A stretch of 64,000 nt of DNA, taken from assembly GCF_004114915.1 (NCBI RefSeq), contig NZ_CP022219.1:5300501-5364500 (forward strand), in the 5' to 3' direction. Both the position numbers and the translations under genes were made by a program. The notes below the pieces were generated by a model. That model was not told the origin of the DNA, made no database searches, and saw only the letters and a program-made list of their open reading frames with translations. Shown in pieces: positions 1 through 64,000 of this stretch. This DNA is from Bradyrhizobium guangxiense (lineage in GTDB: Bacteria > Pseudomonadota > Alphaproteobacteria > Rhizobiales > Xanthobacteraceae). Position 1 is the stretch's first letter. Each line of letters opens with the position of its first letter.

Positions 1-2478
1 GGCCGGGGCGACGAGTGCCACATGGCCTATCACTTCCCGCTGATGCCGCGCATCTACATGGCGATCGCGCAGGAGGACCGCTTCCCGATCACCGACATCC
101 TGCGCCAGACGCCGGACATTCCGGCGAGCTGCCAGTGGGCGCTGTTCCTGCGCAACCACGATGAGCTGACGCTGGAAATGGTCACCGACGTCGAGCGCGA
201 CTATCTCTGGACCACCTACGCCAACGACCCGCGCGCCCGCATCAATGTCGGCATCCGCAGGCGCCTTGCGCCGCTGATGGACAACGACCGGCGCAAGATC
301 GAATTGATGAACTCACTGCTGCTGTCCTTCCCCGGCACGCCGATCATCTATTACGGCGACGAGATCGGGATGGGCGACAACATCTATCTCGGCGACCGCA
401 ACGGCGTGCGCACGCCGATGCAGTGGAGCCCGGACCGTAACGGCGGCTTCTCGCGCTGCGATCCGGCGCGGCTCTACGCGCCGCTGATCATGGATCCGGT
501 CTATGGCTATGAGTCGGTCAACGTGGAGGCGCAGTCGCGCAGCCTGTCGTCGTTGCTCAGCGCCACCAAGCGGCTGATCTCGGTCCGCAAGTCGACACTC
601 GCCTTTGGCCGCGGCACCATGACCTTCATCCGCCCGGCCAATCGCGCCGTGCTGGCCTATGTCCGACAGTATCGCGACGAGGTGATCCTCTGCGTCGCCA
701 ATTTGTCGCGCGCCGCGCAAGCCACCGAGCTCGACCTGTCGCCCTGGAAGGACCGCATCCCGCAGGAGATGCTTGGCCGCACCCGCTTCCCGGCGATCGG
801 CGAATTGCCCTACATGATCACGCTGGGGCCTTACGGCTTCTACTGGTTCCAGCTTCAGGAGCGCGACAAGTCCGAGCCGGTGGCGCCGCGCGCGGTGCCG
901 GAGTTCGAAACCCTGGTCGTGCCGGTGAATTCGAACTGGGTGTCGCTCGCTCGCGAGCGGGGCGTGTTCGAGCGCGACGTGCTGCCGGGATTCCTGTCGC
1001 GGACGCGATGGTATCCCGAGCACAATCCCAAGCATATCAAGACCGCGCTGACCTCGGCGGTGCCGTTCTGCGACATCGGCGACAACCGGCCCTGGATCGC
1101 GTTCTTCGAGAACAAGCAAGGAGAGGCCGCGACACGTTACGTGCTGCCGCTGCAGATCGAGTGGGTACGCTTCGACCGCGAGCGCTTCAATCCGAAAGCG
1201 CTCGCCGCCGTGCGCCAGGGCGCACGCGAAGGCACGCTGCTCGACGTCGCGACCGAGCAGATCTTCATCGGCCTGTTCCTGCGCAATCTGTCGCAGAACC
1301 TGGTGGTGGCAGAGAACGCCCTTCGGCTTGAATTCAAGGCGCCCAGCCGGTTCGCCGATTACACCATCAAGGAGCCCGAGCGCATCCGCGCGATCGAGCA
1401 GACGAACAGCACCGCGCTGGTCGACAACCAGTACGTCGCCAAGCTCTATCGCCAGCTCGAAAGCGGCGTCAGCCCCGAGATCGAGATCGGCCATTATCTC
1501 ACCGAGGTCGCGCGCTTCGCCAACACCCCCGCGCTGCTCGGCAGCGTCGAGCTGGTCGAGGGCGAGCAGCGCAGCACGCTCGGCGTGCTGCATGCCTTCG
1601 TCGAGAACCAGGGCGACGGCTGGACGGTAACCACGGGGTATCTCGATCGTTACATCGACGAGCAGCGCGTGTTGCCGGCCAAGGAGATGCCGCGCGAGAC
1701 TCAGGAGCAGGCGCCCTATCTGCATTTCATCGCGCAGATCGGCCGCAGGCTCGCCGAGCTGCACGTTGCTCTCGCCGCGGCCAAGTCCGACGATCTCGCC
1801 CCGGTGCCGATCGATTCTGCCCAGATCAAGGCCTTGGCGTCCGACCTCAAAGCGCGTGCCGAGCGGGTCCTCGGCCGGCTGGCCGACAGCCGCGACGGGC
1901 TGCGGGAGGCGGACCGGCCCCTGATCGACCGGCTCATTGCGGTGCGTGCGAGCCTGTTCGACTGCCTGAATGCGCTATTGCCTTCCGGGATCGGGGGGGT
2001 GAACATCCGTCATCATGGCGACTTCCGCCTTGGGCAAACTCTGATCGTGAAGGACGACATCTTCATCATCGATTTCGACGGCGACCCGCGCCGGCCCCTG
2101 GCCGACAGGCGGCGCAAGGCGCCCGCCGCGCGCGACGTCGCCGGCCTGATCCGCTCGATCGATGCTTCGGTCACCGCGGCACTGAGCCGCGCGGTCACGG
2201 GCGCTTCCGACGAGCAGGGCCGGATCGCGGCCGCGCTCGACGAATGGCGCGAGCGAGCCACCACCGTCTTCCTGTCCACCTATCGCGAAGCCATGACCGA
2301 TCGGCGGCTGTGGCCGGAGCACCGGCAATCCGCGGAAGGCCTGTTAAGGTTTTTCATGCTTGATCAGGCCTTCGATGAGTTGGAGTACGAGCTGTCCCAC
2401 CGGCCTGAGGGGCTCCATGCGCCGCTGACCGGACTGCTTCGCATTCTGTCCAGTACCGAGAGCGAAGCCCATGCCTAA
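1..2478 (+). CDS. treS: Trehalose synthase-maltokinase fusion (TreS-Mak), 5' truncated
   Basis: The reading frame is open from base 1, so the N-terminus lies outside the window. The first visible part is the end of a GH13 trehalose synthase that interconverts maltose and trehalose; the NHDE motif near bases 154-165 carries the third catalytic Asp. From about base 900 a maltokinase domain follows, with HGDFRLGQ (about 2012-2035) and DFDGDP (about 2071-2090) forming the kinase active site. Such fusions make maltose 1-phosphate for GlgE, whose gene would be expected upstream but is not visible. The stop overlaps the glgB start by 8 bp, so translation is probably coupled. The family call is firm; the full length is unknown. 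Confidence 0.95.
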
Positions 2479-4618
2479 ACTGCCTGCCGAGGCCTATGCG
2501 ATCATCGAAGGCCGCCATTCGGACCCCTTCCACTATCTCGGACTCCATGCCGAGGGCGGCAGAAGCGTGGTGCGCGCGTTCCTGCCCGAGGCCTCCAATG
2601 TCGAGGCGGTCGGCGAACATGGCGAGGTCGCATCGCTCGACCGGGTGCACGACGCCGGACTGTTCATCGGCGCGCTGCCCAACGGCTCCAGGCACTACCA
2701 GCTACGCGCAAAATTCGGCAACAGCGTCGTCGAGTTCGAGGACGCCTACCGCTTTCCGCCGATCCTGACGGATTTCGACCTGTATCTGCTCGGCGAGGGC
2801 ACCCACCAGCGCCTCTACGACAAGCTCGGCGCCCATCCGATGCGGCTCGAGGGCATCGACGGCATCGGCTTCGTGGTGCTGGCGCCGAATGCACGCCGCG
2901 TTTCGGTGGTCGGCGATTTCAATTTCTGGGACGGACGGCGCCATCCGATGCGGGTGCGCGGCGCCGGGTATTGGGAATTGTTCATTCCGCATGCAAAGTC
3001 CGGCGATCACTACAAGTTCGAGATCATCGGCCCCCACGGCCATCTGCTGCCGCTGAAATCCGATCCGCTGGCGTTTGCGAGCGAGGTCCGACCGAAGACG
3101 GCCTCCATCGTGTTCGACGAAGCGCAGCTGCCGCGTCCGCGCCCGGCGCCCGACGGCATCAACGCCCTGTCGGCGCCGATGTCGATCTACGAGGTCCATC
3201 TGGGCTCGTGGCGGCGCAAGGACAACAATGAATGGCTGACCTATCGCGAGCTCGCCGAGCAGCTGCCGGCCTATGCCCGCGACATGGGCTTCACCCATCT
3301 CGAATTCCTGCCCGTCAGCGAGCACCCGTTCGACGGCTCCTGGGGCTATCAGCCAACTGGGCTCTACGCGCCGACGAGCCGCTTCGGGACCCCGGAGGAT
3401 TTCGCCGCGCTGGTCGATGCCTGTCACCGCGAAGGCATCGGCGTGCTGCTCGACTGGGTGCCGGGTCACTTCCCCGACGATCCGCACGGGCTCGGCAGTT
3501 TCGACGGCACAGCGCTTTATGAACATGCCAACCCGCTCCAGGGCCGCCACCTCGACTGGGGCACGTTGATCTACAATTACGGCCGTACCGAAGTGACGAA
3601 CTTCCTGGTGTCGAACGCGCTGTTCTGGATGGACCGCTATGCCATCGACGGGCTGCGCGTCGATGCCGTCGCGTCCATGCTCTATCTCGACTACAGCCGG
3701 CCACCCGGCGCGTGGATACCGAACCAGTATGGCGGCCGCGAAAACATCGAGGCGATCAACTTCCTGCGCCGCTTCAACACCGAGGTCTTCGCGCGCTTCC
3801 CGCAGGCGACCACGGCGGCCGAGGAGTCCACCGCCTGGCCGCAGGTCTCGCGGCCGGTCGAATTCGGCGGGCTCGGCTTCGGCTACAAGTGGAACATGGG
3901 CTGGATGCACGACACGCTGAACTACATCAGCAAGGATCCGATCCACCGCAAGTACCATCACGGCGAGATCCTGTTCGGCCTGCACTACGCGTTCTCGGAG
4001 AACTTCATCCTGCCGCTGTCTCACGACGAAGTCGTCCACGGCAAGCGCTCGATCCTCGGCCGCATGCCTGGCGACGAGTGGCAGCGCTTTGCGAACCTGC
4101 GCGCCTATTACAGCTTCATGTTCGGTCACCCCGGCAAGAAGCTCTTGTTCATGGGCGCCGAGATCGCGCAGAGCAGCGAGTGGAATCACGACCAGTCGCT
4201 CGACTGGCACCTGCTCGAATACAAGCACCATTCCGGCATCCAGGCGCTGATCCGGGACCTCAACCGGCTCTATCGCGCGGTGCCGGCGCTGCACCAGATG
4301 GACTGCGACCAGGCCGGTTTCGAATGGCTGATCACGGACGACGCCAACCGCAACCTGTTCGCCTGGCTGCGCAAGGGCTTCGACGAGCACGCGCGCTGTC
4401 TCGTCATCGTCAACTTCTCTCCCAACGTCTATCGCAACTACGGCGTCCGCGTTCCCTTTGCCGGCAAATGGAAGGAAGTGTTCAATTCGGACTCCGGCCA
4501 TTATGGCGGCAGCAATGTCGGGAACATCGGCGAGGGCCAAGCCGTTGAAGGCAAGGCGCCCGAGCTCCGCCTCACCATTCCGCCGCTCGCCGCGATCTTC
4601 CTCGTTCCGGAAAGCTGA
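2471..4618 (+). CDS. glgB: 1,4-alpha-glucan branching enzyme GlgB
   Basis: This 715-residue protein has the usual GlgB length and introduces alpha-1,6 branches into glycogen. It has N-terminal CBM48-type modules, then a GH13 barrel with DGLRVDAV (nucleophile Asp near residue 398), the acid/base Glu in AEEST (near 450) and [10 protein letters not shown] (near 517). The C-terminus is the usual beta domain. The start overlaps the end of treS by 8 bp and glgX begins 3 bp after its stop. It is the second gene of a coupled glycogen/trehalose operon. In the GlgE pathway the same enzyme branches maltosyltransferase products. Confidence 0.97.
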
Positions 4619-4621
4619 CAC

Positions 4622-6700
4622 ATGCGCCTGACTGCTGGATCGCCCGCACGCCTCGGCGCAAGCTGGGACGGACGCGGCACCAATTTCGCGCTGTTCTCCG
4701 CCAACGCACAGAAGGTCGAGCTCTGCCTGTTCGACGCTCAGGGCCGCCGCGAGCTCGAACGCATCGAGCTGCCCGAGCGGACCGAGGACGTCTGGCACGG
4801 CTATCTCAACGACGTCTCGCCCGGCCAGCTGTACGGCTATCGCGTCCACGGCCCTTACGAGCCCGAGCATGGTCACCGCTTCAATGCCAACAAGCTGCTG
4901 CTCGATCCCTACGCCAAGCGGCTCGCCGGGCGTCTGGTCTGGAGTGATGCGCACTTTGCCTACCGCACCGGCTCGGCCCGCGAGGATCTGTCCTTCGACC
5001 GTCGCGACAATGCGCGCGGCATGCCCAAGGCCGTCGTGGTCGACGAGACCTTCAACTGGGGCCGCCGCGAGATCCGTCCCAACATCCCCTGGGAAGACAC
5101 GATCATCTACGAAGCCCACGTCAAGGGCCTGACGCAGAAGCGCGACGACGTGTCGCCGAACTTGCGCGGCACCTATGGCGGCCTCTCCTCGCCGGCGATG
5201 ATCGAGCATCTTAAGACGCTCGGCGTCACCACGATCGAGCTGCTGCCGGTGCACAGCTTCGTCGACGACCGCATCCTGGTGGAGAAAAGGCTTGTCAATT
5301 ATTGGGGCTACAACACGCTGTCCTTCTTCGCCCCCGAGCCGCGCTACGCCCAGGACAATGCGCTCGACTCCTTCCGCACCACGGTGGCGCGCCTGCACGA
5401 TGCCGGCATCGAGGTGATGCTCGACGTCGTCTACAATCACACAGCGGAGGGCAACCATCTCGGTCCGACCCTATGCTATCGCGGCATCGACAACGCCTCC
5501 TATTACTGGCTGAACCGCGAGAACCCGCGCTATTACGACGACTTCACCGGCTGCGGCTCCTCCGTCAACCTCACCCATCCACGCGTGCTGCAGATGGTGA
5601 TGGATTCACTGCGCTACTGGGTCGAGGTCTGCCACGTCGACGGCTTCCGCTTCGACCTCGCCACCACGCTGGCGCGTGGGCCGAACGGCTTTGATCGCGG
5701 CATCTCGTTCCTGACCGCGATCCGGCAGGATCCGGTGCTGGCGACCGTCAAGCTCGTCGCGGAGCCCTGGGATCTCGGCCTCGGCGGCTATCAGGTCGGC
5801 GCGTTCCCCTCGCAATGGTCGGAATGGAACGATCGCTATCGCAGCGCGATGCGCCGCTACTGGAGCGGCGAAGGCAGCCTGATCGGCGACATCTCCAGCC
5901 GCATGACGGCGTCCTCCGACCTGTTCAACCACGACGGACGGCGGCCGCGCGCCAGCATCAACCACATCACCGTCCACGACGGCTTCACGCTCGCCGACCT
6001 CTTCAGCTACAACGAGAAGCACAACGAGGCCAACGGCGAGGACAACCGCGACGGCTCCAACGACAATCACAGCAACAATTGCGGTGTCGAGGGGCCGACC
6101 GACGATCCCCAGATCATCGGCCTGCGTCGCCAGCTTCGCAAGAACGTGCTGGCCTGTCTGATGCTGGCGCAGGGCGTTCCGCTGATCCTCGCCGGCGACG
6201 AGGTCGGCAACTCGCAATCCGGCAACAACAACGCCTATTGCCAGGACAACGAGATCGGCTGGGGCGGCTGGGGCAAGCTGGGCAAGGACGGCGACGACAT
6301 GGTCGATTTCGTCGGCCATCTCGCCGACATCCGCCGCCGGTTCTCGCAGCTTCGCAGCCACCGCTGGCTCGACGGACGGCCTGCGGACGGCCTCTCCTAT
6401 GGCGCGCTGTGGCTGACGCCCGCCGGCGACGAGATGACGGAAAGCGACTGGAAGTTTCCCGAAGGGCGGTTCCTGTCCTATGTGATGGGACCGATGGAAC
6501 CGGGCAGCGCCGCGATCTTTATCGTATTGAACGCGGCCCCCGAAGAGATCGCATTCAAATTGCCCAAGATGACCGAATACAAGAGCTGGCAGCAGATCCT
6601 GAACACGACCGATGCCAAGCTGAATACGATCGACTTCCCGCCCGGAAGCGACAGCAAGGCGCCGCCGCGCTCCGTGCTCGCCTTCGCGGGGGCGCTATGA
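4622..6700 (+). CDS. glgX: Glycogen debranching enzyme GlgX
   Basis: This 692-residue GH13 isoamylase-type enzyme removes alpha-1,6 branches, releasing linear maltooligosaccharides. The N-terminal CBM48 region starts with the typical GASWDGRGTNFALFSANA. The catalytic set is DGFRFDLA (Asp near residue 343), the Glu in LVAEPWD (near 380) and the Asp of HDGFT (near 452). Its linear products are the substrates of TreY and TreZ encoded directly downstream, which explains the gene order. Its TGA overlaps the treZ ATG in an ATGA junction. Confidence 0.96.
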   Translation: MRLTAGSPARLGASWDGRGTNFALFSANAQKVELCLFDAQGRRELERIELPERTEDVWHGYLNDVSPGQLYGYRVHGPYEPEHGHRFNANKLLLDPYAKRLAGRLVWSDAHFAYRTGSAREDLSFDRRDNARGMPKAVVVDETFNWGRREIRPNIPWEDTIIYEAHVKGLTQKRDDVSPNLRGTYGGLSSPAMIEHLKTLGVTTIELLPVHSFVDDRILVEKRLVNYWGYNTLSFFAPEPRYAQDNALDSFRTTVARLHDAGIEVMLDVVYNHTAEGNHLGPTLCYRGIDNASYYWLNRENPRYYDDFTGCGSSVNLTHPRVLQMVMDSLRYWVEVCHVDGFRFDLATTLARGPNGFDRGISFLTAIRQDPVLATVKLVAEPWDLGLGGYQVGAFPSQWSEWNDRYRSAMRRYWSGEGSLIGDISSRMTASSDLFNHDGRRPRASINHITVHDGFTLADLFSYNEKHNEANGEDNRDGSNDNHSNNCGVEGPTDDPQIIGLRRQLRKNVLACLMLAQGVPLILAGDEVGNSQSGNNNAYCQDNEIGWGGWGKLGKDGDDMVDFVGHLADIRRRFSQLRSHRWLDGRPADGLSYGALWLTPAGDEMTESDWKFPEGRFLSYVMGPMEPGSAAIFIVLNAAPEEIAFKLPKMTEYKSWQQILNTTDAKLNTIDFPPGSDSKAPPRSVLAFAGAL

Positions 6701-8448
6701 GGCCATCCTTCGGGGCCAAGCCGACGAAGGACGGCGTATCGTTCCGCCTGTGGGCACCGGCCGCGCGCCGTGTCGACCTCCTGCTCGATCGAAGGCACGC
6801 GATGCAGCGCCGGCAGGATGGCTGGTACGTGGCCGAGATTGCCGGCCTCACCGCCGGCAGCCCCTACAAATTCAGGATCGACGACGAGATCGACGTGCCC
6901 GATCCGGCCTCGGCTTTCCAGCCCGACGACGTGTTCGGCCCGAGCGAGGTGATCGATCACGACGCCTTCGTGTGGCGCGCGCGCGATTGGCGCGGCCGCC
7001 CGTGGGAAGAGACGGTGCTGATCGAAACCCATGTCGGCACCTTCACCTCGAACGGCACCTACCGCGCCATGATCGACAAGCTCGATCATCTTGCCGCAAC
7101 CGGCATCACCGCGCTGGAGCTGATGCCGCTGGCCGATTTCGCAGGACACCGCGGCTGGGGCTATGACGGCGTACTCTGGTATGCGCCCGACAGCGTCTAT
7201 GGCCGCCCCGAAGACCTCAAGGCGCTGATCGACGAGGCCCATCTGCGCGGGCTGATGGTGTTCCTCGACGTCGTCTATAATCATTTCGGGCCGGAGGGAA
7301 ATTACCTCGGCCGCTATGCGCCGAGCTTCTTCACCGACGCACATACGCCCTGGGGCAGCACGATCGATTATCGCGTGCCGCAGGTGCGGGCGTTCGCGGT
7401 CGAGAACGCGCTGTCATGGCTCAGCGACTACCGTTTCGACGGCCTGCGGCTGGATGCCGCCAATCACATCATGGCGGTCCCCGGCGATCAGTCGATGCTC
7501 CAGGACCTCAGCGTCGCCGCCGGAGAGCTCGCCAAGGCCACGGGGCGGCACATCCATCTCGTGCTGGAGAATGGCGACAATCGCGCCAGCCTGCTCGACG
7601 CCGCGCAGGAGCCGCCGAACGGCAGATATCGTGCACAGTGGAACGACGATTATCACCACGTCTGGCACGTGATGCTGACCGGCGAGCTCGCCGGTTACTA
7701 CGCGGATTATCAAACGCCGCGCCTCGATCTGGCGCGGGCGCTGGCCTCCGGCTTCGTCTATCAGGGCGAGGTTTCGGAGTTCTGGGGCAAGAAACCGCGC
7801 GGCGAGCCGAGCGGCGAGCTGCCGCCTTCGACCTTCGTCAATTTCCTGCAAAATCACGACCAGATCGGCAACCGTCCGCTCGGCGACCGGCTCGAAAGCC
7901 TGGCGTCGCCGCAGCAGATCGAGGCGGCGCTCGCGGTGACCCTGCTGGCGCCGATGGTGCCGATGCTGTTTCAGGGCGAGGAGTGGGGCTCGACGGTGCC
8001 CTTCCCATTCTTCTGCGATTTCCAGGGCGGACTCGCCGACGCCGTCCGCAAGGGACGCAGGCAGGAATATGCCTGGGCCTACGAGAAATACGGCGACGAG
8101 GTGCCCGACCCGCTCGATCCGGCCACGCTGCAATCGGCCGTGCTCGACTGGACCGGCCGCGCGCCGCAGCAGGAGGCGCGGCTCGCGCTGGTCCGGGAGC
8201 TGCTGGCGATCCGAGCTAAGGAGATCATGCCGCGGCTGAAAGGTGCGCGCTTCGGCGAGGCCGAGGCGGCGGACGATGGCCTGCTCACCGCGCATTGGCT
8301 GATGGGCGACGGCACGGCGCTGCGCCTCGTTGCCAATCTCTCGGACCACGAGATCACATCCAATATCAGCGCGGGCACGCCAATCTGGGGCGGCGAGACC
8401 GGCGACCGGCTTCCGCCCTGGTCGGTGGTCTGGCGCCTCGGAGGTTAG
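6697..8448 (+). CDS. treZ: Malto-oligosyltrehalose trehalohydrolase TreZ
   Basis: TreZ cleaves trehalose from maltooligosyltrehalose, the second step of the TreYZ route. I chose the ATG at 6697 because it overlaps the glgX stop and gives a normal 583-residue protein starting MRPSFGAKPTKDGVSFRLWA; the frame stays open far upstream only by compositional bias. GH13 motifs are DGLRLDAANHI (Asp near residue 251), LVLENGDN (Glu near 290) and NHDQIGNR (Asp near 388). The treY start follows 1 bp after its stop. Confidence 0.95.
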   Translation: MRPSFGAKPTKDGVSFRLWAPAARRVDLLLDRRHAMQRRQDGWYVAEIAGLTAGSPYKFRIDDEIDVPDPASAFQPDDVFGPSEVIDHDAFVWRARDWRGRPWEETVLIETHVGTFTSNGTYRAMIDKLDHLAATGITALELMPLADFAGHRGWGYDGVLWYAPDSVYGRPEDLKALIDEAHLRGLMVFLDVVYNHFGPEGNYLGRYAPSFFTDAHTPWGSTIDYRVPQVRAFAVENALSWLSDYRFDGLRLDAANHIMAVPGDQSMLQDLSVAAGELAKATGRHIHLVLENGDNRASLLDAAQEPPNGRYRAQWNDDYHHVWHVMLTGELAGYYADYQTPRLDLARALASGFVYQGEVSEFWGKKPRGEPSGELPPSTFVNFLQNHDQIGNRPLGDRLESLASPQQIEAALAVTLLAPMVPMLFQGEEWGSTVPFPFFCDFQGGLADAVRKGRRQEYAWAYEKYGDEVPDPLDPATLQSAVLDWTGRAPQQEARLALVRELLAIRAKEIMPRLKGARFGEAEAADDGLLTAHWLMGDGTALRLVANLSDHEITSNISAGTPIWGGETGDRLPPWSVVWRLGG

Positions 8449-8449
8449 G

Positions 8450-11236
8450 ATGCCTCCCACCATTCCACTTGCGACCTACCGGCTCCAGCTCACCGCGGAT
8501 TTCGACTTCGACAAGGCCACCGCGGTCGTGCCTTACCTCAAGGCGCTGGGGATCACGCATCTCTACGCCTCGCCGGTGATGAAGGCGCGCAAGGGCTCGA
8601 CCCACGGCTACGACACCGTCGATCACGGCCAGTTCAATCCCGAGCTCGGCGGCGAAGCCGGCTTCGCCCGCCTGAGCGAGGCTCTCAGGCAGCACGACCT
8701 CGGCCTGATCATCGATTTCGTGCCCAACCATGTCGGCGTGCATTTTGCCGACAATCCCTGGTGGCTGGACGTGCTGGAATGGGGCCAGGCCTCGCCGCAC
8801 GCGGTCTCCTTCGACATCGACTGGGACCTGCTGCCCTACCGCGCCCGCGGCGGCGTGCTGCTGCCGATCCTGGGCGCATCCTATGGCGAGGCGCTCGAGC
8901 GCGGCGAGATCGAGCTGCGCTACGACCCGGATCAGGGAAGTTTTTCCGCCTGGTATTTCGAGCATCGGCTTCCGATCGCGCCGGAGCGCTATGGCGAGAT
9001 GCTGCGGATGATCGTCAAGGAGGCGGACGCGGCGGAAACGGAGCCCGGCCAACGCCTGCTCGCACTTGCGGCGCGCTACACCGGATTGCGCCGGCCCAAC
9101 CGCAAGGAAGCTCCCGCCTTCAAATCCGAGCTTAGGGAGATCGCCGGCGCAGCCGACCTCATCGCGCGAGGTCTTGCTGCCTATCGCGCTGGCAAGGATC
9201 GCCCTGCGCAGACGCTGGCGCTGCATCATCTGCTCGAGCGGCAGCATTACAAGCTCGGCCATTGGCGGCTCGCCTCCAGTGATATCAACTACCGCCGCTT
9301 CTTCGACGTCAACGGCCTCGCGGGCCTGCGCGTCGAGGACGCGAGCACCTTTGCTGCCACGCACCGGCTGGTGAAGCAGCTCATCGCCGCCGGCAAGCTG
9401 CAAGGCATCCGTCTCGATCACATCGACGGCCTGCGCGACCCCGCACAATATTGCCAGCGGCTGCGCCGCCTGGTGCGCGACGCGCAAGGCAACACGAAGC
9501 CGTTCTACACCGTGATCGAGAAGATCCTGTGCGAGCACGAGCGCCTGCCGCACTTCGCCGGCGTTCAGGGCACCACCGGCTATGAATGGATGAACGTGAT
9601 GACGCAGGTGCTGGTCGACACCAAGGGGCTGGAGGCGCTGGACGAGACCTGGCGGCAGATCAGCAACCGGCCGCCGCGGCTTGCACCTTACGTCAAGGAC
9701 GCCAAGAGGCGCGTGCTGGAGACGCTGCTCACCAGCGAATTCACCGTGCTGACGCAACTGCTCGCGCGCATCGCCAACGGCCACTACTCGACCCGGGACT
9801 TCTCCGCCGACAGCCTGCGGCAGGCGCTGGAACTCTACGTGCTGCATTTCCCGGTCTACCGCACCTATCTGACCAACAGCGGACCGACGGCCGCCGACCG
9901 CAAGCTGATCGACGACACCATCGCGCGCGCGCGCGCGGAATGGTTCGCTGCCGACGAAGGCATCTTCGATTTCCTGCGCGACGCCCTGACCATGGACCTG
10001 CTCAAGCCCGGCCGCCCTCCGCACAGCGCCCCGCGCGTGCGCCGCTTCGCGCTGAAGGTGCAGCAATTCACCGGGCCGATGATGGCGAAGTCGCTGGAGG
10101 ATACTGCGTTCTATCAATTCCACCGGCTGCTCGCCCTGAACGAGGTCGGCGGCGATCCCGCCAGCGCCGGCCTCGCGATCTCCGCCTTCCACGAGACCAT
10201 GCAGGCCCGCGCCAGGGAATGGCCGCTGGGAATGACGGCGACCGCCACGCATGACACCAAACGCGGCGAGGATGCCCGGGCGCGCATCGCGGCGCTCAGC
10301 GAAATTCCCGGCGAATGGACCAGCGCGGTTTCGCGCTGGAAGGTGTTGAACGCGCCGCACCTCGCGCTGCAGGGCAATTTCCGCGCACCGTCGGCGACAT
10401 TCGAATACATGCTCTACCAGACGCTGCTCGGTGCCTGGCCGCTGGGGGACACGATCGATGCCGGCTTCGTCGAGCGCATCCAGGCCTACGCGCTGAAGGC
10501 CGCGCGCGAAGGCAAGGAGGAGACCAGCTGGCTCAATCCGCACGAGGCGTATGAAGACGGCATCAGGGGTTTCGTCGACAAGATCCTCGACCCCGCACTG
10601 TCAGGCGAATTCCGGGAGGCGCTGCAAACGCTGGCGCACCGCGTCGCACTGCTCGGCATGTTGAACTCGCTGAGCCAGCTCACCCTCAAGGCGACGCTGC
10701 CCGGCGTGCCGGACTTCTACCAGGGCACCGAGTTCTGGGACCTGTCGCTGGTCGACCCCGACAACCGCCGCCCGGTCGATTTTGCCGCACGTCATACCGC
10801 GCTGAGCGCGCTGGAGGATCCGGATTGGACCGGCCTGATCAGGAGCTGGCCTGACGGACAGATCAAGCTGGCATGGACCCGGCGTCTTCTCAAGCTTCGC
10901 AATCAGCTCGCCGACGTCTTCGCGCAAGGCGACTACCAGCCGCTTCCGGTGCACGGCCCACATGCCGACCATGTCATCGCCTTCGCCCGTCGCCATGGCC
11001 GCAACGCGGCCATCGTCGTGGTCGGGCGTCACTTCGCGCCGTTCACGCAAGCGGGCCGGGAATGGCCCGCGCCGGAGCGCTTTGACGCGGCCATCGATCT
11101 GACCGGTTACATCGCGCCCGGCCTTGCCGGTGGTGAATTGCCGCTCGCGCAGGCGTTGCGGGATTTTCCCGCTTTTGTCATCGAAGCCCGCATGGCAAGC
11201 GCGATCAGACCCCCGCGGCCGCGCGTACGCGCATGA
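8450..11236 (+). CDS. treY: Malto-oligosyltrehalose synthase TreY
   Basis: TreY isomerises the reducing-end bond of maltooligosaccharides to the alpha,alpha-1,1 bond of trehalose. The ATG at 8450 sits just behind an SD-like GGAGG (8440-8444) and gives 928 residues, a normal TreY length. The N-terminus PLATYRLQLTADFDFDKAT and the block YASPVMKARKGSTHGYD are family hallmarks. The catalytic region includes GIRLDHIDGL (near residue 321), VIEKIL and HDTKRGEDARAR (near 600). It is the last gene of the operon. With TreZ it makes trehalose from glycogen, independently of TreS. Confidence 0.95.
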   Translation: MPPTIPLATYRLQLTADFDFDKATAVVPYLKALGITHLYASPVMKARKGSTHGYDTVDHGQFNPELGGEAGFARLSEALRQHDLGLIIDFVPNHVGVHFADNPWWLDVLEWGQASPHAVSFDIDWDLLPYRARGGVLLPILGASYGEALERGEIELRYDPDQGSFSAWYFEHRLPIAPERYGEMLRMIVKEADAAETEPGQRLLALAARYTGLRRPNRKEAPAFKSELREIAGAADLIARGLAAYRAGKDRPAQTLALHHLLERQHYKLGHWRLASSDINYRRFFDVNGLAGLRVEDASTFAATHRLVKQLIAAGKLQGIRLDHIDGLRDPAQYCQRLRRLVRDAQGNTKPFYTVIEKILCEHERLPHFAGVQGTTGYEWMNVMTQVLVDTKGLEALDETWRQISNRPPRLAPYVKDAKRRVLETLLTSEFTVLTQLLARIANGHYSTRDFSADSLRQALELYVLHFPVYRTYLTNSGPTAADRKLIDDTIARARAEWFAADEGIFDFLRDALTMDLLKPGRPPHSAPRVRRFALKVQQFTGPMMAKSLEDTAFYQFHRLLALNEVGGDPASAGLAISAFHETMQARAREWPLGMTATATHDTKRGEDARARIAALSEIPGEWTSAVSRWKVLNAPHLALQGNFRAPSATFEYMLYQTLLGAWPLGDTIDAGFVERIQAYALKAAREGKEETSWLNPHEAYEDGIRGFVDKILDPALSGEFREALQTLAHRVALLGMLNSLSQLTLKATLPGVPDFYQGTEFWDLSLVDPDNRRPVDFAARHTALSALEDPDWTGLIRSWPDGQIKLAWTRRLLKLRNQLADVFAQGDYQPLPVHGPHADHVIAFARRHGRNAAIVVVGRHFAPFTQAGREWPAPERFDAAIDLTGYIAPGLAGGELPLAQALRDFPAFVIEARMASAIRPPRPRVRA

Positions 11237-11242
11237 AATGGT

Positions 11243-11560
11243 TCATTTCCCCGCGTCCTTGGTCAGCAGCAACTGCCCGCGCTTCCTGATCGTGGCCTGC
11301 GCCATCTCGGCAAAGCGCTGCAACAGCCAGGGCAGCACCACCTCGACCCGGACTTGATCATCGCCGACGTCGACCTGGCCGCTCGCGATCTGTCCGAGCG
11401 CGCGAATGCGAAAGGCCATGCTGTCGCCGGTCCAGCGCTCCTCCTCGACCTGCATCACGGGAATGCTGGCCGCCGCGCGGCCAAGTCCTGTCTTGAGCCG
11501 GCGCACCGCCTCCTCGCGGCCGAGACGGTGCGGAATTGAAACGACAAGCGGTGCTGACAT
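11243..11560 (-). CDS. Polyhydroxyalkanoic acid system family protein
   Basis: This 105-residue protein opens with LVVSIPHRLGREEAVRRLK, carries a central EEERWTGDSMAFRIRALGQ stretch and ends in PWLLQRFAEMAQATIRKRG. That pattern matches the PHA_gran_rgn family (PF09650) as I remember it. These small soluble proteins are annotated from proximity to polyhydroxyalkanoate genes; no reaction is established. It is convergent with treY, 6 bp away, with no visible terminator between. Rhizobial glycogen, trehalose and PHA genes are all carbon-storage functions, but a functional link here is inference. Confidence 0.8.
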   Translation of the reverse strand: MSAPLVVSIPHRLGREEAVRRLKTGLGRAAASIPVMQVEEERWTGDSMAFRIRALGQIASGQVDVGDDQVRVEVVLPWLLQRFAEMAQATIRKRGQLLLTKDAGK

Positions 11561-11655
11561 GGCCCTGCCCCGTGGTGATTGATCCTCACATAATCATGCC
11601 GGCGGAAACGGCAAATGTTCCATGCAAGCTCATCTGCAACCGCTGTTTCCTTCGC

Positions 11656-11681
11656 CGGAACTTTAAAACCTGCGGCAAGTT
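11656..11681 (+). promoter_or_regulatory. Candidate EcfG-type stress promoter for the DUF3309 gene
   Basis: GGAAC (11657-11661) is followed after 16 bp by AGTT (11678-11681). The general stress sigma factor EcfG of alphaproteobacteria uses GGAAC-N16/17-CGTT, so this differs by one base in the -10 element. It lies about 60 bp before the DUF3309 start. Confidence 0.35.
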
Positions 11682-11742
11682 GCCCTCGCACCACGGGACA
11701 GGTGCAAACGACCCTTCCGACGAAGGGCTGGAGGAGATTCGC

Positions 11743-11907
11743 ATGTCAATCGGTACGATCATTCTGATCATTCTGGTCATCGCCCTGCTAGGCGGCTTCA
11801 GCGGCATTGGCGGCGGCCCGTTCTATGGCACCGGCTATTACGGCGGCGGCGGCCTCGGGCTTGTCATCGTCATCCTACTGATCCTGTTGTTGATGGGTAG
11901 GATCTAG
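11743..11907 (+). CDS. DUF3309 family small membrane protein
   Basis: The 54-residue protein has a hydrophobic segment (IILIILVIALLGG), a glycine/tyrosine-rich middle (GGGPFYGTGYYGGGGLG) and a second hydrophobic segment ending LLLMGRI. This is the layout of DUF3309 (PF11752). I chose the ATG at 11743 because GGAGGAG lies 6-12 bp upstream; the frame is open earlier but shows no protein-like sequence. Function is unknown. An EcfG-like promoter upstream suggests stress or stationary-phase expression. Confidence 0.8.
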   Translation: MSIGTIILIILVIALLGGFSGIGGGPFYGTGYYGGGGLGLVIVILLILLLMGRI

Positions 11908-11927
11908 CGACACAGCAGGGATTTCGC

Positions 11928-12013
11928 AGGGTGGGCAAAGGCGCTCTTGCGCCATGCCCACCTTGCTCACCGTTACGAAAAGGAGCGTGGGCACGCTCCG
12001 CTTTGCCCACCCT
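11928..12013. repeat. Palindromic intergenic repeat with 13-bp perfect arms
   Basis: AGGGTGGGCAAAG (11928-11940) is matched exactly by CTTTGCCCACCCT (12001-12013). The interior has further inverted segments around GCGCTCTTGCGC and GAGCGTGGGCACGCTC. It fills the space between the DUF3309 gene and the end of ligD, which converge, so its transcript may also end transcription. The type is common in Bradyrhizobium genomes, from general knowledge. Confidence 0.75.
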
Positions 12014-12039
12014 ACGGCAATTCTCCCTGTAGCAGAGAC

Positions 12040-14709
12040 CTACTTCACCTTCCCCGCCAGCTTCTTCATCGCGGCCTTGATCGATGTAGCCGCATCGTCA
12101 TAGCCCTCCCAGGCCTTGGACCGCGCTAACAGGCCCGGCACCGTCCGCAGCGTGTATTTCTTCGGATCGAGATCGTTCTTCACCTGCGCCCAGGTCAGCG
12201 GCATCGACACCGTGGCACCGGCGCGCGCCCGCGGCGACAACGGCGCCACCGCCGTCGACATGCGGTCGTTGCGGAGATAGTCGAGGAAGATTTTTCCGTT
12301 GCGCAGCTTCTTCGACATGTTGAGCAGGTAGCGTTCCGGATCGTCATCGGCCATCCACTGACAAACGCCTTGCGCAAATGCCTTGGCCTCCTTCCAGCTC
12401 ACCTTGTCGCGCGCGCCGTGGCGCAGCGGCACCACGACGTGCAGCCCCTTGCCGCCCGTGGTCTTGCAGAAGCTGTCCATGCCGATGTCGGGGAGCCGCT
12501 GCCGCATCTCCTTGGCGGCTTCGACCACGTCGGCGAATTCGACGTCGGGCGCGGGATCGAGATCGAACACCAGCCGACCCGGCGTGTCATAGGCATAGGG
12601 TGCGCAATTCCAGGGATGCAGCTCGACGCCGCCGATCTGCGCAACAGCCGCGAGCCCTTCGATCCGGTCGATCTGCAAGTACGGCTTGCGATCGCCGGAG
12701 ACCCTCGCGAGCTCCAGAAGGTTCGACGTCCCCTGCATGGCATGGCGCTGGAAGAAGCATTCGCCCTTGATGCCGTCAGGCGCGCGGATCAGCGAGCATG
12801 GCCGGCCCTTGAGGTGCACGATCATCCATTCGCCAACGGCTTCGAGATAGCGGGCCAGGTCCAGCTTGGTGATGACGCCACCATCGCCGTCGTCGGGCCA
12901 CAGCTCCTTGTCCGGCTTGGAGATGACGACACCCATCACTTCAGCGGTGCCGGCGTCCTTCGATCGCCTGGCCGTCTTCACGGCGCGCTTGCCAGCCGTG
13001 GGCTCGGCGAGCTCGGTGTCGGCGGGTGTCTCCGCCTGGACCTCCTCGGCAGGCTTGTCCTGCCGCAGGCCCTTGAACGCGGCCTGGCGGATATTGCCGT
13101 CGGCGGTGAAGCCGGCGAACTCGATCTCGGCGACGAGCTCCGGCTTCAGCCAGTGCACCTCGCGGGTCTTCTTTGGCGCGTTCTTGCCGCCGAAGGGACT
13201 TTCCTTGGCGGCCATCGCCTTCAGCGACGGCATGATGCGCTTGACCTTGTCAGCGCCGAAGCCGGTACCGACCATGCCGACGAAGACGAGATGATCGCCG
13301 CGCTGCACGCCGGCCATCAGGGAGCGGAATTTTCCATTGGTGGTCTTGTAGCCGCCGATCACCACTTCGTGGCCAGCGCGGCATTTCGACTTGACCCAGC
13401 TCTCGGTGCGACCGGAGCGATACGGCGCATCCAGCTTCTTCGACACCACGCCTTCCAGCTCGAGCTTGCAGGCCGATTGCAGTACGGCATCGCCGCCGCT
13501 CTCGAAATGCTCGACATAGCGGATCTGGCTCGATTTCCGCTTGCGGGCCTCCAGCAGCTTCTTCAGGCGCGCCTTGCGTTCGCCAAGCGGCAGCCGGCGG
13601 TAGTCCTGTCCTTCGGCGAACAGCAGGTCGAAGGCGAAGAAGATCAGCTCGCTGGTCTTGCCGTCCGACAGCGCGGCCTGAAGCGAGGAGAAGTTCGGCG
13701 CACCATTATGGTCGAGCGCCACGATCTCGCCGTCGATCATGACGTCCGAAAGCGACGCCGCTTCCTTCGCGATCGCCGCGAACTTCTCGGTCCAGTCGAG
13801 GCCCTTTCGCGTCTTCAGCGTCGCCTCGCCGTTCTCGACACGGAGCTGCACCCGGTAGCCGTCGAACTTGATCTCGTGGCACCAACCCTCGCCGGCCGGC
13901 GGCCGCTCGACCAGCGTACAGAGCTGCGGTGCCACGAAGTCCGGCATCTCCGACACCTTCCTGGCATTCGTCGCGGTCGTCGCCTTCTTCCTCGCCGACT
14001 TGACGGCCTTCAAGGCCGTTCGCGGCGCCGGCTTGACGGTGCGCCCTTTCGCTTCCTCCACGCGGTTCGATTGCCAGACAGCATCGGCCTTGCCCTTGGC
14101 ACCCTTCGCCAGCATGAACGGCTTGGGCGCGCGGCCCTTGCCTTCGGCGATCTGCTCCATGGCGCGGCCGGAGGCGACCGACCTGTCCTGGTCGAGGATG
14201 TCGTTGTCCTTGCCCTCGCGGACATATTCGTCGCGATGCTTGATCAGCAGCCAGTTGGTTCGCTTTTCGCCGCCGCGGTTGCGCATGCGCACCAGCACCC
14301 AGCTCCCCTGCAGCTTGTCGCCATGCAGGGTGAACTTCAGATCGCCCTTCTTGAAGCCGGCTTCTGGATCGTCCGACTCCCAGGTGCCGCGGTCCCACAG
14401 CATCACCGTGCCGCCGCCATACTGGCCTTCCGGAATCGTGCCTTCGAAATCGCCATAGTCGAGCGGGTGGTCCTCCACCTCGACCGCCAGGCGCTTGTCG
14501 TGCGGATCGAGCGAAGGCCCTTTCGTCACGGCCCAGGACTTGAACACGCCGTCGAACTCGAGCCGGAGGTCGTAGTGCAACCGGCTCGCATCGTGCTTCT
14601 GGATCACGAAGCGCCGCTGCTTCGATGGCGCGACTGCTGTCTTGCCCGATGGCTCCGGCGTCTTCTCGAAGTCGCGTTTCTGTCGGTAAGTGGAGAGTTT
14701 CTGCAGCAC
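12040..14709 (-). CDS. ligD: ATP-dependent DNA ligase LigD (phosphoesterase-ligase-polymerase)
   Basis: This 889-residue multidomain enzyme processes and seals double-strand breaks in bacterial non-homologous end joining. The N-terminal 3'-phosphoesterase spans about residues 30-190 ([19 protein letters not shown]). A linker leads to the ligase domain with adenylated Lys in EIKFDGYR (near 280), followed by an OB fold. The C-terminal primase/polymerase domain has the metal-binding pair in VFDLDPAPD (near 718). A basic, low-complexity linker lies near residues 225-255. The start appears to be GTG at 14709, with no strong SD. It is divergent from ku over 116 bp. Confidence 0.95.
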
Positions 14710-14763
14710 GACCGGTCCCGCTTCTCTTTCAGCATTGAGCCTATCACGGCCAAAGTCCCGTCC

Positions 14764-14788
14764 GGAACCAAAACCCTGTGGGATGGTT
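14764..14788 (+). promoter_or_regulatory. Candidate EcfG-type promoter upstream of ku
   Basis: GGAAC (14764-14768) is followed after 16 bp by GGTT (14785-14788), one mismatch from the EcfG consensus GGAAC-N16/17-CGTT. It lies about 40 bp before the ku start in the ligD-ku divergent region. In Sinorhizobium some ku/ligD genes are controlled by the equivalent sigma factor RpoE2, which makes this plausible. Confidence 0.35.
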
Positions 14789-14825
14789 GGGGTTCCAAAA
14801 CGTCTTGAAAACGCTGGAGAATGGA

Positions 14826-15710
14826 ATGGCCCCGCGCGCCTACTGGAAGGGAACGTTGAAGCTGTCGTTGGTCAGCTGTCCGGTCGTGCTGTATCCGGCG
14901 ACCACGGCGGCCGAGAAGACGCGGTTTCACCTGATCAACCGCGAGACCGGCAACCGGCTCAAGCAGCAGATGATCGATTCGGAGACCGGCGACGTTGTCG
15001 AGAGCGACCAGAAGGGCCGCGGCTACGAGTTACGGAAGGGCAAATATGTCGAGATCGAGCCGGAAGAGCTCGAGGCGGTCCAGATCGAAAGCAACCACAC
15101 CATCGACATCGAAAGCTTCGTGCCAAGCGAGGAGATCGACCAGCGCTACCTCAGCCATCCCTATTACATCGCGCCCGACGGCAAGGCCGCGGTCGACGCC
15201 TTCGCGGTGATCCGCGACGCCATGAAGGACCAGGAGCGCGTGGCGCTCGCCAAGATCGTGCTCACGAACCGCGAGCACGTCATGGCGATCGAGCCGCTCG
15301 GCAAGGGTCTGCTCGGCACCACGCTGCGCTTCCCCTACGAGCTGCGCGACGAGGACCAGTTTTTCGGCGACATCAAGAGCCCGAAGATCACCAAGGACAT
15401 GGTCGAGCTCGCCGGCCACATCCTCCACAGCAAGGCCTCGCATTTCGATCCGGGCAAGTTCAAGGACGAGTACGAGGATGCGCTGAAGGCGCTGGTGAAG
15501 CGCAAGGCCAGCGGCAAGAAGATCGAGCTGCCCGAGCGCGAGGAACGGCCGAGCAACGTCGTCAGCCTGATGGATGCGCTGAAGCAGAGCCTGAAGGGCC
15601 GCGGCGGCAAGAAGACGGCGGCAAAGTCGCACGCGCGCCGTGCGCCCGGGCGGCGGCAAGCCGCGCGGAAGACGCACCGGGCCGCGACGAGGCATCGGAA
15701 GGCGGGTTAG
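14826..15710 (+). CDS. ku: DNA end-binding protein Ku
   Basis: Ku binds double-strand DNA ends as a homodimeric ring and recruits LigD. The ATG at 14826 has GGAGA just upstream and gives the typical start [20 protein letters not shown]; an earlier in-frame ATG adds 16 unsupported residues. The protein is 294 residues with the bacterial Ku core ([27 protein letters not shown]). The last 40 residues are a Lys/Arg-rich tail, a feature known to modulate DNA binding in bacterial Ku. It is divergently paired with ligD. Confidence 0.95.
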
Positions 15711-15720
15711 CAACCGCACC

Positions 15721-15824
15721 GTCATTCCGGGCGCTCGAAGAGGCGAACCCGGAATCTATCGTGTCGAGCGCGATGCGCGGAGAAATGGATTCCGGGCTCG
15801 CGCTGACGCGGGCCCCGGAATGAC
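15721..15824. repeat. Palindromic repeat between ku and kdpE
   Basis: GTCATTCCGG (15721-15730) and CCGGAATGAC (15815-15824) are perfect inverted ends. Inside, GGCGAACCCGGAATC and GATTCCGGGCTCGC form further inverted segments. It resembles the element at 19935-20014. It fills the gap between two converging genes and may act as a bidirectional terminator. Confidence 0.7.
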
Positions 15825-15832
15825 AGCTGGAA

Positions 15833-16522
15833 TCATTCCCCCGCCTTCAGCCGGTACCCGATCCCGGTCTCCGTCAGCACATATTGCGGCCGCTCCGGAT
15901 CGGCTTCGATCTTCTGGCGGAGCTGGCGGACATAGACGCGCAAATATTGCGCATCGGTCAGCTCGTCCCAGAGCTCCTTGAGCAGGAAGCGGTGGGTCAG
16001 CACCTTGCCGGCGTGCTGCACCAGCACGCGCAAGAGATCGTATTCCTTCGGCGACAGCTTCACGTCCCGCTCGCCGACCTTGACGATGCGACGGACGAGA
16101 TCGACCGAGAGATCGCCGGTGCGGAACACCGGACGCTCGCCCTTGACCTGGAGCTGGTGGCGCAGTGCGGCGCGCAGGCGGGCCAGCAACTCGTCCATGC
16201 CGAACGGCTTCGTCAGATAGTCATCGGCGCCGAGATCCAGTGCCTGGACCTTGCCGGCCTCGTCGCCGCGGCTCGACAGCACCACGATCGGCACGGCTTC
16301 GTTGCGGGCACGGATGGTGCGCAGCAGCTCATGGCCCTGTATGTCGGGCAGACCGAGATCGAGGATGATCAACGCCGGATGCTCCTCAAGCTTCTCCAGC
16401 GCGGTCTTGCCGCTCGACGCTTCCAGGATTTCGTAGCCTTGCGTCGTGAGCCCCATCCGCAGCAATTTGCGGATCGGCGGCTCGTCGTCGATGACCAGCA
16501 CCTTGATCGGGGCAGCACTCAT
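15833..16522 (-). CDS. kdpE: Potassium-responsive response regulator KdpE
   Basis: This is a 229-residue OmpR-family regulator. The receiver domain has the acidic pocket IDDE (residues 11-14), the phosphorylated Asp55 in IILDLGLPD and the conserved Lys in LTKPF. The C-terminal winged helix (about 130-228) ends QYVLTETGIGYRLK. It is phosphorylated by KdpD and activates kdp transcription under potassium limitation. Its ATG overlaps the kdpD stop by 4 bp. OmpR-family proteins bind direct repeats with 11-bp period, which is relevant to the repeats at 24319-27039. Confidence 0.95.
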   Translation of the reverse strand: MSAAPIKVLVIDDEPPIRKLLRMGLTTQGYEILEASSGKTALEKLEEHPALIILDLGLPDIQGHELLRTIRARNEAVPIVVLSSRGDEAGKVQALDLGADDYLTKPFGMDELLARLRAALRHQLQVKGERPVFRTGDLSVDLVRRIVKVGERDVKLSPKEYDLLRVLVQHAGKVLTHRFLLKELWDELTDAQYLRVYVRQLRQKIEADPERPQYVLTETGIGYRLKAGE

Positions 16523-19242
16523 GCGGCGGTATCCAATGCGTGGGTCTCTGCCGGAACGGGAAGACGGATGGTGAGGACGGCGCCGCTGCGGTCGCTGCGG
16601 TTGGCGGCCGAGATCGTGCCGCGCATCGCCTCGACGAAGCCGCGTGAGATGGCAAGCCCGAGCCCGGTGCCGGGCCGGACGTGATCGCCCTTCTGCACGC
16701 GATAGAACTTGTCGAACACGCTCTCGAGCTCGTCGGGCGGAATGCCGCCGCCTTCGTCGGCGACCTCCAGCACGACCTGATCGCGCTCGCGCCTGCTCTT
16801 GATCGAAATCGTGGTGTCCGGCGGCGAGTATTTCGCCGCATTGTCCAGCAGGTTGAACAGCACCTGCTCGAACAGGACGGCATCGAGCTGGAGCATCGGC
16901 AGATCGGCCGCCAGCACCAGCTCGACCTTGTGGGCGGTCAGGATCTTGCTCGCGCGGCGGAGCGCGCTGCCGACGATCTCGCCGAGATCGTGCAATGCCG
17001 TATTGGGCACGATCGCGCCGGATTCGAGCTTGGTCATGTCGAGCAGGTTGGCGATGAAGCGGTTGAGCCGCTCGGATTCGTCGATCACGGTGGCGAGCAG
17101 GTCGCGCTTCTCGGTGTCGGAGAGGGCTCCGGCGAGATCGCGCATGGTCGAGGCCGCGCCCAGCACCGAGGCGAGCGGCGTCTTGAGGTCATGCGAGATC
17201 GAGGTCAGGAGCGCCGCGCGCAAGCGCTCGGATTCGACGGTGCGCTTGACGCGGTCCATGTCCTCGACAAGCAGCACGCGCTCGATCGCAAGCGCCCCCT
17301 GGTCGACCAGCGCGTCGAGCAGGCGACGCTGGTCCGGCGTCAGCAGCGGCCCGGTGCGGTCGTTGTCGATGCCGATCACACCGATCGAACCCCGCCCGGT
17401 CCGCATCGGCAGGAACAGCCGTTTCGCACCCGGCAGCGTGTCGGAGCCGCGGCCTGCGGGGCGGTCGTTGCTCCAGGCCCAGTTGGCCGCGGCGAGGTCA
17501 GCCTGGTCGAGCTCGTCCTCCGGCGGATAGCCGGATTTGACCATGAGCAGGCCTTCCTCCGGCAGCAGCAGCACCACGCGAACCTTGAGCATCAGTGCGA
17601 TCTGATAGGCGGTCGCCCACAGCACGTCGTCGAGCGTGGCCGTGCCGGCCAGCTTGCGGCTGAAGGCGTAGAGCTGCTCGTTCATCCGGATCCGGCCGAT
17701 CGCCGCATCCGCCTGTGTGCGCACGCGCGCCGCGACATTGGACACGATCATCGCCACCACCATGAACAGGACGAAAGCGGCAACGTTGGTCGGATCGGTG
17801 ATCGTGAAGGTGTAGATCGGCGGCAGGAAGAAGAAATTGTAGCAAAGCGAGGCCGTGACGGTGGCGAGCAAGGAGGGCCACAATCCGTACCGCACCGCGA
17901 CCGCGACCACGGCCGTGAGCAGCACGAGGTCGACGTTCTCGATGCCGAACCTCGGCTGAAGCAGCTCCGCCGCGCCGAGACCGACCAGCACGATGCCGAG
18001 CGCCTTGAGATAGGGCAGCGGATTGAACGGCTCGGATCGTGCCGCGGTCTGCACCGCCGCTTTGGGCGCCACGCCTCCGGACAGCTCGTCGCCAGGGATG
18101 ACGTGAACGCTGATATTGCCCGCGCGGCGCACCAGATCATGCACCACCGAGCCGCGCGTCATCTCGAACCAGCGCGAGCGGGTCGACTTGCCGATCACGA
18201 TCTGGGTGACGTTGTTACCATGGGCGAAGTTGACGACGTCGTCCGCGATGCGGCGGCCGACGGCGGGAATGGTCAGGGCCTCGCCACCCAGCGACTCCGC
18301 GAGCCGCAGCGTATCGGCCAGCCGATCGCGCTCCTCGTCGGACAATTGCAGCGATCGCCGGGTCTCGATCGAGATCGCGGTGAAGGGCGCATGCAGCCGG
18401 TCGGCCAGCCGCTTGGTATAGCGCACCAGGCCTGCAGCACGCGGATCCTCGCTGACGCACACCAGGATGCGCTCGCCCGCGGCCCACGGGCCGGCAATGG
18501 CATTGGCCTGCATGTGGTTGAGCAGCTGCTCGTCGACCCGCTCGGCCGTCCGCCGCAGCGCGAGCTCGCGCAGCGCGGTCAGATTGCCCGGCGAGAAATA
18601 GTGCTCCAGCGCACGCTCGGCCTGCCTGGGGACATAGACCTTGCCCTCCTTCAAACGCTGGATCAGATCGTCGGGCGTGAGGTCGATCAGCTCGATCGCG
18701 TCGGCGCGGTCGAACACGGAGTCGGGGACCGTCTCGCGCACGCGAACATGGGTGATCTGCGCGACGACGTCGTTCAGGCTCTCGATGTGCTGGATGTTGA
18801 CGGCGGTGTAGACGTCGATGCCGTGCGACAGCAGCTCCTCGACGTCGAGATAGCGCTTGGGATGGCGACTGCCGACCGCATTGGTATGGGCGAGCTCGTC
18901 GACCAGCGCGATCTGCGGCCGGCGTGCGATCACGGCGTCGAGATCCAGCTCTTCGACGATCTGGCCGCGGTAATCGAGCCGCTTGCGCGGCACCACTTCC
19001 AGCCCCCGCACCAGGGCCTCGGTCTCGGCCCGGCCATGGGTCTCGACGAAGCCGACCACGACGTCGACGCCGGCCTTGCGCTTGGCGTGGGCGCTTTGCA
19101 GCATCTCGTAGGTCTTGCCGACGCCGGGAGCGGCGCCGACGAAGATCTTCAGCCTACCGCTTGCGCTCTCCTCCCGGCGCGCTGCTTCCAGCAGTGCCTC
19201 GGGAGAGGGACGTTGTTCGGAATCGCGGCGCTCTCGGACCAT
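16519..19242 (-). CDS. kdpD: Sensor histidine kinase KdpD
   Basis: This 907-residue sensor controls the Kdp system in response to potassium and turgor. In order it has the KdpD domain with Walker A motif GAAPGVGKT (36-44), a USP-like domain (about 250-370), four membrane helices (about 405-500), a GAF-like domain (about 520-650), the phosphoacceptor helix SISHDLKTPLASVLG (His near 682) and an HATPase domain with N box LLDNAAKYSP and G box GTGLGLAIS. Length and architecture match full-length KdpD. It follows kdpC by 40 bp and overlaps kdpE. Confidence 0.96.
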   Translation of the reverse strand: MVRERRDSEQRPSPEALLEAARREESASGRLKIFVGAAPGVGKTYEMLQSAHAKRKAGVDVVVGFVETHGRAETEALVRGLEVVPRKRLDYRGQIVEELDLDAVIARRPQIALVDELAHTNAVGSRHPKRYLDVEELLSHGIDVYTAVNIQHIESLNDVVAQITHVRVRETVPDSVFDRADAIELIDLTPDDLIQRLKEGKVYVPRQAERALEHYFSPGNLTALRELALRRTAERVDEQLLNHMQANAIAGPWAAGERILVCVSEDPRAAGLVRYTKRLADRLHAPFTAISIETRRSLQLSDEERDRLADTLRLAESLGGEALTIPAVGRRIADDVVNFAHGNNVTQIVIGKSTRSRWFEMTRGSVVHDLVRRAGNISVHVIPGDELSGGVAPKAAVQTAARSEPFNPLPYLKALGIVLVGLGAAELLQPRFGIENVDLVLLTAVVAVAVRYGLWPSLLATVTASLCYNFFFLPPIYTFTITDPTNVAAFVLFMVVAMIVSNVAARVRTQADAAIGRIRMNEQLYAFSRKLAGTATLDDVLWATAYQIALMLKVRVVLLLPEEGLLMVKSGYPPEDELDQADLAAANWAWSNDRPAGRGSDTLPGAKRLFLPMRTGRGSIGVIGIDNDRTGPLLTPDQRRLLDALVDQGALAIERVLLVEDMDRVKRTVESERLRAALLTSISHDLKTPLASVLGAASTMRDLAGALSDTEKRDLLATVIDESERLNRFIANLLDMTKLESGAIVPNTALHDLGEIVGSALRRASKILTAHKVELVLAADLPMLQLDAVLFEQVLFNLLDNAAKYSPPDTTISIKSRRERDQVVLEVADEGGGIPPDELESVFDKFYRVQKGDHVRPGTGLGLAISRGFVEAMRGTISAANRSDRSGAVLTIRLPVPAETHALDTAA

Positions 19243-19282
19243 GTTTCCAATATAATCATCCGCACGCCGCGAGCCTAGACCG

Positions 19283-19888
19283 CTACCTGGCGGCGGCGCG
19301 GTCGAGCGCGAGGTTCAGCGCCAGAACGTTAACCCGGGGTTCGCCGAGCACGCCGAGAAGGCGGCCTTCGGTGTTGGCGGTCACAAGCTGCTTGACCTGC
19401 TCTTCCTGCATATTCCGCGCCTTCGCGACGCGCGGCACCTGGAATTGCGCGGCTTCCGGCGAGATATCTGGATCGAGCCCGCTCGCCGAGGTGGTGACCA
19501 GATCGACCGGCACCGCCGCGTTCGGGTTCTCCGCCTTCAGCTTGTCCACATCTTCCTTCAGCCGGTCGGCCAGCGCCTTGCTGGTCGGCCCCAGATTGGA
19601 GCCGCCCGAATTGGCGGCATTGTAGGGCGCCGACACCGTCTTGCTCGAATCGTTCGGGTCAGGCGCAACCGTCGCCGAGGGACGGCCGTGGAAGTATTTG
19701 TCGTCCTTGAATTCCTGTCCAATCAGGGCGGAGCCGACGACCTTGCCGTCCTTCTCGATCAGGCTGCCTTCGGCGCGCGCGGGAAACAGCGCGCCGGCGA
19801 TGGCGGTCATCGCCAGCGGATAGGCAAGGCCGGTGATGGCGGTGAGCGCCAGCAGGAGGACGATGGCGGGGCGGATTTCTCTGAGCAT
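19283..19888 (-). CDS. kdpC: Potassium-transporting ATPase subunit KdpC
   Basis: The 201-residue protein has one N-terminal membrane helix ([20 protein letters not shown]) and a periplasmic domain with [17 protein letters not shown], the KdpC signature. KdpC stabilises the KdpFABC complex. I chose the ATG at 19888, which has GGAGA upstream and gives [12 protein letters not shown]; the frame stays open 22 codons further upstream but runs into a palindromic repeat. It is separated from kdpB by 155 bp containing that repeat. Confidence 0.95.
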
Positions 19889-19934
19889 GTTACGTCTCCA
19901 GATATTTCGTCGTTGCGAGTGGAGCATCTCTCCT

Positions 19935-20014
19935 GTCGTTCCGGGGCGATGCAAAGCATCGAACCCGGAACCTCTAGATTCCGGGTTCGCCTCTTCGAGG
20001 CGCCCCGGAATGAC
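19935..20014. repeat. Palindromic repeat inside the kdp operon (kdpB-kdpC gap)
   Basis: GTCGTTCCGGGGCG (19935-19948) pairs with CGCCCCGGAATGAC (20001-20014) with one mismatch. Inner segments GAACCCGGAA and TTCCGGGTTC are also inverted. The transcript would form a long stable stem between the kdpB stop and kdpC start. It resembles the repeat at 15721-15824. Confidence 0.75.
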
Positions 20015-20043
20015 GGTGAAAATCGCTCCTCTCGATGACGGGA

Positions 20044-22158
<2,115 letters not shown>

Positions 22159-22183
22159 GGAGGTCACTCCAAACAATCAGAAG

Positions 22184-23887
22184 TCAGAACACTTGGCCGG
22201 CGTTCATCGCGAGCTGCTCGACGATGGGACCGAGCGCGAGCGCCGGGAAGAATGTCAGGCCGCCCATGATCAGGATCACACCGACGACGAGACCGACGAA
22301 CAGGCCCCCGGTGGTCGGGAACGTGCCCATCGACGGCGGGATCGATTTCTTGGCGGCGAGCGAGCCCGCGATCGCCATCGCCGGGACGATCATCAGGAAA
22401 CGGCCGACGAACATCGCGGATGCGCCCGTCAGGTTATAGAACAGGGTGTTCCCGGTCAGACCTGCGAAGGCCGAGCCGTTGTTTCCCGTCTGCGAGGAAT
22501 AGGCATAGAGCACCTCCGAGAAGCCATGCGGACCGGCGTTCGCCATCGAGGCAACGCCCGTGGGCAACACGACCGCCATGGCCGCCCAGCCCAGGATCAT
22601 CAGCGGCAAGATCAGGATTGCGAGCATCGCCATCTTGACTTCCCGTGCCTCGATCTTCTTGCCGACATATTCCGGCGTGCGGCCGACCATCAGCCCCGCG
22701 ACGAAGATCGCGAGGATGACGAACAGCAGCATGCCGTACATGCCGGCGCCGACGCCGCCGACGATGATCTCTCCCAACTCCATGTTGATCAGCGGGATCA
22801 TGCCGCCGAGCGCGGTGAAGCTGTCATGCATGGCGTTCACGGCGCCACATGAGGCAGCGGTGGTGATCACGGCGAACAGCGAGGAAGCTACAATGCCGAA
22901 GCGGACTTCCTTGCCTTCCATGTTGCCGCCGGTCAGCCCCAGCGCCTGCAGCGTCGAGGTGCCCTGGGCTTCCGCCCAGTAGGCGACGGCCACGCCGGCG
23001 ACGAACAGCACGCCCATCACGGCGAGGATCGCCCAGCCCTGGCGCTGGTTACCGACCATGCGCCCGAACACGTTGGTCAGCGCCGCGCCGAGCACGAAGA
23101 TCGACAGCATCTGCACGAAGTTCGAGAGCGCGGTCGGGTTCTCGAACGGATGCGCCGCATTGGCGTTGAAGAAGCCGCCGCCATTGGTGCCGAGCATCTT
23201 GATCGCGACCTGGGATGCCACCGGGCCGACCGCGATGGTCTGCTTGGCGCCCTCGAGCGTGGTCGCCTCGATATACGGCCCAAGCGTCTGCGGCATCCCC
23301 TGCCAGACCAGGAACAGCGTGAACACGACGCAGATCGGCAGCAGGATATAGAGCGTGCAACGGGTCACATCGACCCAGAAGTTACCGACCGTGCGCATGG
23401 ACGCGCGGGCAAAGCCGCGGATCAGGGCAACCGCGAGCACGATGCCGGTTGCTGCCGACAGGAAGTTCTGGTGCGTCAGGCCGACCATCTGGGTCAGGTA
23501 GGACAGCGTGCTTTCGCCGCCGTAGTTCTGCCAGTTGGTGTTGGTGATGAAGGAGATCGCGGTGTTGAAGGACAGATCCTCCGCGACCGCGGACTGACCG
23601 GCCGGGTTGAAAGGCAGCACTGACTGCAGGCGCATCAGCCCGTAAATGATGAGAAAGCCGCCGACATGGAACAGCAGCATGGCAACCGTATAGGTCAGCC
23701 AATGCTGCTCGCGCTTCTCGTCGACGCCGGAAATCCAGTAGATGCCGGCCTCGATGGGCCGCAGAACCGGCGAAAGGAACGTGCGCTCGCCGTTGAAGAC
23801 ACGCGTCATGTAGCCGCCGACCGGCTTTGTCAGCGCGACGATGATCGCGCAGTAGAGTATGATTTGGAGCCAACCGATCACAGTCAT
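22184..23887 (-). CDS. kdpA: Potassium-transporting ATPase channel subunit KdpA
   Basis: This 567-residue, roughly ten-helix membrane protein forms the K+ pathway of the pump. The four pore-loop repeats are recognisable in [44 protein letters not shown] and [11 protein letters not shown]. Length matches the family (about 557-570). It begins with ATG at 23887, 112 bp after the kdpF stop, and is followed by kdpB after 25 bp. Confidence 0.97.
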
Positions 23888-23999
23888 GGCATTAACCCTT
23901 CAGGCAGTGTGTCCGGCGCAAAAGCGGCAGGAGCAGCGCAGGCAGGCCGGCGACGAGCACCGCGTCGGCCAGCAGCAATTCAAGAAGCAGCAGCACGGG

Positions 24000-24089
24000 T
24001 CAGAACCGCTCGGGCCGCAGCAGCGCGTAGGTGAGATAGAACAGCAGGCCGAACGAGACGGCGCCGGCGAGTGCATAATCGAAGATCAT
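24000..24089 (-). CDS. kdpF: Potassium-transporting ATPase subunit KdpF
   Basis: This 29-residue single-helix peptide reads MIFDYALAGAVSFGLLFYLT followed by YALLRPERF. The ending LxYALLRPERF and the position just upstream of kdpA are diagnostic of KdpF, which stabilises the pump in the membrane. It is too short for most gene callers. A 12-bp gap separates it from the peptide gene at 24102-24185. Confidence 0.92.
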   Translation of the reverse strand: MIFDYALAGAVSFGLLFYLTYALLRPERF

Positions 24090-24101
24090 GGTCCGCGCCC
24101 C

Positions 24102-24185
24102 TCACAGCCGTTCGCAGGCATAGGTGTAGCCGATGGCAAGGGCAAAGAAGCCGAAGCCCAGCGCCAGCATCAGAATGTCCATCAT
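24102..24185 (-). CDS. 27-residue membrane peptide heading the kdp operon
   Basis: The peptide reads MMDILMLALGFGFFALAIGY then TYACERL. It is a single hydrophobic helix with a short charged end, and it is preceded by a strong AAGGAGG 5-11 bp before the ATG at 24185. It is the first reading frame after the kdp promoter region, 12 bp before kdpF. Similar tiny peptides ending in an ACxRL-like tail occur upstream of kdpF in other bacteria, to my recollection. It may be an extra small subunit or a regulator of the pump; no function is established. Confidence 0.75.
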   Translation of the reverse strand: MMDILMLALGFGFFALAIGYTYACERL

Positions 24186-24318
24186 GGATCCTCCTTGTTG
24201 CAACCATCTCCTGGCGCAATCATGTTCCGCTTCCCGCCGAGGCGGTTGCGGTAAATCAAATGCGAGACGTTCCGCATTTCTGACGGGATCTCTCACTGCG
24301 CTGAAGTGCCAGCGCAGA

Positions 24319-24367
24319 CATAGGTTTTCGAGATGAGGCCTATGGCGATGTTATAGGAATCTCATAA
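24319..24367 (-). promoter_or_regulatory. Shared promoter architecture, kdp copy (candidate KdpE box)
   Basis: On the minus strand TTATGA (24367-24362) begins TTATGAGATTCCTAT. TATGA and TATAA half-sites are 11 bp apart. CTCG begins 35 bp and CCTATG (a possible -10) begins 43 bp after the first T. The first kdp reading frame starts 134 bp after that hexamer. Three other copies in the window share these distances exactly. KdpE as the binder is inference from location and repeat period. Confidence 0.65.
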
Positions 24368-24400
24368 AGGCGAGCGGCGATGCTCGCTCAAGCCTCCGCC

Positions 24401-24543
24401 GTCGTCCCGGACAAGCGCGCCTCAAGCGCGCGCCGATCCGGGATCCATAGCCACAGGGGATGGTTTGACGAAGACTCGTGGTGACGAGCTTTTGACGGCA
24501 ACTTCTTCCTGGAGTTATGGGTCCCTGCGTTCGCAGGGACGAC
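24401..24543. repeat. Dispersed intergenic repeat, 143 bp
   Basis: The element starts GTCGTCCCGG (24401-24410) and ends CAGGGACGAC (24534-24543), giving 8-bp perfect inverted ends. It contains two internal palindromes: GCGCGCCTCAAGCGCGC and GTCCCTGCGTTCGCAGGGAC. This is a typical Bradyrhizobium intergenic element, from general knowledge. It separates the two divergent promoters. Confidence 0.7.
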
Positions 24544-24578
24544 AGCGGCGAATGACGCACCACCACCCCCACTCACAC

Positions 24579-24627
24579 TTATGAAATCCCTATATCTCTC
24601 GCCCAATCCCCCTCTCGTTTTCAAATG
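24579..24627 (+). promoter_or_regulatory. Shared promoter architecture, copy upstream of 24690 gene
   Basis: TTATGAAATCCCTAT (24579-24593) has TATGA and TATAT half-sites 11 bp apart. CTCG begins at 24614 (offset 35) and CAAATG at 24622 (offset 43). The downstream gene starts at 24690, 99 bp after the second half-site. Of the four copies this one has the weakest -10-like hexamer. Confidence 0.6.
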
Positions 24628-24689
24628 CTTTTGAGGGCCATCTTGGCAACGCCGGCCGACTGACCGACGCCAACTCCAGGAGGCCTGAC

Positions 24690-25157
24690 ATGACCGCCGT
24701 TCTCCGACGCCTCGCCCCGCCTTCCCTCAGTCAGCAGCTTCGCGACACGGCTGCGATGACGCGGCCGTTGATGCTCGACATCATCGCGCAGGCCTGCCGG
24801 CGCTATCCCTCGCTCGGCCAGAGCGAGCGCACCGCGCGCATCATGCGCCTGATCGACGCCGAGGCCTGGGCCGACGCGGCGCTGGGCCTGCTGGAGCTCG
24901 AGCTGCCGCTATGGCAGGTCCGCCGCATCGCGTATGACGAGGGCGAATGGCATTGCGCCCTGTCGCGCGAGCGCGAGCTGCCGGACTGGCTGGATGAAGC
25001 GGTCGAGGCCCACCACGCCGACCTCGCACTCGCCCTTCTGTCGGCCCTCGTCGAGGTCAGGGCTGTGACTGCCGAGGCGCCGCGGCCGAGCGTTCCTTCC
25101 GTAGGGCCCGTGCGCGATCCGCTCTACGAGCCGATTGCCTGCGACAATTTCGGCTAG
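24690..25157 (+). CDS. Conserved hypothetical protein, 155 aa
   Basis: I do not recognise a family. The protein is soluble-looking and helical, rich in Leu, Ala and Arg, with an acidic middle and a Pro-rich C-terminal tail. A strong CCAGGAGG lies 5-12 bp before the ATG at 24690, which supports it as a real gene. It is the first gene after the promoter at 24579-24627 and is followed by a small membrane protein. It may belong to a potassium- or stress-related regulon (inference). Confidence 0.7.
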   Translation: MTAVLRRLAPPSLSQQLRDTAAMTRPLMLDIIAQACRRYPSLGQSERTARIMRLIDAEAWADAALGLLELELPLWQVRRIAYDEGEWHCALSRERELPDWLDEAVEAHHADLALALLSALVEVRAVTAEAPRPSVPSVGPVRDPLYEPIACDNFG

Positions 25158-25197
25158 AGCGGCCCGACGGATCGAAGCCGTGTCGCAAGCTCCGGAC

Positions 25198-25476
25198 ATG
25201 CCGCGCACGCTGAAGGCGTCGCGCGTGATTGCACGGTTCACCGTCCGCGTCGCGTTGCTGGTCGGCTTCGCCGCGTTCGGCAGCGTCGGTTTCGGCCGAA
25301 GCCTTGCGGTGCTGCTTTGGATGTCGATCATCCTGTGCGCCCTCGCCGGCCTCGTCAGGCGCGAGCCGCTGTTTCGCACCTCGCTCAATCATTGGGACGA
25401 AGCCGCCGCCTTCGGCGCGCTGTTCGCGCTGGTCCACATCGCCAACGACCTGACCTCCGAGCAGCCGGCTTTATGA
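25198..25476 (+). CDS. Small hypothetical membrane protein, 92 aa
   Basis: The protein has two hydrophobic stretches, VALLVGFAAFGSVGF and LAVLLWMSIILCALAGLV, and ends HIANDLTSEQPAL. The frame opens from a TTG at 25135 inside the previous gene; I prefer the ATG at 25198 (MPRTLKASRVIARF), though its SD is weak. It probably shares a transcript with the 24690 gene, 40 bp upstream. Its stop codon lies inside the next promoter motif (25471-25485). Function is unknown. Confidence 0.55.
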   Translation: MPRTLKASRVIARFTVRVALLVGFAAFGSVGFGRSLAVLLWMSIILCALAGLVRREPLFRTSLNHWDEAAAFGALFALVHIANDLTSEQPAL

Positions 25477-25519
25477 GCTTCCTATGAGATCGGCGCGCAC
25501 CCGCCCTCGAAATCATATT
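25471..25519 (+). promoter_or_regulatory. Shared promoter architecture, copy upstream of 25595 gene
   Basis: TTATGAGCTTCCTAT (25471-25485) is followed by GAGATCGG; TATGA occurs at 25472 and 25483, an 11-bp direct repeat. CTCG begins at 25506 (offset 35) and CATATT at 25514 (offset 43). The GTG start at 25595 is 112 bp from the second half-site, close to the 99 and 106 bp seen for the other two rightward copies. Confidence 0.65.
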
Positions 25520-25594
25520 CGCGACTGCGGATATTGAGCGCGCCGGCAGGAACGAATGCGTCTCAGGCCGGCGCCGTTCAGAAGGAATAAAGCC

Positions 25595-25849
25595 GTGAAA
25601 CTCGTCGAACCTCCCTCGTGCAGCTCGCCTTCCGCCATTGTCTTCATCGGTCGCAATCGCCGGGGACAATGGGTCGCTCAGGAACAGAATGGCCTCTATG
25701 GCGGCCTGTTCGTCAGCCGCGCCCAGGCGATCAAATATGCGCTGTTCGAGAACGGGCAGCATCCCGAGACCATCGTCGAAACACCGCGCGAAATTGAGCT
25801 CGACATGGCCAAGCGCCCCAGCACCAACATCTCGCAACGCGCCGCCTGA
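25595..25849 (+). CDS. Small conserved protein, paralogue of the 27315 gene
   Basis: The core IFIGRNRRGQWVAQEQNG then LYGGLFVSRAQAIKYA matches the core of the protein at 27315-27704 (FFIGRNRAGLWVAREANG, GGLFLLKSSAIDFA). Both then end in an (E)xELD(M/I) segment. The layout, a short beta hairpin followed by an AI..A helix, recalls DUF2188-type domains, but I cannot confirm membership. I chose GTG at 25595 because GAAGGAATAAAG precedes it; an ATG at 25556 would add 13 residues. It leads into the DapA-like gene 24 bp downstream. Confidence 0.65.
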   Translation: MKLVEPPSCSSPSAIVFIGRNRRGQWVAQEQNGLYGGLFVSRAQAIKYALFENGQHPETIVETPREIELDMAKRPSTNISQRAA

Positions 25850-25873
25850 GCCGACGCCTTACGGTGAAGCACA

Positions 25874-26791
25874 ATGTTCACCCCTCCTTCCGCCTGGTTC
25901 ACCGGCTTCATTCCGGACCTGCCGACGCCGTTCGATGCGGCGGATGCGGTCGACCTCACGGCATTTGCCGCACTGTGCGAGCGGCAGATCGCGGCAGGCC
26001 TTCCCGCCATCGTGGTTTGCGAGACGGCCGGCGAGGCGTCGACACTCTCGCCAGCCGAGCAGGAGCTGGTCATCCGTACCGCAGTCGATGTCGTGCGCGG
26101 CCGCGTGCGGGTCATTGCAGGCGCTGTGTCCAATGCAACCAGCCACGCCATCGAACTGGCGCGGCGCGCGGAGGACGCCGGCGCCGACGCCGTCATGGCG
26201 GTGGTCCCGGCCTATAACAAGCCGATGCAGGAGGGGATGCTCGCGCATTTCCGCGCCATCGCAGGGGCGACCGGACTGCCCGTGATCCTGCACGACGTCC
26301 CGTCCCGCACGCTGCGCCCGCTCGCCGACGAGACGCTCTTGCGTCTAGTGGAGTCCCGCTCGTTCGTGGGTCTGCGCGACGGCAGCGCCGACGTCACCCG
26401 TCCTATGCGCCTCGCCCGCCACCTGCCGGCCGGTTTCCGCTTTCTGTCCGGCGACGACGCCACGGGCTTCGCCTACATCGCGGACGGCGGCGATGGCGCG
26501 ATTTCTGAGGTCGCCAACATCGCGCCGGATCTCTGTCGCACGATCTTTTCGCAGGTCAGGCAGGGCCGCCTGCAATCGGCGCGCTACCTCCACAGGCGCC
26601 TGATGCCGCTCATCGGCTGCCTGTCCAGGGAAAGCCCGGCGGCGCTCAAATTCGCATTGAGCGTCCTAGGCCTGACGTCTGCCACGACGCGGCTTCCGAT
26701 CGTGCCGCTGAGGCCGGCTGCGCAGAGAGAGGTGGTACGTGCCTTCGCCGCGATCGCCGACGAGGAATTGATCGACGGTGTCGGGGCCTGA
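25874..26791 (+). CDS. DapA/NAL superfamily protein lacking the Schiff-base lysine
   Basis: This 305-residue protein has the dihydrodipicolinate synthase/N-acetylneuraminate lyase fold: CETAGEASTLS replaces the GTTGE loop, VPAYNKP keeps the catalytic Tyr (Tyr114) and ILHDVPSRT matches the VPxRT block. The position of the Schiff-base Lys, normally in a VGIKE-type motif, reads VGLRDGS, so Lys is replaced by Arg168. It therefore should not perform standard class I aldolase chemistry. It lies inside the small-gene cluster behind the 25595 gene, away from lysine biosynthesis genes. A substrate cannot be named. Confidence 0.85.
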   Translation: MFTPPSAWFTGFIPDLPTPFDAADAVDLTAFAALCERQIAAGLPAIVVCETAGEASTLSPAEQELVIRTAVDVVRGRVRVIAGAVSNATSHAIELARRAEDAGADAVMAVVPAYNKPMQEGMLAHFRAIAGATGLPVILHDVPSRTLRPLADETLLRLVESRSFVGLRDGSADVTRPMRLARHLPAGFRFLSGDDATGFAYIADGGDGAISEVANIAPDLCRTIFSQVRQGRLQSARYLHRRLMPLIGCLSRESPAALKFALSVLGLTSATTRLPIVPLRPAAQREVVRAFAAIADEELIDGVGA

Positions 26792-26816
26792 CGCGTCGAG
26801 GCCAGCCGGATACCGC

Positions 26817-26996
26817 ATGCCGATGTCGACCGATGATTCTCACAAGCTGCTCCGGGCCTGGCAGCTGGCGCTGCTGCGCTTTGCCGTGGCCGTCGGGCTC
26901 ACGCGCTCAAAGCCTGCGCCCGCTCAGGCCGGACGGCCGAAGCGGAACCCCAATCTGTTCAGAGGACTGCCCGCGCGAGGATCGGCGTCCTTATGA
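26817..26996 (+). CDS. Small hypothetical protein, 59 aa
   Basis: The frame encodes MPMSTDDSHKLLRAWQLALL followed by a short Arg/Ala/Pro-rich tail. A helical segment (KLLRAWQLALLRFAVAVGL) may be amphipathic. SD support is weak. In its favour, it starts 25 bp after the DapA-like gene and its stop sits inside the next promoter motif (26991-27005), just as the stop of the 25198 gene sits in the preceding one. Existence is plausible, function unknown. Confidence 0.4.
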   Translation: MPMSTDDSHKLLRAWQLALLRFAVAVGLTRSKPAPAQAGRPKRNPNLFRGLPARGSASL

Positions 26997-27039
26997 CTTT
27001 CCTATGCGGTCGCCCCGGCGCCCATCTCGCAATCCTACG
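26991..27039 (+). promoter_or_regulatory. Shared promoter architecture, copy upstream of 27109 gene
   Basis: TTATGACTTTCCTAT (26991-27005) is followed by GCGGTCGCC. Half-sites TATGA (26992) and TATGC (27003) are 11 bp apart. CTCG begins at 27026 (offset 35) and CCTACG at 27034 (offset 43). The next gene starts at 27109, 106 bp after the second half-site. It also resembles the 25471 copy beyond the core (CTCGnAATCnTA). Confidence 0.65.
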
Positions 27040-27108
27040 CAACGATGGACATCATGAACGGCAGATTGGAGCGGCCGTCTTGCCGCGCCGAGGACAAGGA
27101 CTTCCGCA

Positions 27109-27297
27109 ATGTCGATCCTGACACATGGTCTTGACCAGCCCTTCCAGGCCGAACGTCCGGCGCACATCTCCGAGGCGCGCAAGGCCCAACTCAAGCGCAT
27201 CGCGCTCCAGGCGTTTGCCCTGCTCTCGATGGGCAGCGTGCTCACCGCACTGATTGCGCTCAGGACCGCGATCTATGTCTGGCGCCTCCACACCTGA
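27109..27297 (+). CDS. Small single-helix membrane protein, 62 aa
   Basis: A basic, soluble N-terminal half (ARKAQLKRIALQAFALL) leads into a hydrophobic segment MGSVLTALIALRTAIYVW and a short RLHT end. AAGGA lies about 10 bp before the ATG at 27109. It is the first gene behind the shared promoter at 26991-27039 and is followed 17 bp later by the 27315 gene. I recognise no family. Confidence 0.6.
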   Translation: MSILTHGLDQPFQAERPAHISEARKAQLKRIALQAFALLSMGSVLTALIALRTAIYVWRLHT

Positions 27298-27314
27298 CCG
27301 GTAGGAAGACCATC

Positions 27315-27704
27315 ATGACCTTGCAGATGTGTGAGGAAGCCGCCATGGTCGCAATCGCTCTTCAAGCGGCGCATCGCCGGTCCGAGCCGAGGCTGCCGGC
27401 GGCGGCACCCAAACCGCTCGATCCCGACGTCCTCAGCGCCGCCATTCCAGCCTTCTTCATCGGACGCAATCGCGCCGGCCTCTGGGTCGCACGCGAGGCA
27501 AACGGCCGCGTTGGCGGCCTGTTCCTGCTCAAGAGCTCGGCCATCGACTTCGCCAATCGTCACAGCGCGCCGGACCGTTGCGCGCTGGTGTTTCCCACCG
27601 AGACCTTCGAGCTCGACATCGAGAACCGCGGCAATCCGCTGATCAGGCTGGCGGAGGCAGCGCGGCGGCGGCTTGCGCGCGTGACCATGAGGCCGCTGAC
27701 ATGA
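27315..27704 (+). CDS. Conserved protein, paralogue of the 25595 gene
   Basis: The 129-residue protein carries FFIGRNRAGLWVAREANG and GGLFLLKSSAIDFA at about residues 51-84, shared with the protein at 25595-25849, and then the FELDIENRG segment. The N-terminal 45 residues and the Arg-rich C-terminus (RRRLARVTMR) are not shared. AGGAAG lies about 8 bp before the ATG at 27315. Its TGA overlaps the ATG of the next small gene. The pair looks like a duplication within the cluster; function is unknown. Confidence 0.65.
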   Translation: MTLQMCEEAAMVAIALQAAHRRSEPRLPAAAPKPLDPDVLSAAIPAFFIGRNRAGLWVAREANGRVGGLFLLKSSAIDFANRHSAPDRCALVFPTETFELDIENRGNPLIRLAEAARRRLARVTMRPLT

Positions 27705-27790
27705 TCGAGCTCAAGATCGCCATCCTGGCTGCGTTGATGGGTGCATTGCTGCTCGGCATGCGCTTCGGCGCAACACCTGCGGACAAGTAG
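27701..27790 (+). CDS. 29-residue membrane peptide
   Basis: The frame reads MIELKIAILAALMGALLLGM then RFGATPADK, a single hydrophobic helix with a short polar tail. Its ATG overlaps the stop of the 27315 gene (ATGA), which suggests translational coupling. The next peptide gene begins 1 bp after its stop. No family is recognised. Confidence 0.5.
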   Translation: MIELKIAILAALMGALLLGMRFGATPADK

Positions 27791-27791
27791 C

Positions 27792-27917
27792 ATGCAACTC
27801 AAGGCAAATCTCGAGCACGCGGTCACCACCACCGTCCTGACCATGACGCTGAGCATGGTCTGGGGCGCCATCCTGACGATCGTGATCACGCTCGTAGCGC
27901 GCGGGGTCGGGGTCTAG
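27792..27917 (+). CDS. 41-residue membrane peptide
   Basis: The frame encodes MQLKANLEHAVTTTVLTMTL followed by SMVWGAILTIVITLVARGVGV, a largely hydrophobic helix after a polar N-terminus. It begins 1 bp after the stop of the 27701 peptide. Its own stop shares the CTAG with the end of the degraded frame on the other strand (27914-28027). It closes the 27109-27917 group. Confidence 0.5.
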   Translation: MQLKANLEHAVTTTVLTMTLSMVWGAILTIVITLVARGVGV

Positions 27918-28027
27918 CTCCCCGCTTCCCTCTCGATCAGCCGGGCCAATTCCGCCGCGGTGACCTCGATCGGCCGGCCGCTGCGCTCGACGTGAGCCTA
28001 AATCACCGCGCCCTGGAGCGGCGACAT
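27914..28027 (-). pseudogene. Possible small gene with in-frame stop
   Basis: Read from ATG at 28027 the minus strand gives MSPLQGAVI, then TAG at codon 10 (28000-27998), then AHVERSGRPIEVTAAELARL and IEREAGS before a normal stop. The part after the TAG has coherent amphipathic character and good codon usage. The TAG could have been CAG. It may be a decayed small protein or chance open frame; the surrounding 270 bp between 27917 and upp hold no other gene I can support. Confidence 0.3.
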
Positions 28028-28187
28028 GCAGGATGGCCAATCGCGCCGCATAGGCTTTGCGGCCGGCATCCGACACGGCGAGCAGCCGGGCCCGCAGCGC
28101 GGTGACGATGCCCGGTTAAGGACACGGTCCCGCGGAAAAGACCCGGCCGATCTGGCGCAATTCCAGGGAACCGTGTAGATCGGTTTC

Positions 28188-28823
28188 ATGAGCACTGGCA
28201 ATGTCAACGTCGTCGCCCACCCCCTGGTCCAGCACAAGCTCTCGCTGATGCGGGAGAAGGATCGCTCGACCAAGAGCTTTCGCGAGATCCTGAACGAGAT
28301 CGGGATGCTGCTCGGCTACGAGGTGACGCGCGACCTGCCGCTGGAGCTGGTCGAGATCGAGACGCCGATTGCGACGATGCAGGCGCCGAAGATCGCCGGC
28401 AAGAAGCTCACGCTGGCGCCGATCCTGCGCGCCGGCGTCGGCTTCCTCGACGGCATGCTGGCGCTGATGCCCTCGGCGCGCATCGCCCATATCGGGCTCT
28501 ACCGCGACCCCGAGACGCTGCAGGCCGTCGAATATTACTTCAAGGCGCCGCAGGACCTGTCCGATCGCACCGTGATCCTGATGGACCCGATGCTGGCGAC
28601 CGGCAACTCGGCCTGCGCTGGCGCCTCCTTGCTCAAGGCCCGCGGCGCCCGCGACATCCGCTTCGTGTGCCTTCTGGCCGCGCCCGAGGGCATCGCCCAG
28701 TTCCGGAGCGAGCATCCCGACGTGCCGATCTGGACCGCCGCGATCGACGAGCGGCTGAACGATCACGGCTACATCGTGCCGGGCCTCGGCGATGCCGGCG
28801 ACCGGATGTTCGGCACCAAGTAG
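28188..28823 (+). CDS. upp: Uracil phosphoribosyltransferase
   Basis: Upp salvages uracil with PRPP to make UMP. The 211-residue protein starts [18 protein letters not shown], typical of the family, and has [14 protein letters not shown] (78-90), the PRPP-binding motif [14 protein letters not shown] (129-142) and the uracil-binding C-terminus [17 protein letters not shown]. Length and sequence are standard. The SD before the ATG at 28188 is weak. The ligase gene follows after 33 bp with no functional link known to me. Confidence 0.97.
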
Positions 28824-28856
28824 ACAGGTTTGCACGATCGGGTTACTCCGCTTGCC

Positions 28857-30431
28857 ATGAGTGCCAATGCGTTTTCGCTGCAATCGCTGATCCGGACTGA
28901 GGCCGCCGCCGATCCCGCCTTCGTATGCGACGGCACCGCGGTCTCGCGCGCTGAATTCGAAGGAAAGATCGAGCAGACCGCGGCCTGGCTGGCGGCGCAA
29001 GGCATCGGCAAGGGCGACGTGATCGCGGTCTGGCTGGTCAACCGGATCGAATGGGTCGCGCTGCTGTTCGCCGCCGCCCGGCGTGGTGCGATCGTCGCCG
29101 CCGTCAATACGCGCTACCGCAGCGCGGAAGTGGCGCATCTGCTTCGTTTGTCCGGCGCCAGGCTGATGGTGGTCGAGGCCACCTTCCGCTCGATCGATTT
29201 TGCCGCGATCCTCGCCGATCTTGCCAGGGATGACGTCCCCGCGTTGCAGACACTCGCGGTGGTCGGAGCCGACGCGATCCCAGCGCATTGGCCTTGCGTG
29301 CGCTTCGATGCCTTCGACAAGCCCTATCCGCCAGCGCCGCCACCTGAGAATGATGTCGACCTTCCGGTCCTGCTCTACACGACATCCGGCACCACCAAGG
29401 GGGCAAAGCTCGTGGCGCATTCGCAGCGGACTCTGGCCACGCACGCCACCTCCGTCGCCCAAGCGCTTCAGCTTGACCCGCGGCGTCATTCTCTGCTGGC
29501 CATGCTGCCGTTCTGCGGCACCTTTGGCATGACGAGTCTGCTCGGCTTCGTCGCGGCGGGCGCGACCGTCCACGTGCTCGACGCCTTCGAGGCGGCGCCG
29601 GCGCTGAGGACGCTCGGCGAGCATGGGATCACGCACGCCTTCGGCTCCGACGAGATGTTCCGCCGCGTCCTCGCCCTCACGGATGCGCCACGCCCATTCC
29701 CGCATCTGGAGGTCTGCGGCTTCGCCGCGTTCCAGCCCGGCTGGCGCGAGCTTGCCGCGGAGGCCGAGACGCGTGGCCTGCCGCTCTACGGCCTCTACGG
29801 CTCGAGCGAGGTGCAAGCCCTGTTCTCGATCGCCCGCACCAGTGACGCCTTTTCCGACCGCATCGAGGGCGGCGGCTGGCCGATGTCGCCCGATGCGCAG
29901 GTGCGCGTGCGCGACACCGAGGCCGGCGAGCTTGCGGCCGAAGGCGCTTCCGGCGAGATCGAGATCAGCGCGCCGTCACGCTTCCTCGGCTATTTCAACA
30001 ATCCGGAGGCGACGCGCGACGCGATCACCGCGGACGGGTTCTTCCGCACCGGCGACATCGGCCGGCTGCGCGGCGACGGCTCCTTCGTCTACGAAACGCG
30101 CGCCGGCGACGCCATGCGGCTCGGCGGTTTCCTGGTCGCGCCCGGCGAGATCGAGGACGAGCTCAAATCCTATCCCGGCGTGGCCGACGCCCAGGTGGTC
30201 GCAGTCGATCTGAAGGGCCAGGCACGCTGCGTCGCCTTCGTGATTCCGGCCGGGGAGCCGCTACCACAGGAGACGGTGATCGCGCGCCTGCGCGACCGGC
30301 TGGCCGGTTACAAGGTGCCAGCCCGAATCTATGTCGTGGAGTCGTTCCCCGTCACCGACAGCGCCAACGGCGTGAAGATCCAGCGCGCCAAGCTACGCGC
30401 CATGGCGATGGAGCGGATTGCTTCCGAATAG
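28857..30431 (+). CDS. AMP-dependent acyl-CoA synthetase/ligase
   Basis: This 524-residue enzyme belongs to the ANL superfamily, activating a carboxylate as acyl-AMP and then usually the CoA thioester. The P-loop YTTSGTTKGAKL lies near residue 173, YGLYGSSEVQAL near 310, GFFRTGDIGRLRGDG near 398, and the C-terminal catalytic Lys in ANGVKIQRAKLR near 508. I chose the ATG at 28857 over a TTG nine codons earlier. The substrate cannot be told from sequence. It converges with the 30455-37413 operon, so it is a separate unit. Confidence 0.88.
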   Translation: MSANAFSLQSLIRTEAAADPAFVCDGTAVSRAEFEGKIEQTAAWLAAQGIGKGDVIAVWLVNRIEWVALLFAAARRGAIVAAVNTRYRSAEVAHLLRLSGARLMVVEATFRSIDFAAILADLARDDVPALQTLAVVGADAIPAHWPCVRFDAFDKPYPPAPPPENDVDLPVLLYTTSGTTKGAKLVAHSQRTLATHATSVAQALQLDPRRHSLLAMLPFCGTFGMTSLLGFVAAGATVHVLDAFEAAPALRTLGEHGITHAFGSDEMFRRVLALTDAPRPFPHLEVCGFAAFQPGWRELAAEAETRGLPLYGLYGSSEVQALFSIARTSDAFSDRIEGGGWPMSPDAQVRVRDTEAGELAAEGASGEIEISAPSRFLGYFNNPEATRDAITADGFFRTGDIGRLRGDGSFVYETRAGDAMRLGGFLVAPGEIEDELKSYPGVADAQVVAVDLKGQARCVAFVIPAGEPLPQETVIARLRDRLAGYKVPARIYVVESFPVTDSANGVKIQRAKLRAMAMERIASE

Positions 30432-30454
30432 CCGGACCTCGTTCAGCGCTGAAT

Positions 30455-31699
30455 CTACATCGCGCGAAGCCGGCCCGACAGAGCATCACGATGCTCGGGC
30501 GCGGCGATCGCGATCATGCGGCGCGCGCGCTCGGAGAGGCCGCAGCCGCGCAACTCCGCGATGCCCCATTCGGTGACAATCGCATCGACATCGGCGCGCG
30601 GCGTCGTCACCGTCTCGACATGGGCGACGATCCGGCTGGTCCCGTCGGACGCCGTCGCCGGCAGGGCGATGATCGCTCGCCCTCCGGGAGAGGCATTGGC
30701 CCCACGCACGAAATCGAGCTGCCCGCCGATTGCGCCGATCGCAACGCCATTCAACGTCTCGGAATTGACGCTGCCGTCGAGCCCGGCCTGAAGCGCCGCG
30801 TTGATCGCGACCAGACGATTGATCCGCGCCAGCACGTTCTGGCCGTGCGTGTAGGAGGTCGGCCGCACCGAAACGGTCCTGTTCTCGTGGACAAAGCGGT
30901 AGAGGCGCCGGGTCCCGATCACCTGGTTGGTGACGGTGATCCCGGCATCGATGCCTTTCTTCGCGTTCGTCACCGCGCCGCGCTCGATCAGATCGACGAC
31001 CGCATCGTTGATCAGGCCGGAATGGACGCCGAGATCGCGCAGGTGCGACAGCGATGAGAGAATCGCATCAGGAATCCGCCCGACACCGAATTGAAGCGTG
31101 CTGCCGTCGGCGATCAGGCTCGCCGCGTGTGCAGCAATGCGCCGGGAGACGTCATCGGGCGGCGTCGCGGCCAGCTCGACGGGAGGCCGGCGCGCGGTCA
31201 CGCGCACATGGATCGGCACCTCGTCCGGCCATTCCGCGCCAAACGTGAACGGCGCATCCGGATTGATCTCGGCGATGACGAGACGCGCGCCGCGCGCCGC
31301 GTCGATGACGTAGTCATTGGAGAGGCTTTCGCTCAAGCGGCCGTCGCCGGCTTGCGCAAGCTGCACCAGAACGACATCGGCCCTGTGGCGGCGCGCTGCG
31401 AAGTCGGCGCAGAAGGCGCTGTAATTGCTTGGAATCACGTCCAGCCGCCCGGCCCTGGCGAGCCGTCGCGCATTGCCGATCACGCCATAACTCTGGATCG
31501 TCACGTTGGGAGCGCTGGCGGCGGGGAACGTGTCCGAGAAGATCGGCCCGACCATCATGCGGAACGATGGCAAATGCCCGGCCTGCGCCATCAGCGCTTC
31601 CGTCAGCGTGACCGGCTCCGCCGTCGCCTGCCCGCACACCACGAGATCGGCTTCCCGGATCAGGCCGGAGAAATCGATCGGCGCCGCATCCTCCGACAT
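30455..31699 (-). CDS. Acetyl-CoA hydrolase/transferase family protein
   Basis: This protein belongs to the family of acetyl-CoA hydrolases, 4-hydroxybutyrate and succinyl-CoA:acetate CoA-transferases. Supporting blocks are ADGSTLQFGVGRIPDAILSS, HSGLINDAVVDLIERG and NGVAIGAIGGQLDFVRGA. I prefer the ATG at 31699 (414 residues), 7 bp after the upstream gene's stop; a TTG at 31744 would overlap that gene. It is the last gene of the six-gene operon with the TRAP transporter. A likely job is transferring CoA between acids in the pathway (inference). Confidence 0.88.
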   Translation of the reverse strand: MSEDAAPIDFSGLIREADLVVCGQATAEPVTLTEALMAQAGHLPSFRMMVGPIFSDTFPAASAPNVTIQSYGVIGNARRLARAGRLDVIPSNYSAFCADFAARRHRADVVLVQLAQAGDGRLSESLSNDYVIDAARGARLVIAEINPDAPFTFGAEWPDEVPIHVRVTARRPPVELAATPPDDVSRRIAAHAASLIADGSTLQFGVGRIPDAILSSLSHLRDLGVHSGLINDAVVDLIERGAVTNAKKGIDAGITVTNQVIGTRRLYRFVHENRTVSVRPTSYTHGQNVLARINRLVAINAALQAGLDGSVNSETLNGVAIGAIGGQLDFVRGANASPGGRAIIALPATASDGTSRIVAHVETVTTPRADVDAIVTEWGIAELRGCGLSERARRMIAIAAPEHRDALSGRLRAM

Positions 31700-31706
31700 G
31701 ACCGCG

Positions 31707-33260
31707 TCAATCCATCGGCGAAAGGCGCGTGGAGGATTCGCCAAGCAACGCGCGCAGCTCGGTCTTCACGATCTTGCCGTAGCTGTTCTTGGGCAGCTCG
31801 GTCATGAGATAATAGTGCTTCGGCCGCTTGAACCGCGCGATCCACGCATTGCAGACCTGATCGAGCTCATTTCGGGTGACTGCCCTGCCGGCAGCGAGAA
31901 CCACGACGGCCACGACCTCCTCGCCCCATTCCGGGTGCGGCCGGCCGATCACCGAGACTTCGGCGACGGACTCATGCCGCAGCAACACCTCCTCGACCTC
32001 GCGCGGATAGATGTTGGTGCCGCCGGAGATGATGACGTCCTTGGAGCGGTCCTTCAGCGTGAGGAAACCATCGCCGTCAAAGGCGCCCATGTCGCCGGTA
32101 TAGAGCCAGCCGTCACGCAAGGTGTTCGCGGTGGCGTCCGGGTTCTGCCAGTAACCGGACATCACGGTATCGCCGCGCACGACGATCTCGCCGATCTGCC
32201 CCGCCGCAACGTCGCATCCCATCTCGTCCACGGTGCGCACCTGCACGACGCCTTGGGCGATGCCAACCGAGGCGAGGCGCTCCTCATAGCGCGGATGCCC
32301 GGCCTCGACATGCATCGACCTCGGCAGATAGGTGATGGTCATCGGCGTCTCGCCCTGACCGTAGATCTGGACCAGCTTCGGCCCGAACGCGTCGAGCGCC
32401 GCCTTGCAATCGGCGACATACATGGGGCCGCCGCCATAGATGATGGTCTTCAACCCCGGCGCCCTGGCGCCCGCGGCTTCGGCGACGACGGTCAGGCGGC
32501 GCACCATGGTCGGCGCGGCGAAGAAGGAGATGCCGTCGCGCCTCGCCGTCAGCTCAAGAATCTCATCCGGCTCGAAGCGTCCGCTCTCCGGAATGATCTG
32601 CGCGCCCATGCCGAGCACATGCGGCACCATGTAGAGGCCGGAGCCGTGCGACATCGGCGCGGCGTGCAGCAGCGCTTCGCCGGGCACGATCGGATTGATT
32701 TCGGCGAGGTAGTTCAGCGACATCGCCAGCAAATTGCGATGGCTGAGCACGGCGCCCTTGGGCCTGCCGGTGGTGCCGCTGGTGTAGAAGATCCAGGCCG
32801 GATCGGTGATCGCAACATCGGCGATGGCGATGCCGTCGGCCTTCCCGAGCCCGCGGTGGTCGGCCGATCCAATTTCGATGATCCGTGGCTTGGCGGTGCC
32901 GAGCGCCAGCGCCTCCGACGCGACATTGGCCATGTCCTCCGTCACGAAGACGAGCGCGGCGCTCGAATTGTCGAGGATGAAAGCGACCTCGCGCGGATGC
33001 AGCTTTGCGTTGATGGGCACGGCGACCAGCCCGGCATGCCAGCAGGCGTAGAGGCAAGCGACGTAGTCGGGCACGTTCTTCATCAGCAGCGCGACGCGGT
33101 CACCTTTGGCGAGACCCAAGCGCTGCCGCAGCGACGCAGCCAGCGAGGCCACGCTCGCGGCGAGCCGGCCGTAGTCGGCGACCGGCGTCAATCCCTTCAA
33201 CAGAGCCGGTGCCGATGAATTGGCCTTGGCGGCGCGCAGGAGGTGGTGAGCGAGATTCAT
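31707..33260 (-). CDS. Acyl-CoA ligase (AMP-forming)
   Basis: This 517-residue ANL-superfamily ligase has the P-loop WIFYTSGTTGRPKGAV, IYGQGETPM, GWLYTGDMGAFDGDG, the hinge KDRSKDVIISGG and catalytic Lys in PKNSYGKIVKTELR near residue 500. It should activate an acid imported by the adjacent TRAP transporter. It starts 30 bp after the acyl-CoA dehydrogenase gene. It differs from the ligase at 28857, which is shorter in several loops, so this is not a recent duplication. Confidence 0.92.
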   Translation of the reverse strand: MNLAHHLLRAAKANSSAPALLKGLTPVADYGRLAASVASLAASLRQRLGLAKGDRVALLMKNVPDYVACLYACWHAGLVAVPINAKLHPREVAFILDNSSAALVFVTEDMANVASEALALGTAKPRIIEIGSADHRGLGKADGIAIADVAITDPAWIFYTSGTTGRPKGAVLSHRNLLAMSLNYLAEINPIVPGEALLHAAPMSHGSGLYMVPHVLGMGAQIIPESGRFEPDEILELTARRDGISFFAAPTMVRRLTVVAEAAGARAPGLKTIIYGGGPMYVADCKAALDAFGPKLVQIYGQGETPMTITYLPRSMHVEAGHPRYEERLASVGIAQGVVQVRTVDEMGCDVAAGQIGEIVVRGDTVMSGYWQNPDATANTLRDGWLYTGDMGAFDGDGFLTLKDRSKDVIISGGTNIYPREVEEVLLRHESVAEVSVIGRPHPEWGEEVVAVVVLAAGRAVTRNELDQVCNAWIARFKRPKHYYLMTELPKNSYGKIVKTELRALLGESSTRLSPMD

Positions 33261-33290
33261 GGCGTTCCTGCCGAGCTGTGCACAGGAAGA

Positions 33291-34457
33291 CTAGTACGAT
33301 TTGGCGAGGCCAAGCACCTTTTCGGCAATGAAGCTGAGCGCGAGCTGCGGGCTGACCGGCGCGATGCGCGGGATCAGCACCTCGCGCAAGTAGCGCTCGA
33401 CGTGAAACTCCTTGGCATAGCCGAAGCCGCCATGGGTCATCACAGCCTGCTCGCAGGCCGAGAAGCCGGCCTCGCCCGCGAGGTATTTTGCGGCATTGGC
33501 CGCGGCGCCGCACGGCATGCCCCTGTCATATTGCCAGGCCGCCGACATCACCATCAGCCAGGCCGCCTCGAGCTCGACCCAGTTCACCGCGAGCGGGTGC
33601 TGGATGCCCTGGTTCTTGCCGATCGGACGATTGAACACGGTGCGCGTCTTGGCGTATTCGGTCGCGCGCGACAGCGCGAGCTTTCCAAGGCCGACCGCCT
33701 CGGCCGCGATCAGAATGCGCTCCGGATTCATGCCTTCGAGAATGTACTGGAAGCCCTTGCCTTCCTCGCCGATCCGATCCTCCATCGGAATTTCGAAATC
33801 CTCGAAGAACAGCTCGTTGGAATCGACGATCTTGCGGCCCATCTTCTCGATCTCGTGGACCTTGATCTTGTTGCGGTCGAAATCGGTGTAGAACAGGCTG
33901 AGGCCGTGGGTCGGCGAGCGCACCTCCTCCAGCGGCGTGGTGCGCGCCAACAGCAGGATCTTGTGCGCGACCTGCGCGGTCGAGATCCACACTTTCTGCC
34001 CATTGACGATGTAACGGTCGTTCTTGGCGACCGCACGGGTCTTGAGCTGCGTGGTGTTGAGGCCGGTGTTCGGCTCGGTGACGGCGAAGCAGGCCTTCTC
34101 GCGGCCCTCGACCATTGGCGGCAGCATGCGCTTGCGCTGCTCCTCGGTGCCGAACACGACGACTGGGTTGAGGCCGAACACGTTGATGTGCACCGCAGAC
34201 GCGCCGGACATGCCGGCGCCCGATTCCGCGATGGTGCGCATCATGATCGCAGCTTCGGTGATGCCGAGGCCGGAGCCACCGTATTCCTCCGGCACACAGA
34301 TGCCGAGCCAGCCGGCATCGGCGAGCGCCTTGTGAAAGTCGTGCGGGAAGCCGCCGTCGTGGTCCTTCTTCAGCCAATAGGCATCCGGAAAACCTTCGCA
34401 GATCTTGGCGATGGCGTCGCGAATGGCTTCCTGTTGATCGGTGAGCGCGAAATCCAT
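33291..34457 (-). CDS. Acyl-CoA dehydrogenase
   Basis: This 388-residue flavoenzyme oxidises an acyl-CoA to the 2-enoyl-CoA. FAD-binding blocks are CFAVTEPNTGLNTTQLKT (123-140) and VNGQKVWISTAQVAH. The C-terminal EGT motif carrying the usual catalytic Glu is replaced by IPRIAPVS. A Glu at 246 in NPERILIAAE fits the alternative base position known from isovaleryl-CoA dehydrogenase. The ATG at 34457 has AAGGAG upstream; the frame's long upstream opening runs antisense-like through dctM. It starts 38 bp after dctM. Confidence 0.93.
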   Translation of the reverse strand: MDFALTDQQEAIRDAIAKICEGFPDAYWLKKDHDGGFPHDFHKALADAGWLGICVPEEYGGSGLGITEAAIMMRTIAESGAGMSGASAVHINVFGLNPVVVFGTEEQRKRMLPPMVEGREKACFAVTEPNTGLNTTQLKTRAVAKNDRYIVNGQKVWISTAQVAHKILLLARTTPLEEVRSPTHGLSLFYTDFDRNKIKVHEIEKMGRKIVDSNELFFEDFEIPMEDRIGEEGKGFQYILEGMNPERILIAAEAVGLGKLALSRATEYAKTRTVFNRPIGKNQGIQHPLAVNWVELEAAWLMVMSAAWQYDRGMPCGAAANAAKYLAGEAGFSACEQAVMTHGGFGYAKEFHVERYLREVLIPRIAPVSPQLALSFIAEKVLGLAKSY

Positions 34458-34495
34458 GTTCTTGATCTCCTTCTTGGGAGCCGCCTGCTCCGATC

Positions 34496-35785
34496 CTAGC
34501 GCCCCATCTGCGAGGGCAGCCAGAGAATGATAGACGGAAACGCCACCAAAATCGCGATCGCGATCAGATGCGCAATGAAATGCGGGAAGGTGCCGTGAAA
34601 CACTTCCGCCACCGGCCGCTTGGCGTAACGGGCTACGATGAAGCAATTCAGCCCGACGGGCGGCGTGATCATGCCGACCTCGGCGGTGACGATCTTGATG
34701 ACGCCGAACCAGATCGGATCGAAGCCAAGCGTCTTGATCAGCGGCAGCACGATCGGCACGGTCAGCACCAGGATCGCGATCTGGTCCATGAAGGAACCGA
34801 GCACGATATAGCCGAACAGGATCAGCGTGATGATCACCCAGCGCGAGGTCTGCAAGCCGCCGATCCAGGCGACGAGATCCTGCGTGACATGGGTGAGCGT
34901 GAAGAAGTAGCCGAAGATCGAGGCGCCGACGAGGATCGTCACGATCATGCAGGTGCCATGGCAGGCGCTGAGCAGCGCCTTGTAGAGCGAGCCGGGCGTG
35001 ACCCTGCCCTTGGCGATGGCAAGGGCCAGCGCCCCCGCCGCGCCAAGGGCCGAGGCCTCGGTCGGCGTCGCCACGCCGAGATAGATGGTACCGGTGACGA
35101 GCGAGAACAGCAGTGCCATCGGGCCGCCCTGCCACAGCAACGAGAACCGCTCCCGCCAGGAGACCGGCTCGACCCGCGGCGCCCGGGACGGATCCTGCCA
35201 GACCAGGAAATAGATCGTCGCCATGATGGTGGCGGTCACCAGCGCGGCTGGAATGATGCCGCCGATCAGGAGCTGCCCGATATTGACCTCCGCGAGCAGG
35301 CCGAAGATCACCAGCGCCACGCTGGGCGGGATCAACATCGCCAGCGTCCCCGAGATCGCGACGACGCCGGCCGCCATCTTCGGCTCATAGCCCTGGCGGA
35401 TCATCGCCGGCAGGCTCGTCGACGACAGCGTCGCGGCTGATGCCGTCGAGGTGCCGCAGATCGCGCCAAACCCGGCGCCGGCGAGCGCGGTCGCCATGCC
35501 GAGCCCACCGGGGATGCGGCCGACCCAGGCCGATGCTGCCTTGAACATGTCGTCGGCGACGCCGGACAGCAGCACGAGATCTGCCATCAGCAGGAACATC
35601 GGGATCGTGATCAATTCATAGGACGAGACCGTGGAGAGCGGCGCCGTCTGCAGAATGCCGAACAGCGTGCCGGTGCCGCCAACCATCAGCAGGCCGACCG
35701 AGCCGGCAAATCCCATGGCGAAACCGACCGGCGTGCCGATCGCCAGCAGGACAAAAAGCAGTCCAAGCACGAGAATGACTGTCAT
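34496..35785 (-). CDS. dctM: TRAP transporter large permease (DctM family)
   Basis: The 429-residue protein has about 12 hydrophobic segments and the DctM pattern: an N-terminal GTPVGFAMGFAGSVGLL, FGAICGTSTASAATLSS and PPSVALVIFGLLAEVNIGQLL, and MITPPVGLNCFIVA near the C-terminus. It is the transport channel of a sodium-coupled TRAP system for organic acids. It starts 11 bp after dctQ. The gene symbol denotes the family, not proven C4-dicarboxylate specificity. Confidence 0.94.
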   Translation of the reverse strand: MTVILVLGLLFVLLAIGTPVGFAMGFAGSVGLLMVGGTGTLFGILQTAPLSTVSSYELITIPMFLLMADLVLLSGVADDMFKAASAWVGRIPGGLGMATALAGAGFGAICGTSTASAATLSSTSLPAMIRQGYEPKMAAGVVAISGTLAMLIPPSVALVIFGLLAEVNIGQLLIGGIIPAALVTATIMATIYFLVWQDPSRAPRVEPVSWRERFSLLWQGGPMALLFSLVTGTIYLGVATPTEASALGAAGALALAIAKGRVTPGSLYKALLSACHGTCMIVTILVGASIFGYFFTLTHVTQDLVAWIGGLQTSRWVIITLILFGYIVLGSFMDQIAILVLTVPIVLPLIKTLGFDPIWFGVIKIVTAEVGMITPPVGLNCFIVARYAKRPVAEVFHGTFPHFIAHLIAIAILVAFPSIILWLPSQMGR

Positions 35786-35796
35786 CGCTGCCGCCG

Positions 35797-36351
35797 TTAT
35801 TCGAAGGAGTGGGCTTCGCCGGTCTCATTGACAGGCGGCAAGGGAAACAGGTCACGTCCGGAGACGAGGCTGAGCACGTTTCCAACCAGCTGCAGCGCCA
35901 GCCGCAGCACGAGCACGCCGCAGCCGAACGGCACCAGCGCGGCCGAAATCCAGGTCGGCCACGCAATGGCGCCGGCCAGCACGTCGTGCTGCTCGTAATT
36001 CTCCAGCGCGCGCTCGAACCCGACCTTGCAGATCAGGACGAAGACGAACAAGCCGGTGAGTGCGGTGACGATCTCCGACAGGCGCCGGCCCGCCGGCGGA
36101 AAGCGCGAGAGCAGGATGTCCACGCCGACATGCGCGTGAACCCGCAAGGTATCGGACAAGGTCAGGAAGAAGACGGCGGCCAGAAGATAGAGGCCGATCA
36201 GGTCGTAGGTGAAGGAGAACGGGCTGTTCATGACGTAGCGCATGAAGACGTCGGCCACCACCAGCGCCATGATCGCAAAGAGAGCGACCGCAGCGATCAC
36301 CGTCAGTGCGCGCTCCAGCACGCCGAGCACATCCGTTGCCCGTTTGATCAT
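35797..36351 (-). CDS. dctQ: TRAP transporter small permease (DctQ family)
   Basis: This 184-residue protein has four predicted membrane helices, including VIAAVALFAIMALVVADVFM and LIGLYLLAAVFFLTLSDTL, with the HAHVGVDILLSRFP stretch typical of DctQ. It partners with the DctM protein encoded 11 bp downstream. It starts 33 bp after the binding-protein gene. Confidence 0.92.
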   Translation of the reverse strand: MIKRATDVLGVLERALTVIAAVALFAIMALVVADVFMRYVMNSPFSFTYDLIGLYLLAAVFFLTLSDTLRVHAHVGVDILLSRFPPAGRRLSEIVTALTGLFVFVLICKVGFERALENYEQHDVLAGAIAWPTWISAALVPFGCGVLVLRLALQLVGNVLSLVSGRDLFPLPPVNETGEAHSFE

Positions 36352-36384
36352 GCCTGGCCCTCCCCTTTCGCTGCAATCGTGCCG

Positions 36385-37413
36385 CTATTTCGCCCCGGCG
36401 GCTGCGAGCAGACCTTCGAACTCTTTCAGTGCTGCAGAAGCCTGCTTGCCGCGGCCGTCCAACGCCGTCGCCCATTCCTGCGCGACGCCCTTGAGCTTCT
36501 CCTTCATTTCGGCGCGCGTGGCCTCGGGCAGCGCGGTGAAGCTGATGCCCTGCTCCTTCATCTTCTGCTGCGTGACCTCCTGCTCCTTGTCGACGTCGGC
36601 GCAGGCCTTCGGCGTGATCGCTTCCGACGCCGCGTCCATCGCCTTCTTCACGTCGTCGGGCAGCTTGTCCCAGACCGATTGATTGATCGAGTAGGCAACG
36701 ATGAAGCTGCCGAAGCTGACGCCTTCGGTCGCGTATTTGACGAGCTTGTCCAGGCCGTAGGCGGCGACGCTGTCCATGGGGAAGAGCAGCCCGTCCATGG
36801 TGCCGCGCGACAGCGACTCATAGGCGTCGGGCGCCGCCATGCGCACCGGCACCGCGCCGAGCGTGCGCACCGTCAGATCCTGCGCGCCGCCGGTGGTGCG
36901 CAGCTTCAGGCCCTGCATGTCCTTGATCGTCTCGACCTTCTGCTTAGCGGTCCACACCTGGTAGGGCGGCAGCACCACAGCCATCAGCAGCTTGATCTTG
37001 TTGGACGCATATTCGCGGCTGGCGAGGACGCCTTCCCGCGCCGCCTTCCAGTAAGCGAGCGTGCCCTGGCAACTGGTCTGGAATGCGCCCGGCAATTGTG
37101 CGACCTCGGACAACGGCATCTTGTCCGAGACGTAGGACGGCCCGATGTAGCCGATGTCGACCACGCCGGACTGGGTCAGCCGCAGCATGTCGCTGGCCTT
37201 GCCGATCTGCTGGTTCGGATAATGGGTGAAGGTCACGCCGCCATTGGTGCGCTTGGTGACGTCGTCCATCCACGGCTTCAGCATCAGGCGGACGAGATAG
37301 TGATCTGCGGGGAAGCTATCGGCAACCTTCAGCTCCAGCGCCTGCGCCGACAGCGTCGAGACCGGCAGCGAGAGTGCCAACGCCGCGGCCGCCCGGACCC
37401 AATTTCTCTTCAT
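36385..37413 (-). CDS. dctP: TRAP transporter substrate-binding protein (DctP family)
   Basis: A 25-residue signal peptide (MKRNWVRAAAALALSLPVST, then LSAQA) precedes a DctP-type periplasmic protein of 342 residues. The core shows QLPGAF, MQGLKLRTTGGAQDLTVRTLGAVPVRM with the conserved ligand-binding Arg, and SLSRGTMDGLLFP. It is the first gene of the leftward operon and delivers a carboxylate to DctQM. The promoter region carries repeated TATATG motifs (37505-37533). Confidence 0.94.
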   Translation of the reverse strand: MKRNWVRAAAALALSLPVSTLSAQALELKVADSFPADHYLVRLMLKPWMDDVTKRTNGGVTFTHYPNQQIGKASDMLRLTQSGVVDIGYIGPSYVSDKMPLSEVAQLPGAFQTSCQGTLAYWKAAREGVLASREYASNKIKLLMAVVLPPYQVWTAKQKVETIKDMQGLKLRTTGGAQDLTVRTLGAVPVRMAAPDAYESLSRGTMDGLLFPMDSVAAYGLDKLVKYATEGVSFGSFIVAYSINQSVWDKLPDDVKKAMDAASEAITPKACADVDKEQEVTQQKMKEQGISFTALPEATRAEMKEKLKGVAQEWATALDGRGKQASAALKEFEGLLAAAGAK

Positions 37414-37504
37414 TCGCCTTCTCCCTGACGCGCCCTCACGCCGAGGCCGCAGCCGATTGCTGCCAGCCGGCCCGGCTTCACTTCTTGCTTGAGGAAGATG
37501 TACA

Positions 37505-37618
37505 TATATGTGAATTTATATGTCAAGTATATGAACTGCGCATGAGCCTATGCCGCGTTTGGTAGTGCCCGCGAATTGACACCGCCGATTTCTGAACTCT
37601 AACTCCACATATATGAAC
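37505..37618. promoter_or_regulatory. TATATG repeat array in the divergent dctP/CoA-transferase promoter
   Basis: TATATG occurs at 37505, 37517 and 37528, about one helical turn apart, each followed by a short A-rich extension (TGAA, TCAA, AAC). A fourth copy, TATATGAAC, lies at 37610-37618 just before the CoA-transferase start and matches the third exactly. In a very GC-rich region this AT-rich array stands out. It is a candidate operator for a regulator controlling both operons, perhaps the IclR protein at 40310. Confidence 0.55.
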
Positions 37619-37633
37619 CCTCACAGAGGCCCC

Positions 37634-38836
37634 ATGGGACCGCTCGCCGGCTTCACCATTCTCGACCTGACCTCCGTGCTGATGGGCCCCTACGGCACGC
37701 AGGTGCTGGCGGACATGGGGGCCAACGTCATCAAGGTCGAAAGCCCCGAGGGCGACATCGTCCGGCAGATCGGTCCCGGCCGCACGCCCGGCATGGGCGG
37801 GATGTTCCTCAATGCCAATCGCGGCAAACGCAGCATCGTGCTCGATCTCAAGAAGACGGAAGGCCGCGAGGCGCTGCTGCGGCTGGCGAAGCGCGCCAAT
37901 GCGCTGGTCTACAATGTGCGCCCGCAGGCGATGGCGCGGCTCGGCCTCGACTATGAGACACTGGCCGCGATCAATCCCGCGCTCGTCTATGTCGGCGCGT
38001 TCGGCTACGGTCAGTCCGGTCCCTACGCCGCAAAGCCCGCCTATGACGATTTGATCCAGGGCGCGGCGACCATTCCGACGTTGCTCGCCGCCGCCGGTGA
38101 CGGCACGCCGCGCTACGTTCCGGTCACCATCGCCGACCGCATCGTCGGGTTGATGATGGTCAACGCGATTCTGGGCGGGCTGATGCACCAGCAGCGCACC
38201 GGCACCGGCCAGCGCATCGACGTGCCGATGTTCGAATCGATGACGGAGTTCGTGCTGGTCGATCATCTGGGCGGGCTGACCTATGACCCGCCGCTCGACC
38301 ATGGCGGCTATGCCCGCCTGCTGTCGCGCTATCGCCGCCCCTACAAGACCAGCGATGGCCATCTCTGCGTGCTCATCTACAACGACAAGCACTGGCGCAG
38401 CTTCTTCGAGGCGATCGGGCAGCCGGAATTCCTCGATCAGCCGCGTTTCGCCAACCACGCCGCGCGCACCAAGCATATCGACGAGATCTACCAGGAGATC
38501 GGCCACATCTTCGCAACACGCACCAGCGCAGAATGGCGCGAGCTCCTCGAGCGCGCCGACATTCCGGTGATGCCGATGCATACGCTGGAAACCATCCTGG
38601 ACGATCCGCATCTCAATGCGACCGGTTTCTTCAGGATGGTGGATCACCCCGTGGAAGGCCGCATCCGCCAGATGCGCGCGCCCTCCACCTGGAGCGTGAC
38701 GCAGCCGGAAGCCGCGGGCCCGGCACCGACGCTCGGCCAGCATGGCCGCGACATCCTGCGCGAGGCCGGTTTCTCGACCGAAGAAATCGACCAGCTCGCA
38801 GAGCAGAAGGCAGTTCACCTGGCAGCGCCGCCTTGA
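37634..38836 (+). CDS. CaiB/BaiF family (class III) CoA-transferase
   Basis: Class III CoA-transferases move CoA between carboxylic acids through an aspartyl intermediate. The protein starts MGPLAGFTILDLTSVLMGPY, and the catalytic Asp is probably Asp138 in AYDDLIQGA. I prefer the ATG at 37634 because AGAGG precedes it by 5 bp and it matches family starts; the ATG at 37613 lies within a TATATG motif without SD. It is 400 residues, a normal size. With the MaoC and CitE proteins it fits succinyl-CoA:itaconate/mesaconate CoA transfer (inference). Confidence 0.92.
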   Translation: MGPLAGFTILDLTSVLMGPYGTQVLADMGANVIKVESPEGDIVRQIGPGRTPGMGGMFLNANRGKRSIVLDLKKTEGREALLRLAKRANALVYNVRPQAMARLGLDYETLAAINPALVYVGAFGYGQSGPYAAKPAYDDLIQGAATIPTLLAAAGDGTPRYVPVTIADRIVGLMMVNAILGGLMHQQRTGTGQRIDVPMFESMTEFVLVDHLGGLTYDPPLDHGGYARLLSRYRRPYKTSDGHLCVLIYNDKHWRSFFEAIGQPEFLDQPRFANHAARTKHIDEIYQEIGHIFATRTSAEWRELLERADIPVMPMHTLETILDDPHLNATGFFRMVDHPVEGRIRQMRAPSTWSVTQPEAAGPAPTLGQHGRDILREAGFSTEEIDQLAEQKAVHLAAPP

Positions 38837-38882
38837 GCGCGGGCGCTGGTCAAATCGCACGAGACAAAGGGAGGAAACCGCG

Positions 38883-39335
38883 ATGGCCGGACTTTATTTC
38901 GAAGACTTTTCCGTGGGCCAAGAGTTCAGGCATCCGCTGACCCGGACGGTCACGGAGATGGACAACACCATGTTCAGCCTGCTGACCCTCAATCCGCAGC
39001 CGCTGCACATCGACGCGCATTTCTCCGAAAAGACCGAGTTCGGCCAGCGCATTTTCAACAGCCTTTACACCCTCGGCATCATGATCGGCATGACGGTCTA
39101 TGATACGACCTTGGGCACAACCGTCGCCAATCTCGGCATGACCGACGTCACATTTCCAAAGCCGGTCTTCCATGGCGATACCTTGCGGGCGACGACGAAG
39201 GTGCTTTCGTTGAGGGAATCCAAATCGCGCCCGAGGGCGGGCATCGTCGAGTTCGAGCACCATGCCTTGAATCAGAACGACGAGATCGTCGGCAAATGCC
39301 GCCGCATGGCGATGATGCACAAGAGGCCGGTCTGA
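38883..39335 (+). CDS. MaoC-family enoyl-CoA hydratase
   Basis: This 150-residue single hot-dog-domain protein starts MAGLYFEDFSVGQEF after a GGGAGGAAA SD. The active-site segment reads TLNPQPLHIDAHFS instead of the common DxNPxH, a form I associate with MaoC proteins paired with CitE-type lyases, such as Rv2499c next to Rv2498c in Mycobacterium tuberculosis. That suggests hydration of itaconyl- or mesaconyl-CoA to citramalyl-CoA. Its stop overlaps the start of the lyase gene (TGATG). Confidence 0.9.
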   Translation: MAGLYFEDFSVGQEFRHPLTRTVTEMDNTMFSLLTLNPQPLHIDAHFSEKTEFGQRIFNSLYTLGIMIGMTVYDTTLGTTVANLGMTDVTFPKPVFHGDTLRATTKVLSLRESKSRPRAGIVEFEHHALNQNDEIVGKCRRMAMMHKRPV

Positions 39336-40186
39336 TGCGTTCGATGCTGTTCGTGCCGGGCGATTCCCCGCGCAAATTCGAGAAGGCGAGCGAAGGCAAG
39401 GCCGACGCGCTGATCATCGACCTCGAGGATTCCGTCGTCACCGAGAAGAAGGCGGAGGCGCGCGGGCTCACGCTCTCGATGCTGAAGAGCCGCCCCGGCC
39501 CGCATCAGCTCTATGTTCGCGTCAACGCGCTCGACACCGGCATGACGCTGGCCGATCTCGCTGCCGTGCTGCCCGGCAAGCCCGACGGCATCGTGCTGCC
39601 AAAATCCGGAGGTGGCGACGACGTGCGTCAGGTCGCGACCTGGCTCGAAGCCTTGGAAGCCGCGGCCGGCATCGCGATCGGCACGACCCGCATCGTCTGC
39701 GTGGCGACGGAAACCGCGGACTCGATCTTCGGCCTCGGCAGCTACAAAGGCTGCTCCCCTCGCCTTGCCGGCCTGATGTGGGGCGCTGAAGATCTCTCCG
39801 CCTCGCTCGGCGCCACCGAAAAGGCGTCCGGCGGCGTATTCCACAGCCCCTACCGCCTCGCGCGCGATCTCTGCCTGATGGCGGCGGCCGCGGCCGAGGT
39901 CGCCCCGATCGACACGGTCTACACCGACATCGACAATCTCGCCGGCCTCGAGCAGGAGACGCGCGCCGCGCGCCGCGACGGCTTTTCCGCCAAGGCGCTG
40001 ATCCATCCCAAGCATGTCGACATCGTCAACGCCGCGTTCGAGCCGACGGACGCCGAACGGAGCTGGGCGGAGAAGGTGATCGCGGCGTTCGCGAGCAATC
40101 CCAATTCCGGCACACTGCGGCTCGACGGCCAGATGATCGAAAAGCCGCACCTTCGCGCCGCGAAGAAGATCCTCGGCCAGCCCTAA
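39335..40186 (+). CDS. CitE-like lyase (HpcH/HpaI aldolase family)
   Basis: This 283-residue protein resembles CitE and citramalyl/malyl-CoA lyases. Motifs are MLFVPGDSPRKFEKA (4-18), IIDLEDSV (27-34), the Arg in YVRVNALDT (60-68), VATETADSIFGL and LMWGAEDLSASLG with metal-binding Glu/Asp. The ATG overlaps the MaoC stop. Given the neighbours, a citramalyl-CoA lyase giving acetyl-CoA and pyruvate is the best guess. A perfect 12-bp hairpin follows its stop. Confidence 0.9.
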   Translation: MRSMLFVPGDSPRKFEKASEGKADALIIDLEDSVVTEKKAEARGLTLSMLKSRPGPHQLYVRVNALDTGMTLADLAAVLPGKPDGIVLPKSGGGDDVRQVATWLEALEAAAGIAIGTTRIVCVATETADSIFGLGSYKGCSPRLAGLMWGAEDLSASLGATEKASGGVFHSPYRLARDLCLMAAAAAEVAPIDTVYTDIDNLAGLEQETRAARRDGFSAKALIHPKHVDIVNAAFEPTDAERSWAEKVIAAFASNPNSGTLRLDGQMIEKPHLRAAKKILGQP

Positions 40187-40283
40187 AGCGCGATGAGATC
40201 TAGATGAATCGTCATCGCGCTTTAGTTTGTTGTTTGCGCATGATCTTTCAGGAAAACCGCTTCGCACTTTTCCGGATCAAGCT
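40185..40283. repeat. Palindrome plus dispersed repeat after the CitE-like gene
   Basis: AAAGCGCGATGA (40185-40196) and TCATCGCGCTTT (40212-40223) form a perfect 12-bp hairpin that starts in the CitE-like stop codon. The second part (40236-40283) matches the reverse complement of the 48632-48680 element at about 41 of 48 positions. The hairpin may terminate the operon before the IclR gene. Confidence 0.7.
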
Positions 40284-40309
40284 TTAGGAAACAGGACGCA
40301 AGGCCCGCC

Positions 40310-41050
40310 ATGATCGTTCGCCAAGCCGCAAACGTCCTGGAGATCATGGAGTTCTTCGCGCAAGCGAGGAAGCCCGCGACGCTTGCGGAGATCGCCGATC
40401 ATTTCGGCTGGCCGCGCTCCTCAACGTTCAACCTGCTCGCGACGCTGTCGGAGAAGGGTTATCTCTATGAGCCACGGCCGCGCGCCGGCTTCTATCCGAC
40501 GCCGCGCTGGCTCGCCATGGCGCGGATGATCTCGGAAGTCGAGCCGCTGCCGTCGTGGACGCATCAGCTGATCAGCGATCTCTCCGCCGAGACCGGCGAG
40601 ACGGCCTCGATCGTGGCGCCGGCCGGCGTGATGGCCGTGTTCATCGACGTCGTCGAATCCGCGGCCGCGATCCGCTATTTCGCGACCGTCGGCCACCGCG
40701 TGCCGATCCACGCGACCGCCAGCGGCCGCGCGCTGCTGCTGCAATATTCTCAAGAGGAGCGCGACTCCGTCTATCGCAAGATCGAGTTCAAGCAATACGG
40801 CCCGTCGACACCGATCAGCATCGAGGCGGTGGAGACCGAGCTGCGCAACTCGATCGCGCGCGGCTATTGCCAGAGCTTTGGCGACTACAGCCGCGACCTT
40901 GCCGGCGCTGCGATCCCCTTGCCGATCGGCGACCGCCGCCTCTCGGTCGTCGTTGCCGGCCCCGAGTTCCGCATCGGCCCGAAGGTCGCGGACGTCGCGG
41001 CGCTGATTGCGCGAACGGTCGAGCGGCTGCGACCGAAGGCGTCGGCGTGA
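40310..41050 (+). CDS. IclR-family transcriptional regulator
   Basis: This 246-residue regulator has an N-terminal winged helix-turn-helix (TLAEIADHFGWPRSSTFNLL, about 24-43) and a C-terminal effector domain with IRYFATVGHRVPIHATASGRALL and GYCQSFGDYSRDLAGAAIPL. IclR proteins commonly control aromatic or organic-acid catabolism next to them. It lies 123 bp after the CitE-like gene in the same direction. The TATATG array at 37505-37618 is a candidate target. Confidence 0.93.
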   Translation: MIVRQAANVLEIMEFFAQARKPATLAEIADHFGWPRSSTFNLLATLSEKGYLYEPRPRAGFYPTPRWLAMARMISEVEPLPSWTHQLISDLSAETGETASIVAPAGVMAVFIDVVESAAAIRYFATVGHRVPIHATASGRALLLQYSQEERDSVYRKIEFKQYGPSTPISIEAVETELRNSIARGYCQSFGDYSRDLAGAAIPLPIGDRRLSVVVAGPEFRIGPKVADVAALIARTVERLRPKASA

Positions 41051-41065
41051 CGCCGCGACCTTACA

Positions 41066-41158
41066 GCGTTTTCGAGCGAAGTGGACACCGGTTTGCGTGA
41101 AGAAAACGCGTCAAAACAAGAATCTAGAGCTTCGGTTCTGATTCAATCAGAACCGAAA
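41066..41158. repeat. Two hairpins downstream of the IclR gene
   Basis: GCGTTTTC (41066-41073) and GAAAACGC (41102-41109) form one inverted pair. TTCGGTTCTGATT (41131-41143) and AATCAGAACCGAA (41145-41157) form a perfect 13-bp pair with a one-base loop, so a near-continuous palindrome. The converging glycine-zipper gene ends at 41164, so this may serve as a bidirectional terminator. Confidence 0.7.
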
Positions 41159-41163
41159 ATGCT

Positions 41164-41547
41164 CTAGTCAAAGCCCTGAACAGGCGGCGGCGCGCTCTGC
41201 GCCGGCACGGCAGGCGCGGCTTGAACCGGTGGGCTCGGATTGCCGGCAGCTCTCATCTGGCCGTTGGCATACATGGCCTGGCGCGTGCGCGTCGGGCTCC
41301 TGGTCGCGGCCGCGCGGCGCGGCGGCGGCCGGTGCGTTGCCGACTGCGAACCTCTCATGCCCCACGAGCGGGCGATCGAAGGTCCGGCGGTGTAACCGAT
41401 CAAGGCTCCGGCCACCGCACCCACCGGACCGAGCACGACCGCGCCAGATACCGCGCCGAGCGCTGCATCGCCCGCGCGCTCCTGCGCAACCGCGCTCACG
41501 GGCACACAAGCCAGCATTGCGACAGCCGTTATCAGAGCCTTGGTCAT
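41164..41547 (-). CDS. Secreted glycine-zipper protein, 127 aa
   Basis: A signal peptide (MTKALITAVAMLACVPVSAV, then AQ) is followed by a glycine-zipper segment ALGAVSGAVVLGPVGAVAGA and a Pro/Ala/Gln-rich, probably disordered C-terminus. GGAGG lies about 8 bp before the ATG at 41547. Such proteins associate with the envelope; the exact role is unknown. It is a single gene between converging and parallel neighbours. Confidence 0.75.
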   Translation of the reverse strand: MTKALITAVAMLACVPVSAVAQERAGDAALGAVSGAVVLGPVGAVAGALIGYTAGPSIARSWGMRGSQSATHRPPPRRAAATRSPTRTRQAMYANGQMRAAGNPSPPVQAAPAVPAQSAPPPVQGFD

Positions 41548-41692
41548 CAGAGCGCCTCCCTCACGGGAAATCACTCGTTCTCAAATATGGCCGCACGAGG
41601 TTCGCTTGCCGGCCAACAAATGGCAATCGGCAGGTGGAACTCTCCTGTCGCAAGCCTTCCGACGCCTACCGGCGGTTGCGGCGGCGTGCCAG

Positions 41693-42484
41693 CTACACGA
41701 TCTTGATCGACATGTCCGGCAGGCCCTCGAGCTTGCACAGCAACACGTCGCCCTTCACCACCGGACCGACATTCTCCGGCGTGCCGGAATAAATGATGTC
41801 GCCGGCCTTCAACTCGAACGCCTCCGATAGTTTTGCGATCTGCTCGGCCACGCTCCAGATCATCTTGCTGAGATCCGAGTTCTGCTTGACGGTGCCGTTG
41901 ACCGCCAGCGAGATCGTCCCCTTCTCGAAATGGCCGGTCTTGCTGGCCGGATGAATCGGGCCGAGCACCGCGGCATGGTCAAAACTCTTGCCGATCTCCC
42001 AGGGCTTCTTCTCCGCGGCCATGCCGTTCTGGAGATCGCGCCGCGTCATGTCGAGGCCGAGCGCGTAGCCATAGACGTGGTCGAGCGCCTTATCGACCGG
42101 GATATTGGTGCCGCCGGACTTCAGCGCGGCGACCAGCTCGACCTCGTGATGATAGTTCTTGGTCAGTGACGGATAGGGATGCTCGGCGACCTCGCCGATC
42201 GCGACGTTCTGGATCGCGTCGGTCGGCTTCTGGAAAAAGAACGGCGGCTCGCGGTTCGGATCGGAGCCGCGCTCGATTGCGTGTGCCGCGTAGTTGCGCC
42301 CGATGCAGTAGATGCGCCGGACCTGGAACACCTGGGCCTCGCCGACGATTGGAATCGTGACCATCGGCACCGGAAACAGCGGTTTGGGTCCAGCCTGCGC
42401 TGCGGCCGGTGCGACCTCGGTCATTGAAACGGCGCCGGCCGCCGCAGCGGCTGCGAGCAGATCACGTCGCGTGGGTGAGGTCAT
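41693..42484 (-). CDS. Fumarylacetoacetate hydrolase family protein with Tat signal
   Basis: This 263-residue protein belongs to the FAH family, metal-dependent hydrolases or isomerases of beta-dicarbonyl acids. GRNYAAHAIERGSDP, PFFFQKPTDAI, the metal-binding YHHEVELVAAL and LGLDMTRRDLQ are clear. The start at 42484 gives MTSPTRRDLLAAAAAAGAVS, a twin-arginine-type signal ending AAAQA. FAH proteins are normally cytoplasmic, so export is unusual. It stands alone between the glycine-zipper gene and the HtrA-type gene. Confidence 0.88.
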   Translation of the reverse strand: MTSPTRRDLLAAAAAAGAVSMTEVAPAAAQAGPKPLFPVPMVTIPIVGEAQVFQVRRIYCIGRNYAAHAIERGSDPNREPPFFFQKPTDAIQNVAIGEVAEHPYPSLTKNYHHEVELVAALKSGGTNIPVDKALDHVYGYALGLDMTRRDLQNGMAAEKKPWEIGKSFDHAAVLGPIHPASKTGHFEKGTISLAVNGTVKQNSDLSKMIWSVAEQIAKLSEAFELKAGDIIYSGTPENVGPVVKGDVLLCKLEGLPDMSIKIV

Positions 42485-42610
42485 CTCCGGTGCTCCCTTT
42501 ATCTTTGCTTGGGCAGCGTCATGCGCGCCGATCCGGCTGATAATCGATATTCGGTGTGCCAGCAACATGGATCAGCGCGACGAGCGGGATGACCTCGTGC
42601 TGCGAAACGG

Positions 42611-43717
42611 CTAGCGGACAAACCGATTGCCCCCGGCGACGGCACTGCTTGCTTCCGGCGCGGGCGCGACTCTCACCACGGTCGTGAGCGGGGCGCCGTT
42701 GCGCAGCAAGGTGAGCTTCACCGCCTCGCCGATGCGCGCGAGGCCGATCGTGTTGCGCAGCTGGGCCGCGGTGCGGATCGGGCGGTCGTCGGCCTGCGTG
42801 ATGATATCGCCCTTGCGGAGCCCTGCCTGTTCCGCCGGCGAATTCGCCGCGATCTCCGCGATGACGGCGCCCTGAGTCAGCCCCTTGTTGATCGATGGAT
42901 GCAACTCCTTCAGCGAAACGCCGATGCGACCGCGTTCGACGCGGCCGCTCGCGATGATCTGCTCCATCACCTTGCGCGCCATGTTGACCGGAATCGCGAA
43001 GCCGATGCCCACATTGCCGCCGGCAGGTGAGATGATGGCCGAGTTGATGCCGACCAGCTCGCCGCGCAGGCTCACCAGCGCGCCGCCGGAATTGCCGGGA
43101 TTGATCGCAGCATCGGTCTGGATGAAATCCTCATAGCCCTGCTTGCCGAGCCCGGTCCGCCCCAACGCACTGACCAGGCCTGAGGTCACGGTCTGGCCGA
43201 GGCCGAAGGGATTGCCGATCGCAAGCACGAAATCGCCGACGTCGAGCGCATCGCTGTCGCCGAAGGGGAGCGCCTTGAGGCCGGCGGGATTTTGGATCTG
43301 GAGCACGGCTACGTCGGTCGGCGGATCGCGCCCGACCACCTTGGCGGAAAACTGCCGGCCGTCCTTGGTCGTGATCTGAACCGTGGAGGTGCCTTCGACC
43401 ACATGGTTGTTGGTCAGCACGTAACCGCGCTCGGCATCGACGATCACGCCGGAGCCGGTCGCGTTGACCTCCTTTTCGATCTGCCGGGGAACGTCGAAGA
43501 ACTCGCGGAACAGCGGGTCGCGGTAGAGCGGGTTGTCCTCGCGCACGCGACCGTGCACGGAAATGTTGACCACGGCGGGTGTTACCCGGCGCACCAGCGG
43601 CGCCAGGGTCGGCACCGAGCCGCCCGTCTTCAGATCGGGGATTTGGCCGGCAGCGGGCCGTGACGCCGCGAGCGCCAGCACCAGCATCGCCAGCAAGAGC
43701 AGACGCACAGCGTTCAT
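42611..43717 (-). CDS. HtrA/DegP-type periplasmic serine protease
   Basis: This 368-residue protein has a signal peptide (LLLLAMLVLALAASRPAAG), a trypsin-like domain with the triad His105 (LTNNHVVEG), Asp135 (PPTDVAVLQ) and Ser210 (NPGNSGGAL), and one C-terminal PDZ domain (about 265-355). A single PDZ makes it DegS/HhoB-like in layout, but it lacks an obvious retained membrane anchor. It acts in envelope protein quality control. It lies next to small heat-shock genes, consistent with a stress role. Confidence 0.93.
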   Translation of the reverse strand: MNAVRLLLLAMLVLALAASRPAAGQIPDLKTGGSVPTLAPLVRRVTPAVVNISVHGRVREDNPLYRDPLFREFFDVPRQIEKEVNATGSGVIVDAERGYVLTNNHVVEGTSTVQITTKDGRQFSAKVVGRDPPTDVAVLQIQNPAGLKALPFGDSDALDVGDFVLAIGNPFGLGQTVTSGLVSALGRTGLGKQGYEDFIQTDAAINPGNSGGALVSLRGELVGINSAIISPAGGNVGIGFAIPVNMARKVMEQIIASGRVERGRIGVSLKELHPSINKGLTQGAVIAEIAANSPAEQAGLRKGDIITQADDRPIRTAAQLRNTIGLARIGEAVKLTLLRNGAPLTTVVRVAPAPEASSAVAGGNRFVR

Positions 43718-43762
43718 CTTTCTTCCTGCCGCCTCGTATGGATATCGGAGAACCGGGTAGTT

Positions 43763-43879
43763 TCACGCACCGTCGCGCGGCGCGACGATCCAGCCTTGCA
43801 TGGCCAGAACCGGAACGGCGAAGACTGCCGAAACCTGGCCGAGCAGCACCAGCCCCAGAACGGTCTGCGTGAGCATCAT
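43763..43879 (-). CDS. 38-residue membrane peptide coupled to the 43876 gene
   Basis: The frame reads MMLTQTVLGLVLLGQVSAVF then AVPVLAMQGWIVAPRDGA, one hydrophobic helix with a short tail. Its ATG overlaps the stop of the upstream gene in an ATGA junction, which suggests coupled translation. It is too short for most callers. Function is unknown; the position in a heat-shock locus suggests a stress role. Confidence 0.5.
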   Translation of the reverse strand: MMLTQTVLGLVLLGQVSAVFAVPVLAMQGWIVAPRDGA

Positions 43880-44211
43880 GCGCTTCGCCCCTCGGCGGCG
43901 GCCCAGGGCCGCCGCAGCCGCATCGGCACCCCGCCGCCACGCGGCGGGTCGTCATTGTCGTTGTCACCGTCGAGCTTGCGCAGCGCGGCCAGGATGTCTG
44001 CGAGCCGGACCGTGCGGCTCATCCCGGGAATCTCGCGTAAGCTAGGACAGGATTCAACCGCATACATGTCGGACGCCCAGGACGACAGGATGATGCGCTT
44101 CTCCGGTGTCGAGAGTTCCGCAGCATTCAGGACATCGGTGGGGGAATCGTAATGGGCAGCGGGGTGAAACAGCGGGTTGAGAGTGCCGGCATTGGTGTTC
44201 ACGTTGGTCAT
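43876..44211 (-). CDS. Conserved hypothetical protein in the hsp20 locus, 111 aa
   Basis: The protein starts MTNVNTNAGTLNPLFHPAAH and has a compact middle (STPEKRIILSSWASDMYAVE) and an acidic DGDNDNDDPP stretch before an Arg-rich tail. GGAGG lies about 9 bp before the ATG. The segment AELSTPEKRIILSSWASD looks like a helical motif that pairs with stress-gene neighbours in rhizobia, to my recollection, but I name no family. It lies 85 bp after the second hsp20 gene, in the same direction, so it probably shares the heat-shock transcript. Confidence 0.7.
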   Translation of the reverse strand: MTNVNTNAGTLNPLFHPAAHYDSPTDVLNAAELSTPEKRIILSSWASDMYAVESCPSLREIPGMSRTVRLADILAALRKLDGDNDNDDPPRGGGVPMRLRRPWAAAEGRSA

Positions 44212-44296
44212 TGGTGGTGCCTCCCCTCATGCTCCTTTCCAAGGGACGGGTTTGATGATAACGGGGCGGCGGCGATCGCCGCCGTCCCGCTTGACG

Positions 44297-44788
44297 TCAG
44301 TGCGTGTTGATCGCGATGCGCTTGACGCCTTCGCGTGCCTTCTCGGATTTCGGCAGCGACACGGTCAGAACGCCGTTCTTGAACGACGCCTCGACCTTGT
44401 CCTCCTCGACGCCATCCAGCGGAATCTGCCGCTCGAAGGCGCCGTAATAGCGCTCGGTAAAATACCTGCCTTCGCCGTTGCGCTCCGCCTTCTTCTCGCC
44501 GCGGAGCGTCAGCACGCCGTTGGCAATCTCGAGCTCGACGTCCTTCTCGGTGAGGCCCGGAAGCTCGGCCGAGACGGTCAGCGTCTTATCGGTCTCGCTG
44601 AGCTCGACCTTCGGCCAGCCGAAGCGGCCCTCCATCAGCGGCGACAGGCTGGCCGGCCCGAAGCCGCGGAAGACGTCGTCGAACAGACGGTTCATCTCGC
44701 GATGAAGCGTCAGGAACGGATCGAAATCGGCGCGCGTAGGCGCGAGCTCCTGTTTCCCTGACCAGGGAATGAGATCACGAAAGCCCAT
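44297..44788 (-). CDS. Small heat-shock protein Hsp20 (class B-type)
   Basis: This 163-residue chaperone binds unfolding proteins. The N-terminus MGFRDLIPWSGKQ is followed by an alpha-crystallin domain (about 55-150) with VSAELPGLTEKDVELEIANG and the signature FKNGVLTVSLPKSEK. GAGGAGAG precedes the ATG at 44788. It lies 77 bp after the other hsp20 gene, so both probably share the promoter and thermometer at 45335-45489. It has no ROSE-like leader of its own that I could find. Confidence 0.94.
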   Translation of the reverse strand: MGFRDLIPWSGKQELAPTRADFDPFLTLHREMNRLFDDVFRGFGPASLSPLMEGRFGWPKVELSETDKTLTVSAELPGLTEKDVELEIANGVLTLRGEKKAERNGEGRYFTERYYGAFERQIPLDGVEEDKVEASFKNGVLTVSLPKSEKAREGVKRIAINTH

Positions 44789-44865
44789 GGTTCTCTCCTC
44801 CATGCATCGGGGAAGCGCGGCCCGCATCGGCGCGCCGCGCTCCGCCATCTCGCTTGCTTGAGCGC

Positions 44866-45327
44866 TTAGGCCGCTTTCTTCTGCTCGATCTGGGAAGCCA
44901 CGGGCGCGGCGCCCGAGATCGGAATCCGGCGCGGCTTCATCGCTTCCGGAACCTCGCGGACGAGATCGATGATCAGGAGCCCGTCCTGAAAGGAGGCCTG
45001 CTTCACCTGGACATAGTCAGCAAGGTTGAACACACGGCGGAACGGTCGCGCGGCGATGCCCTGGTACAGATATTCCCGCGCGGCGGTCTCGGGTTTCCTG
45101 CCCTCGATCGTGAGCGCGTTCTGTTCGGCCGTCACCGTGATGTCGCTGGCGCCGAAGCCCGCCACCGCAAGGCTGATCCGGTAATGGTCCTCGCCGGAGC
45201 GTTCGATGTTGTAGGGGGGGTAATTGTCCTCGGTCGCCTGGCGTAGCGTGCTGTCGACGAGGTCGGCCAGATGGTCGAAGCCGATGGTGGAGCGCCACAG
45301 CGGCGCGAAGTCGAAACTGGTCCTCAT
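44866..45327 (-). CDS. Small heat-shock protein Hsp20 (IbpA/class A-type)
   Basis: This 153-residue protein starts MRTSFDFAPLWRSTIGFDHL and has YPPYNIERSGEDHYRISLAV, typical of IbpA-like class A chaperones of rhizobia. The alpha-crystallin domain ends FQDGLLIIDLVREVPE. The ATG at 45327 is preceded by AGGAGGA that is sequestered in a ROSE-like hairpin. An RpoH-like promoter lies about 130 bp upstream. It is the first gene of the heat-shock unit. Confidence 0.95.
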   Translation of the reverse strand: MRTSFDFAPLWRSTIGFDHLADLVDSTLRQATEDNYPPYNIERSGEDHYRISLAVAGFGASDITVTAEQNALTIEGRKPETAAREYLYQGIAARPFRRVFNLADYVQVKQASFQDGLLIIDLVREVPEAMKPRRIPISGAAPVASQIEQKKAA

Positions 45328-45334
45328 AACCAAG

Positions 45335-45351
45335 TCCTCCTGAGAGCAAGA
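45335..45351 (-). ncRNA. ROSE-like RNA thermometer hairpin over the hsp20 SD
   Basis: On the minus strand TCTTGCT (45351-45345), loop CTC, then AGGAGGA (45341-45335), which contains the Shine-Dalgarno. Pairing gives U-A, C-G, U-G, U-A, a G-G mismatch, C-G and U-A. This SD-opposing U(U/C)GCU with an internal G opposite G is the hallmark of ROSE elements of rhizobial heat-shock genes. A flanking CCA/TGG pair extends the stem. The start codon follows 7 bp later. Confidence 0.8.
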
Positions 45352-45461
45352 TGGATACGAAGGAGCGCAGGACTGGGTCTCAGACGGGGCCCGAAGACCG
45401 GCCCGGCGCCCGTACCGAACCCGATCTGGCATCCGGCACACCGCTCTCGCGGCGAGAAACG

Positions 45462-45489
45462 ACTTAGAAAATCGGAAAACGCTTTCAAG
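45462..45489 (-). promoter_or_regulatory. Candidate RpoH (sigma 32) promoter of the hsp20 genes
   Basis: On the minus strand CTTGAAA (45489-45483) is followed 17 bp after CTTG by TCTAAGT (45468-45462). Alphaproteobacterial RpoH promoters have CTTG, about 17-18 bp, then a CYTAT-like element. The match upstream is good and downstream partial. The implied leader of about 125 nt suits a ROSE element. Confidence 0.5.
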
Positions 45490-45592
45490 GGGCCGGTCCG
45501 GAAAAATTTTGAGGAGCCATAGGCAGCGGACAGGCCACGTCGTGGCGTCAATCGCTCCCAGCTCCGTCATCCCGCAATACCGCCATTCGTTA

Positions 45593-45622
45593 TTGACAAA
45601 CCAATTTGCCTATATCTAATTT
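45593..45622 (+). promoter_or_regulatory. Candidate sigma-70-type promoter of the solute-binding-protein gene
   Basis: TTGACA (45593-45598) is a perfect -35, with TCTAAT (45615-45620) or TAATTT (45617-45622) as -10 after 16 or 18 bp. AATTTGC and TCTAAT also occur in the leader at 55811-55825, at a different spacing. The 348 bp between the hsp20 start (45327) and this gene otherwise hold only the heat-shock leader. Confidence 0.5.
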
Positions 45623-45675
45623 ATCTCCCGAGCGACCAGCCGCGCCTTGCGGCCAATAACAGAGAGGAAACAACC

Positions 45676-46890
45676 ATGAGAGGGCTTCTGGCCGGCGCCA
45701 TGCTCGCCGGCATGATTTCGTCTGCCATGATCACGGCGGCCACCGCACAGATCTCCGACGACGCGGTGCGGATCGGCGTGCTGACGGATCTGTCGAGCTG
45801 GGGCCGGGACAATAGCGGGCCGGGCTCCGTTGAAGCGGCCAAGATGGCGGTGGAGGAATTCGGGCCGACGGTGCTCGGCAAGCCGATCGAGATCATCAGC
45901 GCCGACCACCAGATGAAGACCGATGTCGGCGTGCAGATCGTGCGCGGCTGGTTCGACAACGGCAAGGTCGACGCCGTTGTCGACATCCCCAATTCCGGCA
46001 TCGCGATCGCCGTGCACAACATGGTGCGCGAGCGCAACAAGATCGCCCTGCTCTCCGGCCCCGGCGCAAGCTCGCTGACCGACGAGCTCTGCAGCCCCAA
46101 CACCGTGCACTTCACCTACGACACCTACGCGCTGTCGAAGGTGACGGCCTCCGCCGTCATCAAGGAAGGCGGTAAGTCCTGGTACTTCATCACGGCCGAC
46201 TACGCTTTCGGCCAGCAGCTCGAGAAGGACGCCACGCGCTTCATCAACGAGATGGGCGGCAAGGTCTTGGGCGGCGTGAAGCACCCGACCAACACCGCGG
46301 ACTTTTCCTCCTTCGCGCTGCAGGCGCAGAGCTCGAAATCCGACGTCGTCGCCTTCGCCAATGCCGGCCAGGACACCGACAATGCCATCAAGCAGTCGGG
46401 CGAGTTCGGCCTGGTCCAGGGCGGCCAGAAGCTGGTCGGCCTGTTGATGTTCGACACCGACGTGCACGCCATCGGCCTCAAGGCCGCGCAGGGCACCTAC
46501 ATGACCACGGCCTCCTACTGGAACATGGACGAGGCGACGCGCGCCTGGTCGAAAAAATTCTACGAGCGCACCAAGGTGATGCCGACCATGATCCAGACCG
46601 GCGTCTACGGTTCCGTGCTGCATTACCTGAAGGCCATCAAGGCGGCCGGCACCGACGATGCCGCCAAGGTGATTGCCAAGATGCGCGAGCTGCCGATCGA
46701 GGATATCTTCGTCCATGGCGGCAAATTGCGCGAGGACGGCCGCGTCATCCGCGACATGTATCTCGCCAAGGTGAAGACGCCCGCGCAGTCCAAGGAGCCG
46801 TGGGACTATCTGGATATCGTCAAGACCGTGAAGGGCGACGACGCCTTCCGCCCGGTCTCCGAATCCAAATGTCCGCTCTTGAAGAAGTGA
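45676..46890 (+). CDS. ABC transporter solute-binding protein (branched-chain amino acid/LivJ type)
   Basis: A signal peptide (about residues 1-24, ending TAATA) precedes a type I periplasmic binding fold of 404 residues total. DDAVRIGVLTDLSSWGRDNS and GLKAAQGTYMTTASYWNMD are typical of LivJ/HAAT-like proteins that bind amino acids, amides or aromatic acids. GAGAGGAAA precedes the ATG. No permease or ATPase gene lies nearby, so it must borrow a transporter or act as an orphan receptor. The flavoprotein gene follows 8 bp later. Confidence 0.92.
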   Translation: MRGLLAGAMLAGMISSAMITAATAQISDDAVRIGVLTDLSSWGRDNSGPGSVEAAKMAVEEFGPTVLGKPIEIISADHQMKTDVGVQIVRGWFDNGKVDAVVDIPNSGIAIAVHNMVRERNKIALLSGPGASSLTDELCSPNTVHFTYDTYALSKVTASAVIKEGGKSWYFITADYAFGQQLEKDATRFINEMGGKVLGGVKHPTNTADFSSFALQAQSSKSDVVAFANAGQDTDNAIKQSGEFGLVQGGQKLVGLLMFDTDVHAIGLKAAQGTYMTTASYWNMDEATRAWSKKFYERTKVMPTMIQTGVYGSVLHYLKAIKAAGTDDAAKVIAKMRELPIEDIFVHGGKLREDGRVIRDMYLAKVKTPAQSKEPWDYLDIVKTVKGDDAFRPVSESKCPLLKK

Positions 46891-46898
46891 GGTGAACG

Positions 46899-48632
46899 AT
46901 GACCGGCAGCGAGCATAGCGCAATTGAGACTTACGAGTGCGACGTGCTCGTCGCCGGATCGGGTTGCTCCGGCATGTCGGCCGCGATCACCGCACGTTAT
47001 CGCGGCCTCGACGTGCTGATCGTCGAGAAGGAACCGCGCTTCGGCGGCACCACCGCGCGCTCCGGCGGCTGGCTCTGGATTCCCGGCACCTCGCTGGCGA
47101 AGGCCTATGGCATCGAGGAGACGCCGGACCAGGCCCGCACCTACCTGCGGCACGAGGCCGGCAACAATTACGATGCGGCACGCGTCGATGCATTCTTGTC
47201 GGCCGGCCCCGAGGCAGTCGATTTCTTCACCACCAAGACGGCGCTGCGCTTCGACATGCCGCTGGTGTTTCCGGACTATCACGCCGAGGCCCCCGGCGGC
47301 GCGCAGGGCGGCCGCTCCATGGTGACGCGGCCGTTCGACGGCCGCGAGCTCGGCGATCTCATCAAGTCACTCGGCATGCCGCTGCCCGAGCTGACCGTGT
47401 TCGGCATGATGCTGGGAAGCGGCAAGGAGATCATCCACTTCATGCGGGTGACGAAGTCGCTGACCTCGGCGGTCTATGTCGCCAAGCGGCTGTCACGGCA
47501 TTTCATGGACGTGCTGCGCTACGGCCGCGGCATGACGCTCACGAACGGCAATGCACTCGCCGGGCGCCTCGCCAAGTCCGCGCTCGACCTCAAGATTCCG
47601 ATCTGGCTGTCCTCGCCGGTGCGCGAGCTGACGGTCGAGAACGGCACCGTGACCGGCGCCATCGTCTCGCGCGAGGGACGCTCCGTCCGTGTCCGAGCAC
47701 ATCAGGGCGTCGTGCTCGCCTGCGGCGGCTTTCCGCATGACGTCGAGCGGCGCAGGAAGATGTTCCCGCACGCACCGACCGGCAAGGAGCACTATTCGCC
47801 CGGCCCAACGGGCAACACCGGCGACGGCCTGCGGCTTGCGGAGGGCGCCGGCGGCCGTATCGAGGATCGCCTGCCGAACGCGGCGGCCTGGGTGCCGGTG
47901 TCGCTGACCACGCGCAAGGACGGCTCGAAGGGCGTGATGCCGCATTTCATCGACCGTGCCAAACCCGGCGTGATCGCGGTGATGCGCGACGGCAAGCGCT
48001 TTGCCAATGAAGGCAATTCCTACCACGACTTCGTCCAGGCCATGATCAAGGCCGCCAAGCCCGGCGAGGAGATCGCCGCCTATCTCGTCTGCGATCACAA
48101 GACGCTGCGCAAATACGGCCTCGGCTGCGTACCGCCCTTCCCGATGCCGCTCGGTCATCACCTCGATACCGGGTACCTCATGCGCGGCGATACGCTGGAG
48201 GCGCTGGCGGCGAAGGCCGGCATCGATGCCGGAGCATTGGTCGAGACCGTCAGGCAGTTCAATGCCACGGCGCCGCAGGGCCATGACGCCGCTTTCGGCA
48301 AGGGCTCGAAGGCCTACAATCGCTATCAGGGCGATGCACTGCATGGCCCCAACCCTTGCGTCGCGCCGATCGAGAACGGGCCGTTTTATGCCATCAAGAT
48401 GGTGATCGGCGATCTCGGCACCTATGCCGGCATCGTCACCGACGCGAACGCGCGCGCGCTCGACGCGGAGGGACGGGTCATTCCCGGTCTCTATGCCGCC
48501 GGCAACGACATGGCGAGCATCATGGGCGGCAATTATCCGGGTGCCGGCATCACGCTTGGGCCGGCGCTGACCTTCGGCTACATTGCCGGACGTCATCTCG
48601 CCGACAGCGCCGCCAAGCGCGACGCGGCGTAG
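46899..48632 (+). CDS. FAD-dependent oxidoreductase (fumarate reductase/ketosteroid dehydrogenase-like)
   Basis: This 577-residue protein has an N-terminal dinucleotide fold AGSGCSGMSAAI (19-30) with Glu43 and RFGGTTARSGG, and a C-terminal GNDMASIMGGNYPGAGITLG typical of the FAD_binding_2 family that includes fumarate reductases and 3-ketosteroid dehydrogenases. It probably reduces or desaturates the compound handled by the binding protein encoded just upstream; the substrate is unknown. A repeat overlaps its stop. The next gene is an IclR regulator. Confidence 0.9.
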   Translation: MTGSEHSAIETYECDVLVAGSGCSGMSAAITARYRGLDVLIVEKEPRFGGTTARSGGWLWIPGTSLAKAYGIEETPDQARTYLRHEAGNNYDAARVDAFLSAGPEAVDFFTTKTALRFDMPLVFPDYHAEAPGGAQGGRSMVTRPFDGRELGDLIKSLGMPLPELTVFGMMLGSGKEIIHFMRVTKSLTSAVYVAKRLSRHFMDVLRYGRGMTLTNGNALAGRLAKSALDLKIPIWLSSPVRELTVENGTVTGAIVSREGRSVRVRAHQGVVLACGGFPHDVERRRKMFPHAPTGKEHYSPGPTGNTGDGLRLAEGAGGRIEDRLPNAAAWVPVSLTTRKDGSKGVMPHFIDRAKPGVIAVMRDGKRFANEGNSYHDFVQAMIKAAKPGEEIAAYLVCDHKTLRKYGLGCVPPFPMPLGHHLDTGYLMRGDTLEALAAKAGIDAGALVETVRQFNATAPQGHDAAFGKGSKAYNRYQGDALHGPNPCVAPIENGPFYAIKMVIGDLGTYAGIVTDANARALDAEGRVIPGLYAAGNDMASIMGGNYPGAGITLGPALTFGYIAGRHLADSAAKRDAA

Positions 48633-48680
48633 AGCATGATCCGGAAAAGTGTGCAGCGGTTTTCCGAAGAGATCATGCTC
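48632..48680. repeat. Dispersed palindromic repeat, 49 bp
   Basis: GAGCATGATC (48632-48641) and GATCATGCTC (48671-48680) are perfect 10-bp inverted ends; the middle GGAAAAGTGTGCAGCGGTTTTCC is also partly inverted. The same element in opposite orientation lies at about 40236-40283. It begins in the stop codon of the flavoprotein and ends 30 bp before the IclR start. Confidence 0.8.
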
Positions 48681-48709
48681 AAACAAGGACTCAAGCGCAT
48701 CGGAGACGT

Positions 48710-49504
48710 ATGAAGAGAGAAAGCCGCGGCATCCAATCCATCGAGGTCGGCGGAGAATTGCTCCGCGCGCTCCCCCGCAGCGGCGAGCCGATGATGCTGC
48801 GCGATCTCGCCCGCGAGGCCGGCATGACGCCCGCCAAGGCGCATCCCTATCTCGCCAGCTTCTCCCGCATCGGGCTGATCGAGCAGGACGAGACTACCGG
48901 CCGCTACGAGATCGGCGCGCTGGCGCTGGAGCTCGGCTTGATCAGCCTGCGCCGGCTCTCCGGCGTGCACATCGCAAGGCCGAAGATCGCCGCGCTCGCG
49001 AGCCAGATCGGACATGCGGTCTCGCTCGCGGTCTGGGGCACGCACGGCCCGACCGTGGTCCAGCTCGAAGAGCCGGCCCAGCCGGTCCACATCGTCATGC
49101 GTGCCGGCTCGGTGATGGCGCTGCTGGAGACTGCGACGGGGCGTGCCTTCGCGGCATTCCTGCCGGAGAAGACGATCAACGCCGCGCTCGAGAGCGGCCT
49201 CGACCGCCATGGCGTCGGCTACAACCCGAAGCGGGCCGTGAAAGGCGCCAAGGTCGCCGAGATGCTCGCCGAGGTTCGCAAGCACGGCCTCGCCCGCGCG
49301 CTCGGCGATCCCCTGCCCGGCGTCAACGCATTCTCCGCCCCCGTGTTCGATCATTCCGGCCACGTCGCGCTGGTCATCACCGCGATGGGGCCGGAAGGCA
49401 CGTTCGATGCGCGCTGGGACAGCCCGATCGCGCATGCGCTGCGCGACTGCGCGGGGAGCATTTCGAAGCGGCTGGGTTACGGCGTCACCGTTGCGGCGGA
49501 GTGA
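48710..49504 (+). CDS. IclR-family transcriptional regulator
   Basis: This 264-residue regulator has a helix-turn-helix at about 28-50 (LRDLAREAGMTPAKAHPYLA) and an effector domain with HIARPKIAALASQIGHAVSL and RALGDPLPGVNAFSAPVFDH. The ATG at 48710 has GGAG close upstream; the frame is open far upstream only by composition. It lies behind the flavoprotein gene and converges with the SDR gene. It probably controls the 45676-48632 genes (inference). Confidence 0.92.
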   Translation: MKRESRGIQSIEVGGELLRALPRSGEPMMLRDLAREAGMTPAKAHPYLASFSRIGLIEQDETTGRYEIGALALELGLISLRRLSGVHIARPKIAALASQIGHAVSLAVWGTHGPTVVQLEEPAQPVHIVMRAGSVMALLETATGRAFAAFLPEKTINAALESGLDRHGVGYNPKRAVKGAKVAEMLAEVRKHGLARALGDPLPGVNAFSAPVFDHSGHVALVITAMGPEGTFDARWDSPIAHALRDCAGSISKRLGYGVTVAAE

Positions 49505-49510
49505 CCGTCC

Positions 49511-50290
49511 TTACTTGTCCTTCACCGGCACCGTGTAGTTCAGGATCAGCCGTCCGCCATCCGGATAGATCGTCTGCCCGGTGATATAGGACGCATCGTC
49601 GCTGGCGAGGAAAGCCACGACGGACGCCACCTCGCTCGGCTCGCCGCCGCGGCCCGCGGGCGTACGCGACATCACGGTCTTGCGGGCGTCCTCGGAGGTG
49701 TAGATCGATGATGCCACCATGTCGGTCAGGATCGTGCCCGGTCCGACCGCGACGACGCGGATGTTATGCGGGGCGAGCGCGACGGCGGCGACCGAGGTGA
49801 GCTGCTTCATGCCGCCCTTGGACATCGCGTAGGTCGCCAGCGCCGGGATCGCCAGCAGCGCGTTCACCGAGGACATGTTGATGATGACCCCGCCGCCGCC
49901 TTGCGCGATCATCTGCTTCGCCGCGGCTTGCACGCCGAAGAACGCGCCTTTCAGATTGATGCCGATGATCTCGTCGAACTCCTCCTCGGAAATCTCGAGG
50001 ATGTCCCGATTGCGGGCGACGCCGGCATTGTTGACCATGATGTCGAGCCGGCCAAACTCCTTCACCGCCGTGGCGACGAGCTGGTCGACATCGGCGCGTT
50101 TGGCGACATTGCCGACGACGGTGCGCAGAGCATCCGGCCGCCCGAGCTCGGCGGCCGTCGCAGCCAAGCCCTCGGCGTCGACGTCTGAGATCACAACCTT
50201 GACGCCGTCGTCCAAAAATCTCTTCGCACAGGCTTTGCCGATGCCGGGAGCCGCACCGGTGATAGCGGCCACCTTGTCCTTGAGCTTCAT
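49511..50290 (-). CDS. Short-chain dehydrogenase/reductase (SDR)
   Basis: This 259-residue classical SDR has the cofactor motif TGAAPGIG (11-18), NNAG near 86, the catalytic Ser in NMSSVNA near 140 and YAMSK near 154. Asp in VVISDVDAE suggests NAD preference. AGGAGG precedes the ATG. It is the last gene of the leftward five-gene operon, 37 bp after the GntR regulator, and may reduce or oxidise the aldehyde or alcohol made by the TPP enzyme (inference). Confidence 0.93.
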   Translation of the reverse strand: MKLKDKVAAITGAAPGIGKACAKRFLDDGVKVVISDVDAEGLAATAAELGRPDALRTVVGNVAKRADVDQLVATAVKEFGRLDIMVNNAGVARNRDILEISEEEFDEIIGINLKGAFFGVQAAAKQMIAQGGGGVIINMSSVNALLAIPALATYAMSKGGMKQLTSVAAVALAPHNIRVVAVGPGTILTDMVASSIYTSEDARKTVMSRTPAGRGGEPSEVASVVAFLASDDASYITGQTIYPDGGRLILNYTVPVKDK

Positions 50291-50327
50291 ATGAGGGCCT
50301 CCTGAAAGCAGAACGCCGTGTTAGGCG

Positions 50328-51038
50328 TCAGTTCGCCGACGACCGCGCCGCCGGCATGTAGATTTGCGCGTAGCCTTCCTTGATCGCGGCGGTGATGCGG
50401 TCGAGGCGGCGGTCGATGTGCTTTTCCAGCACGGAGATGCAAGTTGCCTCGTCGCGCGCCTTCAGGCCTTCGACCACGGCGCGGTGCTCGCCTTGCGTAT
50501 TGGAGCGGTTGGCGCGGTCCATGTCGATCCACCGCACGAAGCGGATGCGGGCGTTGACGTTGCGCAGCACGCGCAGCATCTCGGCATTGTCGGACATCGC
50601 CATTAGCCGCTCGTGAAAGGTCTCATCGAGCTCGACCAGCTCCAGCGAGGAGCGCTCGCCGGGGTCGGGGCCGGTGGCTTCGAGGAATCTCAACAGCGCA
50701 TCGATATCCTCGTCCTTGGCGCGCTTGATGGCAAGGCGGATCGAGGCGACTTCAATTGACTTGCGTAGCTCGTAGAGATCGAAGATCTCGTGCGCATCGA
50801 GCTCGCGGCAGAAGAAACCTTTGCCGGGCGTGAAGCGCAGGAAGCCCTCGGTGTTGAGGCGGTTGAGCGCCTCGCGCAGCGGCGTGCGGCTGACGCCGAG
50901 GCGCTTGGCCAGCTCGCCCTCGTTGAGCCGCTCACCCGGCTTGAACGCGTAACTCACGGCCATCGCCTTGAGCTGTTCATAGACGCGGTCGACGATGCTG
51001 TCGGAAGCCAATTCCACGTTGCTCTTCATAGGCTTCAT
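50328..51038 (-). CDS. GntR-family regulator (FadR/FCD subfamily)
   Basis: This 236-residue regulator has a winged helix (NEGELAKRLGVSRTPLREAL, about 39-58) and a C-terminal all-helical FCD ligand domain with a metal-binding pattern (ELDETFHERLMAMSDN and a GEHRAVVEGL helix). It starts directly after the stop of the racemase-like gene. It probably represses its own operon in response to a carboxylate. An alternative start at 51029 would remove three residues. Confidence 0.93.
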   Translation of the reverse strand: MKPMKSNVELASDSIVDRVYEQLKAMAVSYAFKPGERLNEGELAKRLGVSRTPLREALNRLNTEGFLRFTPGKGFFCRELDAHEIFDLYELRKSIEVASIRLAIKRAKDEDIDALLRFLEATGPDPGERSSLELVELDETFHERLMAMSDNAEMLRVLRNVNARIRFVRWIDMDRANRSNTQGEHRAVVEGLKARDEATCISVLEKHIDRRLDRITAAIKEGYAQIYMPAARSSAN

Positions 51039-51779
51039 TTATGCAAAGGCGCGCGGTCGTAGTCCAGCGTGAAACCAGGTGATCATCGAATAGATGTCAT
51101 AGACCGGCAGTCCGACCTCGGCCTGAAGCGCTGCCGCATAAGGCGGCATGTTGGTGCATTCGAGCACGATGGCGCCGACGTCGGGGTTCTTGGCGACGAG
51201 CTCCTTGCCGGCCTCGACCACGTCGCGCTCAGCCAGCGCGATGTCCATATCGTCCTTCTCGGCCTTGATCAGGACGCGGAAAAACTCCTTGCCGTTCTCG
51301 GTGCCGACCAGCGGCGTGTCGAGCGGCACGCCGGCGCCTTCGAGATGGGCCGGCGTCAAGGTCGAGCCCGACACCGTGACGAGACCGACACGCTTGCCCG
51401 GCGGCAGGGTTGCCTGCACCCATGGCACCTGCATCAGCGATGACGTGGCAACGGGAACGCCAACGGCGGCGGCGATCTCCTTCTGGAACAGCGACAGGAA
51501 GCCGCAATTGGTGGTGATGGCCTCGGCCCGGAGCCGCACCAGATCCTTGGCGGCGTCGATGAAGTCGGGCAGCAGGCCGGCCGCGCCCTTCAGCACCACC
51601 TTCTCCGGCGAGGCCCCGCTTACCACACGATAGAGCACCGGAAACGGCCAGGTCGTGCCGTTGCCCATGTCACCAGGAATGCGGGGGAAGCGCGCTTCCA
51701 GCATCAAGATGCCGAGCGGCGCGCCATAGATGGCCTTGCCGCCGCGAGCGATCCGGGACGAATTGACTGAACTGGTCAT
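51039..51779 (-). CDS. Aspartate/glutamate racemase-like protein
   Basis: This 246-residue protein belongs to the Asp/Glu/hydantoin racemase superfamily, which includes arylmalonate decarboxylases and AroM-like proteins. Two Cys in racemase-like positions occur in TTNCGFLSLF (near 92) and VLECTNMPPY (near 205). The N-terminus ILMLEARFPRIPGDMGN is characteristic of an uncharacterised subgroup. It lies 9 bp after the DadA-like gene, suggesting it supplies the D-enantiomer for that oxidase (inference). Confidence 0.85.
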   Translation of the reverse strand: MTSSVNSSRIARGGKAIYGAPLGILMLEARFPRIPGDMGNGTTWPFPVLYRVVSGASPEKVVLKGAAGLLPDFIDAAKDLVRLRAEAITTNCGFLSLFQKEIAAAVGVPVATSSLMQVPWVQATLPPGKRVGLVTVSGSTLTPAHLEGAGVPLDTPLVGTENGKEFFRVLIKAEKDDMDIALAERDVVEAGKELVAKNPDVGAIVLECTNMPPYAAALQAEVGLPVYDIYSMITWFHAGLRPRAFA

Positions 51780-51788
51780 GCTGCGACC

Positions 51789-53054
51789 TCAGAGGAAACG
51801 TTCGGGCGCGAAGGGGAGAAGCGGAATCTCCGGCGCCTTGCCGCTGACGAGCTGCGCGACGAGGCGGCCGGTTCGGGCCGAGCCGACCAGGCCGACATGG
51901 CCGTGGCCGAAGGCATAGACGACGTCGCGCGAGGCGCGCGCGTAGCCGATGCAGGGACGTCCGTCCGGCATGCTCGGCCGATGGCCGAACCAGGTCTTGA
52001 TGCGCGAGGCCGGAATATCCTTCGGCAGTTTCGGGAACATGCCGATGAGGTGGTCACGCAGGATCTCGGCGCGTTTCCAGTTCGGTGCGGCTTGAAGACC
52101 CGCGATCTCGACGGTGCCGGCGGCGCGCAGCCCCTTGTTGGTCCAGTTCACCACCATCTTCGCGTCGGATGCCATCATCGAGCTGCGCGGCCCCGATTCC
52201 GGGTGCTCGATCATGACGTGGTAGCCGCGCTCGGTCTCCAGCGGCAGGGGATCGCCGATCGAGGCGGTAAGCTGTTTTGAGCGGGCGCCAGCCGCGATCA
52301 CGGCAGCATCGCAAGCGATCTCGCCGGTGTCGGTGAGAACGGCCACGAGCTTGTTGCCGTTGAGCTTGAGGCCGGCCGCCTTGGCCCGCACGTGCTTGGC
52401 ACCGCCAGCAATCGCATGATTGGCGAGCGCTGCGACATAAGCGCCGGGATCACGGCAGCGGCCAGCTTCTTCCACCACCACGCCAAAAGTGTAGCGCGGA
52501 TGCAGGTCGGGCTCGCGCTGACGCATCTCGTCGGCGCTGAGCTCCAGCCATTCGACGCCGACCTTCCTGCGTAGCTGCCAGCCGAGATCGTTGTCGAAAT
52601 TGCCGCGCGAGGTGAAGACGTGCATCACGCCGTTGCGTTCGATCAGCTCGGGGCCCCCCGCCTCTTCCGCCAGCTTCCGGTGCAGCAGCGGCGCGTCCTT
52701 CAAAAGGTCGCGCAGCGCGAAGGCCGTGGTCTCGACCCGCGCTTCGGTCCAGCCCGAGAGCAGATATCTGATCAGCCAGGGCAACGCCTTCGGAAAATAA
52801 GACCAACGGATCGCGAGCGGCCCGAGCGGGTCCATGAGATAGCCCGGCACCTTCTTCCAGATGCCCGGCTCGGCCGGCGGAATCACCGAATGCGACGACA
52901 GCCAGCCGGCATTGCCATAGCTCGCGGCCTGTTCGCCGCCGGGCTCGCCCGGATCGATCAGCGTGACCCGATGGCCCTCGCGCAGCGCCTCGATGGCGCT
53001 GATGACCCCGACCGCGCCGGCTCCGATGATCGCTACGTGGCGACCGGCTGCCAT
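51789..53054 (-). CDS. D-amino-acid dehydrogenase-like FAD oxidoreductase (DadA family)
   Basis: This 421-residue flavoprotein has the Rossmann motif VAIIGAGAVGVISAIEAL (7-24), the DAO-family block YGNAGWLSSHSVIPPAEPG and the C-terminal YAFGHGHVGLVGSARTGRL that holds FAD. DadA enzymes oxidatively deaminate D-amino acids at the membrane. The start lies 3 bp after the TPP-enzyme stop. The neighbouring racemase and TPP enzyme suggest amino acid to keto acid conversion. Confidence 0.9.
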   Translation of the reverse strand: MAAGRHVAIIGAGAVGVISAIEALREGHRVTLIDPGEPGGEQAASYGNAGWLSSHSVIPPAEPGIWKKVPGYLMDPLGPLAIRWSYFPKALPWLIRYLLSGWTEARVETTAFALRDLLKDAPLLHRKLAEEAGGPELIERNGVMHVFTSRGNFDNDLGWQLRRKVGVEWLELSADEMRQREPDLHPRYTFGVVVEEAGRCRDPGAYVAALANHAIAGGAKHVRAKAAGLKLNGNKLVAVLTDTGEIACDAAVIAAGARSKQLTASIGDPLPLETERGYHVMIEHPESGPRSSMMASDAKMVVNWTNKGLRAAGTVEIAGLQAAPNWKRAEILRDHLIGMFPKLPKDIPASRIKTWFGHRPSMPDGRPCIGYARASRDVVYAFGHGHVGLVGSARTGRLVAQLVSGKAPEIPLLPFAPERFL

Positions 53055-53057
53055 CGC

Positions 53058-54719
53058 TTAAGCCTTCACTGCGGGCGTAAAATCCTTGCCGACCGAGATC
53101 GCCCTGGGATCGATGATGCAGTGGAGGATCGACGGCTTGCCCGAGGCCAGCGCGCGCTCGAACGCCGGAGCGAATTCTTCCGTGCGCTCGACGCGCTCGC
53201 CATGGCCTCCGAATGCTTTTGCGTACATCGCAAAATCCGGGTTCTTGAGCTGCGTGCCGACGACGCGGCCGGGATAGTCGCGCTCCTGGTGCATGCGAAT
53301 GGTGCCGTATTGCGAATTGTCGATGACGATGACGACGAGCGGTGCGTCATATTGCACGGCGGTTGCGAACTCCTGGCCATTCATCAGGAAGCAGCCGTCG
53401 CCGGCAAAGGCGACGACGACGCGATCCGGATATTGCCGCTTGGCGAGCACGCCCGCCGGCACGCCATAGCCCATCGAGCCCGAGGTCGGCGCCAGTTGCG
53501 CGGCAAAGCTGTGGAAGCGGTGATGGCGATGAATCCAGCCAGCATAATTGCCGGCGCCGTTGCAGACAATCGCGTCTTTCGGCAGGCGGTCGCGCAGCCA
53601 GGTCATGACCTGACCATACTGGAACGTGCCCGGCAGCTCGCGCGCCTTCTCGGTCCAGGCGAGGTAATCGGCGTGCGCCTTGGCGGCCTCGCCCTTCCAG
53701 GCAACCGACCCGGCGGGCTTCAGCGTCTCGACCGCCGCCGCGAACGCAGCCGGCGTCGCCTGGATCGCCAGCGCCGGCTGATAGACGCGGCCGAGCTCTT
53801 CCGAGCCCGGATGCACATGAATCAGCTTCTGCTTCGGATTGGGAATGTCGAGCAGCGTATAGGACGAGGACGGCATCTCCGACATGCGGCCGCCGATCAA
53901 CAGGATCACATCGGCGTTGTCGACGCGCGCCTTCAGGCCCGGGCTTGGCCCGATGCCGAGATCTCCGGCATAGTGCGAGTGGTCGGCGTCGATCAGCGAG
54001 GCCCGTCGGAACGAGGTCGCAACCGGCAGGTCGAAACGCTCGGCAAAGCGCGCGATCGTCCTGGTCGCCTCATCGGTCCAGCGCGAGCCGCCGAGGACGA
54101 CGAGCGGCGCCTTGGCGCTCGCGAGCATGGTAGCGACGCGCTCGATATCCGCCGGCGCCGGCCAGCTCACCGCCGGCTCGATGCGCATGGCATCGGCAAC
54201 GGCCGCGGTCTCGGTCAGCATGTTCTCCGGCAGCGCGATCACGACGGGACCGGGGCGGCCCTGCATGGCGACGCGGAAGGCGCGCGCCACCAGCTCCGGA
54301 ATGCGATCGGGCCGATCGATCTCGACCGCCCATTTCGCCATGGTGCCGAACACCGCCTTGTAGTCGAGCTCCTGGAACGCCTCGCGCTCGCGCATGCCGG
54401 TGTCGACCTGGCCGACGAACAGGATCATCGGCGTCGAATCCTGCATCGCGATGTGGACGCCGTGACTGGCATTGGTCGCGCCGGGGCCGCGGGTGACGAA
54501 GCAGATTCCGGGCCGCCCGGTGAGCTTGCCATAGGCCTCCGCCATCATCGCTGCGCCGCCCTCGGCGCGGCAGATCACGACGTCGATCGGACTGTCATGC
54601 AGTGCATCCAGCGCGGCGAGATAGCTCTCGCCCGGCACGCAGGTGACACGCTCGACGCCTTGCGCGACGAGCTGATCGATCAGGATCTGGCCCCCGGTGC
54701 GGGTGTTGCGGATGGTCAT
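53058..54719 (-). CDS. Thiamine-pyrophosphate-dependent enzyme (acetolactate synthase-like)
   Basis: This 553-residue protein has the three-domain TPP fold. The conserved Glu53 in RAEGGAAMMAEAYG activates the cofactor; the TPP/Mg motif is FAGDGCFLMNGQEFATA (from near 437) with VIVIDNSQYGTIR. It resembles acetolactate synthase large subunits, but no small subunit is nearby, so a 2-keto acid decarboxylase or carboligase is more likely. GAGGGA precedes the ATG at 54719. It heads the leftward operon ahead of the DadA-like gene. Confidence 0.9.
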   Translation of the reverse strand: MTIRNTRTGGQILIDQLVAQGVERVTCVPGESYLAALDALHDSPIDVVICRAEGGAAMMAEAYGKLTGRPGICFVTRGPGATNASHGVHIAMQDSTPMILFVGQVDTGMREREAFQELDYKAVFGTMAKWAVEIDRPDRIPELVARAFRVAMQGRPGPVVIALPENMLTETAAVADAMRIEPAVSWPAPADIERVATMLASAKAPLVVLGGSRWTDEATRTIARFAERFDLPVATSFRRASLIDADHSHYAGDLGIGPSPGLKARVDNADVILLIGGRMSEMPSSSYTLLDIPNPKQKLIHVHPGSEELGRVYQPALAIQATPAAFAAAVETLKPAGSVAWKGEAAKAHADYLAWTEKARELPGTFQYGQVMTWLRDRLPKDAIVCNGAGNYAGWIHRHHRFHSFAAQLAPTSGSMGYGVPAGVLAKRQYPDRVVVAFAGDGCFLMNGQEFATAVQYDAPLVVIVIDNSQYGTIRMHQERDYPGRVVGTQLKNPDFAMYAKAFGGHGERVERTEEFAPAFERALASGKPSILHCIIDPRAISVGKDFTPAVKA

Positions 54720-54866
54720 GACGGCTCCCTCAAAGCATTGACGATGTGCGCGACGGCCTCGCGCAAATTCCATTCCGAAGTGGCGTAAGACAGGCCGGCA
54801 GGACGCGCAAGATCGAAAGGCTTTTCGCCCCCTGCGCAGGCGTCATGCCCGCCCCTGCCGTTTGCA

Positions 54867-55784
54867 CTACCGCCCATTCGCGATGATGCGGCGGCAGTGA
54901 TCGAGCGCGGCACCGATGAGATTGTCGCTCGCCTCGGGCGTGCGGAACGCCGAATGCGCCGACAGCGTCACGTTCGGCAGCTTGGTCAGCGCATGGCCCG
55001 GCGGCAGCGGCTCGACGGGGAAGACGTCGAGGCCGGCATGGGCGATGTGGCCCGAGCGCAAGGCGTCAAGCATCGCGTCCTCGTCGACGAGCGCGCCGCG
55101 CGCGGTGTTGACCAGGATGCTGCCGCGACGCATCTGCGCGATGCGCTCGCGCGACAGGAAGCCCTTGGTTTCGTCGTTGAGGAGCAGATGCAGCGAGACA
55201 ACGTGGCTGTCCGCGAGCAGCCGCTCCAGCGGCACGAATTCGACGTTCGGATGAGTCTTCGGCGTCCTGTTCCAGGCGATCACCGTCATGCCGCAGCCGG
55301 CCGCCATGCGCGCAGCTTCTGCCGCGATGCCGCCGAAGCCGATCAGGCCGATCGTCTTGCCGGTGAGCTGCACCGCGTCGCGGCGCAGCCAGTTGCCCTC
55401 GCGCATGCCGCGATCCATCTCGCCGAAGCTCCTTGCGGAAGCCCACATCAGGGCGATCGCGCATTCGGCGACCGCGGTGTCGCCATAGCCCTTGATGGTG
55501 TGAACGGTGATGCCGCGCTCAGCCAGCTCTTCCGGGTTCATGTAGCTTCGCGCGCCAGTGCCGAGGAAGACAACGTGCTTCAGGGCGCCGCACTTCTCGG
55601 CGATCGCCGTCGGCACCGCGGTGTGGTCGACGATCATGATCTCGACACCATCGAGCAGGCCGGGCAGGTCGTCCGGCTTGATGGAGGGATTGCGGTTGAT
55701 GCCAACCGGCAGGCTCTGGGAGCACAGCAGCTTGTCGGTCACCGCCGCGAGGGTGTCGTTCGCGTCGACGAAGAGAGCACGCAC
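54867..55784 (-). CDS. D-isomer-specific 2-hydroxyacid dehydrogenase
   Basis: This 305-residue NAD-dependent dehydrogenase has the nucleotide-binding GLIGFGGIAAEAA, catalytic Arg in VNTARGALVDEDAM (near 225) and His in LSAHSAFRTPEA (near 273); the usual Pro before that His is Ala. It reversibly reduces a 2-keto acid. The start appears to be GTG at 55784. It lies 147 bp upstream of the TPP-enzyme operon in the same direction and may be co-regulated. Confidence 0.91.
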   Translation of the reverse strand: MRALFVDANDTLAAVTDKLLCSQSLPVGINRNPSIKPDDLPGLLDGVEIMIVDHTAVPTAIAEKCGALKHVVFLGTGARSYMNPEELAERGITVHTIKGYGDTAVAECAIALMWASARSFGEMDRGMREGNWLRRDAVQLTGKTIGLIGFGGIAAEAARMAAGCGMTVIAWNRTPKTHPNVEFVPLERLLADSHVVSLHLLLNDETKGFLSRERIAQMRRGSILVNTARGALVDEDAMLDALRSGHIAHAGLDVFPVEPLPPGHALTKLPNVTLSAHSAFRTPEASDNLIGAALDHCRRIIANGR

Positions 55785-55851
55785 GGGATGGTTGGTCCTG
55801 TCAAAATACTAATTTGCATTCTAATCTGAATACAGAGAATGTCCAGCGATA

Positions 55852-55932
55852 GCCCGGATGGAGCGCTGCGTAGTCCCGGATCGGGTTCGGCGGGCATGAA
55901 GGCCCCGGATGACGCTCACGCTCCATTCAGGC
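55852..55932. repeat. Palindromic intergenic repeat
   Basis: GCCCGGATGGAGCG (55852-55865) pairs with CGCTCCATTCAGGC (55919-55932) with two mismatches. This is a common Bradyrhizobium element, from general knowledge. It directly follows the phosphoesterase stop and lies upstream of the 2-hydroxyacid dehydrogenase. Confidence 0.65.
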
Positions 55933-56667
55933 TTACGAAACCCAACCGGTTGCAATCGCGCTCGCCCAGCTGGCCATGCCCTTCCTGCGCGCCAGGGCGG
56001 CCATGGCCGCATTGTCGTAAGGCACGTAGCGGATGGTCGCGGACCAGCTTCCTGCGGCATGCTCCACAATGGCGTAGCACGCGTGCGGCGTGCCGACCTC
56101 GACCACGTAAGGAACGGGCAGCTTGCCGTCATACCCAGGCAATCCGACGCTGCCGGGATTGACCACCAATCGCCCATCTCTCAGACGAACCACTCTTGGA
56201 ATGTGAGTGTGCCCGCACAGGATGAGCTCGGCATCGATCCCCTCGGCGTCGGCCTCGATCGCCGCAATCGGGCTGGCGCGCACACCGCCATCGGAGGCGA
56301 CGGCGTCGAGCCAGAACGCGGCATCGCTGGTCGGCGAGGCGTGGCACAGCAACACCCGCTCCTTGTACATCAGCGTGGCAGGCAGGCTTGCCAGCCAATC
56401 GAAATGCCTGCGCTCGAGCTGTCGGAAATCGCTGCGCGCCGAACCGCCCGCCTGCCAGAGCTCGAGCAGGATTCGGTCCTGGTCTCCACGTATCGAGGGA
56501 AAGCCCCGCGCCATGAGCAGGTCGGCCGTTGCGGCCGCCTCGAGCGGTCCGCTGACATGGTCGCCGAGATTCACGACCTCTTCGATACCGAGCCCGGCGA
56601 TATCGGCAAGAACGGCCTCAAGCGCCGGCCGATTCCCGTGCACATCCGCGATCGCAGCAAACTTCAT
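55933..56667 (-). CDS. Metallophosphoesterase (calcineurin-like)
   Basis: This 244-residue protein has the dimetal motifs ADVHGN (7-12), GDHVSGP near 35-41, IRGDQDR near 59-65 where most relatives have GNHD/GNxD, and LCGHTHIPRVV. It probably cleaves a phosphomono- or diester; the substrate is unknown. GAGAGGG precedes the ATG at 56667. It is a single gene, divergent from the racemase gene at 56888 across 220 bp with no clear regulatory motif. Confidence 0.9.
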   Translation of the reverse strand: MKFAAIADVHGNRPALEAVLADIAGLGIEEVVNLGDHVSGPLEAAATADLLMARGFPSIRGDQDRILLELWQAGGSARSDFRQLERRHFDWLASLPATLMYKERVLLCHASPTSDAAFWLDAVASDGGVRASPIAAIEADAEGIDAELILCGHTHIPRVVRLRDGRLVVNPGSVGLPGYDGKLPVPYVVEVGTPHACYAIVEHAAGSWSATIRYVPYDNAAMAALARRKGMASWASAIATGWVS

Positions 56668-56887
56668 ATGGCCCTCTCCGTTCGAGATTGCCGAGCAAAC
56701 AACGCAATGCGGGACGATGCAGGGATGGCGGTCTCTTTAGCTGCATTTGTAGAAGCGCCCGCAAGCTGAGTGTCAAATCGGCGCGAGGGAACAATGACAC
56801 GACCGGGCCACCGCAATCAAGCGATGACTACCGAGCCTCGATTTCTTCGTTTACGATCCCAGCTGACCAAGTTCGGGAGCATCTGGA

Positions 56888-57577
56888 ATGCAAACCATCG
56901 GCCTGATCGGCGGCATGAGCTGGGAGAGCACGGCGCTCTATTACAAGCTGATCAACGAACGCGTCCGCGTCCGCATGGGCAAGCTGCATTCGGCCCCGTT
57001 GTTGATGTACTCCTACGATTTTCAGGGCATCAAGGAGATGCAGTACGCGGGGCGCTGGACCGAGGCGGCGGCCAGCCTGGCCGAGGTTGCGCGGCGCCTC
57101 GAAAGCGCCGGCGCGCGAGCGATCGTGCTGTGCACCAACACGATGCACAAATTGGCCCCCGACATCATCTCGAACCTGACCGTTCCGTTCATTCACATCG
57201 GCGATGCGACGGCACAGCGGATCCGGGCGAAGGGCTACCGGCGGGGCGGGCTGCTCGGCACCAAATTCACAATGGAGGAGGACTTTTACGTCGATCGGCT
57301 GCGCGCGCATGATCTCGACGTGCTGGTTCCTCCCCCTGAGGCGCGCGCGGATGTCAACCGCATCATCTACGACGAGCTGTGCCTTGGCATCGTCGCCGCC
57401 CCCTCCCGCCGCCGCTATCAGGACGTGATGGCCGCGCTGGTCGCCCGCGGCGCGGATTGCATCATCCTCGGCTGCACCGAGATCACGATGCTGGTCGGTC
57501 CCGATGACATTTCGGTCGAGACGTTCGACACCACGGCGATTCACGCCGAGACGGCCGCCGATTTCGCGATCGGGTGA
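56888..57577 (+). CDS. Aspartate/glutamate racemase
   Basis: This 229-residue protein starts QTIGLIGGMSWESTALYY, a hallmark of the YgeA/RacX aspartate racemase group. The catalytic Cys pair is Cys82 in IVLCTNTMH and the Cys near 196 in ILGCTEITML. It interconverts L- and D-amino acids without a cofactor. GGGAG lies about 9 bp before the ATG. A TetR regulator gene follows 70 bp later. The substrate may be Asp or a broader set. Confidence 0.93.
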   Translation: MQTIGLIGGMSWESTALYYKLINERVRVRMGKLHSAPLLMYSYDFQGIKEMQYAGRWTEAAASLAEVARRLESAGARAIVLCTNTMHKLAPDIISNLTVPFIHIGDATAQRIRAKGYRRGGLLGTKFTMEEDFYVDRLRAHDLDVLVPPPEARADVNRIIYDELCLGIVAAPSRRRYQDVMAALVARGADCIILGCTEITMLVGPDDISVETFDTTAIHAETAADFAIG

Positions 57578-57647
57578 TCGTCTCGCCTTCCCCCACAGCC
57601 CTGCCGTCGCTCTGCGTCAGGGCCATCAGACAGCGACGCTCAAACGC

Positions 57648-58304
57648 ATGCCGCCCCCATTAAAGCGCACCAACGATCCTGAGCGCACCAAGCGCGACAT
57701 CCTCGAAGTGGCGATAGCCGAATTCGCTTCGGAAGGCTATTCCGGCGCGCGCGTCGATGCGATCGCGGCGCGGATGCGCACCTCGAAGCGGATGATCTAC
57801 TATTATTTCGGCGGCAAGGAGCAGCTCTACCTCGCGGTGCTCGAGGAGGCCTATCGCAGCATTCGCGCGCTGGAGGACCAGCTCGACATTGCCAGCTGCG
57901 ACGCCCGCGAAGGATTGCGGCGGCTGATCGAGGCGACCTTCGACCATGACGAGCGCAACCCGAACTTCATCCGCCTCGTCTCGATCGAGAACATCCACCA
58001 CGGCAAGCACCTGAAGCAGAATGTGCAGCTGCGGCAGCTCAATGCCGGCGTGATCGCAACCCTCGACGGCATTTTGAAACGCGGTCGTGCCGAAGGCGTC
58101 TTCCGCGACGACGTCGAGGCCATCGACCTGCACCTGGCCATCTCGTCCTACTGCTTCTTCCGCGTCGCCAACCGCTATACCTTCGGCGCGCTGTTCGATT
58201 GCGACCTCAGCGAGCCCAGGGTGCTGGCGAAGAGCCGCGCGCAGATCGTGGAGATGATCCTGGCCTGGCTGGGGGCGAAGGTCTGTGAGAGCGAAAGATC
58301 GTGA
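57648..58304 (+). CDS. TetR-family transcriptional regulator
   Basis: This 218-residue regulator has an N-terminal helix-turn-helix (DAIAARMRTSKRMIYYYFGG, about 37-56) typical of TetR, and a C-terminal domain of the kind seen in CerR/RutR-like members. The ATG at 57648 has no strong SD. It converges with the polyamine-type transporter operon, 76 bp from its last gene, and may control that operon or the racemase (inference). Confidence 0.92.
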   Translation: MPPPLKRTNDPERTKRDILEVAIAEFASEGYSGARVDAIAARMRTSKRMIYYYFGGKEQLYLAVLEEAYRSIRALEDQLDIASCDAREGLRRLIEATFDHDERNPNFIRLVSIENIHHGKHLKQNVQLRQLNAGVIATLDGILKRGRAEGVFRDDVEAIDLHLAISSYCFFRVANRYTFGALFDCDLSEPRVLAKSRAQIVEMILAWLGAKVCESERS

Positions 58305-58380
58305 CCGCGTCACACACTCTCATATCCTGGACGCGCTGCGTCCGAGGCACATGACACCGAGAGCCGAGCAGCGCTCGCCC

Positions 58381-59166
58381 TCACCCACCCTTCTTCTGCC
58401 GCGTGCTCGCCAGCAGCACCAGCATGAACGACGCCGCCGTCATCAGCGTCGAGATCGCCGCAATGGTCGGGTCGATCTCATCGCGGAGCGCGGTGAACAT
58501 ACGCTTCGTCAGTGGCTGGTACTGGCCGCCCGAGATGAATAGCGCCACGATGGTCTCGTCCATCGCCGAAATGAAAGCGAAGATGCCGCCGGCGACGACG
58601 CTGGACTTGATCTGCGGCAGCGTCACCGCGAAGAAGCTGCGCAGGCGGTTCATGCCGAGGCTGCGCGCTACCATCTCCTGCGCCGGATCGAAGCTCTGTA
58701 GGCCCGCCAGCACCGAGATGACAACATAGGGCAGTCCCAGCATCACATTCGCCAACACGAGGCCGGGCATGGTCGCGACCAGGCCGACCTTGGCATAGAC
58801 GAAGAAGATGCCGACCGCGGTGATGATGATCGGCACCACCAGGGGCAGCAGCAGCGCCATGTGGATCAGCCGCATGATCCGCAGCTTCGACTGGCTGATG
58901 GCATAGGCGGCGGCCACCCCGCATGGCGTTGCGATCAGGACGGTCAGAACCGCGACCGTCAGCGTCACCTGCGTTGCCTGCATCCAGGCCGGATTTGAGA
59001 AATATTGCTGGTACCAGCGCAGCGAGAAGGACGGCGGCGGGAAGGTCAGGAAGCGCGCGCTGGAAAACGAGATCGGCACGATGATCAGCACAGGCAAGAT
59101 CAGGTAGATCAGCACCAGCGCGCTGATGACGTAGAGGAGGATGCGGGCGGGCGAGAGGCGCGTCAT
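58381..59166 (-). CDS. ABC transporter permease (PotC-like)
   Basis: This 261-residue membrane protein has six predicted helices and the permease EAA-type loop VARSLGMNRLRSFFAVTLPQ. It resembles PotC/PotI permeases of spermidine/putrescine importers. Its ATG overlaps the stop of the preceding permease gene by 4 bp. It is the last gene of the leftward transporter operon. Confidence 0.93.
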   Translation of the reverse strand: MTRLSPARILLYVISALVLIYLILPVLIIVPISFSSARFLTFPPPSFSLRWYQQYFSNPAWMQATQVTLTVAVLTVLIATPCGVAAAYAISQSKLRIMRLIHMALLLPLVVPIIITAVGIFFVYAKVGLVATMPGLVLANVMLGLPYVVISVLAGLQSFDPAQEMVARSLGMNRLRSFFAVTLPQIKSSVVAGGIFAFISAMDETIVALFISGGQYQPLTKRMFTALRDEIDPTIAAISTLMTAASFMLVLLASTRQKKGG

Positions 59167-60032
59167 TTCTGCCCCAGCACGCGGTCGAGCGAGATGAAGC
59201 GGCTGACGACGAAGAAGATCGCAAGCACGCCGGCGAGCAGCACCACCGCGACCGCGCTCGCGGCGCCGAACTGGTTGTAGAGCTCGACATTGCGGCTCAC
59301 CAGCATCGACACCATCACGGTGCGGCCGCCGCCGAGCAGTTCCGGCGTGATGTAGAAACCGAGGCAGAGCACGAACACCATGGTGCAGCCCGCCAGCACG
59401 CCCGGCAGCGACAGCGGCAGGAAGACCCGGAAGAACGTCAGCGACGGGCTTGCGCCCAGGCTGGCGCCGGCCTGCATCAGATCGTTCGGAATCTTCTGCA
59501 TGGTGGCATAGAGCGGCAGCACCATGAACGGCAGCAGGATGTGCACGGTGGCGACCACTGTACCAAAACTGTTGTGGACCAGCGCGAGCGGCTCGGAGAT
59601 CAATTCGAGATGGCGCAGGAGCTGGTTGATCACGCCGCTGCGCTGGAGCAACACCAGCCAGGCATAGGCGCGTACCAGCACGCTGGTCCAGAACGGTAGC
59701 ACGACCAGCGCCAGGACGAGGATGCTCCAGCCTTTGGGCAACGCGTTGGCGAGGTAGGCCACGGGATAGCCGAGCAGCAGCGCAATCAGTGTGACCGCGA
59801 GGCTGATCTCGAAGGTCAGCGCGAAGCTGCGCCAGTAGATGTCCTCGGTGAAGACGCGGCGATAATTCTCCAGCGTGAAGCCGTCATGATAGATCGACTG
59901 CCAGGCGAGCCAGCCGACCGGCAGCACGATCAGAGCCAGGATCACCAGCAGCGCCGGCGACACCAGCGCCAGCATCAGCCCGTGCTCGCGGCGCTGATGC
60001 TTTTGAGAGGGATCTGGCACGGATGTCGTCAA
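59163..60032 (-). CDS. ABC transporter permease (PotB-like)
   Basis: This 289-residue permease has six helices and the coupling loop MQAGASLGASPSLTFFRVFL. It pairs with the PotC-like permease. The best start is TTG at 60032, 12 bp after the binding-protein stop with AGGCGAGG upstream; a GTG at 60020 is an alternative. The family match is to the spermidine/putrescine group. Confidence 0.92.
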   Translation of the reverse strand: MTTSVPDPSQKHQRREHGLMLALVSPALLVILALIVLPVGWLAWQSIYHDGFTLENYRRVFTEDIYWRSFALTFEISLAVTLIALLLGYPVAYLANALPKGWSILVLALVVLPFWTSVLVRAYAWLVLLQRSGVINQLLRHLELISEPLALVHNSFGTVVATVHILLPFMVLPLYATMQKIPNDLMQAGASLGASPSLTFFRVFLPLSLPGVLAGCTMVFVLCLGFYITPELLGGGRTVMVSMLVSRNVELYNQFGAASAVAVVLLAGVLAIFFVVSRFISLDRVLGQK

Positions 60033-60044
60033 CGCTGCCTCGCC

Positions 60045-61091
60045 TTACTTCTGCATGAACGATGCCCAGCGCTTCTCCGCGGCCTCGCCGGCGGGCGAGG
60101 ACCACCAGGCGTAGGACATCAGCGCCTGCTTGGCGGCGTTGGCCGGCTCGCTCGGCAATTGCGCCGCGCGCTCGGGCTTGATCACGCCGGTCTCGAATGC
60201 CTTGGGGTTGCCCGGGCCGTAGTCGATGTGGAGCGGCAAATTGGCCTGGTGGACGGGATCGACGGCCTCGTTGAGGAACTTCACCGCCGTCCCCAAATTC
60301 GGTGCGCCTTTGAGGATACAGAGCGAGGTGCTTTGCAGGATGCCCTGGTTGTAGGTGAAGGACACCTTTGCGCCTTCCTTGGCCACCGCGCTGACGCGGC
60401 CGTTCCAGGCCATCTCCATGTCGACCTCGCCGTCGTTGAGCAGCTGCGCCGACTGCGCGCCCGAGGTCCACCACACCGTAATGTGCGGCTTGATCTCTTC
60501 CAGCTTCTTGAAGGCGCGGTCGACGTCGAGCGGGTAGAGCTTGTCCGGCGCGACGCCGTCGGCCATCAGCGCCGCCTCGAGCGTCGCGAACGGGTGGTTA
60601 CGCAGCGCACGGCGGCCGGGAAACTTCTTCACGTCCCAGAAATCGGCCCAGCTGCTCGGCGCGTCCTTCGGGAAGGTCTTCTGGCTGAAAGCCAACACGC
60701 TCGAATAGAACTCGTAGGACACCGAATAGGGGCTGCGATAGGCCTCCGGCATCGCCGCGCCGTTTGGAATCTTCGAGAAGTCGAGCTTCTCCATCAGCCC
60801 CTGCTCGCCGCCGCGCAGGCAGTTGCCGGTCGGGGTGTCGACGACGTCCCAGATCGGCTTGCCGCTGCCGACCTGGGGCTTGATCGCCGGCCAGGCGTCC
60901 GGGATCGAATCCTGGTTGATGGTGATCCCGAGCTTCTTGGCGGAGGGATCGAGGATCGCCACCGTCTGCGCCTGCTGATAGGCGCCGCCCTGCGAGACGA
61001 AGGTGATCTGTTCGGCGGCATCAGCCGCGCTGGTCAATCCGATTGCGCCCAGCAGCGCACAGCCCAGCCCCAAACTCTGCTTCATCATCAT
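60045..61091 (-). CDS. ABC transporter substrate-binding protein (PotD/PotF-like)
   Basis: A signal peptide (QSLGLGCALLGAIGLTSAADA region) leads into a PotD-type binding fold of 348 residues total. ITFVSQGGAYQQAQTVAIL, PIWDVVDTPTGN and MEMAWNGRVSAV are typical of extracellular solute-binding family 1 proteins for polyamines and related amines. Three consecutive ATGs lie at 61091, 61088 and 61085 behind GGAGGCGAGG. It follows the oxidase gene by 22 bp. Confidence 0.93.
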   Translation of the reverse strand: MMMKQSLGLGCALLGAIGLTSAADAAEQITFVSQGGAYQQAQTVAILDPSAKKLGITINQDSIPDAWPAIKPQVGSGKPIWDVVDTPTGNCLRGGEQGLMEKLDFSKIPNGAAMPEAYRSPYSVSYEFYSSVLAFSQKTFPKDAPSSWADFWDVKKFPGRRALRNHPFATLEAALMADGVAPDKLYPLDVDRAFKKLEEIKPHITVWWTSGAQSAQLLNDGEVDMEMAWNGRVSAVAKEGAKVSFTYNQGILQSTSLCILKGAPNLGTAVKFLNEAVDPVHQANLPLHIDYGPGNPKAFETGVIKPERAAQLPSEPANAAKQALMSYAWWSSPAGEAAEKRWASFMQK

Positions 61092-61113
61092 CCTCGCCTC
61101 CTCCAAATCAATC

Positions 61114-62433
61114 TCATTGACCGATCGCATCGAGAAACTGGTACCAGCCGGCGACCACGCGCACGGCGGGCTCGCGCAGCGGATAGAACGGAATCGTCTT
61201 CATGCGCTTGACATCGAGCAGGCCGACATCGGGCCTCTCGCCGCGCGCGAAGGCTGCGAGATAGCGGCCCATCAGGCTCGACATCGCAACGCCGGCGCCG
61301 TTGTAGCCGAGCGAGACCAGCGTACGATCGTCGAGGCGGCCGATATGCGGCACCGAATCCAGCGTCATCGCGACGAGGCCCGACCATTTGTAGGCGATCG
61401 GAACGTCGGCGAGATCGGGGAAGATGCCGACCATCGCCTTGCGAAGTGCGTCGAAGGCGGCTTGCGAGTCCTGCTTGCCGAAGGCGCCGCGGCCACCAAA
61501 GATGACGCGGTTATCGACCATGCGAAACCAGCGCATCATGCGCTTGGTCTCGGTATAGGTGCGCCCCGTCGGCATCAGCTTGCCTGCGAGATTGCGCGGC
61601 AGCTGCTCGGTTGCGACCATGGCGCTGCGGAACGGGATCAGCGTGCGCTGCAGCTGCGCGGTGGCGCCGGTCAAATCCGAATAGCTGTTGGTGGCGATGA
61701 TCGCCTGTTTGGCGCGTACTGAACCTTGCGGCGTCTCGGCGACGACGCCGCCCCTCTCATGCCTGAGCTTGACGACCGGCGACTGCTGGAAGATCGCAAC
61801 GCCGCGGCTCGCGACGCCATTTGCGAGGCCGCGCAGATAATTCAGCGGATGGATGCCGCCCGAGCCGGGATTGAGCACGCCGCCGACAAAGCTGTCGGAG
61901 CCGGTCTCGTCGCGCACGCCCCGCTTGTCGAGGATGCGGACCTCGGCGGAGCCCATCTCGCGCGTCATCCAATTGGCTTCGTCGATCGCGGCCCGCAGCG
62001 TCGTCTCGTTGTGCGCGGCCTTGACCTGACCGGTTCGCGCAAGGTTCGCGCTGGTGATGCCGAATTCGGAGACCAGCTCCTCGACCATGTCGGTGGACTC
62101 ATGCGCGATCTCATACATGCGCCGCGCCATGGCGCGGCCATGCATGGCGTCGACCTCGCGGAACGAGAGGCGGAATTTTGCGGTGATGACGCCGCCATTG
62201 CGCCCGCTGGCGCCCCAGCCGGGACGATTGGCTTCCAGCACGATTGGCGCAAGGCCGCTCTTGGCGATGTGGTGCGCGGCAGACAGACCGGTATAGCCCG
62301 CGCCGATGATCACCACATCCGCCTGTTGCTCGCCCGACAGCACGGGAAACGCGCGCGCCGGCTCGGCCGTGGCTTCCCACAGCGAGTTGACCGATGGCAG
62401 CGCGCTCCAGTCCCGTGTCATGCTCGCGCTCAC
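61114..62433 (-). CDS. FAD-dependent amine/amino-acid oxidoreductase (DAO family, PuuB-like)
   Basis: This 439-residue protein has the Rossmann motif VVIIGAGYTGLSAAHHI (40-56), RPGWGASGRNGGVI and a C-terminal SLGYNGAGVAMSSLMGRYLA. It resembles gamma-glutamylputrescine oxidase PuuB and related secondary-amine oxidases. Location between polyamine transporter genes supports an amine substrate. The first start is GTG at 62433, 4 bp after the dehalogenase stop; ATG at 62421 is also possible. Confidence 0.91.
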   Translation of the reverse strand: MSASMTRDWSALPSVNSLWEATAEPARAFPVLSGEQQADVVIIGAGYTGLSAAHHIAKSGLAPIVLEANRPGWGASGRNGGVITAKFRLSFREVDAMHGRAMARRMYEIAHESTDMVEELVSEFGITSANLARTGQVKAAHNETTLRAAIDEANWMTREMGSAEVRILDKRGVRDETGSDSFVGGVLNPGSGGIHPLNYLRGLANGVASRGVAIFQQSPVVKLRHERGGVVAETPQGSVRAKQAIIATNSYSDLTGATAQLQRTLIPFRSAMVATEQLPRNLAGKLMPTGRTYTETKRMMRWFRMVDNRVIFGGRGAFGKQDSQAAFDALRKAMVGIFPDLADVPIAYKWSGLVAMTLDSVPHIGRLDDRTLVSLGYNGAGVAMSSLMGRYLAAFARGERPDVGLLDVKRMKTIPFYPLREPAVRVVAGWYQFLDAIGQ

Positions 62434-62437
62434 GCTG

Positions 62438-63154
62438 CTAGGCCGCGGGCCCGATGGCCGCGTCGGCGAGCGCCTTCAGCGTCGGAAAATGGAAATCCGG
62501 CTCGGTCAGCGTCTCCACCGCCGGCGTACCGCCGAACCCGGCGACGCCCTGGCGGCGCTCGATCCAGCACACTTTGTAACCCAGCTTCCGCGCGATCCCG
62601 ATGTCGTGATACTGGCTCTGCGCGACATGCAGGATGTCGGACTGCTTGTAGCCGAAGGCGGACTGGCGGCCCTTGTTGTAGGCGAAGAACTCCGGGTTCG
62701 GTTTGGCCACCCCGGTATCGTCGGCGCACACCGTGTCGTCGAAGGGATTGCCGAGCGCGTGCGCGTAGCAGGACAGCGCGACGCGGTCGGCATTGGTCAT
62801 CGCCACCAGCCGGAATTTCGTGCGCAGGCGCTTCAGTGCCTCGACCGAATCGGCGAACGGCCCCCAGCGCAGCACCGAGAGCTGGAACACATCGCAGGCC
62901 GCATCGTCGGCGGGCAGCCCAAGCTCCGTGGCGAGGTGACGGTAGACGTGGAACATCGCCTCGCTGGAGCGCTCATAGTGCTTGTCGCGGCCGCGCTTGT
63001 AGGGTTCGAAGATCTGCTCGTCACTGAGCTCGGCCGGCGTCTTGCCCGAGATCTTGCGCACCGCAGAGAGCACGCCGGTCTCGAAGTCGATCAAGGTGCC
63101 GACGACGTCGAAGGTGAGAACCTTGAAATTGCTGAACGCGGCTTGGGTCGACAT
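62438..63154 (-). CDS. Haloacid dehalogenase, type II (HAD superfamily)
   Basis: This 238-residue HAD protein has the nucleophile Asp15 in TFDVVGTLID, AMTNADRVAL for motif II and the DTGVAKPNPEFF Lys/acidic block. It is like (S)-2-haloacid dehalogenases, although many such proteins act on phosphates or have other roles. The ATG at 63154 is preferred over a TTG at 63181. It sits between the transporter ATPase gene and the amine-oxidase gene, a setting that suggests it processes the imported compound or is a housekeeping passenger. Confidence 0.88.
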   Translation of the reverse strand: MSTQAAFSNFKVLTFDVVGTLIDFETGVLSAVRKISGKTPAELSDEQIFEPYKRGRDKHYERSSEAMFHVYRHLATELGLPADDAACDVFQLSVLRWGPFADSVEALKRLRTKFRLVAMTNADRVALSCYAHALGNPFDDTVCADDTGVAKPNPEFFAYNKGRQSAFGYKQSDILHVAQSQYHDIGIARKLGYKVCWIERRQGVAGFGGTPAVETLTEPDFHFPTLKALADAAIGPAA

Positions 63155-63189
63155 GTCGGTTTCTTCTCTTCGGTTGGACAAGGCTTAAG

Positions 63190-64000
63190 TCAGTCCACCC
63201 TGGGCACAACAATGGTGTCCTCGGGGTGGAGGGTGACGGTGAGGCTGCCGCCGAGCGGTGGAATGCGGCTATAGGCCTGGTGATAGCTCGGCTGGCGCAG
63301 GCTGAGCGCGACGCCATCGGCAAGCGCCAGGAAGATGCGCAGGCTCTCGCCCTGGTAGACGATGTCGGTGACCGTGCCGGTCAGCCGGTTGCAGGCGGCA
63401 TCCTGCGCGCCATCGTCGATCAGCAGCTTTTCGCTGTGCACGGCGAGCATCAGCGCATCGCCATCGGGAATGGCGCGGGCGCTGCGCAGCAGCGCATTGC
63501 CGAGCGCGACGCTGGCGGCATCGACGCGGCGCACCGGCAGCATCGTTGCCTCGCCGATGAAGCTGGCGACAAAGGAATCGGCGGGATGGTCGTGCAGCCG
63601 CTCGGGCTCGTCGATCTGGATCAGGCGGCCGTCCTTCATGACGGCGACGCGGTCGCTCATGGTCAGCGCCTCGCGCTGGTCATGAGTGACGTAGATGATG
63701 GTGGCACCGATGCGCCGGTGCAGCGCGCGCAGCTCGATCTGCATGGATTCGCGCAGCTGCTTGTCGAGCGCGGAGAGCGGCTCGTCCATCAGGATCAGGC
63801 GGGGCTCGAAGATCATGGCACGCGCCAGCGCCACCCGCTGGCGCTGGCCGCCGGAGAGCTGGGCGATGCCGCGCTCCTCGTAGCCGGCGAGGCCGACCAT
63901 GCCGAGCGCCGCGCGCACCTTGTCGGGCCAGCTTGCTTTCGGCAGGCGGCGGGCGCGCAAGGGAAAGGCGACGTTCTCGCCGACGCTCATATGCGGGAAC
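63190..64000 (-). CDS. ABC transporter ATP-binding protein (PotA-like), truncated at window edge
   Basis: The visible 270 residues include the ABC signature AQLSGGQRQRVALARAMI, Walker B LILMDEPLSALD, the switch HDQREALTMSDR and a C-terminal TOBE-type domain. The codons before the ATG at 63990 read FPH, matching the LFPHMSVGENV context of PotA-type ATPases, so the true start and Walker A lie beyond base 64000. It powers the importer encoded downstream. Confidence 0.94.
   Translation of the reverse strand, partial: FPHMSVGENVAFPLRARRLPKASWPDKVRAALGMVGLAGYEERGIAQLSGGQRQRVALARAMIFEPRLILMDEPLSALDKQLRESMQIELRALHRRIGATIIYVTHDQREALTMSDRVAVMKDGRLIQIDEPERLHDHPADSFVASFIGEATMLPVRRVDAASVALGNALLRSARAIPDGDALMLAVHSEKLLIDDGAQDAACNRLTGTVTDIVYQGESLRIFLALADGVALSLRQPSYHQAYSRIPPLGGSLTVTLHPEDTIVVPRVD

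Follow-up and report, generated by a model that had tools for sequence, protein, structure and literature searches.

Four fixed-architecture promoter elements probably join kdp and a small-protein/DapA-like cluster under KdpE in Bradyrhizobium guangxiense

Four elements of one fixed architecture precede the kdp operon and a neighbouring small-protein/DapA-like cluster in the 64,000-nt stretch of Bradyrhizobium guangxiense DNA that we analysed (the window). Our data suggest, with a probability of roughly 85%, that each element is a KdpE-activated promoter and that kdp and the cluster are induced together by potassium shortage. The DNA itself shows that the four elements exist, occur nowhere else in the genome, are conserved ahead of kdp and of the small genes, and co-vary in their letters with the KdpE lineage. 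In the proposed mechanism, a KdpE dimer would occupy a head-to-tail pair of 11-bp half-sites (YTAYR-N6-YTAYR) and bring RNA polymerase to a core element set at a constant spacing, with TCG at +36 and an NTAYG-like sequence at +44. KdpD, on sensing potassium shortage, would in this way activate both kdpFABC and the small-protein/DapA-like cluster.

The first-pass annotation had described four copies of TTATGAnnTYCCTAT with CTCG at offset 35 and a CnnAnn hexamer at offset 43, and we observed all of these features in every copy, exactly where it had placed them. We scored the architecture as two 11-bp half-sites, TCG at +36 and NTAYG-like at +44 (maximum 20). The kdp promoter (24319..24367, minus strand; score 20/20) has half-sites at 24367-24346 (TTATGAGATTC CTATAACATCG), followed by CTCG at 24332-24329 and CCTATG at 24324-24319. 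The other three lie on the plus strand. The sA155 promoter (24579..24627; 19/20) has its box at 24579-24600 (TTATGAAATCC CTATATCTCTC), CTCG at 24614-24617 and CAAATG at 24622-24627. The sC84/dapA-like promoter (25471..25519; 19/20) has its box at 25471-25492 (TTATGAGCTTC CTATGAGATCG), CTCG at 25506-25509 and CATATT at 25514-25519; its TTATGA supplies a Leu codon and the stop codon of sB92. The sE62 promoter (26991..27039; 20/20) has its box at 26991-27012 (TTATGACTTTC CTATGCGGTCG), CTCG at 27026-27029 and CCTACG at 27034-27039, and here TTATGA closes the sD59 frame. The gene starts of sA155, sC84 and sE62 lie 99, 112 and 106 bp from the second half-site, in agreement with the box-to-start distances of 111, 124 and 118. 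CnnAnn is present in all four copies; the hexamer reads better as an NTAYG-like sequence, from which CAAATG, for example, departs.

These elements are confined to one place in the genome. The core matched the window four times with up to two mismatches, each time exactly, compared to a mean of 0.34 matches in 100 dinucleotide shuffles of the window, none of which reached four. Across the whole 8.2 Mb genome the exact core occurred only four times, all within 2.7 kb. One further match had one mismatch and 37 had two; because the total of 42 was similar to that of a reversed control pattern (44), the inexact matches are at chance level. The whole architecture, with up to three mismatches, was found genome-wide only in the four copies (control pattern, 0). 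The scatter that would have spoken against a promoter class was thus not seen. An Rfam search of the region gave no match at the gathering threshold.

The kdp genes lie on the minus strand. kdpE (15833..16522), the predicted binder, encodes an OmpR/PhoB-family response regulator whose best PDB match was E. coli KdpE (4kny, E = 3.4e-60) and whose best NCBIfam model was KdpE (223 bits, under the cut-off of 325). Its recognition helix, YLRVYVRQLRQ, has Arg at E. coli position 197 by alignment. The other genes are the kdpD sensor kinase (16519..19242; PF02702, E = 4.6e-101; best NCBIfam model KdpD, under cut-off), kdpC (19283..19888) and kdpB (20044..22125), both ORFs whose operon order is kept in relatives' loci, kdpA (22184..23887; TIGR00680, 780 bits, above cut-off) and the 29-aa kdpF (24000..24089; NF011342, above cut-off). 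The first gene downstream of the kdp box is a 26-aa hydrophobic ORF (24102..24182) with no family in NCBIfam or Pfam; a pattern search recovered a similar ORF ahead of kdpA in 150 of 189 kdp loci. TGGCA at +56 was confined to kdp promoters; a sigma-54 reading of it was weighed by eye and dropped.

We assessed conservation with the same score, a pattern built after the promoters had been seen. In the 700 bp preceding kdpA, the score reached at least 17/20 at 101 of 106 kdp loci in 104 genomes, a rate biased upward among Arg197 loci because many loci and genomes were pre-selected by a match: 20 loci and most of another locus set were chosen from pattern matches, and many further genomes were located via KdpD yet already known to carry one. 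Another 20 loci were chosen by KdpD in genomes without a clear match. The same 101 loci outscored the best of 50 shuffles each (single-base, not dinucleotide), and the five loci without the architecture were all of the Gly197 type. Only 4 of 1065 unrelated upstream regions, taken as 350-bp windows, scored at least 17. The kdp promoters of Azospirillum (13) and Novosphingobium (15) did not have the architecture, and that of Methylocystis scored 17, merely equal to its best shuffle. A class-wide scan (up to one mismatch) gave matches in 26 of 289 genomes. Three of the ten loci given hold a kdpA start, with the match 311 nt (G325, 0 mismatches), 283 nt (G296) and about 1 kb (G211) before kdpA; in G375 (0 mismatches) it lay 351 nt before the gene.

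The score was also applied to the small-gene promoters. Scores of at least 16 were reached by 37 of 38 sA155 rows (35 of 38 above shuffles) and by 34 of 48 sC84 rows, the other 14 staying below 16 within 350 bp. In a set chosen by sA155 alignment (best 80 of 180), which may overlap the genomes labelled G in species, the architecture was present at 77/77 kdp loci, and scores of at least 17 were reached by 79/79 sA155, 55/56 sC84 and 51/61 sE62 rows. The claim of a real promoter class therefore held up, the element being conserved in the family before kdp and before relatives of the same small genes. The three other copies in the window lie no more than 2.7 kb from the kdp promoter, and local duplication could have given the small genes kdp promoter copies with no regulatory meaning. 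We consider this highly improbable: sC84 boxes persist (score at least 16) in 19 of 25 rows without kdp in the stretch fetched, boxes are kept before sA155 relatives merely 40-50% identical, and spacers vary while box and spacing stay constant.

The form of the element changes with the KdpE lineage. We observed C at +35 in 60/60 kdp loci with Arg197-KdpE and 0/31 with Gly197-KdpE, where A was found in 31/31; of the 106 loci, 10 that were of neither the R nor the G type and five Gly197 loci scoring below 17 are left out of these counts. The split was the same when KdpA was at least 75% identical (C in 56/56 Arg197 loci and 0/14 Gly197 loci, A in 14/14). A at +7 occurred in 58/60 Arg197 compared to 1/31 Gly197 kdp loci, and T at +44 in 9/60 compared to 31/31. 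Boxed sC84 promoters had A at +35 in 5 of 7 Gly197 genomes and 0 of 25 Arg197 rows. The exceptions were the Gly197 genomes G065 and G197, with C at +35 before sC84, and the Arg197 genome G124, with A at +35 before sA155. The independent events behind this co-variation are few: a single change suffices on the KdpE tree, against three on that of KdpA. One point against the proposed mechanism is that the +35 and +44 bases follow KdpE as well, which would not be expected of a plain box-plus-sigma model. The switch between Arg197 and Gly197, accompanied by matching letters in the DNA, is well suited to studies of how a response regulator and its site evolve jointly.

Co-inheritance with KdpDE would likewise produce such co-variation, and another OmpR-family regulator, possibly one inherited with KdpDE, might bind the box while KdpE is a mere neighbour. 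KdpE-like paralogues (50-51% identical) do occur in two loci (L107 and L114) that also carry orphan boxes. However, the box letters track the lineage of KdpE's own recognition helix, the half-sites are like those of E. coli KdpE (PMC3264566), and Sinorhizobium fredii KdpE binds its own kdp promoter (PMC9239096). A different binder is thus unlikely.

The annotation had also read each core as an 11-bp direct repeat. This was clear in relatives with Gly197-KdpE, whose boxes showed a repeat identity of 0.71 at spacing 11 and at most 0.36 at other spacings from 7 to 16, but weaker in the window's own type (Arg197; 0.46 at spacing 11, 0.41 at 13). Window-type boxes look palindromic as well, if imperfectly so (0.62 of 9 pairs). 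Because the Gly197 boxes are clean direct repeats, we dropped an inverted repeat as the main reading, while keeping it as an option for the window's type.

The fixed spacing and the strongly conserved NTCG-N5-NTAYG block could instead mark the -35 and -10 sites read by an alternative sigma factor, in place of an activator site. No RpoD-like TTG-N16-18-TATA (consensus as excerpted from PMC4842269) stood out when the promoter logos were inspected by eye, and a sigma-T promoter upstream of Caulobacter kdpF is among the results reported in PMC8552747. The clean tandem repeats of 11-bp period seen in the Gly197 genomes, the tracking of KdpE by the element's letters, and a count of four genome copies, few for a sigma regulon, make this very improbable. 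A second KdpE site at +33/+44, in helical phase three and four turns on with the core promoter elsewhere, fits the co-variation of the letters at +35 and +44 with KdpE, and the +44 element does resemble a half-site. In the window's type, however, this second site would be degenerate, with no TAY at +34, most sA155 promoters have CAAATG-like letters at that place, and no alternative core element conserved across all promoter classes was seen downstream. We regard two KdpE boxes per promoter as a doubtful but serious option.

Known KdpE sites resemble the box in part. The E. coli kdp promoter sequence shows the half-sites TTTATA/TTTACA, described in PMC3264566 as 6-bp half-sites five bp apart that form a direct repeat of 11-bp period ahead of kdpF. 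They resemble the doubled TTTAYG of the Gly197 form and, in the window kdp box, TTTATG with CCTATA, and E. coli KdpE belongs to the same regulator family (E = 3.4e-60; structures 4kny, 4kfc). In contrast, the E. coli site spans -72 to -50, with no TCG/NTAYG block at a fixed distance (14/20), and the second half-site of the window kdp box starts with CC where the KdpE logo shown in PMC3264566 has two invariant T's. S. fredii KdpE is 65% identical to that of the window, and its kdpFABC promoter, which KdpE of strain CCBAU 45436 binds in EMSA (PMC9239096), carries the architecture at 18/20; the word 'motif' does not appear in the main text of that paper. In Mycobacterium smegmatis, a 22-bp KdpE site likewise activates kdpFABC, although it is A-rich with a SigF-type core promoter, and kdp is the sole operon discussed in the accessible part of PMC5401905.

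In genome G005, a 20/20 box lies 133 nt ahead of a gene for a Kup K+ transporter. The remaining 29 of 30 kup loci scored 14 or less, and we therefore rejected regular regulon membership for Kup; in EMSA, S. fredii KdpE bound neither kup nor trkA (PMC9239096).

The annotation had proposed KdpE as a candidate binder. The co-variation with KdpE lineage, the likeness to E. coli half-sites and the box before kup in one genome now make that proposal well supported, and KdpE is very likely the protein that binds the boxes. The plan recurs in related genera, its form shifting with KdpE, so KdpE likely also turns on all four promoters jointly at low potassium. Binding by KdpE, its action as an activator and not a repressor, the point where transcription begins, the K+ signal and whatever the small proteins may do are inferred. 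The small-protein/DapA-like cluster likely represents an arm of the Kdp regulon that is so far uncharacterised. Such an arm would reach beyond the targets described in the literature searched, where we found no earlier description of this element or cluster. For E. coli KdpE, the accessible part of PMC7657598 describes kdpFABC as the sole known target operon and proposes adeP, uxaA and uxaC as extra direct targets, none of which is among the genes of this cluster. In a broader picture, to which we give about even chances, Bradyrhizobium and its relatives would have a multi-unit KdpE regulon with one rigid blueprint, its KdpE sites and core element being read by KdpE as one composite (maybe with two KdpE boxes), tuned by a single recognition-helix residue (Arg197 or Gly197) and commanding a dedicated potassium-starvation module of small proteins and a DapA-derived pseudoenzyme.

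The cluster genes lie on the plus strand, and Pfam and NCBIfam searches placed none of the small proteins tested in a family. sA155 (24690..25157) encodes a soluble protein without a Pfam domain. It has 4370 homologues; all of the 120 matches listed were unnamed or 'hypothetical' and none had a Pfam domain. sB92 (25198..25476) is a small protein, hydrophobic by hydropathy, with no Pfam family. sC84 (25595..25849; GTG start; no Pfam family) has a predicted beta-beta-beta-alpha-beta domain and is related to sF129 (27315..27704), a second protein with this type of domain; none of the 120 matches listed among its 2637 homologues had a Pfam domain. No PDB entry matched the AlphaFold model of sA155 (pLDDT 83.0) or of sC84 (mean pLDDT 80.5) at E ≤ 0.001. 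If a conserved Kdp regulon includes the cluster, these families, with their thousands of homologues, would gain a testable function. sD59 (26817..26996), a small ORF running at its end into the fourth box, has partial homologues in relatives. sE62 (27109..27297; no Pfam family) is a small hydrophobic protein with relatives. Hydropathy marks sG29 (27701..27790), whose start overlaps the sF129 stop, and sH41 (27792..27917), which has relatives, as hydrophobic peptides. The DapA-like protein (25874..26791; PF00701) scored above the TIGR00674 cut-off for DapA (4-hydroxy-tetrahydrodipicolinate synthase; 252.7 compared to 206.15 bits), and a DapA encoded elsewhere in the genome scored higher (352.3 bits). 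Unlike DapA, the window protein has both catalytic residues substituted, with Arg in place of the Schiff-base Lys that marks the enzyme and His in place of the Tyr. Among 53 DapA-like relatives, read by pattern, the Lys place held R in 44, C in 5, K in 2, S in 1 and N in 1.

The core TTATGAnnTYCCTAT, CTCG at +35 and a hexamer at +43 (offsets from the start of a box of two 11-bp half-sites) were common to all four elements, which lie where the first-pass annotation had placed them: 24319..24367 (−) before kdp, and 24579..24627, 25471..25519 and 26991..27039 (all +) before the genes that we label sA155, sC84 and sE62. Across the 8.2 Mb genome, the core matched exactly at four places, and the full architecture had no further match at up to three mismatches. 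The genome-wide scan found no scatter; one element is upstream of the kdp operon and the rest are in the adjoining small-gene cluster. The minus strand of this region carries kdpEDCBAF and a 26-aa ORF, and the plus strand carries sA155, sB92, sC84, a DapA-like protein, sD59, sE62, sF129, sG29 and sH41. Two boxes overlap the end of the preceding frame: their TTATGA (25471-25476 and 26991-26996) also supplies the closing Leu and stop codons of sB92 and sD59, respectively.

At up to two mismatches, the core pattern was matched in 85 of 198 genomes of the family, some matches looking like chance or unrelated shared sequence. In loci fetched from several genera, the element preceded kdpFABC and relatives of sA155, sC84 and sE62. 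We scored the architecture over 20 positions (YTAYR at 0 and +11, TYY at +8, TCG at +36, TAYG at +45). A score of at least 17 was reached at 101 of 106 kdp loci (104 genomes; 700 bp before kdpA), all 101 also exceeding the best of 50 shuffles, and at 4 of 1065 unrelated control upstream regions (350 bp). In a second set of 80 loci chosen by sA155 alignment (77 titled Bradyrhizobium, and one each Bradyrhizobiaceae, Hyphomicrobiales and Frankia), this score was reached upstream of kdp in 77/77, sA155 in 79/79, sC84 in 55/56 and sE62 in 51/61 regions. The kdp promoters of R. leguminosarum (20), S. meliloti and Acetobacter (both 18) scored above 17; that of Methylocystis (17) equalled its best shuffle, and those of Novosphingobium (15) and Azospirillum (13) fell below. 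A TGGCA block closely downstream of the core (+56 to +60) was conserved in window-type kdp promoters; none of the three small-gene promoters in the window showed it.

KdpE fell into lineages, some with YLRVYVRQLRQ or a near form, placing Arg at E. coli position 197 (S. fredii and the window, 15833..16522, −), and others with Gly there. In E. coli, the flanking residues R193 and R200 matter for DNA binding (PMC3264566). Arg197 loci mostly carried TTATRRRATTC YTATA with CTCG, and Gly197 loci tended to TTAYGCCGNCT TTAYGCCG with ATCG. We observed C at +35 in 60/60 Arg197 loci vs 0/31 Gly197 loci and A at +7 in 58/60 vs 1/31; these counts, which omit 10 untyped and 5 low-scoring Gly197 loci, are not independent, because quick trees of 91 rows require only one base change for KdpE and three for KdpA. 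The split was also present where KdpA was at least 75% identical (+35 C, 56/56 vs 0/14; +7 A, 54/56 vs 0/14). The promoter, as judged by these letters, is therefore tracking its regulator KdpE rather than KdpA, which supports, though it does not prove, the earlier proposal of KdpE as the binder.

The same study places the E. coli target in the region from −72 to −50, as TTTATA and TTTACA with 5 bp between them, and in its logo each half-site opens with two invariant T's (PMC3264566). Against these T's, the window's second half-site, CCTATA, departs, whereas the Gly197 form conforms. The E. coli kdp promoter has the half-sites but lacks the downstream block. KdpE of S. fredii CCBAU 45436 binds its own kdpFABC promoter in EMSA (PMC9239096); the sequence of this promoter holds CTATAGAAATC CTATTTCTTTC..CTCG..TTTATG, which the bound probes may include.

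The most likely mechanism is that KdpE binds the tandem half-sites as dimers and activates a core promoter with T45-A46 as −12/−11. The box would then lie between about −57 and −36, closer than the E. coli site by roughly one turn of the helix, and the small-gene cluster would be expressed together with kdp. The implied transcription start is a guess, because the conserved CTCG/ATCG fits nowhere in a standard RpoD promoter. Since this block co-varies with KdpE, it suggests a second KdpE contact. What is new is a predicted regulon extending beyond kdp, with a rigid promoter matched to its regulator.

Boxes also occurred away from kdp. sC84 was apart from kdp in several genomes, with two boxes ~1.7 Mb apart in one (G066). 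Among sC84 entries without kdp in the fetched stretch, 19/25 scored at least 16; 14 of 48 sC84 entries scored below 16 within 350 bp, some directly behind sA155 or sB92 (loci L120, L185). The form with A at +35 was found in 5/7 boxed sC84 promoters of Gly197-KdpE genomes vs 0/25 of Arg197 genomes, and among sA155 promoters in 1 of 34 Arg197 entries. In one genome, a box scoring 20/20 lay in front of the gene for a Kup transporter (PF02705, E 1.4e-175); the other 29 kup loci examined scored at most 14. Orphan boxes preceded small proteins of ~95-105 aa and of one look (YRSYLISRNQPPIVHHS type; loci L079:11316-11609, L075, L104, L110-L112, L120, L186, L190), with no Pfam family for the single one tested. 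In L104, a box stands ahead of a frame containing a CsbD-like domain. Searches with sA155 and with sC84 each gave thousands of relatives; there was no Pfam family among the matches listed, and neither protein had a clear structural match.

The DapA-like protein (25874-26791, +) exceeds the NCBI DapA cut-off, with Arg in place of the catalytic lysine and His in place of the tyrosine. Among proteins of at least 46% identity (window's included; three more distant rows set aside), Lys was retained in 10/32 and Tyr in 6/32. In the second set (n = 53, read by pattern), the Lys place held R in 44, C in 5, K in 2, S in 1 and N in 1, and the Tyr place held H in 43 and was unread in 10. The protein is likely a pseudoenzyme or an enzyme of altered activity. 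The sC84-dapA pair was near ligD, not kdp, in several relatives (L079, L110, L111, L112, L118). Window genes at 12040-15710, which we take to encode LigD and a Ku-like protein of non-homologous end joining, adjoin kdpDE.

The 26-aa hydrophobic ORF (MDILMLALGFGFFALAIGYTYACERL; 24102-24182, −) precedes kdpF. It had no family in NCBIfam or Pfam, and the R. leguminosarum plasmid's gene table, itself incomplete, has no entry at the corresponding site. A pattern search recovered a similar ORF ahead of kdpA in 150 of the 189 kdp loci; it was present in S. fredii, R. leguminosarum, Azospirillum and Methylocystis and was not found in S. meliloti or Acetobacter. This ORF could encode an overlooked Kdp subunit.
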